The position numbers and the translations under genes are program-made. A stretch of DNA of 38,296 nucleotides from Methylobacter sp. (GTDB lineage: Bacteria > Pseudomonadota > Gammaproteobacteria > Methylococcales > Methylomonadaceae). The stretch is taken from contig JAUXXQ010000153.1 in NCBI GenBank assembly GCA_030684815.1, positions 1 through 38,296 on the forward strand, read 5' to 3'. Of the stretch, positions 1 to 38,296 are shown in pieces; position 1 is the first letter of the stretch; every line of letters starts with the position of its first letter. The notes beneath the pieces were generated by a model. The model saw only the letters and a list, made by a program, of their open reading frames with translations. It did no database searches and had not been told where the DNA came from.

Positions 1-1059
1 GGCGACGAAGGCAACGACTGGCTGGTTGGTGGCATTGGCAACGACACGCTGCACGGCGGTGATGGCGATGACATCTTACAAGGCGGTGCCAGTGATGCCG
101 GTTCGTGGACGTTTGCGCTTGATGAGCAGGGGCAAATGCAGTTGCGATTTATCCCCGTTGATGCCGATTTGGCCGATTCCACCGGCACGACTTTTACCGG
201 TATCTGGACAATGCCGGTCGGTTACCGCGACATCCATGACAACCGCGCTGCACTGATTGAGCAGGAACACGGTTCATTGGCAGATGTGGCTTTATTGTTC
301 CAAGCCGTGGTCAAACAACTGCCGGACACCAAAGCGATTAATTACTTTGCCGGTCTGGGCTTAGACGGCGAAGGCCTGGCGCAACTGGCTTATGATTATA
401 TTGTCGAGCAGAATCCGGGCTTATTGCAACAGCCGGTTGAGGCGCAAGTACGTCAGTTGATTACGCAAGTGTGGGGCAGTGCCACTGATGACTTAGTGGC
501 GATGGGCACCGACTATATCAATCAGGGCGGAAGTTGGGCGGAAGGCTTATTGTATCTGGCGCGCCATGCCAACAACCGCGATAGTTTGCTTGACGATCAA
601 GGCTTGTTACAACTGACCACGCCATTGGTCGTCGGCGAAAGCGGTTGGTCGGCCAATGCCGGCAATGATCAGTTATTCGGCGGTGCTGGCAACGATTTGT
701 TAGTTGGCGGTGGCGGTAATAACCTGCTCGATGGCGGCGAAGGTTTGGATATGGCGGCTTTCGTGGGCACATTGGCGGACTATACCTTGAGTTTGCAAGA
801 AACCGCGCCGGATGTGATTGACTTAGTGTTAAGCAATGTCCATAGCGGTGACACAAATATCCTGCGCAATATAGAACTGGTGCGGATCGGCGGCGACATT
901 TACCAAGCAAAAGCGGACATGCCCGAACTGGCAATCGGCGAAACCAAGCCGGTTGCTGATTTTGTGCAAGTGGTCAGTGTGGCTGAATTGCAGGTGCTGG
1001 AGGTTCCGGCAAGCTGGTTGGTGCCGAAGGTGTCGCTCGAAGCGGGACGGGATTTGTAA
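1..1059 (+). CDS. RTX-type calcium-binding repeat protein, C-terminal part (5' end outside window)
   Basis: The reading frame is open from base 1 and ends at a TAA at 1057-1059, so at least 352 C-terminal residues are present and the N-terminus is missing. The first 33 residues are glycine/aspartate nonapeptides (GGIGND, GGDGDD), the Ca2+-binding parallel beta-roll repeat of RTX proteins. A helical segment follows at about residues 95-205 (LFQAVVKQLPD... YLARHANNRD) and resembles DUF4214 domains. A second short RTX block (GNDQLFGGAGND) and a beta-rich tail end the protein. RTX proteins are normally exported unfolded through type I secretion with an uncleaved C-terminal signal. A type I exporter lies at 22451-26832, but nothing here links the two directly. 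The family (adhesin, S-layer or enzyme) cannot be set without the N-terminus. Confidence 0.8.
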   Translation, partial: GDEGNDWLVGGIGNDTLHGGDGDDILQGGASDAGSWTFALDEQGQMQLRFIPVDADLADSTGTTFTGIWTMPVGYRDIHDNRAALIEQEHGSLADVALLFQAVVKQLPDTKAINYFAGLGLDGEGLAQLAYDYIVEQNPGLLQQPVEAQVRQLITQVWGSATDDLVAMGTDYINQGGSWAEGLLYLARHANNRDSLLDDQGLLQLTTPLVVGESGWSANAGNDQLFGGAGNDLLVGGGGNNLLDGGEGLDMAAFVGTLADYTLSLQETAPDVIDLVLSNVHSGDTNILRNIELVRIGGDIYQAKADMPELAIGETKPVADFVQVVSVAELQVLEVPASWLVPKVSLEAGRDL

Positions 1060-1116
1060 CCCCGTCACTCACGTTTTCGCTCTATAACTTGTCACGATGT
1101 TCAAACGTTTCGGCTA

Positions 1117-1131
1117 GGGGTTGCAAACCCC
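1117..1131. repeat. Short hairpin after the RTX gene
   Basis: GGGGTT and AACCCC (1117-1122 and 1126-1131) form a 6-bp stem with a 3-base loop, 58 bases after the RTX stop. No T-run follows, so its role as a terminator is uncertain. Confidence 0.35.
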
Positions 1132-1160
1132 GGCCGGCTTCGAGTTCTTAACAAACAAGT

Positions 1161-1211
1161 TGGTAGTAAAACAGCTTTAGCTGTTTTACTACCAATAGCT
1201 AAAGCTATTGG
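1161..1211. repeat. Double palindrome between convergent genes
   Basis: Two perfect palindromes are fused. The first has 16-bp arms (1161-1176 and 1179-1194) around TT. The second has 9-bp arms (1192-1200 and 1203-1211) around AA. They share the bases CCA at 1192-1194. Both centres read GCTTTAGC or its complement GCTAAAGC. The element lies between the RTX gene (plus) and the SGNH-like gene (minus), so it may act as a bidirectional terminator. The rest of 1060-1250 shows nothing else that I recognise. Confidence 0.7.
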
Positions 1212-1250
1212 ACTCCAGTAAGAGCCAAAAGAAATAGGCTTGCCTACTTA

Positions 1251-1898
1251 TCAAATCATGCCAATTAACCCGTCAGCCAGCAGGCGAGAATACTGGTCTT
1301 GATCATAATGATGGTTGTTGCAATCATTATTCAGCAAGTCGGCTTTGACGATGCCGCACTCACCCAGCGAGTCGCTATCGAGCATCAGGTAACGGATGCT
1401 GTTTTGTAGACAAAATGCCTGCATCACCCAGTTAAATTCCAGAGTCAGTGCCGTTCGTTCCACTTGCGATGCAGTCACTTCGCGTCTGGCATTGGCAATA
1501 TCGCCCCAGTCGTTACCATCCTGAATCGTCGGTAACGGGGCGCTGATGCAGATGACCTCGAAAGCGCTGTTGATTTCGGCCAAAAACCGGCAATAACTGG
1601 CAATGGCTTTGTCCAGCATTGCCGCCACCGATTCCTGATATTTTTGCGCCCGGTACCAGATAACAAAACCGGTATCAACCTCGCCAAGCATGACAATGAT
1701 GTGTTTTGCCGCTGTGTTTTTCAGCGCCACCCTGAAAATAGGATAAGCTTGGGTGGTTGAATTCGGGTTTTCCAAACCGGATGCAGTCGCGCCAATGACA
1801 GTGACGACATTAAAATGCACAGTCGGGAATGTTTCCTTAAAAAGCGGATGATTGAAAACAGGGCTATGCGAATCGCCCAAAACTAATATTTCCTGCAT
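1251..1898 (-). CDS. SGNH/GDSL-like hydrolase family protein
   Basis: A 215-residue protein without signal peptide or membrane segments. Near the N-terminus, VLGDSHS matches block I of SGNH hydrolases, with Ser as the potential nucleophile. LGEVDTG near residue 72 resembles the GEID motif of polysaccharide-associated SGNH proteins. HHYDQDQYSRLL near the C-terminus could supply the Asp/His pair. Such proteins are often esterases or acyl-group hydrolases acting on glycans, but the substrate here is unknown. The start is supported by TGAGG eight bases upstream; it overlaps the stop of the TetR gene, so the two genes probably share a transcript. The function is inferred from short motifs only. 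Confidence 0.6.
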   Translation of the reverse strand: MQEILVLGDSHSPVFNHPLFKETFPTVHFNVVTVIGATASGLENPNSTTQAYPIFRVALKNTAAKHIIVMLGEVDTGFVIWYRAQKYQESVAAMLDKAIASYCRFLAEINSAFEVICISAPLPTIQDGNDWGDIANARREVTASQVERTALTLEFNWVMQAFCLQNSIRYLMLDSDSLGECGIVKADLLNNDCNNHHYDQDQYSRLLADGLIGMI

Positions 1899-1905
1899 GT
1901 TGGCC

Positions 1906-2556
1906 TCAGTTCACATTCAATTCTATTTTTTTGGGATTCAAACTGCCCTGCAAAAACAAGTCGGTAGTTTTGCGCGCCCATGCATCAATTTCAGCTTCAT
2001 CCGGCGTCGGCTCCAAACCGAGTTGCAGTTTTTGGAAGCGTTCGCTGCGCAATGCGCTCAAAAATTGGTCGGCGAGAAAATGTGCATCCATTGCGGCGAA
2101 ATACCCTGTTTGCTGTTGCCGGGCAAAAAACCGGGCGAGATGGTCAAGGGTGCGTTGCGGCCCTTGCTCATAGAATTGCGTGGCAAGATCGGGGAAGCGC
2201 AACGACTCGCCAATCAGCACGGCGCGTATGCGCACCACTTCCGGCTGGGTTATGCGCAGCAAAAACTGCTTGGCAAAAACGATTAATGCTTCTTTTGGCG
2301 AATGCTCCAACACGTACTGGTCGGAAAGGTCGGTGACCAATTGGTCGCTACAACGCCTTATCACCGCGCCGAACAGCCCGGCTTTACCGCCAAACTGGTT
2401 ATACAGGGTGCGCATTGATACATGCGCATCACGGGCAATGGTTTCCAGGCTGAGATTGCCGTAACCAAATTCAAGAAAAAGACCAAAGGCGGTATCCAAT
2501 AAGCGGTCGTGGCTGCTTAATTCCTCACCTTTGCGCGGTCGTCCGCATTTAATCAT
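1906..2556 (-). CDS. TetR/AcrR-family transcriptional regulator
   Basis: A 216-residue repressor-type protein. The N-terminal helix-turn-helix domain is clear (LLDTAFGLFLEFGYGNLSLE, then DAHVSMRTLYNQFGGKAGLF), followed by a helical ligand/dimerisation domain. A frame extension to an ATG at 2598 exists, but the start at 2556 is preferred. It has a GGGGG ribosome-binding site nine bases upstream, and the extension would translate a TATAAT sequence that is more plausibly the promoter. The gene is divergent from the RND efflux operon with a 105-base gap, the usual arrangement for a local repressor of an AcrAB/Mex-type pump. Autoregulation and control of the pump are inferred from this arrangement. 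The SGNH-like gene follows seven bases downstream. Confidence 0.9.
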   Translation of the reverse strand: MIKCGRPRKGEELSSHDRLLDTAFGLFLEFGYGNLSLETIARDAHVSMRTLYNQFGGKAGLFGAVIRRCSDQLVTDLSDQYVLEHSPKEALIVFAKQFLLRITQPEVVRIRAVLIGESLRFPDLATQFYEQGPQRTLDHLARFFARQQQTGYFAAMDAHFLADQFLSALRSERFQKLQLGLEPTPDEAEIDAWARKTTDLFLQGSLNPKKIELNVN

Positions 2557-2586
2557 CGGTTTTGTGCCCCCAAAATAATTTTTTAA

Positions 2587-2592
2587 ATTATA
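2587..2592 (-). promoter_or_regulatory. Candidate -10 box for the TetR gene
   Basis: A perfect TATAAT on the minus strand lies 31 bases before the chosen TetR start. No good -35 is seen at 16-18 bases. The 2557-2661 intergenic region should also hold the efflux promoter and any TetR operator, but I could not identify a convincing operator palindrome. Confidence 0.3.
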
Positions 2593-2661
2593 AAGCATTG
2601 GACGGATTAAATGATAATATGTCTTACCGTTTTATAGTCATAATGTCGAAGGCGAAAAAGG

Positions 2662-3825
2662 ATGAAACAAGAAATGCACGGCTTGCTTGCTACACGAAAC
2701 GCCCTGCTGGCCGCAGTCACGCTGATGATTATCAGCGGGTGTGGCAACTCTGATAAGTCAAGTACACCGCCTGAGCAAGCGCCATTACCCAACATAAAAA
2801 TCGCACAACCCCTGTCGCAACAAGTCACCGAATGGGACGAATTCACCGGCCGCGTCGAAGCGGTCAATTCGGTGGACATACGCGCACGGGTGAGCGGCTA
2901 TTTGGACAAAGTGAACTTCACCGCAGGCAGCCGCGTCAATAAGGGCGACCTGTTATTCCAAATTGACCCCAAACCCTTCAAAGCGCAATTGGATTTTGCC
3001 CAAGCCGAATTGGAACGCGCCAAATCCCGGCACGAGCTGGCAAAAAACGATCTGGCGCGCGCCGAACGGCTGTTCCAAGGTAAAGCCATTTCCGCAGAGG
3101 AGCTTGATGCCCGCAGCAAGGGGCTACAGGAAACCGGTGCCGCCATGCACTCGGCGCAGGCCAATATCGACACGGCACGTCTGAACCTGGAGTTTACCCA
3201 AATACGTGCGCCGATCAATGGCCGGATCGGCCGCGAATTAATCACCGCAGGCAATTTGGTCAATGCTAACGGCGCCGATTCAACGCTGTTGACCTTTATC
3301 GTCTCTACCGATCCGGTTTATGTTTACGTCGATGCAGACGAACGCTCGGCGCTGAAATACCGTCGTCAGGCGCGAAAAGACACGCCAATACCGGTAGAAC
3401 TCGCCGTAGCCGATGAAACCGATTTCCCGCACTCAGGCCATCTCGACTATATATCGCCGCGTGAAGATAGTGCCACCGGTACGCTGACCTTGCGCGGCAT
3501 TTTTGCCAATCCCGATGAGCTGTTAAGTCCCGGTATTTTTGCCCGGATGCGCATTCGCGGGGGAGCGCCCTATCCTGCCGTTTTGCTGCCTGACCGCGCC
3601 ATCGGCACCGATCAGGCGCAGCGTTTCGTCTGGGTGGTCAATCAGAAAAACGAGACCGAATACCGTACCGTGACACTGGGCGCCGCTGTCGGTCAATCGC
3701 GTGTCATCAGCGAAGGCCTAAACGCTGAAGAATGGGTGGTGATCGAAGGCCTGCAAAAACTTAAGCCGGGTTCGGCCATTAATCCTGAGCGCATTTCGCT
3801 GACTGAATCCAAGGCTGGGCAATAG
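2662..3825 (+). CDS. RND efflux periplasmic adaptor, MexE/OqxA-like lipoprotein
   Basis: A 387-residue membrane-fusion protein linking an inner-membrane RND pump to its outer-membrane channel. The N-terminus is a lipoprotein signal with lipobox ISGC (Cys27). The barrel-sandwich (lipoyl) halves flank a coiled-coil hairpin of about 70 residues rich in Ala, Glu and Arg (QLDFAQAELERAK). LNLEFTQIRAPINGRIGRE is the characteristic second lipoyl half. WDEFTGRVEAVNSVDIRARVSGYL and FVSTDPVYVYVDADERS-type sequences match the MexE/OqxA subgroup best. The gene is followed by the pump gene after three bases. A second ATG at 2674 would give an equally good signal peptide. By family analogy the substrates would be amphiphilic drugs or metabolites, but they cannot be read from sequence. 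Confidence 0.93.
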   Translation: MKQEMHGLLATRNALLAAVTLMIISGCGNSDKSSTPPEQAPLPNIKIAQPLSQQVTEWDEFTGRVEAVNSVDIRARVSGYLDKVNFTAGSRVNKGDLLFQIDPKPFKAQLDFAQAELERAKSRHELAKNDLARAERLFQGKAISAEELDARSKGLQETGAAMHSAQANIDTARLNLEFTQIRAPINGRIGRELITAGNLVNANGADSTLLTFIVSTDPVYVYVDADERSALKYRRQARKDTPIPVELAVADETDFPHSGHLDYISPREDSATGTLTLRGIFANPDELLSPGIFARMRIRGGAPYPAVLLPDRAIGTDQAQRFVWVVNQKNETEYRTVTLGAAVGQSRVISEGLNAEEWVVIEGLQKLKPGSAINPERISLTESKAGQ

Positions 3826-3828
3826 ACC

Positions 3829-6800
3829 ATGAATGGATTCACCCACTTTTTTATCGACCGCCCGATTTTCGCCTCGGTATTGTCCATCATTATTGTTCTG
3901 CTCGGCGGCCTTGCCCTGATTGGCTTGCCGATTGCGCAATACCCCGAAATCGCCCCGCCCACCGTGGTGGTCAGTGCAGTTTATCCGGGCGCCAACGCCA
4001 AAGTGGTGGCCGAAACCGTCGCCACCACCATTGAGCAGGAAGTCAACGGCGTCGAGGATATGCTGTATATGTCCTCGCAATCGACCAATAACGGCAACAT
4101 GGCGCTAACTATTACCTTCAAGCCCGGTACTAATCTGGACAAGGCGCAAGTGCTGGTGCAAAACCGGGTGGCGCTGGCCGAACCGAAACTGCCCCAGGAA
4201 GTCGGCCGACAAGGCATCAGCGTGAAAAAACGCAGCCCGGATTTGAGCCTGGTGGTCAACCTGATTTCCCCGGACAAGCGCTACGACAGCGTTTATTTGA
4301 GCAATTATGCATTGCTGCAACTCAAAGATACTATTGCCCGTTTGCCTGGTGTCGGCGAAATTATCGTATTCGGCGCACGCGACTACAGTATGCGCATCTG
4401 GCTGAACCCGGAAAAAATCGCGGTGCGCAACATGACTGCCAGTGACGTAGTCAACGCCATCCGCGAGCAAAACATTCAGGTCGCGGCAGGCGTGGTCGGC
4501 CAGCAACCGACACAAGAAAACACCGATTTTCAGTACACTATCAGCACCACCGGGCGGCTGATGGACGCGGAGCAGTTCGCCGACATCGTCATAAAAACCG
4601 GCAACGACGGGCAAATCACCCGGCTCAAAGACGTGGCGCGCATCGAACTGGGCGCCAAAGATTACAACTCGGGGCTGTTCCTGGACGGCGAACCGACCGT
4701 AGGTCTGGCTATCTTCCAATTGCCCGGTTCCAACGCGCTGGACACCAAAAAAGCGGTGGTCGATGCCATGGAAAAGCTCAAGCCGCATTTCCCCGAAGGC
4801 CTTGATTATCTGCTGGTTTACGACACTGTTGTGTTTGTCCAGCAATCCATCGAGGCGGTGGTCAAAACCCTGTTTGAAGCCATGTTGCTGGTCGTGCTGG
4901 TGGTGGTGATATTTTTGCAAAACTGGCGCGCCACCCTTATTCCCTTGCTTGCCGTGCCGGTGTCGCTGATCGGCACTTTCGCGGTGATGGCGGCGTTGGG
5001 ATTGTCGCTGAACACCTTGTCGTTATTCGGCTTGGTGCTGGCCATCGGTATCGTGGTCGATGACGCTATCGTGGTGGTGGAAAACGTGGAGCGCCATATC
5101 GCCCTCGGTTTATCTGCCCGCGATGCCACCCGCAAGGCGATGACTGAAGTGATCGGGCCGATTATCGCCACCTCCCTGGTGTTGATTGCGGTATTTGTGC
5201 CGACTGCGTTTATTACTAGCGTGTCCGGCGCGTTCTATAAACAGTTCGCCCTGACCATCACCATTTCCACGGTAATCTCGACCTTCAACTCGCTGACGCT
5301 AAGCCCGGCCTTGTGCGCATTGCTGCTAGACCGGGCGCACGGCAATAAGGACGCCTTCACGCGGCTGCTCGACCGCCTGTTCGGCTGGTTTTTCAGGGCT
5401 TTTAACCGCTTCTTTGATCGCTTCAGTGCGGGCTATGCGCGTTTAGTTGGCAGTCTGGTTCGCATGACGGCAGTTGTGGTCATACTTTATCTCGGCCTTA
5501 ATGCACTGAATTTTCTGGCTTTTGATAAAGTGCCGACCGGCTTTATTCCGCAACAGGATCAAGGCTACCTGATTTTGTATGCGCAACTGCCGGATGCCGC
5601 CTCTCTGGCGCGCACCCAGGACGTGGTGCAGCAAGCCACCCGCATTATTCTGGACACCGAAGGCGTCGACCATGTCAATGCCTACGCCGGTTTTTCAATC
5701 CTGAGCGGCTCCAGCCAATCCAATGTCGCCACCCTATTTGCCCGCTTGAAAAGTTTCGACGAACGTAGCGGTCATGCTGGACTTCATGCCGACAACATCA
5801 TCGACAACCTCAAGCAGCGCCTTGCCCGGGTCGAAGATGCCCGCATTGCGGTATTTGCACCGCCGCCGATTCGGGGCATGAGTTCAACCGGCGGTTTCAA
5901 GCTGCAAATTCAGGATCGCTCCAATGCCGGTATCGACGCACTGCAACATACGGTCAACGACCTGATCGCCAAAGGCAACCAACAAGCCGGTTTGGTCGGC
6001 CTGTTCACCACCTTCCGCTCCGAAGTGCCGCAACTTTTTCTCGATGTGGATCGCACCCGCGCCAAGGCTATGGATGTGCCCCTGAAAGAAATCTTCGACA
6101 CCTTGCAGATTTATTTGGGCTCGCTTTATATCAATGATTTTAACGGCTTTGGCCGCTCCTTTCAGGTGGTGGCGCAGGCCGATTCGGCGTTCCGGATGAA
6201 CCCAGACGACATTGCCAAGCTCAAGGCGCGTAACCTTGGCGGCGGCATGGTGCCGTTAGGTTCAGTGTTGTCGGTTAAAGACATTACCGGCCCCGACAAA
6301 ATCACCCATTACAACCTGTATCCGGCGGCGGAAATCAACGGCAGCACCCTGCCCGGCGTCAGTTCCGGCGAGGCCATCGCTATCATGGATAAACTGCTGC
6401 ACGCAGAATTGCCGCCGGGATTCGATTTTGAATGGACTGAACTCAGTTTGCAGCAAGTGCTGGCCGGGGATGTCGCGATGCTGGTTTTTCCGCTGAGCGT
6501 CATCTTCGTGTTTTTGGCTCTGGCAGCCCAATATGAAAGCTGGTCATTGCCGCTTGCAGTGATCCTGATTGTGCCCATGTGCATCCTGTCGGCTCTGGCC
6601 GGGGTTTGGCTGCGCGATATGGACAACAATATTTTCACCCAGGTCGGCTTCATCGTGCTGGTCGGGCTGGCCAGCAAAAACGCCATCCTGATTGTGGAAT
6701 TTGCCAAACGCCGTCAGGAAGCCGGGCTTAACCGCTTTGATGCCGTCATAGAAGCCTCAAGAATCCGGCTACGCCCCATTTTGATGACCTCGTTCGCCTT

Positions 6801-6987
6801 CATCATGGGCGTGTTCCCGCTGATGGTCGCCCAAGGCGCCGGGGCAGAATCACGGCGTCTGTTGGGAACAACGATGTTCAGCGGCATGTTGGGAGTGACC
6901 TTGTTCGGCCTGCTGCTAACGCCGGTATTTTTCGTTATCGTGCAAGGTTGGGGCAAACATAAAACTGACTCCGGTACCGATTTATGA
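3829..6987 (+). CDS. RND multidrug efflux pump, inner-membrane subunit, MexF/OqxB-like
   Basis: A 1052-residue HAE1-family proton/drug antiporter of full family length. It starts with the typical MNGFTHFFIDRPIFASVLSI first transmembrane helix. The TM4 proton-relay aspartates are present (GIVVDDAIVVVENVER, Asp411/Asp412), as is the TM10 lysine (GLASKNAILIVEFAKRR). Two large periplasmic loops carry porter-domain motifs such as VSAVYPGANAKVV and GARDYSMRIWL. It is translated from the same operon as the adaptor, and its stop overlaps the next start as ATGA at 6984-6987, suggesting coupling. All signatures needed for an active pump are visible. Substrate range is unknown. Confidence 0.95.
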   Translation: MNGFTHFFIDRPIFASVLSIIIVLLGGLALIGLPIAQYPEIAPPTVVVSAVYPGANAKVVAETVATTIEQEVNGVEDMLYMSSQSTNNGNMALTITFKPGTNLDKAQVLVQNRVALAEPKLPQEVGRQGISVKKRSPDLSLVVNLISPDKRYDSVYLSNYALLQLKDTIARLPGVGEIIVFGARDYSMRIWLNPEKIAVRNMTASDVVNAIREQNIQVAAGVVGQQPTQENTDFQYTISTTGRLMDAEQFADIVIKTGNDGQITRLKDVARIELGAKDYNSGLFLDGEPTVGLAIFQLPGSNALDTKKAVVDAMEKLKPHFPEGLDYLLVYDTVVFVQQSIEAVVKTLFEAMLLVVLVVVIFLQNWRATLIPLLAVPVSLIGTFAVMAALGLSLNTLSLFGLVLAIGIVVDDAIVVVENVERHIALGLSARDATRKAMTEVIGPIIATSLVLIAVFVPTAFITSVSGAFYKQFALTITISTVISTFNSLTLSPALCALLLDRAHGNKDAFTRLLDRLFGWFFRAFNRFFDRFSAGYARLVGSLVRMTAVVVILYLGLNALNFLAFDKVPTGFIPQQDQGYLILYAQLPDAASLARTQDVVQQATRIILDTEGVDHVNAYAGFSILSGSSQSNVATLFARLKSFDERSGHAGLHADNIIDNLKQRLARVEDARIAVFAPPPIRGMSSTGGFKLQIQDRSNAGIDALQHTVNDLIAKGNQQAGLVGLFTTFRSEVPQLFLDVDRTRAKAMDVPLKEIFDTLQIYLGSLYINDFNGFGRSFQVVAQADSAFRMNPDDIAKLKARNLGGGMVPLGSVLSVKDITGPDKITHYNLYPAAEINGSTLPGVSSGEAIAIMDKLLHAELPPGFDFEWTELSLQQVLAGDVAMLVFPLSVIFVFLALAAQYESWSLPLAVILIVPMCILSALAGVWLRDMDNNIFTQVGFIVLVGLASKNAILIVEFAKRRQEAGLNRFDAVIEASRIRLRPILMTSFAFIMGVFPLMVAQGAGAESRRLLGTTMFSGMLGVTLFGLLLTPVFFVIVQGWGKHKTDSGTDL

Positions 6988-8399
6988 TCACCCTAAAACG
7001 CAAGCGGATTTTTATCCCGGTAGCGCTTACTGCCGCCCTTGGCGCCTGTGCAGTAGGCCCTGATTATCTGCCACCGACTACAAATACCGACCTGAACTTT
7101 GCCAATGCAGGCCATCCTGAATTTTCTGCACAGGGCGTTGACACAGCTTGGTGGAGACTGTTTGAAGACCCCGGCCTAAACGAACTGGTTGAACAAACCG
7201 TCAGCAACAACCGCAGCCTTAAGGCCGCCCATGCCAACCTACGCGAGGCACGGGCACTGTATCTGGAAGCGGGCTTAAATTTGGCGCCTACGGTGACCGC
7301 ACACGGCAACTTCACCGACCAAAAACGCAGTGCTGCGGCGTTAAACAACCTGTCGTTCGCGCCACGCGAGCTGAGGATCTACAGCGCCGGTTTCGATGCC
7401 TTTTGGGAATTGGACTTGTTTGGCCGAGTACGCCGGAACGTCGAGGCGAGCGGCGATGAAACCGATGCACAGGAAGCCAGTTTGCGCGACCTTAATGTCA
7501 GCCTAATTGCCGAAGTGGCGAGGAATTATTTTGAATTGCGCGGCCTGCAAAACCAACTGGCCGTGGCAAAAAAGAACACAGAAAACCAGATTCAGACGTT
7601 GGAAATAACCCAGGTCAGGCTTGACAATGGGCGCGGCACAGAACTCGATATAGCCAGAGCCAGCGCGCAACTCGATGCCACCCGGGCCACCATACCCCTG
7701 TTAGACAGCGCCATCCATCAAGCCATGCACCGCCTCAGCGTACTGACGGGGCAGCTACCGGATACACTGACAGAAAAACTGTCCAAACCCACACCGTTAC
7801 CGGTGATGAACAAAGCTATCCACATCGGCGAACCGGCACAACTGCTACGCCGCCGCCCCGACATCCGCATTGCCGAGCGCACTTTAGCAGCCGCTACTGC
7901 GCGCATCGGCGTGGCCACCGCCGATTTATTTCCACGGGTTACCTTCGTCGGTACCGTCTCGCTTGAAGCCAGCTCTTTTTCGGTCATAGGCGCGGCGCGT
8001 TCGGACGCCTATTCCTTGGGCCCCAAAATCAGCTGGGCGGCATTAGACCTAGGCCGCGTTTATGCGCGCATTAAAGCCGCCGATGCCCGTGCTGAGGCCA
8101 ATCTTGCCGAATACGAACAAACCGTGCTGAGCGCGCTGGAAGAAACCGAAAACGCCCTGGTCAGTTACAACCGGGAACGCAACCGGCGCGAATTGCTGCA
8201 CACAGCCGCACAAGCCAGCCAAAGGGCGCATGAATTGGCGCACCTGCGCTTTCAAGAAGGCGTCAGCGATTTCCTGACCGTATTGGATGTTGAATTGCGT
8301 CTGTTACAAGACCAAACCCAATTGACCCAAAGCGAAACCGCCACCGCAACCGCTTTGGTCGCGCTGTACAAAGCGTTGGGCGGGGGCTGGGAGCAGTAG
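6984..8399 (+). CDS. Outer-membrane efflux channel, OprN/NodT-type lipoprotein
   Basis: A 471-residue outer-membrane factor of the RND efflux system. The signal sequence ends in lipobox LGAC (Cys22), followed by AVGPDYLPP, a hallmark of NodT/OprM lipoproteins. Two repeats of the TolC fold are recognisable: VDTAWWRLFEDPGLNELVEQ with NNRSLKAAHANLREARAL in the first half, and RRRPDIRIAERTLAAATARIGVATADLFPRVTF in the second. The C-terminal helices (RFQEGVSDFLTVLDVELRLLQDQ) are also standard. The start overlaps the pump stop by four bases. It completes the tripartite pump. A perfect palindrome ten bases after the stop may end the transcript. Confidence 0.94.
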   Translation: MITLKRKRIFIPVALTAALGACAVGPDYLPPTTNTDLNFANAGHPEFSAQGVDTAWWRLFEDPGLNELVEQTVSNNRSLKAAHANLREARALYLEAGLNLAPTVTAHGNFTDQKRSAAALNNLSFAPRELRIYSAGFDAFWELDLFGRVRRNVEASGDETDAQEASLRDLNVSLIAEVARNYFELRGLQNQLAVAKKNTENQIQTLEITQVRLDNGRGTELDIARASAQLDATRATIPLLDSAIHQAMHRLSVLTGQLPDTLTEKLSKPTPLPVMNKAIHIGEPAQLLRRRPDIRIAERTLAAATARIGVATADLFPRVTFVGTVSLEASSFSVIGAARSDAYSLGPKISWAALDLGRVYARIKAADARAEANLAEYEQTVLSALEETENALVSYNRERNRRELLHTAAQASQRAHELAHLRFQEGVSDFLTVLDVELRLLQDQTQLTQSETATATALVALYKALGGGWEQ

Positions 8400-8409
8400 G
8401 TGAGAATGC

Positions 8410-8442
8410 AGACCTTCCAGGTTTTAAAAACCTGGAAGGTCT
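8410..8442. repeat. 33-bp dispersed palindrome, copy 1
   Basis: AGACCTTCCAGGTTTT and its exact complement (16-bp arms) flank a single A. It lies ten bases after the outer-membrane factor gene and could end the efflux transcript. A second copy with one change is at 35418-35450 and a deleted copy is at 19088-19107. The flank AACGCGCAACG on the right recurs in similar form at the deleted copy (AACTCGCAACG). Confidence 0.85.
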
Positions 8443-8580
8443 AACGCGCAACGCCTAAACTAAAATGAGGCGGCTTAGTCGTTATGTGCGCAAACGTACC
8501 GAATTAGCCAGACAATACGCGTAGTTTTAAGATCTCTCATTAGCGTTTTAATCCACACTCGACCTCATCTACCCAATGAC

Positions 8581-9055
<475 letters not shown>

Positions 9056-9208
9056 ATCAGCCGCAACCTGCCATTACTCCTATCCGAATTATTTACGCTG
9101 TTCTGCAAAACGCGACCTGATTAACCTGTAACGCCGCCAATACCGTTGACTTTAGCAAAGCGACCATTAGCGAAGCGGAACCCGCAGGTTACTACCCGAT
9201 TCTACATA

Positions 9209-9248
9209 CCACGAAGTTCACGAAGAAAAAGACTTGCGTACTTCGTGG
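9209..9248. repeat. Inverted repeat CCACGAAG / CTTCGTGG
   Basis: Arms of 8 bp (9209-9216 and 9241-9248) with a 24-base spacer containing a direct partial copy (TTCACGAAG). It lies between the convergent collagen-like gene and the end of the DAB operon. It may be an intergenic repeat or a weak terminator. The rest of 9056-9279 shows no gene. Confidence 0.45.
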
Positions 9249-9279
9249 CAAATAAGGCGGACAAAAGCCCCCCCTCCCC

Positions 9280-10803
9280 CTAATTCCGCGCCATCACATC
9301 CGACGCCCCCACTAACCGTGACAACCAGGCTTCTGCGGCAACGCGGTTGCTTTTCAGTATGCTGTTTGGCGCAAAACCAAAATTCAAGACCAATAAGGCC
9401 GATACGCACAGCAGCGCCAATTCGCGCGGGCGCAAATCCTGTACTTGCCGGACGCTGTCGCGGATCACCGGGCCAAAAAAAGCGCGGCGGGTAAACGACA
9501 GCATATAGGCGGCACTGAGCACTGCGCCAAGCAAGGCGGCAATGCTGATGCTCGGATGCGCCAGCATGGTGCTGATAATTAGCAGCAGTTCGGCCGGAAA
9601 ACCGCTGGTGCCGGGCAGGCCGATACTGGCCAACATGAACAGAAAATAAAAGCAGGTCAGACGCGGCATGACGCTAGCCAAACCGCCCAAATGTATCAGT
9701 TCGGTGCTGCCCAGCCGGTGCTGTATGAATCCGGCCACCAGCATCAGCGAACCGGCAATTAGGGTGAAATTGAGCAATTGAAAAATCGCGCCCTGAATGC
9801 CGGACATATTCAACGAGGCAATGCCGACAATCACCAGACCGACATGACTGACGCTGGCGTAGGCCAGCAAGCGGCGCAAATTGGTTTGCTGCAAGGCAAT
9901 CAGGGCGCCGTACACCAGCGTGATGGCGCCGAGTATGCCCAGTACCCAGCTGTATTCAACCGCAGCAGAAGGTGCTAAAGGCATGACAAAACGGATGATG
10001 CCGAAAGCGCCGAGTTTCAGGCCGATTAACAGCGCTGTCATTTGCGTCGGGCCTTCCATAGCGACAGTCGGCAACCAAGTATGGAAGGGCGCCAATGGCG
10101 CTTTGACGGCAAAACCGAGCAGCAGCAATAAAAATACCCATCCCTGCAATCCATCAGGCACTGGCGTTGCCAGTAACACCGGCAGGCTAAAGGCCAAATC
10201 CTGCGGTATGTTGCCGCCCGTTACTGCCGCATGGTTTAATGCCAGAATGATAATGGCAAACAACAGCGGCACACCGCCAAACAACATAAACAAGGTGTAC
10301 TTTATCGCCGCACGGCGCCGCCCCGAGCCGATGCCCCACAAGCCGATTAAAAAGAAAATCAGCGGCAGGGTCAGTTCCCAGAACAAAAAAAACAGCACCA
10401 TATCCAGCGCCAAAAATACGCCCAGGGTAACGCCTTCCAGAGCCAGCAATAAGGCAAAATGCAAGCGGGTCTGATGTTGCACCGAATTCCAGGAGGCCAT
10501 GATCACCATCAAGGTCAGCACTGCCGACACCGGCAAAAACAACAGGGCAATGCCGTCTACGCCGATCAGGTAATCAATATTCAGGCTGGGTATCCAGGCA
10601 TGGCGTTCTAGCAGTTGAAAGTTACCGCCGAGGTCGCTATCAAACAGATTCACAACAACCAGCGTTGTAATCAATTCCAGCCCGGCAAATACCAACGCAA
10701 TCAGCTTTGCCAGACGGATGTCGCGGCTAACGGCTACCGCAAACGCGCCCACTAAAGGCAACAAAATCAGCATACTTAACACAGGGAAACTGACATTATT
10801 CAT
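9280..10803 (-). CDS. NuoM-like proton-channel subunit of the DAB operon (third NuoM-like)
   Basis: A 507-residue polytopic membrane protein of the complex I/Mrp antiporter-like family (PF00361 type). Ionisable residues typical of NuoM are present: Glu143 in FFLFWELTLP, Lys234 in GFAVKAPLAPFHTWLP, Lys263 in GLKLGAFG, His320 in SVSHVG and Glu405 in GFPAELLL. The start at 10803 is chosen over the ATG at 10812. AAGGATGG precedes it at good spacing, and it overlaps the upstream gene's stop by eight bases (ATGAATAA). It is the last gene of the five-gene DAB operon. No other complex I genes are nearby, so it is unlikely to be respiratory NuoM. It probably couples the proton gradient to the DAB complex, by analogy with DabB. 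An extra pump module is an inference. Confidence 0.85.
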   Translation of the reverse strand: MNNVSFPVLSMLILLPLVGAFAVAVSRDIRLAKLIALVFAGLELITTLVVVNLFDSDLGGNFQLLERHAWIPSLNIDYLIGVDGIALLFLPVSAVLTLMVIMASWNSVQHQTRLHFALLLALEGVTLGVFLALDMVLFFLFWELTLPLIFFLIGLWGIGSGRRRAAIKYTLFMLFGGVPLLFAIIILALNHAAVTGGNIPQDLAFSLPVLLATPVPDGLQGWVFLLLLLGFAVKAPLAPFHTWLPTVAMEGPTQMTALLIGLKLGAFGIIRFVMPLAPSAAVEYSWVLGILGAITLVYGALIALQQTNLRRLLAYASVSHVGLVIVGIASLNMSGIQGAIFQLLNFTLIAGSLMLVAGFIQHRLGSTELIHLGGLASVMPRLTCFYFLFMLASIGLPGTSGFPAELLLIISTMLAHPSISIAALLGAVLSAAYMLSFTRRAFFGPVIRDSVRQVQDLRPRELALLCVSALLVLNFGFAPNSILKSNRVAAEAWLSRLVGASDVMARN

Positions 10804-12343
10804 TATCGCCATCCTTCATGGGCATTTGTGCGCCGTGCATCGGAAATTGTCGGCCGATGGCGGCCGCATCCTGGTCGATAAAATTCAGCCACGGCGTGGT
10901 GTAAAAACCGGTGCCGATCAGCAGCAGACAGATAATAGCGGCGATGACGCGCTCCGTCCTGACCGGATGGTGCGCGCAGCTGTAAGGTTGTGCGGCGCGT
11001 TTGGGCGCAGCCATAAACATACGCTGAAAAGCCCATAACAAAAACGCGGCGGTCATCAAGTTGCCGACCAAAATGGCAATGGCCAGCAGCCAGCCGTATT
11101 CCTCAATAATGCCTTCAACCAGCAAATGCGCGGCATCGAAACCAGTAGTGCCGGGCATCACCATGGTGCTGAGCGCGGACAGCAAAAACAGCAGCGCCAG
11201 CGTGCCGTTGGTATCGAACAGGCCGCCCAGCCGGGGGATAAACGCGGTGCCGGTGCGTTCGTAAATCAGGCCGACACTGAACAACATGCCCGCCATTGCC
11301 AGACCATAAGCCACTGACAACAACAAAGTGCCTTCCAGGCCGTTGGCGTTAAAACAGAAAGCGCCGATGACCAGCATCCCGGTTTGGCTGATGACGGCAA
11401 AAGCCAATAAGCGGCGAATATTGACCTGCATCAATGCCAGCAGTGCACCATAAAAAATGCTGATGAGCCCCAGCGTCACCACAAACCCCGCCCATTGTTC
11501 GGCGACACCCGGCACCATCGGTAAAATGAAGCGGATAGCCGCATAAATGCCCAGCTTCAAGCCCACCAAAAACACTACGGTGCTGGCGACAGTGCCTTGT
11601 TCCGCCAACACCGGCAGCCAACCATGAAACGGAAATAACGGCATACGGATGGCGAAACCGAAAAACAGCAGGATAAAAATCAACACTTCATCATGTAAAT
11701 AGGCGTTGTTTTGTTTTAGCGTCAGCCAGTCGAAAGTCAGCGGATGGCTGGAATCAATCAGACCAAAAGCCAGCAACAAAAAACCGGCCAGCGTCAACAA
11801 CAAACCGCTAACCCAGTATTGCAGCAACAAAACGACCACCCAACGCCGGTTTTGCCCAGTCCCGGCATGAACCGTCAACAGCGCCACCGGCACCAGTTCC
11901 AGCACGCACCACAACCAGAATTGCATCACGTTCAGCGCGGTAAAAGCGCCGATCAAGATGGTTTCATAGCTTAACAGGCAGGCAATAAACAGCTTGTCGG
12001 TCGCATGCCGGGTAATCAGGGTATAAATCAATGTCAGCAAGGTTAAAATGGCGGTCAACGGGATAAACAGGATATTCGTCCCGTCTATGCCAACGCGGTA
12101 ACTCAAACCGGCAAAATGAAAATGTTCGCCCAGATGAATGCCGGGGTTGGTCGAGTCGAACACCGTCAGCAGATAGATGCTGAGCAACAAAGTCAACAAC
12201 GCACCGGAGAAACCGAAAACCAGCGCAATCCTGGTTGAACGGGACAGCAAAATGGCGATGGTCGCCGCCAATGGCACCAGCATCAGCGTCGTCAGCAACG
12301 GGAAAGCCGTCGAGGCCGACCAGTGGGTAATCGTAATGTCCAT
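10796..12343 (-). CDS. NuoM-like subunit with altered proton-path residues (DAB operon)
   Basis: A 515-residue polytopic membrane protein of the same family as its neighbours. FAIRMPLFPFHGWLP and VGLKLGIYAAIRF identify it as NuoM-like. Compared with the two sister proteins, the TM7 lysine is Arg233, the SxSH histidine is Gln320 and the C-terminal GFxAE glutamate is Ala405. The TM5 glutamate is displaced (Glu149 in CVLELVP rather than FWExxLIP). Lys263 is kept. It may therefore be a structural or non-pumping subunit. The start MDITITHW at 12343 is an ATG; the 20-residue extension to a TTG at 12403 would read toward a palindromic repeat and is rejected. The ribosome-binding site is weak. It overlaps the next gene and follows DabB after 150 bases. 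Confidence 0.83.
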   Translation of the reverse strand: MDITITHWSASTAFPLLTTLMLVPLAATIAILLSRSTRIALVFGFSGALLTLLLSIYLLTVFDSTNPGIHLGEHFHFAGLSYRVGIDGTNILFIPLTAILTLLTLIYTLITRHATDKLFIACLLSYETILIGAFTALNVMQFWLWCVLELVPVALLTVHAGTGQNRRWVVVLLLQYWVSGLLLTLAGFLLLAFGLIDSSHPLTFDWLTLKQNNAYLHDEVLIFILLFFGFAIRMPLFPFHGWLPVLAEQGTVASTVVFLVGLKLGIYAAIRFILPMVPGVAEQWAGFVVTLGLISIFYGALLALMQVNIRRLLAFAVISQTGMLVIGAFCFNANGLEGTLLLSVAYGLAMAGMLFSVGLIYERTGTAFIPRLGGLFDTNGTLALLFLLSALSTMVMPGTTGFDAAHLLVEGIIEEYGWLLAIAILVGNLMTAAFLLWAFQRMFMAAPKRAAQPYSCAHHPVRTERVIAAIICLLLIGTGFYTTPWLNFIDQDAAAIGRQFPMHGAQMPMKDGDNE

Positions 12344-12411
12344 CAGAGCTAGGTTCTCATTAATGATTGGGGCTGTTTTAAGAGTGGGAAAACGCCATAG
12401 CAATTTTTTGT

Positions 12412-12441
12412 ATCGTTCCCACGCTCCGGCGTGGGAACGAT
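12412..12441. repeat. REP-like palindrome inside the DAB operon
   Basis: ATCGTTCCCACGC and its complement form a perfect 13-bp stem with loop TCCG. A second, partial copy of the right arm (GCGTGGGAACGG) follows at 12477-12488. The repeat fills much of the 150-base gap between dabB and the degenerate nuoM-like gene. A strong hairpin there could stabilise the upstream mRNA or lower expression of the last two genes. Palindromes of this GTTCCCACGC type are common intergenic repeats in proteobacteria. Confidence 0.8.
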
Positions 12442-12493
12442 TTATCCCGCAACTTATCCATAACGATGAGCGCGGCGCGTGGGAACGGGAAAA

Positions 12494-14056
12494 TCAAAAC
12501 GCAACCAGCAAGGTGATGCCGACAAACAACACCAGATAGCGCGGCCTAAGCACCGACCTTTCAAAAGTATTGGCAATATGGCCTAACCAGCGGCCATAAC
12601 CAAGGGCATTTTTACCGACACCTTGCAGCACAAAATAGTGCTCAAACCAATGCAGGATGGTTGCCGTCCACTCGGTCAGTTTTCCGGCCAAACCGCTGCC
12701 TTGGGCGAAATCGTCGGAATCATTGTCCAAATGCGCGCCAATCATTTGTTCTTCCAATTGTGCCAATGACGAGATGGCGCTCAGCGCCGGAGCGCCGCCG
12801 CCCATCAAGCCGTCAATAATATGGTCGTCAAAATAACTCAAATCATGCGCCAGACCGCGTATCGGTTTGACCAGTGCCCAATCGGCCAATTGATCCAGCC
12901 AGAAGCGTTGGATTGAGGCGACATAACCGACGCGCCAGTTGGCAAGAGCCGGGGCAAGCGGTTTTATCGGGTTGTCGTGAACTTGATGCAACAGCGACGG
13001 CGCACTCAAAAATTGATAGCCGCGCACCACAGCATGGGCGCAAAGATGCCAGCTGGCCAGTTGCCAAAAACCTAGCCCGCACGCTAAAAACATCAACCCC
13101 AATTGCCCGGAAGTGGCAAAAATAAGTGAACTTTTGACATCGGTTTGGCTCAGGCCGACCACGAAACTATAGGCCGCCGTCAATAAGCCGGTGATGGCGA
13201 GCAAGGCCATAATCAGCGGTGCCTGCTCAAACAGCGGCTGCAACAAAATGACCAGATAGACACCGGCATGCACCATGACCGCGCCGTAAAATACCGCGCT
13301 GGACGGTGTCGGCCCTTCCATCGTCCGCGCCAACCAAGGCGTAAACGGCAATTGTGCTGATTTGACAAAAGCAGCGACAGCAAAACACAAGGTAACCACT
13401 ACGGCCTGTCCCGGCGTCAGCTGTGCCGATGCCGCGTTGATAACTTTCCAGTCAACGCTGCCCAGCCAAGCGTAGCTTAAACCGATACCCAATATGAAAG
13501 CGGCGTCGCCAATGCGGTTGGTGACGAATACACGGGTGGCATTGGCGGCGGCAAGCGGACGTTGATAAGTGTAGGCAATCAACAAATACGAACACAGCCC
13601 CGCCAACTCCCAGCCGATAAACATGCCCACCGCATTGCCCGACAACACCAGTAACTGCATGGCCGCCGCAAACAAACTGAGGACAAAAAAGAAGCGGTGG
13701 AAACCCGCTTCTTTGTGCATGTAGCGTATCGAAAAATGCATGACCACAAACAACAGCAGCGCAAACAGCGCCGACAGCCGCACACTAAAACCGGTGCTGA
13801 TAAAATTCAGCCGGATATTTAGCGTGTCGCTGCCCAGCCATTGGCCGAGACTGAATGAACCGATATTTTTGCCCATCAGGTCGGCAACCAACAAAATCAG
13901 CGCTAACAAGCAAGACATGATAACCGCCCCACCGGCAATATCGGCAGTCGTGTTTTCACTAGCCTCACCGCTGAGTGCGCCGCTAACATGGCCGATGCCG
14001 ATCACGGCAGCAGCCAACAGCGGCAATAACGGCAGTAAAATAACCACAGCATCCAT
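12494..14056 (-). CDS. dabB: DabB, NuoL-like proton-channel subunit of the DAB inorganic-carbon pump
   Basis: A 520-residue membrane protein of the NuoL/MrpA-like family. Visible landmarks are Glu150 in FIGWELAGLCSYLLI, Lys232 in AAFVKSAQLPFTPWL, His263 in VHAGVYL, Lys308 in TDVKSSLIF and HAVVRGYQFL, where NuoL has a Lys in place of Arg345. It lacks the later antiporter helices of NuoL (no GIPxxSGFFSKD segment) and ends in a soluble-like stretch followed by a final hydrophobic helix. This matches DabB proteins, which pair with DabA. The ATG at 14056 overlaps the DabA stop as TAATG, so translation is coupled. A longer frame to 14119 would overlap DabA by 64 bases and is rejected. Expected role: use the proton gradient to drive DabA. 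Confidence 0.88.
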   Translation of the reverse strand: MDAVVILLPLLPLLAAAVIGIGHVSGALSGEASENTTADIAGGAVIMSCLLALILLVADLMGKNIGSFSLGQWLGSDTLNIRLNFISTGFSVRLSALFALLLFVVMHFSIRYMHKEAGFHRFFFVLSLFAAAMQLLVLSGNAVGMFIGWELAGLCSYLLIAYTYQRPLAAANATRVFVTNRIGDAAFILGIGLSYAWLGSVDWKVINAASAQLTPGQAVVVTLCFAVAAFVKSAQLPFTPWLARTMEGPTPSSAVFYGAVMVHAGVYLVILLQPLFEQAPLIMALLAITGLLTAAYSFVVGLSQTDVKSSLIFATSGQLGLMFLACGLGFWQLASWHLCAHAVVRGYQFLSAPSLLHQVHDNPIKPLAPALANWRVGYVASIQRFWLDQLADWALVKPIRGLAHDLSYFDDHIIDGLMGGGAPALSAISSLAQLEEQMIGAHLDNDSDDFAQGSGLAGKLTEWTATILHWFEHYFVLQGVGKNALGYGRWLGHIANTFERSVLRPRYLVLFVGITLLVAF

Positions 14057-17000
14057 TACACGGCCCCCAACTGTCTGATCAATACCGGCTCCACCGCCCG
14101 ACTTTGACCGCGATAACAATCCAGTGAGTTTAGGCCAACCGGCAGTTCTTTGGCTTCAGCCTGCCACGGCACAAAACCGCTGCCTCGCTCGAAGATAAAA
14201 ATATCGCCGCTGTCCGGATCTTTAGCACTCAAATGCGCCCAGCCGCCGCCGATGAGTTCGCGCAAACTTTCTTGCCGCGCATAAATCTGTTCCAGCACCG
14301 CCGTTTTGGATTCAACCAAAATTTGCAAGCGCATCGGCTCGTGAATTTCCACCATCTGTTTAGGCAAGCCGGTACGTAAATCACTGGCCGCGCCTTCCAT
14401 CACGCCAAACAAGCCGGTGACGTTGTGCGGGATTTTGGTGCCGCAACCGAAACGCTCGTTGTCGATGGTGGAAAAATAATATTCCAGATTAATACCCGCG
14501 CCGACCGGCCCTGCAGTCAGCAAAATGGATTCAAGGATACTGCCGTCAGCGTCTTGACCAGGGTCATAGGAAATCAAAAAGACCCGCCGGTCCAAAAACA
14601 GCCCCTGCGTCATGGCGCGACGGCCTATCACCGCCGCCGCATTGGTGGCATGGCCGAATTCGGGACGGACTTGACTTAAATCCTGCGCCCTCAAGGTCAC
14701 ATGGCGAAAAGCCTGTTCGGGCGTAAGCGGGTTTTCCGCTGAAGCAAAGCGACGGCAGCGCTCATGCGCCGACAACTGTTGCGCCTCGCTGATACAGGTT
14801 TTAAAGCGGGCAAATTTTTCAGCCAGCGCCGCCGGAACCCTATCCACATCATACCAAGTCATCGCATCGCTGCAGGTATCGTGCTGCATCCCGACAAACC
14901 AACAGTCATCGGGAATGGCAATACCTTGCAACGCCAACAAAGCGCGCACCTCGGGCCGGTTTGCCATCGCCGCGAAAGCCCGCGCATTCGGTCCACCCTG
15001 CCGCCCGCCGCAGGCACCGCAATCATGCGCGGCTTCATGCGGATTATTCTGGCTGGTCGAACCGTGCCCTGCCAAGGCCACGATGGGCGCAAAATCAGCG
15101 GTTAAGCCCATACTGCGCAACAGCGCAGCAACACGCCCGGCTTGCTCGCTGTCAGTAAAGCCCAGCTTAATGTTTTCTACTGAAGCGGATGTTGCCGTGT
15201 CGGTCGAAGTCAGCTGCAATTCGGTAGCGACCGGCGGGATAACGGCCTGCTGTAGCCAATCGGAAACGGCCTTGTGGTAGCGAGGCAACAGCATTTTTCC
15301 CAGTATTCCAGTCAGAGTAAACGGCGCCAGCAAATCAATGCCGAGATGCGCTAATAACGGGTTGCTGCGCAGGCTATGATGCAGCTGATAAGCTAAACCC
15401 CGGCTCAAACGACGCCCTTGTTGGTGTTTCAGCAATATTTTTTCCTGGCCGACCTGGGCGACTTCGTCAACCTCATGCACCGGTGTGACCACAATCGGAC
15501 ATAGCGGCGTCAGGTGCGTCGCATCCAAACCTTTATAATTCATCGGGATGCCGAAAAAACCGGCCACCCCCAAGGTTTCAATAGCCGGATTCAACTCTTC
15601 TAAATGGCGACGAAAACTTTCTTCTCGCTCGTCCATACACAGCACAATGTGCGCTTCAGGGCGTTTAACCCGCTGCAGCCAGCCACCGCGCTGATGATTG
15701 GCGCGCAAAGCCTGAAACAAGTCATTGCGGTAATGATGCTCGTAAGCCAAGAGCCAAATTCTATTGCGTTCAGTCAGGGCGAAGTCATCCAGCACCGTCA
15801 GCATCGCCTGCAAATCGTTGCTGCTTAAGGCCTGCACATCAACAGTATTAAGCCCCAAATGCTGGCATAAACGGAACAAGCGCCAACCGCTGTTGTGGGC
15901 GCTGTGCGGATTAGCCTGCGCACAGGCACAATCGGCGCCGAGCAAACTTTTATCCGCCATCGGGCTGCACTGCCAGGTCCAAATCAGATCGGCCAGTTGC
16001 TGCCAGTCGCGGCGGTCATAGCGTTCGGAACCGGCGTGTAAAGTCAGCGTTTCCGCACGGTGCGCCAGATATTCCGGCAAGTCGCCTTGATACAGACGGC
16101 TGCGCACCATAAATTCGGACAGGTTTTTGCGAAAATAGCCCTGAAGCGCGCCGAATTTGGCTTCGATTTTCCAGGTATCGCGGCAAACCTGATTCAGCCA
16201 CAAGCGATCCAGCGTCAGCCGTATCGCCAGATAATCGGCCAATGTCGGCGCGGCATCATTGGCGGCATGGTAATTCGGATGCTGCTGGCGCCAATTAATG
16301 AGCCCCGACCAACCGGGTATTTCCAGTGCCAGACGCTGCAAATAACCTGACCATTGCGCTTGCGGAATATCCAGATGTTGCAGTTCAAGGATGATGGTAT
16401 CGACGGCATCATCGGGCAATTCGGCGACAATCTGCTGCCAGTCCGGCAATTCATGCAAAAAGGGGTTGGCGTCATACTGCGCGGTTGCGCGCCAGGCAGC
16501 ATAAAGGCCTAAGCGGCTGCGTTCAGGCAATTGCCAAGCGGCCAGTCCTTCATCCAGACCCGATGCGCAAAAGCGTATCAGCTGCGAACGCACCGCTTCG
16601 AGAATATCGGTGCCGGTCAAGGCCCGAATAAAACCCTGCAAACTGAGGCTGTCGCCAACCTCGCCCAGCAGTTTATCCAGCGCCGCACCGGCTTGTTGCT
16701 GCATGTGCTGATGGGTTGAGATGCCGTCTTCGGCAGTGTCCTGAACCTGCGCCAGCCAGTCTTCGGCCTGCTCCAGCGACAAATCCAGCATCGCCTCCGG
16801 ATGCAGCGCGGCCTGTTCCAGGCCGAGCTTGGTCAAAATGATTTCCCATAACGGCCGGATAGCATCGTCACTATCGGCAAGTAAACGCCGACGCATCAGC
16901 TCAGGCACATCATCCTGCACCTCCTCCAGCGCCGCCAATTCCTCAATTTGCCAGTTTAATTGACTGGCGCTAACCGCCTGCAAATCGAATAACAACGCAA

Positions 17001-17358
17001 CGCGGTAAATGGCGAGACGGGAGATGTTTTGCGTCGGTAACGTACAAACAATTTGCTCTGACTGCAAGTCCGGGCGCTGGGCAAATGCCGCCGACAAATC
17101 GTCTTCGTCAATGCGCCCTTGCCGGTAAAAATCGCGGCTTTGCGTTTCGGGAAGATAGCCGCAGATGCCGGTCAAGGTTTCAAATTCGGCCAGCGCCTGC
17201 TCGAACGGCAGATGCTGAAAACCATGCAACGTATTGTGATGCACAAAATCGAGTATCGGCCCCTGTCCGGGCAGGACATGATCGAGATGATGTAGCGCAG
17301 CGGTGATTTGCTCACGTAAGGAATGTGGCTGTTGCATCGTGTTATCTGTGTTTGTCAT
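14056..17358 (-). CDS. dabA: DabA, long form (DUF2309), carbonic-anhydrase-like subunit of the DAB pump
   Basis: An 1100-residue soluble or peripheral protein of the DUF2309 (UPF0753) family. In the DAB complexes characterised from Halothiobacillus, DabA binds zinc with a beta-carbonic-anhydrase-like set Cys-Asp-His-Cys and converts CO2 to bicarbonate vectorially. All four are visible here: Cys574 and Asp576 in [10 protein letters not shown], His765 in LAGHGSTS and Cys780 in AHDCGACGG. The 15-residue His-to-Cys spacing equals that of the known protein. The N-terminal [16 protein letters not shown] segment is also diagnostic. At 1100 residues it belongs to the longer DabA class (the Halothiobacillus protein has about 830). 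ATG at 17358 is used; Met8 is an alternative. It is second in the operon and translationally coupled to dabB. Confidence 0.92.
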
Positions 17359-17388
17359 ATCTCTGCGTTCTATTTTGTGCCGCCATCG

Positions 17389-18879
17389 CTACAAAATCCG
17401 CTGGCTAATCAGCTCATTCATCTGGCTGATGGTCGCGGCGGACAGGTTAAGCAGCGGCGACGGCATCAGGCCGAACAACACGATGCCGCCAACCAGTATG
17501 CCGGCGGCCAATAACTCCGACGCGTTTAAATCGTTTAGCGACTGCATAGCCGCTTTGCTCGGCCCGGTAAACAACAGGCTGATGGTGCGAATGCCGTAGG
17601 CCGCGCCGATTAACACGCCGACACTAAAAAACGCCATCACGCCGATAGCGGAGCCGGCATCGGCAAACAAGCTAAAACCGCCAATCAATATATGCAACTC
17701 GGCAATAAAGCCCACCGCACCGGGCAAGCCCATAGCGGCCAATAAAGTTAAAGTCATCAACAAAGTGAAGCGCGGCATCACCTGAATCAGCGAGCTGTAA
17801 TCCTGAATATTGCGGCTATGGGTGCGCTCATAAAGCAGACCAACCAGCAAAAACAAGGCGCCGGCAATCAGGCCGTGCGCGCTCATTTGCAGCACCGCGC
17901 CGGTGATTCCGGCCTCGTTCAAGGTGGCAACGCCGAGCAACACGATACCCATGTGACTGACCGACGAATAAGCCACCATCGCTTTCAGGTCGCTTTGCCG
18001 CCACGCCAAAAAGCCGCCATACAACATGCCGAACAGACCTAAAAAAATCAGGAACGGCTGCAATATTTTTGCCGCTTCCGGCAACATCACCACCGCCCTG
18101 ATCAAGCCGTAAGCACCCATTTTCAGCAAAATGCCGGACAGTAAAATACTGATAGGACTGGGCGCTTCCACATGCGCCAACGGCAACCAGCCGTGCAGCG
18201 GAAAAATCGGCATCTTGACCCCGAAACCGATGACAAAACCGACCAGCACCAGCACCTGCTCAACGCGGGGCATGTCCCGCGCCGCCTGATGCATAGACGA
18301 CATCAACGAACTGCCGTGTTCAAGGTCGTACTGACTGATGGCCAGTAGACTGATCAGCATGAAAATCGAGCCGCCCATCGTGTACAGGACAAAATTAAGG
18401 CTGGCAGTATGCCGCCGTGGCCCGCCCCAACGGCCAATCAGAAAAAACAGCGGGATCAGCGTGACTTCCCAAAAGATATAAAACAGCGCCCAATCCTGCG
18501 CCAAAAATACGCCCAACATGCCGAACTCAAGCAACAGCATACAGATATGGTAGCCCTTGACGCCATTGGCAACCGTCAGCGAGGCCAGCAAGGCAATCGA
18601 GGTCAGCAAGGTCGCCAACACCAGCATCGGCATCGATAGGCCGTCCACGCCAAGCGCATAAGCACTGTGCAATTTGGGATTGAGCGGGAAATATTCGTTG
18701 AACTGTAAGTTGGCATTTTCCGCATGATAAATATGCAGCAACCAGCAGACTAACAGCAGGGTGAGCGTGGCAAACAGATGGGTGATGTAGCGGATAAGCT
18801 GGCTATTTTGTCCCGGCGTTAACATCAACAGCAACACGCCGACGGCCGGAGTCCAGAGCAGTATGCTGAGTATCCCCAT
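17389..18879 (-). CDS. NuoM-like proton-channel subunit, first gene of the DAB operon
   Basis: A 496-residue polytopic membrane protein very close to classical NuoM. All key ionisable residues are present: Glu138 in FYIFWEVTLIP, Lys222 in GFGVKMPIFPLHGWLP, Lys253 in GILLKMGAYG, His309 in SSVSHMG, His335 in MSAHGL and Glu394 in VGFIAELHIL. It leads the operon, 30 bases upstream of dabA. AAAGGG sits about a dozen bases before the ATG. Absence of nuoA-L and nuoN nearby argues against complex I. It is interpreted as an additional proton-translocating module of the DAB complex. An alternative is that the operon encodes an ion-translocating complex only distantly related to known DABs. Confidence 0.87.
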   Translation of the reverse strand: MGILSILLWTPAVGVLLLMLTPGQNSQLIRYITHLFATLTLLLVCWLLHIYHAENANLQFNEYFPLNPKLHSAYALGVDGLSMPMLVLATLLTSIALLASLTVANGVKGYHICMLLLEFGMLGVFLAQDWALFYIFWEVTLIPLFFLIGRWGGPRRHTASLNFVLYTMGGSIFMLISLLAISQYDLEHGSSLMSSMHQAARDMPRVEQVLVLVGFVIGFGVKMPIFPLHGWLPLAHVEAPSPISILLSGILLKMGAYGLIRAVVMLPEAAKILQPFLIFLGLFGMLYGGFLAWRQSDLKAMVAYSSVSHMGIVLLGVATLNEAGITGAVLQMSAHGLIAGALFLLVGLLYERTHSRNIQDYSSLIQVMPRFTLLMTLTLLAAMGLPGAVGFIAELHILIGGFSLFADAGSAIGVMAFFSVGVLIGAAYGIRTISLLFTGPSKAAMQSLNDLNASELLAAGILVGGIVLFGLMPSPLLNLSAATISQMNELISQRIL

Positions 18880-18933
18880 GATTTTAGTATCCCTTTAGGC
18901 TCTGTGTCTGATGGTTTTAAGGATCGGCAATTG

Positions 18934-18961
18934 TACGTTAAGGTTGGGACAGTGCAAAGAT
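18934..18961 (-). promoter_or_regulatory. Candidate sigma-70-type promoter of the DAB operon
   Basis: On the minus strand TTGCAC, a 16-base spacer and TACAAT lie 55 bases before the first gene. The -10 matches five of six consensus bases and the -35 only three. No second promoter candidate was seen in 18880-19132. Confidence 0.35.
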
Positions 18962-19087
18962 TTGATAGGAGAAAAACAAACACTCAGTGAAAACGGATGA
19001 CACGGCTTAAACGGATAATCACTGATTAGAAAACTTCTGAAACCAACATCTATTTGAACGGTCACATTTTCGGCTTATGCAAAGGAT

Positions 19088-19107
19088 AGACCGAACCTGG
19101 AAGGTCT
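19088..19107. repeat. 33-bp dispersed palindrome, internally deleted copy
   Basis: AGACC joined by one G to AACCTGGAAGGTCT: the ends of the palindrome are kept and the inner part of the left arm is lost. The right flank (AACTCGCAACG) resembles the flank of copy 1. The 18880-19132 spacer otherwise holds the promoter region of the DAB operon and no gene. Confidence 0.65.
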
Positions 19108-19132
19108 AACTCGCAACGTTTAGATGGTTAGG

Positions 19133-19780
19133 CTAGACCTTACCGGAATCCATATCTTTTTGCGGATACTCGCACAAATCGGCAATCACACAACTCCGGC
19201 AACGCGGTTTTCTCGCCATGCAGGTATAACGACCCTGCAAAATCAGCAAATGGTGCGCATCTTTTTTATGCTGTTTAGGCACGCCTTTCTCCAACTTGCG
19301 TTCCACCTCCAGCACATTTTTACCCGGCGCAAGTCCGGTACGGTTAGCCACCCGGAAAATATGCGTATCCACTGCAATGGTAGGCTGGCCGAAAGCGGTG
19401 TTCAAAATGACATTGGCGGTTTTTCGGCCGACGCCTGCCAATGCCTCCAATTCTTCGCGTGTTTCCGGCACCTGGCCTGCATGTTTGTCCAGCAACTGCC
19501 GGCACAATGTGATGATATGCGCGGCCTTACTGTTAAACAGGCCGATAGTCTTGATGGTGTCCTTCAAGCCCGCTTCGCCCAAGGCCAGGATTTCAGCGGG
19601 GGTGTTGGCAACAGGAAATAATTTGGCTGTCGCCTTATTAACGCCTTTGTCGGTGGCCTGCGCCGACAGCACCACGGCAACCAACAATTCAAAGACGCTG
19701 GTGTAATACAGTTCGGTGGTAGGCTCGGGTGTCGCCATCGCTAGCCGGTCGAAAATGGCCAGGCGTTTTTTGGGGTTCAT
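19133..19780 (-). CDS. nth: Endonuclease III (DNA glycosylase/AP lyase)
   Basis: A 215-residue base-excision-repair enzyme that removes oxidised pyrimidines and cleaves at abasic sites. The helix-hairpin-helix LAGVGRKTAN carries catalytic Lys120, and VDTHIFRV carries Asp138, at the same residue numbers as in the E. coli enzyme. The C-terminal iron-sulfur motif C-X6-C-X2-C-X5-C is intact (CMARKPRC, C, C). Start MNPKKRLAIF at 19780 gives the family length; an upstream in-frame extension to 19900 has no family counterpart and is rejected. The gene lies between the DAB operon and the protease gene on the same strand, with its own spacers on both sides. Confidence 0.96.
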   Translation of the reverse strand: MNPKKRLAIFDRLAMATPEPTTELYYTSVFELLVAVVLSAQATDKGVNKATAKLFPVANTPAEILALGEAGLKDTIKTIGLFNSKAAHIITLCRQLLDKHAGQVPETREELEALAGVGRKTANVILNTAFGQPTIAVDTHIFRVANRTGLAPGKNVLEVERKLEKGVPKQHKKDAHHLLILQGRYTCMARKPRCRSCVIADLCEYPQKDMDSGKV

Positions 19781-19952
19781 AACAATGTCTGTGTTGGTAT
19801 AAGGCGGCTTCCGAAAAAGAATGTCCCCCTGATGATTGTGGGCTGCAGAAAAATAAAGGCCACGAAAACTTGGTGTTTTTTCCGTACCTTTCATGGCCAA
19901 TTATTGGCTATATCCTGCTCAGGAAATCACCTGGGCCGTAGCTGTTTAAATA

Positions 19953-21158
19953 TCATCCCCACCAGCCGCCATCGTCATTGATAATCGTGCGCATCGCACT
20001 GAGCATAAGTACACCGGGGCCGAAACTGCCGCCCACAGGATTGAAGATATCCAGATAAAAAGTTTCATCCGGTTCCACAAGGGTATCGCCAATAATCTCC
20101 ACGGGAATCACCACCTGGTTTTCATTGGGGTAAAGCAGCAAGGTGCCCTGAACGGCGAAGTAATCCTCACCGGCGGTCGCACTGCCGTTACGGGTGGCAT
20201 AATCGACACTCAATAGCTGCTTAGGGTCGCTACGTACACCGGTAAACTGCAACAAAAAATAGGCGTAACTCGTGCCGCTATTGCCCTCGAGCACCGAGGT
20301 TTGCACATCCTCCGGTTTGGTCGGTGCATTCGGATAATGTGCCCGCAGGCTCTGGTCGATCCACTGCTGATAATGGCTGACCCGTTGCCAAGCGCCGATT
20401 TCGCCAAAGCTGCTGTTGCTCTGGCCGTCAATGTCGGGCTGAATGCTGCCCCGGCTGAGGCTGGCGGTGTAGCTGGCAATACCGGCAACCAAGCCGCCAA
20501 TGAAAGCAGGGCCGCCGCTATCGCCTGAAGTAATCATGCCTTCGTTTATGCCCAGGCCTGTGCCCGGCCGATTAATCAACCGCCCCAGAGCATCCTGCTG
20601 GCTAAGGCCGTTATCGAAATCGGCGACCAATTGTGTGCCCGCTGTCGGCGTCCAAGCCATGCTTGAACCAAGCTGCTCTTTGAGTGTGCCCACATCGGCG
20701 TCGAACTGGTTTTTAGCCTTTAACCGTAGCGGACTGCCGTTATAAGTGGTCAACGCGCCGGTGTCTCCTGAGCCCGGCAGGCCATAACCGACCATCGTAA
20801 AGGTCTGGCCGATTTCATCGCCATCGCGGTACAGGCCGTAACGCTCGGCGTCCAGCGGTGCGGCAGCCGATAGCCAGACCAAGGCCAGGTCGTTGTTGCT
20901 ATCGTCATCATAACTGGGCATGACCAGGACACGCGCAGAACTGACTGTTTTGCTACCGGAAACCGTTTCGAAGTGGGTCTGGGTACTGTCGGCTGCCCGG
21001 TCAAATAAGTGCGCCGACGTTAAGACCGCCCGGCCATCGTAAAGCAAAACGCCGGTGCCGTAATAGCCGCCGAAGGATACGCGGACAACGCCGTCATAGC
21101 CCTGACCGAGATAAGCACGATTGCGGGCATCGGTGTAAGAAGTGACGGTAGCGACCAT
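19953..21158 (-). CDS. Trypsin-like serine protease with C-terminal Calx-beta domain, likely type I secretion cargo
   Basis: A 401-residue protein. Residues 20-275 form a chymotrypsin-fold protease with an intact triad: His50 in LTSAHLF, Asp90 in NNDLALVWL and Ser214 in ITSGDSGGPAFIGG. Residues about 285-396 form a Calx-beta domain (VDYATRNGSATAGEDYFAVQGTLL, DETFYLDI, IINDD), which in other proteins binds Ca2+ or mediates adhesion. The tail is GGWWG. There is no Sec signal peptide although the fold is typical of exported proteases. Together with its place at the end of a type I secretion block, this suggests export by that system. It has no RTX nonapeptides. Only 20 bases separate it from the glycosyltransferase gene; no good ribosome-binding site is seen before the ATG. 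Confidence 0.85.
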   Translation of the reverse strand: MVATVTSYTDARNRAYLGQGYDGVVRVSFGGYYGTGVLLYDGRAVLTSAHLFDRAADSTQTHFETVSGSKTVSSARVLVMPSYDDDSNNDLALVWLSAAAPLDAERYGLYRDGDEIGQTFTMVGYGLPGSGDTGALTTYNGSPLRLKAKNQFDADVGTLKEQLGSSMAWTPTAGTQLVADFDNGLSQQDALGRLINRPGTGLGINEGMITSGDSGGPAFIGGLVAGIASYTASLSRGSIQPDIDGQSNSSFGEIGAWQRVSHYQQWIDQSLRAHYPNAPTKPEDVQTSVLEGNSGTSYAYFLLQFTGVRSDPKQLLSVDYATRNGSATAGEDYFAVQGTLLLYPNENQVVIPVEIIGDTLVEPDETFYLDIFNPVGGSFGPGVLMLSAMRTIINDDGGWWG

Positions 21159-21178
21159 AGTTTTTTATAATATCAAGT

Positions 21179-22414
21179 TTAGCTTTTTGCCAATTGTTCC
21201 GCCCATTGCAGTTGCTTGGGCAAGCACACGGTTTTCAAATCGTAATGAGCCACCGCAAAATTCCGCGCATTGGTGCCTAACCGCGCTCTAGCGTCAGGGT
21301 CGTCAAGCAAAGCGCAGACTTCGCCAACCAACCCGGCCGTGTCAAAAAAGTCGACCAAGCACCCGGTTTCATCATGCTGAACAGCTTCATGCAATGGCTG
21401 CGTATTGCTGGCAACAATCGCACAACCCACACTCATTGCCTCTAACAGACTCCAAGACAGTACAAAAGGATAAGTCAGGTAGATATGCACAGTGGAAAGC
21501 TGCAATACCGGAATAAAATGCTGATAAGCAATATTACCCAAAAAATGCACCCGCGCCCACTCGCTATCTCTGATGTGCGGACGCACCTCGGCGGCAAACA
21601 GCTCTTTCCAGGTCTTGCTGCCTTCCGGCCTTGCTCCGTAACTGACATCATCGCCGCCGACAATCAATACGCGTGCATTAGGCCTGCGCCTAAGTAGCTC
21701 AGGTAGCGCACGCATAAAAATGTGGTAGCCGCGATACGGCTCCAGATTGCGGTTGACGAAAGTAATCACTTCGTCCGCCTTAGTCAGCGTGATAGTTTCA
21801 TTTAGGGTCAATGAATTATGGGGGTTCGGCGCAACCGCATCGGTGTCAATGCCGTCATGTATTACACTGATGCGCCCACGGAACGCCGCAGGAAAAGTGC
21901 TGGCCTGCCAGTGTGTCGGCGAAATGCCGCAGTCGGCGACTTCGAAATGCAACAAATTATTCAGATTTTTCAGGCGCAAGCGGCAAACATCGCCAACGTC
22001 CTTCGCCGGAAACTCAGGGTCGAACCCGACATCGGCGCCTTGCGCATGATAATAAAACTCGCAATAAATGCCCAGTTTCGCTTGCGGCCAGACGTCTTTT
22101 AAAAACAAGCTCTCACCCCAACCGGGATGGGCGATGATAATATCGGGGTTAAAACCTTGCGCCTGCAGTTGCAGTGCTGCCCGGAAACAGGCCTCGGCAC
22201 GAATGGTTTTGGTCTCAAAATCGCCAACCCACGGGTGTACATGCGGCGTGCTGCCCCGACCGGCATTGTAAGGCAGCAGTTTTACGCCTTGCCATTCACC
22301 GGCATTGATTTTTTGCAGGGTCATGGCAACGACAGTGTGGCCTTGCTGCACCAATGCCGGCGCCAAAAATTTAAACTGGCCGGGAAAATTTTGATGGATA
22401 AAAAGAATGTTCAT
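21179..22414 (-). CDS. Glycosyltransferase family 4 protein
   Basis: A 411-residue GT-B glycosyltransferase. The N-terminal domain begins MNILFIHQNFPGQFKFLAPAL, with no signal peptide. The C-terminal donor-binding domain shows NRNLEPYRGYHIFMRALPEL, RVLIVGGDD, and the E-X7-E-like segment LSWSLLEAMSVGCAIVASNTQPL, typical of retaining GT4 enzymes that use nucleotide-sugars. It sits between the tolC-like gene and the protease gene on the same strand. It could glycosylate secreted cargo or a surface glycan; the position is suggestive only. Donor and acceptor are unknown. Confidence 0.85.
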   Translation of the reverse strand: MNILFIHQNFPGQFKFLAPALVQQGHTVVAMTLQKINAGEWQGVKLLPYNAGRGSTPHVHPWVGDFETKTIRAEACFRAALQLQAQGFNPDIIIAHPGWGESLFLKDVWPQAKLGIYCEFYYHAQGADVGFDPEFPAKDVGDVCRLRLKNLNNLLHFEVADCGISPTHWQASTFPAAFRGRISVIHDGIDTDAVAPNPHNSLTLNETITLTKADEVITFVNRNLEPYRGYHIFMRALPELLRRRPNARVLIVGGDDVSYGARPEGSKTWKELFAAEVRPHIRDSEWARVHFLGNIAYQHFIPVLQLSTVHIYLTYPFVLSWSLLEAMSVGCAIVASNTQPLHEAVQHDETGCLVDFFDTAGLVGEVCALLDDPDARARLGTNARNFAVAHYDLKTVCLPKQLQWAEQLAKS

Positions 22415-22450
22415 CGGAGTCGCTTGTGGCTACGCGTTGAGTGCTTCTAT

Positions 22451-23773
22451 TTACAACTTTTTTTCTTCCAACCATCCATTGATTTCCTGCAAATTCTCCT
22501 CCGCTATCGATCCGATGGCATGCATGAAACGGATGCGGTTTTTGATGTAGTTGTATTTGGCTTGCGAAAAATCTTTTTTGGCCGAAAATTCATCCTGTTG
22601 CGCTTTAATCAGGTCACTGATGGTCACTACGCCATAAGAGAAGCCACGCTCCATTGCTTCGCGCGATTTACCGGCAGAATCCAACGCTTTTTGTGCCGCT
22701 TTAATATGGCGGGCATTAGCATTGGCGCTAAGAAAGGCATCGCTGGTTTCTTTGGTGATCGCACGAATGGCGGCTTCATTGTCGTTTCTGCTAAGCTGCA
22801 AGCGGCTCTTGGCTTCAAACATTTGGTGGGTAGTGGTGCCGCCTGAAAATATGGGTATATTGACATTGATGGCGGCAACTTCAGTTTGTATGTTGGTGCC
22901 TAAGTTAGTGCTCTGGAAACCGGTGTTGGTATCAAAGTAATTCATTTGAAAATCAACAACCGGCAGATATTTTGACTGCTGCACAGTCACATTATTTTCT
23001 GCCGCTTGAATGGCAATTTGTTTCGCTGAAATAGCTGGATTTTGGCTTTGCGCCATTTCAATCCATTGCTGCAAATCGCCTTCAATTTCCTGATAATTGA
23101 CAACATCCCGGAGCTTGCTAAGTTCGGCAGGGTCTACCCCGGTTAACTCCCTGAGGCTCTGCTGCGCGGTCACACGCTTACTTTCAGCTAAGATTTCCGC
23201 CGCAATAATTTGATCCAGCCTTGCTTCTACCGCATAAAGGTCGGTGATTTTTAGCATTTGCTTGGCGTACTGTTTTTGCACTTGTTCTAACTGTTTTTGC
23301 GTGGCCAGCTTTTCGGTTTTGGCAAAGTTAAGCTGATCCTCGGCTTCCAGTTCGTTAAAATAACGCTCCACCACATTAAACATCAACTGATTGTGCGCTT
23401 CGATAGCTTCGGCGGCATACTGGTCTTCTACTTTAGCCGCACGCCGCCATTCCCAGAATTTAGCAAAATCAATCAACGATTGATTAAGGGAAACTTGGTA
23501 ACGGGTACCGTGAAAATTACTGACCCCATCAGCCCCCCTGGCTTCGATGGTTTGCTTGTTGGCTGACCAATTACCGCTGGCATTGATTTGCGGCAGCATT
23601 TGACCTAAGGCCTGGCCTTTTTGTGCCGCGCCAATATCAATTTTGACGTTAGCGCTTTGCAACTGGGGGTCGGCCTGCAATGCCTGCTGGTAAACCGTGA
23701 ATAAGTCTTCAGCCTGCACCGTTTGGATGCAGGCCAATAGGGTAAGCATAAGCCCGTGTTTATATATATTCAT
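22451..23773 (-). CDS. TolC-family outer-membrane channel of type I secretion
   Basis: A 440-residue protein with a Sec signal (LMLTLLACIQTVQA, cleavage before EDLF). The mature N-terminus LFTVYQQALQADPQLQSANVKI and GQMLPQINASGNWSANKQ are standard TolC/PrtF-type openings. Long heptad-rich helical segments follow (QLEQVQKQYAKQMLKITDLYAVEARLDQI; MFEAKSRLQLSRNDNEAAIRAI). It would form the trimeric exit duct for the ABC transporter and adaptor encoded just upstream. The stop of the hlyD-like gene is five bases before its ATG, so the three genes form one unit. Confidence 0.92.
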   Translation of the reverse strand: MNIYKHGLMLTLLACIQTVQAEDLFTVYQQALQADPQLQSANVKIDIGAAQKGQALGQMLPQINASGNWSANKQTIEARGADGVSNFHGTRYQVSLNQSLIDFAKFWEWRRAAKVEDQYAAEAIEAHNQLMFNVVERYFNELEAEDQLNFAKTEKLATQKQLEQVQKQYAKQMLKITDLYAVEARLDQIIAAEILAESKRVTAQQSLRELTGVDPAELSKLRDVVNYQEIEGDLQQWIEMAQSQNPAISAKQIAIQAAENNVTVQQSKYLPVVDFQMNYFDTNTGFQSTNLGTNIQTEVAAINVNIPIFSGGTTTHQMFEAKSRLQLSRNDNEAAIRAITKETSDAFLSANANARHIKAAQKALDSAGKSREAMERGFSYGVVTISDLIKAQQDEFSAKKDFSQAKYNYIKNRIRFMHAIGSIAEENLQEINGWLEEKKL

Positions 23774-23778
23774 GCCGG

Positions 23779-25101
23779 TTAATCTTCTATGAATGCGCGG
23801 GCGAAAGCGTTAGTGGCAGGCTGGGCCAAGTATTCAAACAACGTCCTTTCACCGGTATTAATCAACACTTCGGCCGGCATACCGGGCAACAATTGCATAT
23901 CCCCGAGCTTCTCACGGCTTTCCGGCGTCAGCTCAACCCTAGCTAAATAATAAGTGGCACCTGTCCTTTCATCGGTCAGGTTATCAGGGGACAAATGTGT
24001 GACCCGACCATCCATTTTTGGCGTCTTTGATTGCTTAAAGGCACTAAAACGGACTTCGGCCTCAAGACCGACAACAACCCGGTCTATGTCCATAGGCGAC
24101 ACTTGCGCCTCTATAACTAACTTTGCATCTTGAGGCACTATATCAAGAATAGGCCGTCCCGGTGTAATAACGCTACTTTCGTTATGTACGGTCAACCCCA
24201 GAACCATGCCGCTAGCCGGTGCCTTAATCTCGACGCGGTTAAGTTTGTCCTGATTGGCAGACAACCGTTCCTGGGCATCGTTAAGCAATGCTTGGGCTTC
24301 GCTGAGTTTACCGGCGACTTCTTCCTGAAACTGCTTTTGCACTTGTAAAATTTGCAGGCGGGTTTCGCTGATCAGCATTTGGTTGGTGGCAATTTCGGCG
24401 TTAAGCTGGGCAATTTCACCACTTTGTAAAGCATGGTTGCGTTGCAAATCGCGCAACCGTTGTTTGTCAGCAAAACCTTCGGCCAATAGCTCTTTCAGGT
24501 CACGAATCTCTTCCCCATAGGAGGCAAGCAATTGTTTTTTGCTGCTGACTTGGCCTTGCAAGCCGTTTATTTTGCTGGAAATCTGACTGATACGCTGATT
24601 GAGCACCGCAATTTGTCCGTCATAAGCATTCCTTCTGGCATGGAAAACGTTGCTTTCAGAGTTTTTGGCTTCTATGGTTCTAGGGTCGTCCCCATCGTTG
24701 AGCAGTGCCGGGTAATCAATTTTCTTCAGCTGATCCCTTTCAGCGCGCAACCGCGCCACCTGTGCAGCTAAGGTAATGTTTTGGCTACGTGCTATTTCCA
24801 ACTGGGCTTTAATTTGTGCATCATCGAGCGTTATAAGTGTTTGCCCTTCAGTGACCACATCACCGTCCTTAATCAGAATCTTGGCAACAATACCGCCATC
24901 GAGGTGCTGCACTGTTTTTCTGTACGACTCAACTACAACAGTGCCGGGAGCCAATGCCGAGCTATCCATAGGCGCGAAAAAGGCCCAGACACCAAAAATA
25001 CCAAAAGTGACAAAAACAATTGCGGCACCAATATTACGGACATTCCGGTCGTTGGTGTGCAGAGGGGTAGGAGCGTTATTTACTGCAGATTTATCTATCA
25101 T
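23779..25101 (-). CDS. HlyD/PrtE-family type I secretion adaptor
   Basis: A 440-residue periplasmic adaptor. One transmembrane helix near residues 25-45 (NIGAAIVFVTFGIFGVWAFFAPM) is followed by the HlyD hallmark ALAPGTVVVESYRKTVQHLDGGIVAKILIKDGDVV, a long coiled coil (residues about 90-290) and the second lipoyl half with KAPASGMVLGLTVHNESSVITPGRPILDIVP. The C-terminal beta region (RVELTPESREKLGDMQLLPGMPAEVLINTGERT) is typical. It connects the ABC ATPase to TolC and often contacts the cargo. It lies 12 bases after the ABC gene. Confidence 0.95.
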   Translation of the reverse strand: MIDKSAVNNAPTPLHTNDRNVRNIGAAIVFVTFGIFGVWAFFAPMDSSALAPGTVVVESYRKTVQHLDGGIVAKILIKDGDVVTEGQTLITLDDAQIKAQLEIARSQNITLAAQVARLRAERDQLKKIDYPALLNDGDDPRTIEAKNSESNVFHARRNAYDGQIAVLNQRISQISSKINGLQGQVSSKKQLLASYGEEIRDLKELLAEGFADKQRLRDLQRNHALQSGEIAQLNAEIATNQMLISETRLQILQVQKQFQEEVAGKLSEAQALLNDAQERLSANQDKLNRVEIKAPASGMVLGLTVHNESSVITPGRPILDIVPQDAKLVIEAQVSPMDIDRVVVGLEAEVRFSAFKQSKTPKMDGRVTHLSPDNLTDERTGATYYLARVELTPESREKLGDMQLLPGMPAEVLINTGERTLFEYLAQPATNAFARAFIED

Positions 25102-25113
25102 AATACATCTATG

Positions 25114-26832
25114 TTATGCAGGCTGCGTTACAGGCGCAGCCGCTTGTTGTTGTTGCTGTTGTTGCAAATGGGCGATAACTTGGTCTCTAGGCCCGTAAAC
25201 GGCTAAGGCACCGTCGCTGAGAATCAACAGTTTATCGACTTTCGACAGCACGCTATTACGGTGGGTAATAATCAGCACTGTAGATTGCTTTTCCTTGAGT
25301 TTTATCAACGCCTTTTCCAGTGCGGCTTCGCCTTGCTCATCAAGATTCGAGTTAGGCTCGTCGAGCACCACTAATATCGGCTTGCCGTACAATGCGCGCG
25401 CCAAACCAATACGTTGCCGTTGCCCGCCCGACAAGTTGCCGCCGCTGGCGCCAATCATCGTGTCGTAACCTTCCGGGAAACGCAATATCAGATCGTGGAC
25501 ATCGGCCATTTTTGCCGCTTCAACCACTTGTTCGGGATCTATGTCGCCAAAGCGGGCGATATTTTCACTGATAGTGCCTTCAAACAATTCAATATCTTGC
25601 GGCAAATAACCGATAAAATTGCCTAAATGCTCACGGTCCCAATTGAACACTTCCGCGCCATCCAGGCGGATCGCGCCATTAGCGGTCGGCCAGATACCCA
25701 ATATAGCCCGCGCCAAAGTCGATTTTCCCGCACCGCTAGGCCCGATAACACCTACAATGTCACCTTTTTCAATGACCAGACTGATGCCTTTGATAACCGG
25801 CATCTTACTCCCCGGCGGCACAACAACAGCGTTCTCCAGTTGAATGCGGCCTTGCGGGTCGGGCAGTAGCATGTGTTCTTTATCGGCGGGGATCTGTAAC
25901 AAAATATCGTTAAGGCGTTGGTATTGTCCGCGCGCCGCAATAAAGCCTTTCCAGGTACCGATAATAAGATCGATAGGCGCCATTGCCCGCCCCATCAAGA
26001 TGGAACCGGCAATCATTAATCCGGGGGAGATTTCGCGCTCGATAACCAAATAAGCGCCTAAACCCAGCACCAAGGACTGCGAAGAAATACGGATGACTTT
26101 AGATAAAGCAGTCAGCAAACCGGCGCGGGAACTGGCAACGGCTTGCAAGTCCAAAACTTTGACCGCACCGACCATCCAGCGTTGCCTTATCTTTTCCAAC
26201 ATGCCCATCGATTCGATAACTTCGGCATTCCTGAGATTCCTGCCCAGAGCGCCCCGTGTCGCCATGGAGACCGCATTGGCTTCACCGAGTATCTTGGTCG
26301 TAGCCTTTTCAGTAACGGCCGCGACAATGCACAACAAGATAGCGACTAACACCGAAAACCAGCCGAACCAAGCATGGAACATGAACAGCAACGCCAAATA
26401 CACAGGCATCCACGGCGCATCAAAAAAGGCGAACAGGCCGTTGCCGGTCAGGAACTGGCGCAAACCGGTCAAATCGTCCAACGGCTGGGTTGTCGCCCTC
26501 TGTCCGCCGGAATACAGCGACTGTTTGAAAGCAATTTGAAATAAACGCTGGTTTAACAACATTTCCAATCGGGTACTGACCCTGACCAAAATCTGTGAAC
26601 GCACCCATTCCAACGCGGCCATGGTAATGAACAGCACAATGACTATCAGCGTCAGCATCAATAATGTTGATTTATTGCCGGTAGCAACGACGCGGTCATA
26701 GACCTGCAACATGTAGATAGAGGGGGTGATCATCAAAAAGTTGATGAGCAGACTGAAACCAGCTGCGGATAGGAATGCGCCTTTACAAAGTTTCAGCGCT
26801 TCTTCTAAATCGGACTTAATATTTGCTTTCAT
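25114..26832 (-). CDS. Type I secretion ABC transporter (PrtD-like permease/ATPase)
   Basis: A 572-residue half-transporter. Residues 1-300 form the membrane domain, with helices near 22-42, 55-75 and 143-172. The nucleotide-binding domain has Walker A GPSGAGKST (364-372), signature LSGGQ (467-471), Walker B ILVVLDEP (486-493) and His524 of the H-loop. There is no N-terminal C39 peptidase domain, so cargo with a C-terminal uncleaved signal is expected, as for PrtD and RTX/protease exporters. The C-terminus ends in a run of seven glutamines, then AAAPVTQPA; this low-complexity tail (CAA/CAG repeats) is unusual and may vary between strains. It is first in the operon with hlyD-like and tolC-like genes. 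AGGA precedes the ATG. Confidence 0.94.
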   Translation of the reverse strand: MKANIKSDLEEALKLCKGAFLSAAGFSLLINFLMITPSIYMLQVYDRVVATGNKSTLLMLTLIVIVLFITMAALEWVRSQILVRVSTRLEMLLNQRLFQIAFKQSLYSGGQRATTQPLDDLTGLRQFLTGNGLFAFFDAPWMPVYLALLFMFHAWFGWFSVLVAILLCIVAAVTEKATTKILGEANAVSMATRGALGRNLRNAEVIESMGMLEKIRQRWMVGAVKVLDLQAVASSRAGLLTALSKVIRISSQSLVLGLGAYLVIEREISPGLMIAGSILMGRAMAPIDLIIGTWKGFIAARGQYQRLNDILLQIPADKEHMLLPDPQGRIQLENAVVVPPGSKMPVIKGISLVIEKGDIVGVIGPSGAGKSTLARAILGIWPTANGAIRLDGAEVFNWDREHLGNFIGYLPQDIELFEGTISENIARFGDIDPEQVVEAAKMADVHDLILRFPEGYDTMIGASGGNLSGGQRQRIGLARALYGKPILVVLDEPNSNLDEQGEAALEKALIKLKEKQSTVLIITHRNSVLSKVDKLLILSDGALAVYGPRDQVIAHLQQQQQQQAAAPVTQPA

Positions 26833-26847
26833 TCCTAAATAACAACA

Positions 26848-26866
26848 ATCTCAAAAAAAGATTGAA
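26848..26866. repeat. Small inverted repeat upstream of the type I secretion operon
   Basis: CAATCT and AGATTG form 6-bp arms around an A-run, 16 bases before the ABC transporter gene. On the minus strand the loop is T-rich. It may be a 5'-UTR hairpin. The 26833-26956 spacer has no other gene and no confident promoter. Confidence 0.35.
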
Positions 26867-26940
26867 ATTTTCTCATAATTCGTCTTGAATTGACAGGCGA
26901 ACTTCTGAAAAACGAAAGAACCCTCTGACAACACGCCGAC

Positions 26941-26973
26941 CTTTAACCTTTAACCTTTAACCTTTAACCTTTT
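26941..26973. repeat. Heptanucleotide tandem repeat CTTTAAC across a stop codon
   Basis: Four exact copies of CTTTAAC (26941-26968) and a partial fifth. On the coding (minus) strand it reads GGTTAAA repeats. The stop codon of the epimerase-like gene (26957-26959) is inside the array, so the last residues (VKG) are encoded by it. Confidence 0.85.
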
Positions 26974-27835
26974 CCACATCTTCTGTTGACAATGCGAATG
27001 CCCTCGGCTCAAACCCTAAATCGCAGCTAGCCTCACCGTAATCAAACACCAAATCCCGGTTCATGCGCTCAGCCATCACCACCGACCATTGCCGGTAACG
27101 CGGCAGGCAACGCAATACAACGATAGCGATACGGAAAGCCAACAAAGGCACCGGCAACAAACGCGGCCGCCGACCCAGCGCGACAAAAATGCGGGTTACC
27201 ATGTCATGGTAAGACAGAATTTCGCCGCCGGCAATATTATAAGTCCGGCCAGGCGCTCCCTGCGCGGCTATAGCAGATCGGCACGCACCGGCCACATCTT
27301 GCACATGGATGGGCTGACGCAACCCTTCGGCCTTGCCAAACAGGGGAAAAAAACCAAAACGCCGGATAAACCGGGCAATTTCGGCAATATTTTTATCCCG
27401 ACCGAAACCATAAATTAAGGTGGGTCGGAGAATGACCCACTCAATACTTTTGCTGTCCGCCCACGCCTTAAAACACGCCTCCCCCTCGCTTAAACGGACT
27501 GCGGTTGCATGTTCGGCCATATCGGCGGAACCTGTTTTGGTCAAACGGCTGGTTGACGACAGCACCACCACACGGCGGGCAGCGGACGCTTCAAGCAACG
27601 CAAAGTGTTCCGGCAACACCCAGATCGGGGCCGCACAAACCCACTGTTGAATGGAGCCAATATCAGGCTGGGCGTCAGCAAACGAATGCCAGCTTAGCGC
27701 AGGGTTAGGCTGTTGCACAACGGGCTGCCTGGAAAAAGCGGAAACGCTAACCCCGCTGGACAACAGCTGCGAAATTAAACATTCGCCGACCAAGCTCGTG
27801 GCACCAAGTAAGCCAACGACCTGCGCTTCAGCCAC
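26957..27835 (-). CDS. NAD-dependent epimerase/dehydratase-family protein (atypical SDR)
   Basis: A 292-residue Rossmann-fold protein. The N-terminal GLLGATSLVGECL is a degenerate dinucleotide-binding GxxGxxG. RRVVVLSSTSRL and WVILRPTLIYGFGRDKNIAEIARFIRRF are typical of extended SDR sugar-nucleotide epimerases. The usual YxxxK is not evident (the region reads HATAVRLSEGEACFKAW), so catalysis may differ or be lost. The start is GTG at 27835, overlapping the upstream glycosyltransferase stop by eight bases. Family members next to rhamnosyl and UDP-sugar glycosyltransferases commonly act in surface-polysaccharide synthesis; substrate unknown. Confidence 0.75.
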   Translation of the reverse strand: MAEAQVVGLLGATSLVGECLISQLLSSGVSVSAFSRQPVVQQPNPALSWHSFADAQPDIGSIQQWVCAAPIWVLPEHFALLEASAARRVVVLSSTSRLTKTGSADMAEHATAVRLSEGEACFKAWADSKSIEWVILRPTLIYGFGRDKNIAEIARFIRRFGFFPLFGKAEGLRQPIHVQDVAGACRSAIAAQGAPGRTYNIAGGEILSYHDMVTRIFVALGRRPRLLPVPLLAFRIAIVVLRCLPRYRQWSVVMAERMNRDLVFDYGEASCDLGFEPRAFALSTEDVEKVKG

Positions 27836-28769
27836 GCGCCGACCTCAAAAACCTATTGGCATCGCGTACACCGACATAAGCGGCTATTAACGTGAAGCGC
27901 AGCCAAACCCCCCCCACAATCAGCCACATCAACGCTCCAGGGTACTCGTTTTGAAAAAATTTGCGGTAGAAGCGCACCATGCCTTTATGCTTATGCCATT
28001 CAACAAAAATCGGCCGATCGTGACTGCAAACGCCTTTGTAATGCATAATCTTGGCGTCGGGCACGAAAAGAATTTTTTTATTGGCACGCGTTAAGCGGAT
28101 ACACCAATCCAAATCCTCGCAATGTAAAAAATAGCCTTCATCCCACAAACCGATTTTTTCCATGATAGATTTGGGCACGAGCATGCATGCGCCTGAGATG
28201 GCTTCAACTTCTATGGGCTGCTCGGGAAGCGGTTGTTTATGCAAATGAAAATCGAAAAACAACGTCGGCCAGCGCTGCGCAAAACAGCTAAGGCCTAAAG
28301 CACGCACCAATGAACGCCAGGGTGTCGGTATTGCCCGCCGCCCGCCGCCTTGCTCAGTGCCGTCGGGATTGACCAAACGCCCGCCCACCATACCCACTTG
28401 GGCATCCGATTGCAGCGCTTCAAGTAATTTACTGGCAGCGCCCGGATCAAGCAAACAATCAGGATTCAAAAAAAGCAGATGGCTGGATGAGGCGTGAGAA
28501 ACGCCAATGTTACAAGCCGCAGCAAATCCGAGGTTTTTTTCATTGCGGACGACCTGCAAAGGCGGTTTGTTTGCAAGCCCTTCCTCCAACAACAAAAGGC
28601 TGCCGTCAGACGACGCATTATCAACCACAATCACTTCATCGCATTGGCCAAAAACCGAGCCGATGCATTCAGCCAACAGCGGGCCTGCGTTATAGTTGAC
28701 AACAATCACCGATATTGAATGGTCAGCGCCGCTATTGCTGGTTGGGCGCACATTTTCGCTAATCGCCAA
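27828..28769 (-). CDS. Family 2 glycosyltransferase, rhamnosyltransferase-like (WbbL type)
   Basis: A 313-residue GT-A enzyme. SVIVVNYNAGPLLAECI and VIVVDNASSDGS form the nucleotide-binding half, HLLFLNPDCLLDPGA the metal site region, and AISGACMLVPK with FLHCEDLDWCIRLTRA the acceptor/catalytic ED region. A C-terminal hydrophobic segment (LMWLIVGGVWLRFTLIAAYV) may anchor it to the membrane. No ATG is available near the N-terminus. A TTG start at 28769 is supported by AAGGGG eight bases before it. It lies downstream of rfbBDAC on the same strand, so dTDP-L-rhamnose is a plausible donor. The next gene overlaps its end. Confidence 0.87.
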   Translation of the reverse strand: MAISENVRPTSNSGADHSISVIVVNYNAGPLLAECIGSVFGQCDEVIVVDNASSDGSLLLLEEGLANKPPLQVVRNEKNLGFAAACNIGVSHASSSHLLFLNPDCLLDPGAASKLLEALQSDAQVGMVGGRLVNPDGTEQGGGRRAIPTPWRSLVRALGLSCFAQRWPTLFFDFHLHKQPLPEQPIEVEAISGACMLVPKSIMEKIGLWDEGYFLHCEDLDWCIRLTRANKKILFVPDAKIMHYKGVCSHDRPIFVEWHKHKGMVRFYRKFFQNEYPGALMWLIVGGVWLRFTLIAAYVGVRDANRFLRSARG

Positions 28770-28802
28770 GTCCGATACCCCTTAGTTAGACGCACAAGCA
28801 CT

Positions 28803-28824
28803 AAAAACATCGGTGCGATGTTTT
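28803..28824 (-). terminator. Candidate terminator or attenuator after the rhamnose operon
   Basis: AAAACATCG and CGATGTTTT form a perfect 9-bp stem with a 3-base loop. On the minus strand the stem runs into five T residues. It lies 146 bases after the rfbC stop and 34 bases before the GT2 start, so it could separate or attenuate transcription between them. The rest of 28770-28969 holds no gene. Confidence 0.5.
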
Positions 28825-28969
28825 ATATTAATGGAAAAATGTACCATAACGGCCCGGCAATAATTATTATTCATAAAGGTTTTCCAGCACCGTGATTTCA
28901 ATACCCACACTAAAGACGCACTGATGATAACGTAAGACGGATAATCTTATAGTGTTTTGATCCAAACAC

Positions 28970-29515
28970 TTAGCCAAAAACATCAGCCCCAATAAAACTT
29001 GAACCTGCGCTGTCTTTACCGGAAAGAGCCGGCGCCCCCGCTATAGGCCAGGTTATCGCCAATGTCGGGTCGTTCCAGGCAATGCAACGCTCGTGTGCCG
29101 ACGCATAATAATCGGTGGTTTTGTAAACAAACTCAGCGCACTCGGACAACACGACAAAACCGTGGGCAAAGCCTTCGGGAACCCACAATTGCCGCTTATT
29201 TTCTGCCGACAACAGCTCACCGACCCACTGGCCAAAAGTCGGCGAGGATTTGCGGATATCAACCGCCACATCGAACACTTCACCTTGAATAACACGCACC
29301 AGCTTGCCTTGAGGCTGCTGTATTTGATAATGCAGGCCGCGCAACACGTTTTTGGCCGAACGCGAATGATTGTCTTGCACGAAGGTGACCGGCCTACCGA
29401 TAGCCGCGTCAAACTGCGCCTGATTAAAGCTTTCAAAAAAGAAGCCCCGGTCGTCGCCGAATATTTTAGGCTCCAGCAGCATCACCTCGGGGATTGCAAG
29501 TGCGGTGGCTTTCAT
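28970..29515 (-). CDS. rfbC: dTDP-4-dehydrorhamnose 3,5-epimerase
   Basis: A 181-residue cupin-fold epimerase, the third enzyme of dTDP-L-rhamnose synthesis. Diagnostic segments are EPKIFGDDRGFFFESFNQAQF, FVQDNHSRSAKNVLRGLHYQ (the catalytic His is in GLHYQ) and FVVLSECAEFVYKTTDYYA (the tyrosine/Asp region). The length matches the family (about 180). The start overlaps the rfbA stop as TGATG, and it is last in the rfbBDAC run. The product goes to RfbD. Confidence 0.96.
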   Translation of the reverse strand: MKATALAIPEVMLLEPKIFGDDRGFFFESFNQAQFDAAIGRPVTFVQDNHSRSAKNVLRGLHYQIQQPQGKLVRVIQGEVFDVAVDIRKSSPTFGQWVGELLSAENKRQLWVPEGFAHGFVVLSECAEFVYKTTDYYASAHERCIAWNDPTLAITWPIAGAPALSGKDSAGSSFIGADVFG

Positions 29516-30399
29516 CAGAATATTTTTTCCTTAAGGACGTGTAGCAGATACTGGCCGTAACCGCTTTTAACTAGAGGTTTCGCCAGCTGTTCCAGTTGCG
29601 CGGCATCAATCCAACGCTGCCGGTAGGCAATCTCTTCCGGGCAAGCCACTTTCAGGCCTTGACGGGTTTCCAGTGTGGCAATGAAAGTGCCTGCATCGAG
29701 CAACGATTCGTGCGTACCTGTATCCAGCCAGGCATAGCCGCGCCCCATGATTTCCACATTGAGCTTACCCTGTTCCAGATACAGCCGGTTCAAGTCGGTG
29801 ATTTCCAGCTCGCCACGCACAGAGGGTTTAAGCTGTTTAGCCAGACCAACCACCTGTTCATCGTAAAAATACAACCCGGTCACGGCGTAATTGGATTTGG
29901 GCTGCGCGGGCTTTTCTTCCAGCGACAACACTTTGCCGTTGTCATCGAACTCAGCGACGCCATAGCGCTCGGGGTCATTGACATGGTAGGCAAAGACGCT
30001 GGCACCTTCGGTTTTGTTCGTAGCATTGCCCAGTAAGTGGTGAAAGTCGTGCCCGTAAAAAATATTGTCGCCCAACACCAGCGCGCAAGAAGCATTGCCA
30101 ATGAAATCCTGACCAATAAGAAAGGCTTGCGCCAACCCGTCTGGACTGGCCTGCACGGCATATTGCAGATTCAAGCCCCAGTCGCTGCCGTCACCCAGCA
30201 ATTGCTGAAAAAGCGGCGTGTCCTGCGGCGTCGAAATAATCAAAATGTCGCGTATCCCGGCCAGCATCAGCGTACTGAGCGGGTAATAGATCATCGGTTT
30301 GTCGTAAATGGGCAGCAGCTGTTTGGAGATGGCCTTAGTTACCGGATACAGCCGGGTGCCGGAGCCTCCTGCGAGGATAATGCCTTTTCGTGGGTTCAT
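29515..30399 (-). CDS. rfbA: Glucose-1-phosphate thymidylyltransferase
   Basis: A 294-residue nucleotidyltransferase making dTDP-glucose from dTTP and glucose-1-phosphate, the first step of the rhamnose pathway. The N-terminal signature [20 protein letters not shown] and [10 protein letters not shown] are intact, as are VLGDNIFYG (metal-binding Asp), [24 protein letters not shown] and [18 protein letters not shown]. Full family length. ATGA overlap with the rfbD stop. No oddities seen. Confidence 0.97.
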
Positions 30400-31298
30400 G
30401 ATGTTTTTCCAATAATTTCGCTCAGCATACGGGTCACGCCGTTTTGCCAGTGAGGAAGATGCAAGCCGAAGATATTTTGTAATTTATCGGTATTCAGCCG
30501 CGAATTGTTGGGTCGTTTCGCGGCTGTAGCGAAAGCGCCGGTCGGTACTGCAACAATGGCCTCGGGCGTAACCTTGATGTCGACACCGGCCTGACGGGCG
30601 TAATCAATGACAAAATGGGCATAACTATGCCAAGACGTTTCGCCGCCTGCAACTAAATGATACAGGCCGCTAACTTCAGGTCGCTGCAAAGCGGCGCGAA
30701 TGGCATGCGCTGTGACATCCGCCAATAATTCTGCGCCGGTCGGTGCGCCAAACTGGTCAGCAATGACCTGCAAGCTATCGCGCTGTTGCGCCAGTTGCAA
30801 CATGGTTTTGGCAAAATTATTGCCTCCCGCCGCATAGACCCAGCTGGTGCGGAAAATAAGGTGTCGGCAACCGCTCGCCAAAATCGCCTGTTCGCCTTCC
30901 AATTTGCTCTGGCCGTAAACGTTTAACGGCGCGGTGTTGTCGCTTTCCAGCCACGGCTGATTGCCGCTGCCGTCAAACACATAATCGGTGGAATAATGCA
31001 CCAGCCAAGCGCCGCAACGCTGTGCGGCTTGCGCTAAAACACCCGGTGCCAACGCATTAATAGTATGCGCCACATCCGGCTCGCTCTCGGCCTTATCAAC
31101 CGCTGTATAAGCAGCGGCACTAACGATAATGTCCGGCGCAACGCTTTGAACGGTTTGGGCAATGCCATCCAGGTTAGTGAAGTCGCCGCACAAGTCACGG
31201 CTATCTGTACTTAACGCCACCAATTCGCCTAATGGCGCAAGGCTGCGCTGCAATTCCCAGCCGACTTGGCCGTTTTTACCGAACAGCAGAATTTTCAT
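30396..31298 (-). CDS. rfbD: dTDP-4-dehydrorhamnose reductase
   Basis: A 300-residue NAD(P)H-dependent SDR giving dTDP-L-rhamnose. [17 protein letters not shown] is the cofactor-binding loop; [13 protein letters not shown] and [11 protein letters not shown] hold the catalytic Thr/Tyr/Lys set; [19 protein letters not shown] is also conserved. The start overlaps the rfbB stop by four bases (ATGA at 31295-31298), and its own stop overlaps rfbA. Second gene of the operon. Confidence 0.96.
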
Positions 31299-32362
31299 GC
31301 ACTACGCCCGCTGTAGTTCTTTTCGACCCAGGCGCGGTAAGCGCCGGACTGGACATTGGCTACCCAGCTTTGGTTTTGCAAATACCATTGCACAGTTTTG
31401 CGGATACCGGTATCAAAGGTTTCGGCCGGTTTCCAGCCCAATTCACGTTCCAGCTTGCTGGCGTCAATCGCATAGCGGCGGTCATGTCCCGGACGGTCGG
31501 TGACATAAACAATTTGTTCGCGGTAGCTGTGGCCGTCAAGCCGGGCGCTCAGTTCGTCGAGCAAGGCGCACACCGTATGCACGATGTCGATATTGGGCTT
31601 TTCATTCCAGCCGCCGATGTTATAAATTTCACCGACACTACCCGCTTCCAGTACCCGGCGAATGGCGCTGCAATGGTCTTTCACATACAGCCAATCGCGA
31701 ATTTGCCGACCATCGCCATACACCGGCAACGGCTTTCCGGCCAACGCATTAACAATCATCAATGGAATCAATTTTTCCGGAAAATGATACGGGCCGTAAT
31801 TGTTGGAACAATTAGTGGTCAGCACCGGCAGGCCGTAAGTATGATGATAAGCGCGCACCAAATGGTCGCTGGCAGCTTTGCTGGCCGAATAAGGGCTGTT
31901 AGGCTGGTAACGGTGATTTTCCGTGAAGGCCGGTTCGTCTTTGGCGAGCGAGCCATACACTTCATCGGTGGAGATATGCAAAAAACGGAAATCTTGCTTG
32001 GCGTCGCCGTGCAGTTTGCCCCAATAGTCACGCACCGCTTCTAGCAGACGAAAAGTGCCGACGATATTGGTTTGGATGAAATCTTCCGGGCCATGGATGG
32101 AGCGGTCGACATGGCTCTCGGCCGCGAAATTGATGATGGCGCGGGGTTGGTGGCGGGTGAGCAAATCGGCCAACACAGCAGAATCGCCGATGTCGCCCTG
32201 CACAAAAATATGGCGCGGATCGCCGTCCAACGTAGCCAGATTTTCGCGGTTGCCTGCGTAGGTCAACACGTCAAGATTAACCACCGTTTCATTGGATTGC
32301 GCCAACCAATCCAAAACAAAATTCGCACCGATAAAACCGGCCCCGCCTGTTACTAAAATCAT
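31295..32362 (-). CDS. rfbB: dTDP-glucose 4,6-dehydratase
   Basis: A 355-residue extended SDR that converts dTDP-glucose to the 4-keto-6-deoxy sugar. [12 protein letters not shown] is the NAD-binding loop; [26 protein letters not shown] and [23 protein letters not shown] carry the catalytic Thr, Tyr and Lys residues; [15 protein letters not shown] and [17 protein letters not shown] bind substrate. It is the first gene of the rhamnose operon, with GGGG six bases before the ATG. A -10-like TAGAAT (minus strand, 32452-32457) is the only promoter hint in the 123-base spacer upstream. Confidence 0.97.
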
Positions 32363-32485
32363 TTAAAGCCCCAAAGACACTAACTTTCTCTGCAAATAAT
32401 GCTGCCTGACAGCGCCCTTAAGCCAGCATCAAAATCGAAAAAAATGAGGCATTCTAACCCAATGAAGACAGCGTTGGAGCACTTT

Positions 32486-33352
32486 TTACTCTATATTTTG
32501 TATCTGTTCGCGCATTTGCTCGATCAACACCTTAAGCTCAATGGCGATTTGGGTCATTTCTTTGTCGGCCGATTTGGAGCCTAGCGTATTGGCTTCGCGG
32601 TTCAGTTCCTGCATTAAAAAATCCAGTCGTCTGCCGACCGGCTCTTTTTGCTGCAGCACCCGCAACACTTCGGCGATATGGGTTTCCAGCCGGTCAAGCT
32701 CTTCGGCGATGTCCAGCTTTTGCGTCAGCAGTACCAACTCCTGCTCCAAGCGGTCGAAATCGGGCTGCGCGACCAATTCGACAATACGGTCTTTTAGCCT
32801 GGTGCGGATCAGCACCAGCACTTCCGGCATCCGCTTAGCGGCCAACGCGGCAAAATCCAGCATTTTGGCGCAACGTTCCTCAAGCAGCGTCTTCAACTGG
32901 GCGCCTTCCCTTTCGCGCGCGGCCATAAATTGCGCCAATGTCTTATCAACCAGTTGGGCAACGCCCAATGCGAGCTGCCCTTTGTCGATATCCGGTTCCT
33001 GTTGTATGCCGGGAAACGCCAGCACATCAAGCGCTGAAAAAGACAGCGGCGCCAACATTTGCTGTTCTATGCTGCTAGCTGCCGCCAACAGCGTGGCGAC
33101 CGCATCGGTATTAATGATAAACGCCGGCCCGTTTTTAGCCTGCTTTTTGTAGTTTAATGTGCATTCAACCTTACCCCGATTGATCTTGGCGGCGAGAGCC
33201 GCACGCAAATCGGCTTCAATAAAACGCAGGCGATCCGGCAACCTTAAGCTAATATCGCAATAACGGTGATTGACTGAGCGCAGTTCGCAGTTTAGGGTTA
33301 AGTCGCCGATTTCTATTTCACTACCGGCAAATGCAGTCATGCTTCTGATCAT
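32486..33352 (-). CDS. yicC: YicC-family endoribonuclease
   Basis: A 288-residue protein of the YicC/YloC family, described in E. coli as an endoribonuclease acting in stationary phase and on small RNAs. MIRSMTAFAGSE, the CELRSVNHRYCDISLRLP strand and the C-terminal FLMQELNREANTLGSKSADKEM are highly characteristic, and the length is standard. AGGTGA five bases before the ATG is a strong ribosome-binding site. It is divergent from the kinase gene with a 46-base gap, so the two promoters must overlap. No neighbouring gmk is seen, although that pairing is common elsewhere. Confidence 0.95.
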   Translation of the reverse strand: MIRSMTAFAGSEIEIGDLTLNCELRSVNHRYCDISLRLPDRLRFIEADLRAALAAKINRGKVECTLNYKKQAKNGPAFIINTDAVATLLAAASSIEQQMLAPLSFSALDVLAFPGIQQEPDIDKGQLALGVAQLVDKTLAQFMAAREREGAQLKTLLEERCAKMLDFAALAAKRMPEVLVLIRTRLKDRIVELVAQPDFDRLEQELVLLTQKLDIAEELDRLETHIAEVLRVLQQKEPVGRRLDFLMQELNREANTLGSKSADKEMTQIAIELKVLIEQMREQIQNIE

Positions 33353-33360
33353 TTTTCACC

Positions 33361-33366
33361 TATAAT
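33361..33366 (+). promoter_or_regulatory. Candidate -10 box for the Ser/Thr kinase gene
   Basis: A perfect TATAAT lies 32 bases before the kinase start and overlaps the yicC ribosome-binding region on the other strand. No good -35 is seen. Confidence 0.35.
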
Positions 33367-33398
33367 TGATGGGTTTTTAGTGCCGACAAAACAACACC

Positions 33399-34298
33399 AT
33401 GGCTGAATATTACGATCCGCAGACCTACCCAAAAGAGTGGAACTACCTGCAAACAGGCACCATTATAGACCAGTATGTGATTGAGCGGGAGTTGGCGCAC
33501 GGCGGCTTCAGTTCGGTTTATCTGGCCCGGCAATTGGCCGACCAAGTCCAAGTGGCCATTAAAGAATACCTGCCGCGAAAATTTGCCCACCGGACGTGGA
33601 ATAACGCGGTGGTTGCCAACAGCGAAGAAACTGCCGCCTTATTCAAGCGCGGCCGGGTTTTATTTTTTGAAGAAGCCAAGGTCTTGTCCACCTTAAAACA
33701 CCCCAACATCGTCGAAGTCATCGGCTTTTTTAAGGCCAATTCCACCGTTTACATGGTGATGACTTACGACTATGGGCTGACTCTGGATAAACTGTTAAAA
33801 GACAAGGGCTTCACCGTTTCTGAAGAATTTGTACTGACCTTATTCGGCACCTTATTGTCTGGCTTAGGCCACATCCATAGCCAGCACTACATTCATCTGG
33901 ACATAAAACCTTCCAACATCCTGGTGCGGCCCGGCAATGACGGCTTATTGCTGGATTTCGGTGCGATCCAGAGTTACCCCAGATCGCATCTGGACAAGCA
34001 AAGCAAAGTATTGACCAAAGGCTTCTCACCGATAGAACAGCATGAACTGAGCACCCAATTAGGCCCGTGGACGGATATTTATGCAGTAGGCGCGAGTATG
34101 CGCAATTGTTTGGAGCTTAAAACCCCGGTTTCGGCGCAGGACAGGGCACAACATGACACTTTAATTCCCGCCGTCAAAGCATTTAAACGTAAATTCCCCG
34201 ACCATTTATTGCAAGCCATTGATTGGGCGATGGCGTTGCAACCGGAAAACCGCCCGCAATCGGTTGCCGAATTGTTGCAAGCGCTAACTGCCAGCTGA
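33399..34298 (+). CDS. Hanks-type serine/threonine protein kinase (kinase domain only)
   Basis: A 299-residue soluble protein consisting almost entirely of a eukaryotic-like kinase domain. The glycine loop reads ELAHGGFSSVYLA (31-43), the ATP lysine is Lys55 in VAIKEYLP, the helix-C glutamate is probably Glu92, the catalytic loop is HLDIKPSN (Asp168, Asn173) and the metal-binding DFG is at 186-188. The HRD motif is HLD, so it is a non-RD kinase and probably does not need activation-loop phosphorylation. There is no transmembrane segment or sensor domain, unlike PknB-type receptors. No phosphatase gene is adjacent. Targets are unknown. Confidence 0.9.
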   Translation: MAEYYDPQTYPKEWNYLQTGTIIDQYVIERELAHGGFSSVYLARQLADQVQVAIKEYLPRKFAHRTWNNAVVANSEETAALFKRGRVLFFEEAKVLSTLKHPNIVEVIGFFKANSTVYMVMTYDYGLTLDKLLKDKGFTVSEEFVLTLFGTLLSGLGHIHSQHYIHLDIKPSNILVRPGNDGLLLDFGAIQSYPRSHLDKQSKVLTKGFSPIEQHELSTQLGPWTDIYAVGASMRNCLELKTPVSAQDRAQHDTLIPAVKAFKRKFPDHLLQAIDWAMALQPENRPQSVAELLQALTAS

Positions 34299-34415
34299 CG
34301 ATAGCTTTGGAAAATGAAAAAAACCATTTATCCTCTTGTCCGCCGCGAAGAATAGCCATTTTTCGTGATGGGTAAAAAACACAACAACTATTTATCATAA
34401 AAACGAGGTGTAAAC

Positions 34416-34706
34416 ATGTTGCATTTGGCTAGATTTGCTGCGATTGCAGTGCTGGTGTGGTTTTATATCAGCGCAAAAGAAAAAGGCGAATCGCCGGTTA
34501 ACTGGGCTATTACCGGGGTCATCGGTTATTGGATTGCCTGGTGGGCGGTTAAATTAACGGCGGTTTCCGCATTATCCAACCTGGTTGCCAAAAACCCCAC
34601 CGGTGCTTTTTTGGTTTACCAGATACCCGCCCTGTGTGCTATTGGCGCGGCTTTTTTAATCAGGAAAAAACTGCTGGCGGACGCCGACAAGAAAAACCAA
34701 GCGTAA
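34416..34706 (+). CDS. Small membrane protein of unknown function
   Basis: A 96-residue protein with three predicted hydrophobic helices: residues 4-19 (LARFAAIAVLVWFYIS), 30-54 (WAITGVIGYWIAWWAVKLTAVSAL) and 63-83 (GAFLVYQIPALCAIGAAFLIR). The tail KKLLADADKKNQA is basic and charged. GAGGTG eight bases before the ATG is a strong ribosome-binding site, so translation is likely. It stands alone, convergent with folA (17 bases between the stops). I do not recognise the family. Confidence 0.7.
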   Translation: MLHLARFAAIAVLVWFYISAKEKGESPVNWAITGVIGYWIAWWAVKLTAVSALSNLVAKNPTGAFLVYQIPALCAIGAAFLIRKKLLADADKKNQA

Positions 34707-34723
34707 CTACAGGCCGATATTGC

Positions 34724-35224
34724 TTAAGAAATCGCCCGGATACGTTTTTCCAGCGTCAAAAAGCTATAACTGAAGGCGGCATCGGGATCATCGTTTACAT
34801 CTTCCCGCGCCACCTCAAGCCATTGCGCGGCATCAAGTTCGGGGAAAAAAGTGTCGCCGTCAAAATCCTGATGTATTTGCGTCAAATACAGGGTATCGGC
34901 AACCGGCAACATCGACCGGTAAAAATCCGAACCGCCGATAATAAACACTTCGTTGGCATCGCTGCAACGTGCCAGCGCCTGTTTAATATCGTTAAAAACC
35001 AGGCAACCCGGCTGATGGTACTCCGGGTTCCTGCTGATAATGATATTAGTGCGCCCCGGCAGCGGCCTGCCGATTGACTCGTAAGTTTTGCGGCCCATCA
35101 AAATAGGTGCGCCCAAGGTAATTTGTTTAAACTTTTTAAGGTCGGCGGACAAATGCCAGGGCATTTTATTGTCCAGGCCAATAACCCGGTTGCTCGCCAT
35201 CGCGACGATAAGTGATATTTTCAT
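34724..35224 (-). CDS. folA: Dihydrofolate reductase
   Basis: A 166-residue enzyme reducing dihydrofolate with NADPH. ISLIVAMASNRVIGLDNKMPWHLSADLKKFKQIT contains the Met20-loop region and active-site Asp28. ILMGRKTYESIGRPLPGRTNIIISR binds NADPH, and VFIIGGSDFYRSML is the typical second cofactor motif. Standard chromosomal length with no sign of a resistance-type variant. It is transcribed toward the small membrane protein gene. Confidence 0.97.
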   Translation of the reverse strand: MKISLIVAMASNRVIGLDNKMPWHLSADLKKFKQITLGAPILMGRKTYESIGRPLPGRTNIIISRNPEYHQPGCLVFNDIKQALARCSDANEVFIIGGSDFYRSMLPVADTLYLTQIHQDFDGDTFFPELDAAQWLEVAREDVNDDPDAAFSYSFLTLEKRIRAIS

Positions 35225-35306
35225 GTTATTGCTGCATGTTTTGGAAATTAATTTAACCCCGCATCATACTATGTTTCAATCGGTATCCGGCTTCCCGTGA
35301 ACAAAT

Positions 35307-35396
35307 AGGTTACCAGAAGATAACGGATAACGATGCCAATACATCGTTGTTAAAGCTAACGATTCCCCCAAAGGGAGTGGTTTCAAACCAACAAGG
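35307..35396 (+). promoter_or_regulatory. Structured leader of the asparaginase-like gene (left part)
   Basis: It begins AGGTTACC as at 8641. A 10-bp stem (35326-35335 with 35342-35351, including two G-T pairs) corresponds to the 11-bp stem at 8655-8680. A 6-bp stem (35362-35367 with 35373-35378) corresponds to 8694-8709; its outer pairs differ in sequence but still pair. The tail CAAACCAACAAGG is identical. Here the tail is separated from the start codon by an 89-base palindromic insert. Confidence 0.55.
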
Positions 35397-35485
35397 GCTA
35401 TCAACTTAACGCGGGGCAGACCTTCCAGATTTTAAAAACCTGGAAGGTCTACTTCGGCGCTTGTCCCGCTTTAAATGGGAAGCCC
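35397..35485. mobile_element. MITE-like palindromic insertion flanked by a 9-bp direct repeat
   Basis: The segment is bordered on both sides by CCAACAAGG (35388-35396 and 35486-35494), as expected for a target-site duplication. It contains the 33-bp palindrome (35418-35450; one base different from the copy at 8410) and flanking complementary stretches GCGGGGCA and TGTCCCGC. No coding capacity. Removing it restores a leader identical at its 3' end to that of the collagen-like gene. Confidence 0.6.
35418..35450. repeat. 33-bp dispersed palindrome, copy 2
   Basis: Same 16-bp arms as the copy at 8410-8442 except for one G-to-A change in the left arm near the centre. Confidence 0.85.
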
Positions 35486-35501
35486 CCAACAAGGAAATTT
35501 G

Positions 35502-36524
35502 ATGAAAAACATACTGGTTGTATTCACCGGCGGCACAATCGGCTCTGTGGCAACCGACGGCAACATCAGTCCCGAAAGCAACACCGCGTTCCAGCTGATA
35601 CGCCTGTTCCAACAGCGGTACGCAAAGCATCAAGAAATCCGTTTCGACACGCGCCAACCGCTACAAATTTTGAGCGAGAACCTTGCCCCTGCCGCTTGGC
35701 CTACGCTGATTGCGGCCATTGAAACCGCACAGCCGGAACAATACGACGGCATCATCATCACACACGGCACCGACACGTTGGCTTATACCGCCTGCGCACT
35801 GGGCTTTTATTTTAATGGCAGCCCCATTCCGCTGCTGCTGGTTTCCAGCAATTATCCGCTAGACCATGCCCAAGCCAACGGCGTGGACAATTTCATCTGC
35901 GCCGTTGAATTCATCCGGCAAATAAAGGGCGCCGGGGTTTTTGTGCCTTACCGTAACCCGCAGCAAACACTCCAGCTGCATCAAGCGACACATTTGGCCT
36001 GTTCACTACAATTAAGCGGCGATTTTTTCAGCATCCGCAACCAAAGTTACCTGCAATTCGAAAACCGGCAATTTTCGCCGACAAATCAGCAATCAGCACA
36101 AACACCGCGCCAACCCGTCCCGTTAAAAGCCGATTTCTCTGCACGCATCTTAATGATAAAGCCTTATCCCGGACTGGATTACAGCTGTTTTAACCTGGAC
36201 GCTATCGATGCGGTATTGCACGATTTATATCACTCAGGCACCGCCTGCGCCTCGTCAGAATGGGGCGAAAACCATTCGTTAGTTAAATTTATCAAACGCT
36301 GCGCACAACAGGCTGTCCCGGTTTATCTTGCGCCCGCCGTTAAGACAACCGATGTTTACCAAAGCACCCACACGTTAATGGAACACGGTGCAAAAATAAT
36401 CTGGGACATGTCGATTGAAGCCGCCTATGTTAAGCTGCTGCTGGCTTATGGCAACGTTGATGACGCCGAAAAAATAATGGATTTTATGGTGATGGATATT
36501 GCCGGGGAACACGTACCGCCTTAA
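35502..36524 (+). CDS. Asparaginase-like amidohydrolase with a changed catalytic-lysine site
   Basis: A 340-residue cytoplasmic protein of the L-asparaginase/glutaminase family. VFTGGTIGS carries nucleophile Thr12, LSENLAP supplies Ser58 for substrate binding, and IITHGTDTLAYT carries Thr90 and Asp91 of the second site. The lysine normally found in a TK motif about 70 residues later is not visible; the matching stretch reads QATHLACS (His164). Activity may be altered, or the lysine may come from elsewhere. ATG at 35502 with AAGG upstream is preferred over an in-frame ATG at 35475, which lies inside the inserted repeat. The gene is monocistronic, ends just before a DnaA-box palindrome, and has a structured leader. 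Confidence 0.8.
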   Translation: MKNILVVFTGGTIGSVATDGNISPESNTAFQLIRLFQQRYAKHQEIRFDTRQPLQILSENLAPAAWPTLIAAIETAQPEQYDGIIITHGTDTLAYTACALGFYFNGSPIPLLLVSSNYPLDHAQANGVDNFICAVEFIRQIKGAGVFVPYRNPQQTLQLHQATHLACSLQLSGDFFSIRNQSYLQFENRQFSPTNQQSAQTPRQPVPLKADFSARILMIKPYPGLDYSCFNLDAIDAVLHDLYHSGTACASSEWGENHSLVKFIKRCAQQAVPVYLAPAVKTTDVYQSTHTLMEHGAKIIWDMSIEAAYVKLLLAYGNVDDAEKIMDFMVMDIAGEHVPP

Positions 36525-36526
36525 TG

Positions 36527-36559
36527 CAGAGTTATCCACATTTTCTGTGGATAACTCTG
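36527..36559. repeat. Perfect 14-bp inverted repeat made of two DnaA boxes
   Basis: CAGAGTTATCCACA and TGTGGATAACTCTG flank TTTTC, starting three bases after the asparaginase stop. As RNA it would form a stable hairpin, though no T-run follows. Confidence 0.9.
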
Positions 36560-36566
36560 TGTATAA
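36532..36566. other. Cluster of three consensus DnaA boxes
   Basis: TTATCCACA at 36532-36540, its inverse TGTGGATAA at 36546-36554 and TGTGTATAA at 36558-36566 all fit TTATNCACA exactly. A near-match TGTGGAAAA is at 36769-36777. The spacer 36525-36933 (409 bases, no credible gene) is AT-rich between about 36570 and 36720. It could be an accessory DnaA-binding locus, a DnaA-regulated site, or part of an origin. No dnaA, dnaN, gidA or rpmH gene is near. Confidence 0.6.
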
Positions 36567-36933
36567 GCTGAAAATAAAGCCCTTAACCATTCACTTATTA
36601 AGCTTTTTGTCAGATCCGCCGGATTATACCCAAAGCCTGCTTTTTGCGAGCAATAATAATAATTATCAAAAACTTATAGTAAACAATAGCAATGTTATGC
36701 GTGCTATTTTGCAGTCTGGATGAAGTCTTGCGGCTATCTGATTGAAACCTTACCTTATTGCAGCAGCCTGTGGAAAAGAAGATTGGTGAAAATTGTTGTC
36801 AAGCGTATTTGTATATTTTTTAGGCTGTTTTTATTAAACTGAACGGCTTTTAATCTTGCCTTATCAGTGGTTCGACGCGCAATTGTCGGGGCATACAGGC
36901 CATCCCCCTCTATAAAAACTGATTTATTTTGTT

Positions 36934-37683
36934 ATGAACTACCCAGCCATTGCGCTTAACACTTGGAAATTATTTTTGCCTGTTCCATTAATACTGTCAC
37001 TCGCAGCTTGCCAACAAGAAGCGATCAAAACTTATAACCTGCCGGTTGTTGACCCTGGACGGCATCAATCGCCCATTAATATTTTTACCAAAGCCACCCA
37101 CAGGGAGTTTGAAGACCAGCATTTTACGATTCATTTTCAGGACAAGGTCAACGCTGTAGAAAATCTCGGCCACACCATACAGTTGGACTTTGCGCAAGGC
37201 AGCACGATAACCGCCAAAGGCATTACCTATGACTTCAAACAAATGCATTTCCATACGCCTTCGGAACATCTGATTGATGGCATTACCTACCCGATGGAAC
37301 TGCATATTGTCAGTGAGGAAGAAAATTCCGCCGCGCCGCATTATCTGGTGATTGCAGTCCTCTTTAAAATGGGCGAAGAAAACCGCTTTATTAATGAATT
37401 TTTAAACACCGTGCCTAAACATAGGCACAATAAGGCTAATGTTGAAACCGACCGCATCAAGTTAAGCGACCTTTCTACCGCCATGCCAATGGAAAATTTA
37501 GGCCATCATTATCATTACCAAGGCTCATTAACCACGCCGCCTTACAGTGAGAATGTCAGTTGGTTTGTACTGAAAAAGATTTTTGAAGCGTCGCCTGAAC
37601 AAATCCAAACGATTAACAGCATTGAAGGCAATAACGCCCGGCATCTCGAACCTAAAAATGACCGGATTGTTGAGGACAATTAG
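36934..37683 (+). CDS. Alpha-carbonic anhydrase, lipoprotein
   Basis: A 249-residue exported enzyme interconverting CO2 and bicarbonate. The N-terminal signal LPVPLILSLAAC has a lipobox (Cys26), so it is probably membrane-anchored on the periplasmic side. HQSPINI, the zinc ligands His105 and His107 in QMHFHTPSEH, His124 in MELHIV, Glu111, Thr200/Thr201 in GSLTTPP and the proton-shuttle-like His80 (NLGHTIQLDF) are all present, so it should be active. The usual TPPCSE cysteine is Tyr here, so the common disulfide is absent. No ribosome-binding site is visible before the ATG; TATAAA lies 23 bases upstream (36911-36916). A functional link with the DAB pump at 9280-18879 is possible but not shown. 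Confidence 0.93.
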   Translation: MNYPAIALNTWKLFLPVPLILSLAACQQEAIKTYNLPVVDPGRHQSPINIFTKATHREFEDQHFTIHFQDKVNAVENLGHTIQLDFAQGSTITAKGITYDFKQMHFHTPSEHLIDGITYPMELHIVSEEENSAAPHYLVIAVLFKMGEENRFINEFLNTVPKHRHNKANVETDRIKLSDLSTAMPMENLGHHYHYQGSLTTPPYSENVSWFVLKKIFEASPEQIQTINSIEGNNARHLEPKNDRIVEDN

Positions 37684-37725
37684 GCGATTCGCTGTGAAAC
37701 ACGAAAGGGTGCCGATAGATTGGCT

Positions 37726-37731
37726 TATAAT
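37726..37731 (+). promoter_or_regulatory. Candidate -10 box for the TraR/DksA-family gene
   Basis: A perfect TATAAT lies 62 bases before the start codon, placing a transcription start near 37738, just before the leader hairpin. No consensus -35 is seen. Confidence 0.4.
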
Positions 37732-37743
37732 ATGCGCTGTTAG

Positions 37744-37778
37744 ACACCCCTGAACGGGGATGTTTCAGACTGACAAGG
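37744..37778 (+). promoter_or_regulatory. Leader hairpin and ACAAGG tail of the dksA-like gene
   Basis: ACACCCC pairs with GGGGATGT (one bulged A) around loop TGAAC, and is followed by TTTCAGACTGACAAGG. The hairpin, spacing and tail resemble the leaders at 8694-8727 and 35362-35396, though more loosely. The AAGG is the ribosome-binding site. Confidence 0.45.
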
Positions 37779-37787
37779 TATTTTCAG

Positions 37788-38105
37788 ATGCAAGAATATG
37801 AACAAGTACGCACCAATTTAATTGAAATGCTGGAAGATCTTGATGATCGATTGGCTAAAATTACCCATGATGTTAAAGAGCCTTTAGACAAGGACTTTGG
37901 CGAGCAGGCAACGCAGGCCGAAAATAATGAAGTTCTGGATGGTTTGGGCAATGCGGCCAGAACAGAAATGGAGAAGGTCAAGGAAGCCATCTCCAGAATA
38001 GACCAAGGCCAGTACGGCCTATGCCTGATTTGCGGCGAGCCCATCAGCAAAGAACGTTTGAAAGCAATCCCTTACACCAGCCTGTGTATAAAGTGTGCCA
38101 GCTAA
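37788..38105 (+). CDS. TraR/DksA-family zinc-finger protein
   Basis: A 105-residue protein. The N-terminal two-thirds is a helical hairpin (residues about 2-75) with the acidic tip region DKDFGEQATQAENNE. The C-terminal C4 zinc finger is CLICGEPI...CIKC, with the typical GQYGLCLICGEPISKERL and AIPYTSLCIKC. Family members such as DksA and TraR insert the coiled coil into the RNA polymerase secondary channel; the short members are often of unknown target. Length is below that of E. coli DksA (151), closer to YbiI/TraR-type proteins, so the name dksA is not used. AAGG precedes the ATG by nine bases. Confidence 0.88.
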   Translation: MQEYEQVRTNLIEMLEDLDDRLAKITHDVKEPLDKDFGEQATQAENNEVLDGLGNAARTEMEKVKEAISRIDQGQYGLCLICGEPISKERLKAIPYTSLCIKCAS

Positions 38106-38130
38106 TCAGGCTGCTGAGGAATCGCAGGGT

Positions 38131-38169
38131 GGAAAAGGGGCTTCCTCCCCCCCTTATAAGGCCTTTTCC
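38131..38169. terminator. Hairpin after the TraR/DksA-family gene
   Basis: GGAAAAGG (38131-38138) and CCTTTTCC (38162-38169) form an 8-bp stem, 25 bases after the stop; a C-rich loop lies between. No T-run follows, so termination is uncertain. Confidence 0.4.
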
Positions 38170-38232
38170 GCAAACCAAGATACCAAAAAATGAGTAAAAT
38201 AAGCACCTATTCCAACCCTACAAAAAACCGAG

Positions 38233-38296
38233 ATGACAACAGCAGCGTATTTTGGCCAAGCCGAGCGACAATCTATTAACGAGAGCCACTTATCTG
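38233..38296 (+). CDS. Start of an unidentified gene (3' end outside window)
   Basis: An ATG opens a frame without stop to the window end (21 codons, MTTAAYFGQAERQSINESHL). The ribosome-binding site is weak (GAG directly upstream). The fragment is too short to recognise. Confidence 0.3.
   Translation, partial: MTTAAYFGQAERQSINESHLS

What the first reader, a model, noticed from the sequence alone, without database searches (positions are those of the whole stretch)
9280..18879. Enlarged DAB operon: long-form DabA with four antiporter-like membrane subunits
Known DAB pumps are usually described as DabA plus one DabB. Here a DUF2309 protein with an intact Cys-Asp-His-Cys zinc set (574, 576, 765, 780) is in one operon with a NuoL-like DabB and three NuoM-like proteins, with a TAATG overlap at dabA/dabB and an 8-base overlap between the last two genes. 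Complex I genes other than nuoL/M types are absent. This suggests a multi-channel version of the CO2 pump, coupling more protons per turnover, or one using other ions.
Basis: partly seen in the sequence, partly recalled or inferred. Interest (0 to 1): 0.75.

Follow-up and report, generated by a model that had tools for sequence, protein, structure and literature searches.

The report
Five-subunit CO2-pump operon in methanotrophs
A methane-eating bacterium carries an enlarged version of a known bacterial carbon-dioxide pump, with three extra ion-channel-like proteins; the same five-gene set recurs in other methane and ammonia oxidisers, so the extra parts probably do something, but what they do is untested here.

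Summary
On the minus strand lie M1 (NuoM-like), DabA, DabB (NuoL-like), M2 and M3 (both NuoM-like), with the zinc set C574/D576/H765/C780, the TAATG junction and the 8-base overlap as described. The 99%-complete genome, by similarity a Methylobacter, has only these four PF00361 genes, no NuoH and no RuBisCO, so the M proteins are not complex I parts. The same five genes in order occur in 30 of 32 relatives' loci read, 55 of the 80 best named loci and 18 of 20 loci sampled across the phylum. M1, M2 and M3 are three separate clades. M1 and M3 keep the canonical channel residues; M2 has lost two of them in 106 of 106 rows and has its own D-x-x-H-x-x-x-E motif. Some Competibacteraceae fuse DabB to M2, and one fuses M1 to DabA. 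DabA forms its own clade. Length is no marker, since DAB1-like DabA is long too. Prior art: COGNAT (2017) reported NuoM beside this gene family and proposed several ions per cycle. Best reading: a five-subunit, gradient-driven CO2-hydrating pump, a new variant of DAB. Ion, stoichiometry and physical assembly are untested.

The parts
17389..18879 (-). M1: NuoM-like antiporter subunit, 496 aa, first gene of the cluster; canonical channel residues E138, K222, K253, H309, E394
   Evidence: conserved in 116 of 116 rows (K253 in 115 of 116)
14056..17358 (-). DabA, 1100 aa, PF10070; zinc set C574 D576 H765 C780 plus R578
15289..15360 (-). codons of DabA residues 667-690: hydrophobic helix matching the membrane-inserted finger of DabA2; D675 at the E444 position (acidic in 58 of 100 rows) and K688 (K or R in 95 of 100)
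   Evidence: functional role inferred from the DAB2 paper
12494..14056 (-). DabB: NuoL-like subunit, 520 aa from the ATG of the TAATG overlap (residue numbers in the text count from the TTG at 14119, 21 more)
12414..12439 (+). palindromic repeat CGTTCCCACGC-TCCG-GCGTGGGAACG in the 150-base gap between DabB and M2
10796..12343 (-). M2: NuoM-like subunit, 515 aa from ATG 12343 (residue numbers in the text count from the TTG at 12403, 20 more); canonical E144 and E407 positions lost, K234 replaced by R253
11114..11137 (-). M2-specific motif D423-x-x-H426-x-x-x-E430 in the region of TM12
   Evidence: D or E 104 of 106, H 106 of 106, E or D 104 of 106
9280..10803 (-). M3: NuoM-like subunit (ATG 10803; the listed ORF starts at ATG 10812 and residue numbers count from there); canonical channel residues E146, K237, K266, H323, E408
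   Evidence: 99 of 99 rows at all five

Best explanation
The five genes encode one membrane-bound complex of the DAB kind. DabA (carbonic-anhydrase-like zinc site) sits on DabB and inserts a helix into it, as in DAB2. M2 lies beside DabB, with M3 and M1 as further antiporter-like subunits. An inward ion flow (probably H+) through DabB and through the canonical channels M1 and M3 drives one-way CO2 hydration to bicarbonate in the cytoplasm. M2, with its own D-x-x-H-x-x-x-E set, acts as a modified relay or coupling segment rather than a standard pump. The likely gain is more ions spent per bicarbonate, hence a larger bicarbonate pool at a given gradient. Shown here: gene content, conserved order, intact zinc set, intact M1/M3 and altered M2 residues, DabB-M2 fusions and one M1-DabA fusion, independence from complex I. 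Inferred: physical complex, subunit order, direction, ion and stoichiometry.
For: Conserved order M1-DabA-DabB-M2-M3 in 30 of 32 relatives' loci read (the other 2 run into contig ends), in 55 of the 80 best named loci, in 18 of 20 loci sampled in the phylum and in 5 more class loci, with 2 others cut by contig ends. Ten genomes with an interrupted or incomplete cluster all carry the matching DabB: 3 as the DabB-M2 fusion at the same locus, 7 on another contig. DabB-M2-M3 sit together in 4 of the 8 regions then read, not counting a second five-gene cluster. DabB-M2 fusions in one frame at L153, L156 (cut by the contig end), L161, L162, L190, L191, L237. One M1-DabA fusion of 1646 aa at L155. 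Zinc ligands: C 99, D 100, H 99, C 99 of 100 rows, and 21 of 21 in a distant set. Channel residues: M1 116 of 116 (one position 115), M3 99 of 99. M1, M2, M3 are single clades at SH-aLRT 100, 100, 99. No NuoH or other PF00361 gene in the host. DAB2 mechanism from the abstract and passages of PMC13144422.
Against: No transcript, purification or activity data. The DabB-M2 fusion model did not fix the relative placement of its halves (pTM 0.53). The finger carboxylate essential in DAB2 (E444) is an acid in only 58 of 100 rows. DabB has R for K347 in 112 of 112 rows and Y for H260 in 111 of 112, so the proton path differs from DAB2. Some DabA genes of this clade have no M neighbour: L303 and L304, L115 and L158; L237 and L238 have the fused DabB-M2 but no M1 or M3 in the region read. 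So a shared transcript is not essential, and the full set was not shown in every genome. The host has no RuBisCO, so concentrating carbon for the Calvin cycle cannot be the purpose here.
Confidence: 0.6

Rival explanations
1. M1-M3 are a separate cation/proton antiporter module that is only co-expressed with DabA-DabB, for instance to remove the proton released by CO2 hydration. There is no mechanical coupling.
For: The M proteins are PF00361 antiporter-like. DabA and DabB-M2-M3 can lie at different places in a genome.
Against: Small Mrp-type subunits, needed by known Mrp antiporters (recalled), were not seen among the flanking ORFs scanned, though they were not searched by name in the genome. 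DabB-M2 fusions tie M2 to DabB and one fusion ties M1 to DabA. Where the cluster is split, M1 stays with DabA in L131, L144 and L150, not with M2-M3.
Confidence: 0.2
2. The complex runs the other way: DabA catalyses an exergonic reaction and the antiporter subunits export several ions, the idea of the COGNAT paper.
For: Stated for YbcC operons with several membrane subunits. M1 and M3 resemble pump subunits.
Against: DAB2, with the same zinc site, is reported to take up CO2 in an uncoupler-sensitive way (passage). CO2 hydration or dehydration offers little free energy compared with moving several ions (established thermodynamics, not computed here).
Confidence: 0.08
3. The NuoM-like genes are stray or spare complex I subunits.
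For: They match the NuoM model over its cut-off.
Against: No NuoH and no other PF00361 gene in the genome. The operon occurs in relatives both with and without a full-scoring NuoH. All three form clades apart from the six NuoM rows.
Confidence: 0.02
4. DabA-DabB is the working pump and M1-M3 are structural or regulatory, with conserved residues kept for folding.
For: Two-gene DAB works without them (passage). M2 has lost canonical residues. Some DabA loci of this clade lack M neighbours.
Against: The E144, K234, K265, H322 and E407 positions are invariant or nearly so in M1 and M3 across the sampled rows, which folding alone does not predict.
Confidence: 0.1

Closest known systems
DAB2 of Halothiobacillus neapolitanus (DabA2-DabB2, PDB 9rd0)
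   Same: DabA family, same zinc ligands, NuoL-like DabB, hydrophobic finger helix
   Different: Two genes only. The DabA2 chain is 870 aa and falls in another clade. DabB2 has Ile151 where the five-gene DabB has Glu (111 of 112 rows); the 19 DAB2-like rows have H and K where the five-gene DabB has Y and R
DAB1 of H. neapolitanus
   Same: An extra subunit beyond DabA-DabB (passage); the DAB1-like loci have a long DabA, 1038 aa or more
   Different: The extra subunit is a small membrane protein, no NuoM; DAB1-like DabA forms its own clade. I had no DabA1 sequence, so the label rests on gene layout and the small gene was not annotated by me
YbcC 'clade C' operons with NuoM (COGNAT, PMC5700660)
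   Same: ybcC upstream of nuoL with additional membrane subunits including NuoM, and the hypothesis of several ions per cycle (passages read)
   Different: The passages also list a SulP-type transporter, not seen here; they give no five-gene composition, M2 motif or fusion. I did not read its supplementary tree
MpsAB / MpsABC
   Same: Described as a DAB homologue and bicarbonate supply system (abstracts in the listing; passages)
   Different: No NuoM-like subunits named in what I read
Two-gene DAB of the same family (DabA about 865 aa, DabB about 625 aa)
   Same: 16 of its 18 rows group with the five-gene DabA at 100 SH-aLRT. It occurs in some of the same genomes and lies on the same locus in L133, L140, L141. 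Its DabB shares Glu, Tyr and Arg at the three positions in 15, 15 and 14 of 17 rows
   Different: No NuoM neighbours; DabA shorter
Cyanobacterial NDH-1 CO2-hydrating complexes and complex I with duplicated NuoM
   Same: Antiporter-like subunits together with a CO2-hydrating or redox module (passages)
   Different: Those contain the redox part of complex I; this genome has no NuoH

Membership tests
DAB (DabA-DabB) CO2 uptake system | PF10070 DabA with complete zinc set and the Arg next to it | tested here: met
DAB (DabA-DabB) CO2 uptake system | adjacent PF00361 NuoL-like DabB, related to other DabB rather than to NuoL | tested here: met
   DabB groups with three of five short DabB at 99, NuoL apart at 100 (quick tree)
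DAB (DabA-DabB) CO2 uptake system | finger helix of DabA with essential Glu444 | tested here: inconclusive
   hydrophobic helix 667-690 predicted; the position aligns to D675, acidic in 58 of 100 rows
DAB (DabA-DabB) CO2 uptake system | gradient-driven accumulation of inorganic carbon | not testable with these tools
   needs an experiment
DAB2 subgroup | DabA in the clade of H. neapolitanus DabA2 | tested here: not met
DAB1 subgroup | DabB, small protein, DabA layout and DAB1-like clade | tested here: not met
   label by layout only
Complex I (NDH-1) | NuoH present with the antiporter subunits | tested here: not met
Mrp antiporter | small subunits MrpB, C, E, F, G beside MrpA and MrpD | not tested
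   not searched by name in the genome; none among the neighbouring ORFs scanned
COGNAT clade C | ybcC upstream of nuoL with a COG1008 (NuoM) neighbour | tested here: met
   gene order against the description; membership in that tree could not be checked

The most novel reading that the evidence does not exclude
A CO2 pump in gear form: DabB, M1 and M3 each pass an ion per turnover, and M2, which has swapped the canonical E144/K234 pair and exit glutamate for its own D-x-x-H-x-x-x-E set next to DabB, is the element that links catalysis in DabA to the distal channels. It would be a DAB class with a higher ion-to-bicarbonate ratio, shared by methane, ammonia and nitrite oxidisers.
Probability: 0.33. 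Interest if true: 0.8.

Novelty: new variant of a known kind. Interest (0 to 1): 0.6.

Why it matters
If the extra subunits are coupled, nature offers DAB pumps with different numbers of antiporter-like units and one catalytic subunit. That makes the ion-to-product ratio testable by deleting subunits in a system far smaller than complex I. It would also give methanotrophs and nitrifiers a defined inorganic-carbon uptake system, including hosts with no RuBisCO, where the need would be for carboxylations other than the Calvin cycle (inference).

Tried and rejected
Complex I leftovers: rejected. Long DabA as the marker of the enlarged system: rejected, because 17 of 20 long loci have one DabB and no M. 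Frame or assembly artefact: rejected by conserved order in many genomes. Fold search of the DabA model gave no match at E 0.001 or better; the best was a beta carbonic anhydrase at E 0.059. That library ends on 2026-04-08 and did not list 9rd0. The fusion model did not settle the DabB-M2 interface. Promoter scan: 7 sites against 7.4 expected; terminator-like sites: 29 against 19.0, mostly inside genes; neither was used.

Own errors corrected: I read M2 E169 and S339 as the E144 and H322 positions; the joint alignment showed the true columns, and only searches are used. I first took G684 as the E444 position; the larger alignment puts it at D675. The first fusion alignment (A5) put M2 rows on the DabB half and was replaced by A7.

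Literature: searches. DUF2309 is in 6 held papers. I read passages of four of these six, and in them and the other listings found no account of this five-gene set beyond COGNAT. Chadwick 2018 was not held. Desmarais 2019 I know only as cited in the papers I read. Most subscription papers are outside the library.
Full report
What is there. On the minus strand of the window lie, in transcription order, M1 (17389-18879), DabA (14056-17358), DabB (12494-14056), M2 (10796-12343) and M3 (9280-10803). Pfam calls DabA PF10070 at 847 bits and the other four PF00361. NCBIfam places M1, M2 and M3 over the NuoM cut-off. DabB matches NuoL models, below their cut-offs and up to about residue 383 only. That fits DAB2, where the region after TM11 is rearranged to take the DabA finger (passages).

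The catalytic subunit. C574, D576, H765 and C780 correspond to the zinc ligands of DabA2 in PDB 9rd0. They are kept in 99, 100, 99 and 99 of 100 DabA rows, and in 21 of 21 rows of a more distant set. The predicted model (mean pLDDT 80.1, pTM 0.78) has a helix at 667-690, the only strongly hydrophobic stretch by a simple scan, matching the DAB2 finger. The finger glutamate of DAB2 aligns with D675, acidic in 58 of 100 rows. K688 (K or R in 95 of 100) is more constant.

The host. The nearest named loci are mostly Methylobacter, so the host is inferred to be one. The 99.25% complete genome has exactly four PF00361 matches, all in this cluster, no NuoH and no RuBisCO large subunit. It has two matches to the beta carbonic anhydrase family and an alpha-type one in the window.

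Conservation. Of 61 genomes (own and relatives), 39 have a DabA match of any kind; 22 of 23 genomes of the genus have this long type. I read 32 long-type loci with wide flanks. A few long-type hits were not fetched that way: G003, G013, G014, G019 and the second one of G018. Of the 32, 30 have all five genes in order, one with DabB and one with M2 in two ORFs; the other two run into contig ends. Of these 80, 55 have all five genes contiguous: 52 alone and 3 with a two-gene DAB on the same locus. In L114 and L163, counted here, M3 is incomplete. The other 25 are cut by contig ends, split, fused or lack neighbours. The sets overlap. By record title, hosts of the contiguous set include Methylobacter, Methylomonas, Methylomicrobium, Crenothrix, Nitrosomonas, Nitrosospira, Nitrosovibrio and Nitrotoga. 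L162 (Contendobacter) has it with DabB and M2 fused. A Methylovulum genome (L131) has M1-DabA and DabB-M2-M3 on different contigs.

Wider sampling. In 274 genomes of the class, 68 have DabA. I read 20 long and 20 short DabA loci. Of the long ones, 17 are DAB1-like. L243 has the five genes. L237 and L238 have DabA of this clade and a fused DabB-M2, but no M1 or M3 in the region. Of the short ones, 19 have one DabB and one (L253) is an Mrp-like set. Of 16 more regions read, L307-L311 have all five, L306 and L312 are cut by contig ends, and the rest are other types, unclear (L313) or empty flanks. Not all 68 genomes were read. In 397 genomes of the phylum, 25 match this DabA at E 1e-150 or better. 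Of the 20 of these read, 18 have the five genes in order; L303 and L304 have DabA without M neighbours, and L319 and L320 show no partner on the further side read.

Linkage beyond order. Ten genomes with an interrupted or incomplete cluster were searched with DabB: 10 of 10 have it at 48-69% identity, in one case in two pieces. In three (L153, L156, L161) it is the fused gene at the same locus; in seven it is on another contig. Of eight regions then read, four have DabB-M2-M3 together (M2 broken in one), two have a fused DabB-M2, one has a broken fusion plus M3, and one is a second five-gene cluster with M1 cut. M1 stays beside DabA in L131, L144 and L150, whereas L115 and L158 have DabA with no partner beside it. 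DabB-M2 fusions in one frame (1037-1061 aa, or cut by a contig end in L156) occur in L153, L156, L161, L162, L190, L191 and L237. In L155 (Competibacter phosphatis) M1 and DabA share one frame of 1646 aa. This suggests M2 next to DabB and M1 next to DabA.

The extra subunits. A quick maximum-likelihood tree of 96 proteins gives M1, M2 and M3 as single groups (SH-aLRT 100, 100, 99), M2 and M3 as sisters (99), and six complex I NuoM as their own group (100); which M is nearest NuoM is unresolved. On one joint alignment of 327 rows, M1 keeps the E144, K234, H322 and E407 positions in 116 of 116 and K265 in 115 of 116; M3 keeps all five in 99 of 99. M2 has E144 in 0 of 106, R for K234 in 106 of 106, K265 in 106 of 106, H or Q at H322 (68 and 38), and an acid at E407 in 0 of 106. 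Instead it has D or E two residues before (104 of 106), H one after (106 of 106) and E or D five after (104 of 106); none of the six NuoM rows has these. The roles of E144/K234, K265, H322 and E407 in proton passage come from passages of PMC9271201. Rows include close relatives, so counts are not independent events.

Evolution. In a quick tree of 74 DabA, the five-gene DabA is one group (17 rows, 99). It joins 16 of the 18 two-gene DabA of relatives at 100, apart from DAB1-like (100) and from the group that holds DabA2 of 9rd0 (100). The program warned of long branches, and the root is a midpoint. DabB of the five-gene type and of that two-gene group share Glu, Tyr and Arg at positions where the 19 DAB2-like rows have no Glu, His and Lys. 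The simplest reading is that the M genes joined a two-gene DAB lineage. Of the relatives with this DabA, 14 have a NuoH of 348 bits or more and 8, this genome included, have none; the others have only low-scoring NuoH-like genes. Some of these genomes are incomplete.

How it may work. DAB2 is described as gradient-driven one-way CO2 hydration with the proton path through DabB and the DabA finger (PMC13144422, abstract and passages). The five-gene system keeps the catalytic site and the finger helix, adds two complete channels and changes a third. I infer a complex in which several ions are spent per bicarbonate. Ion, ratio and assembly are not shown. The alternative that M1-M3 are an uncoupled antiporter cannot be excluded.

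Novelty. COGNAT (PMC5700660, passages) already noted NuoM genes beside ybcC-nuoL and proposed that subunit number sets the number of ions. What I did not find in the papers searched is the fixed five-gene composition, the M2 motif, the fusions, the residue pattern and the clade. It is a new variant of a known kind.

Noticed in passing
   Followed up: partly
L075:6802-15278: A different multi-subunit DAB: DabA (1108 aa), DabB (683 aa) and two NuoM-like genes. Its M proteins form their own branch, and its DabA groups with that of L253/L264 at 93, which suggests NuoM was recruited to DAB more than once.
   Followed up: partly
L155:7357-12297: M1 and DabA in one 1646-aa frame in a Competibacter phosphatis record; fragments of a second DabA copy lie just downstream.
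   Followed up: partly
window 36934-37683 (+): Alpha-type carbonic anhydrase (PF00194) with a lipoprotein-like signal by eye, about 18 kb from the operon.
   Followed up: no
L265:1474-3456 (own genome, contig C171): A long frame that looks like a SulP-type transporter fused to a beta carbonic anhydrase (PF00484 match; SulP by eye).
   Followed up: no
L133, L140, L141: A two-gene DAB lies on the same locus as the five-gene operon in three of 80 loci.
   Followed up: no
window 12414-12439: Perfect palindromic repeat in the DabB-M2 gap; the same gap is longer in some relatives, for instance L033.
   Followed up: no
window 8732-9055 (+): Collagen-like Gly-x-Thr repeat reading frame next to the end of the operon, on the other strand. 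The frame that I scanned with Pfam (8662-9120) is a different one, so this frame was not scanned.
   Followed up: no
L041 and L078: DabB split in two ORFs about 900 bases apart (L041) and M2 in two ORFs (L078): possible insertion or frameshift in otherwise intact clusters.
   Followed up: no
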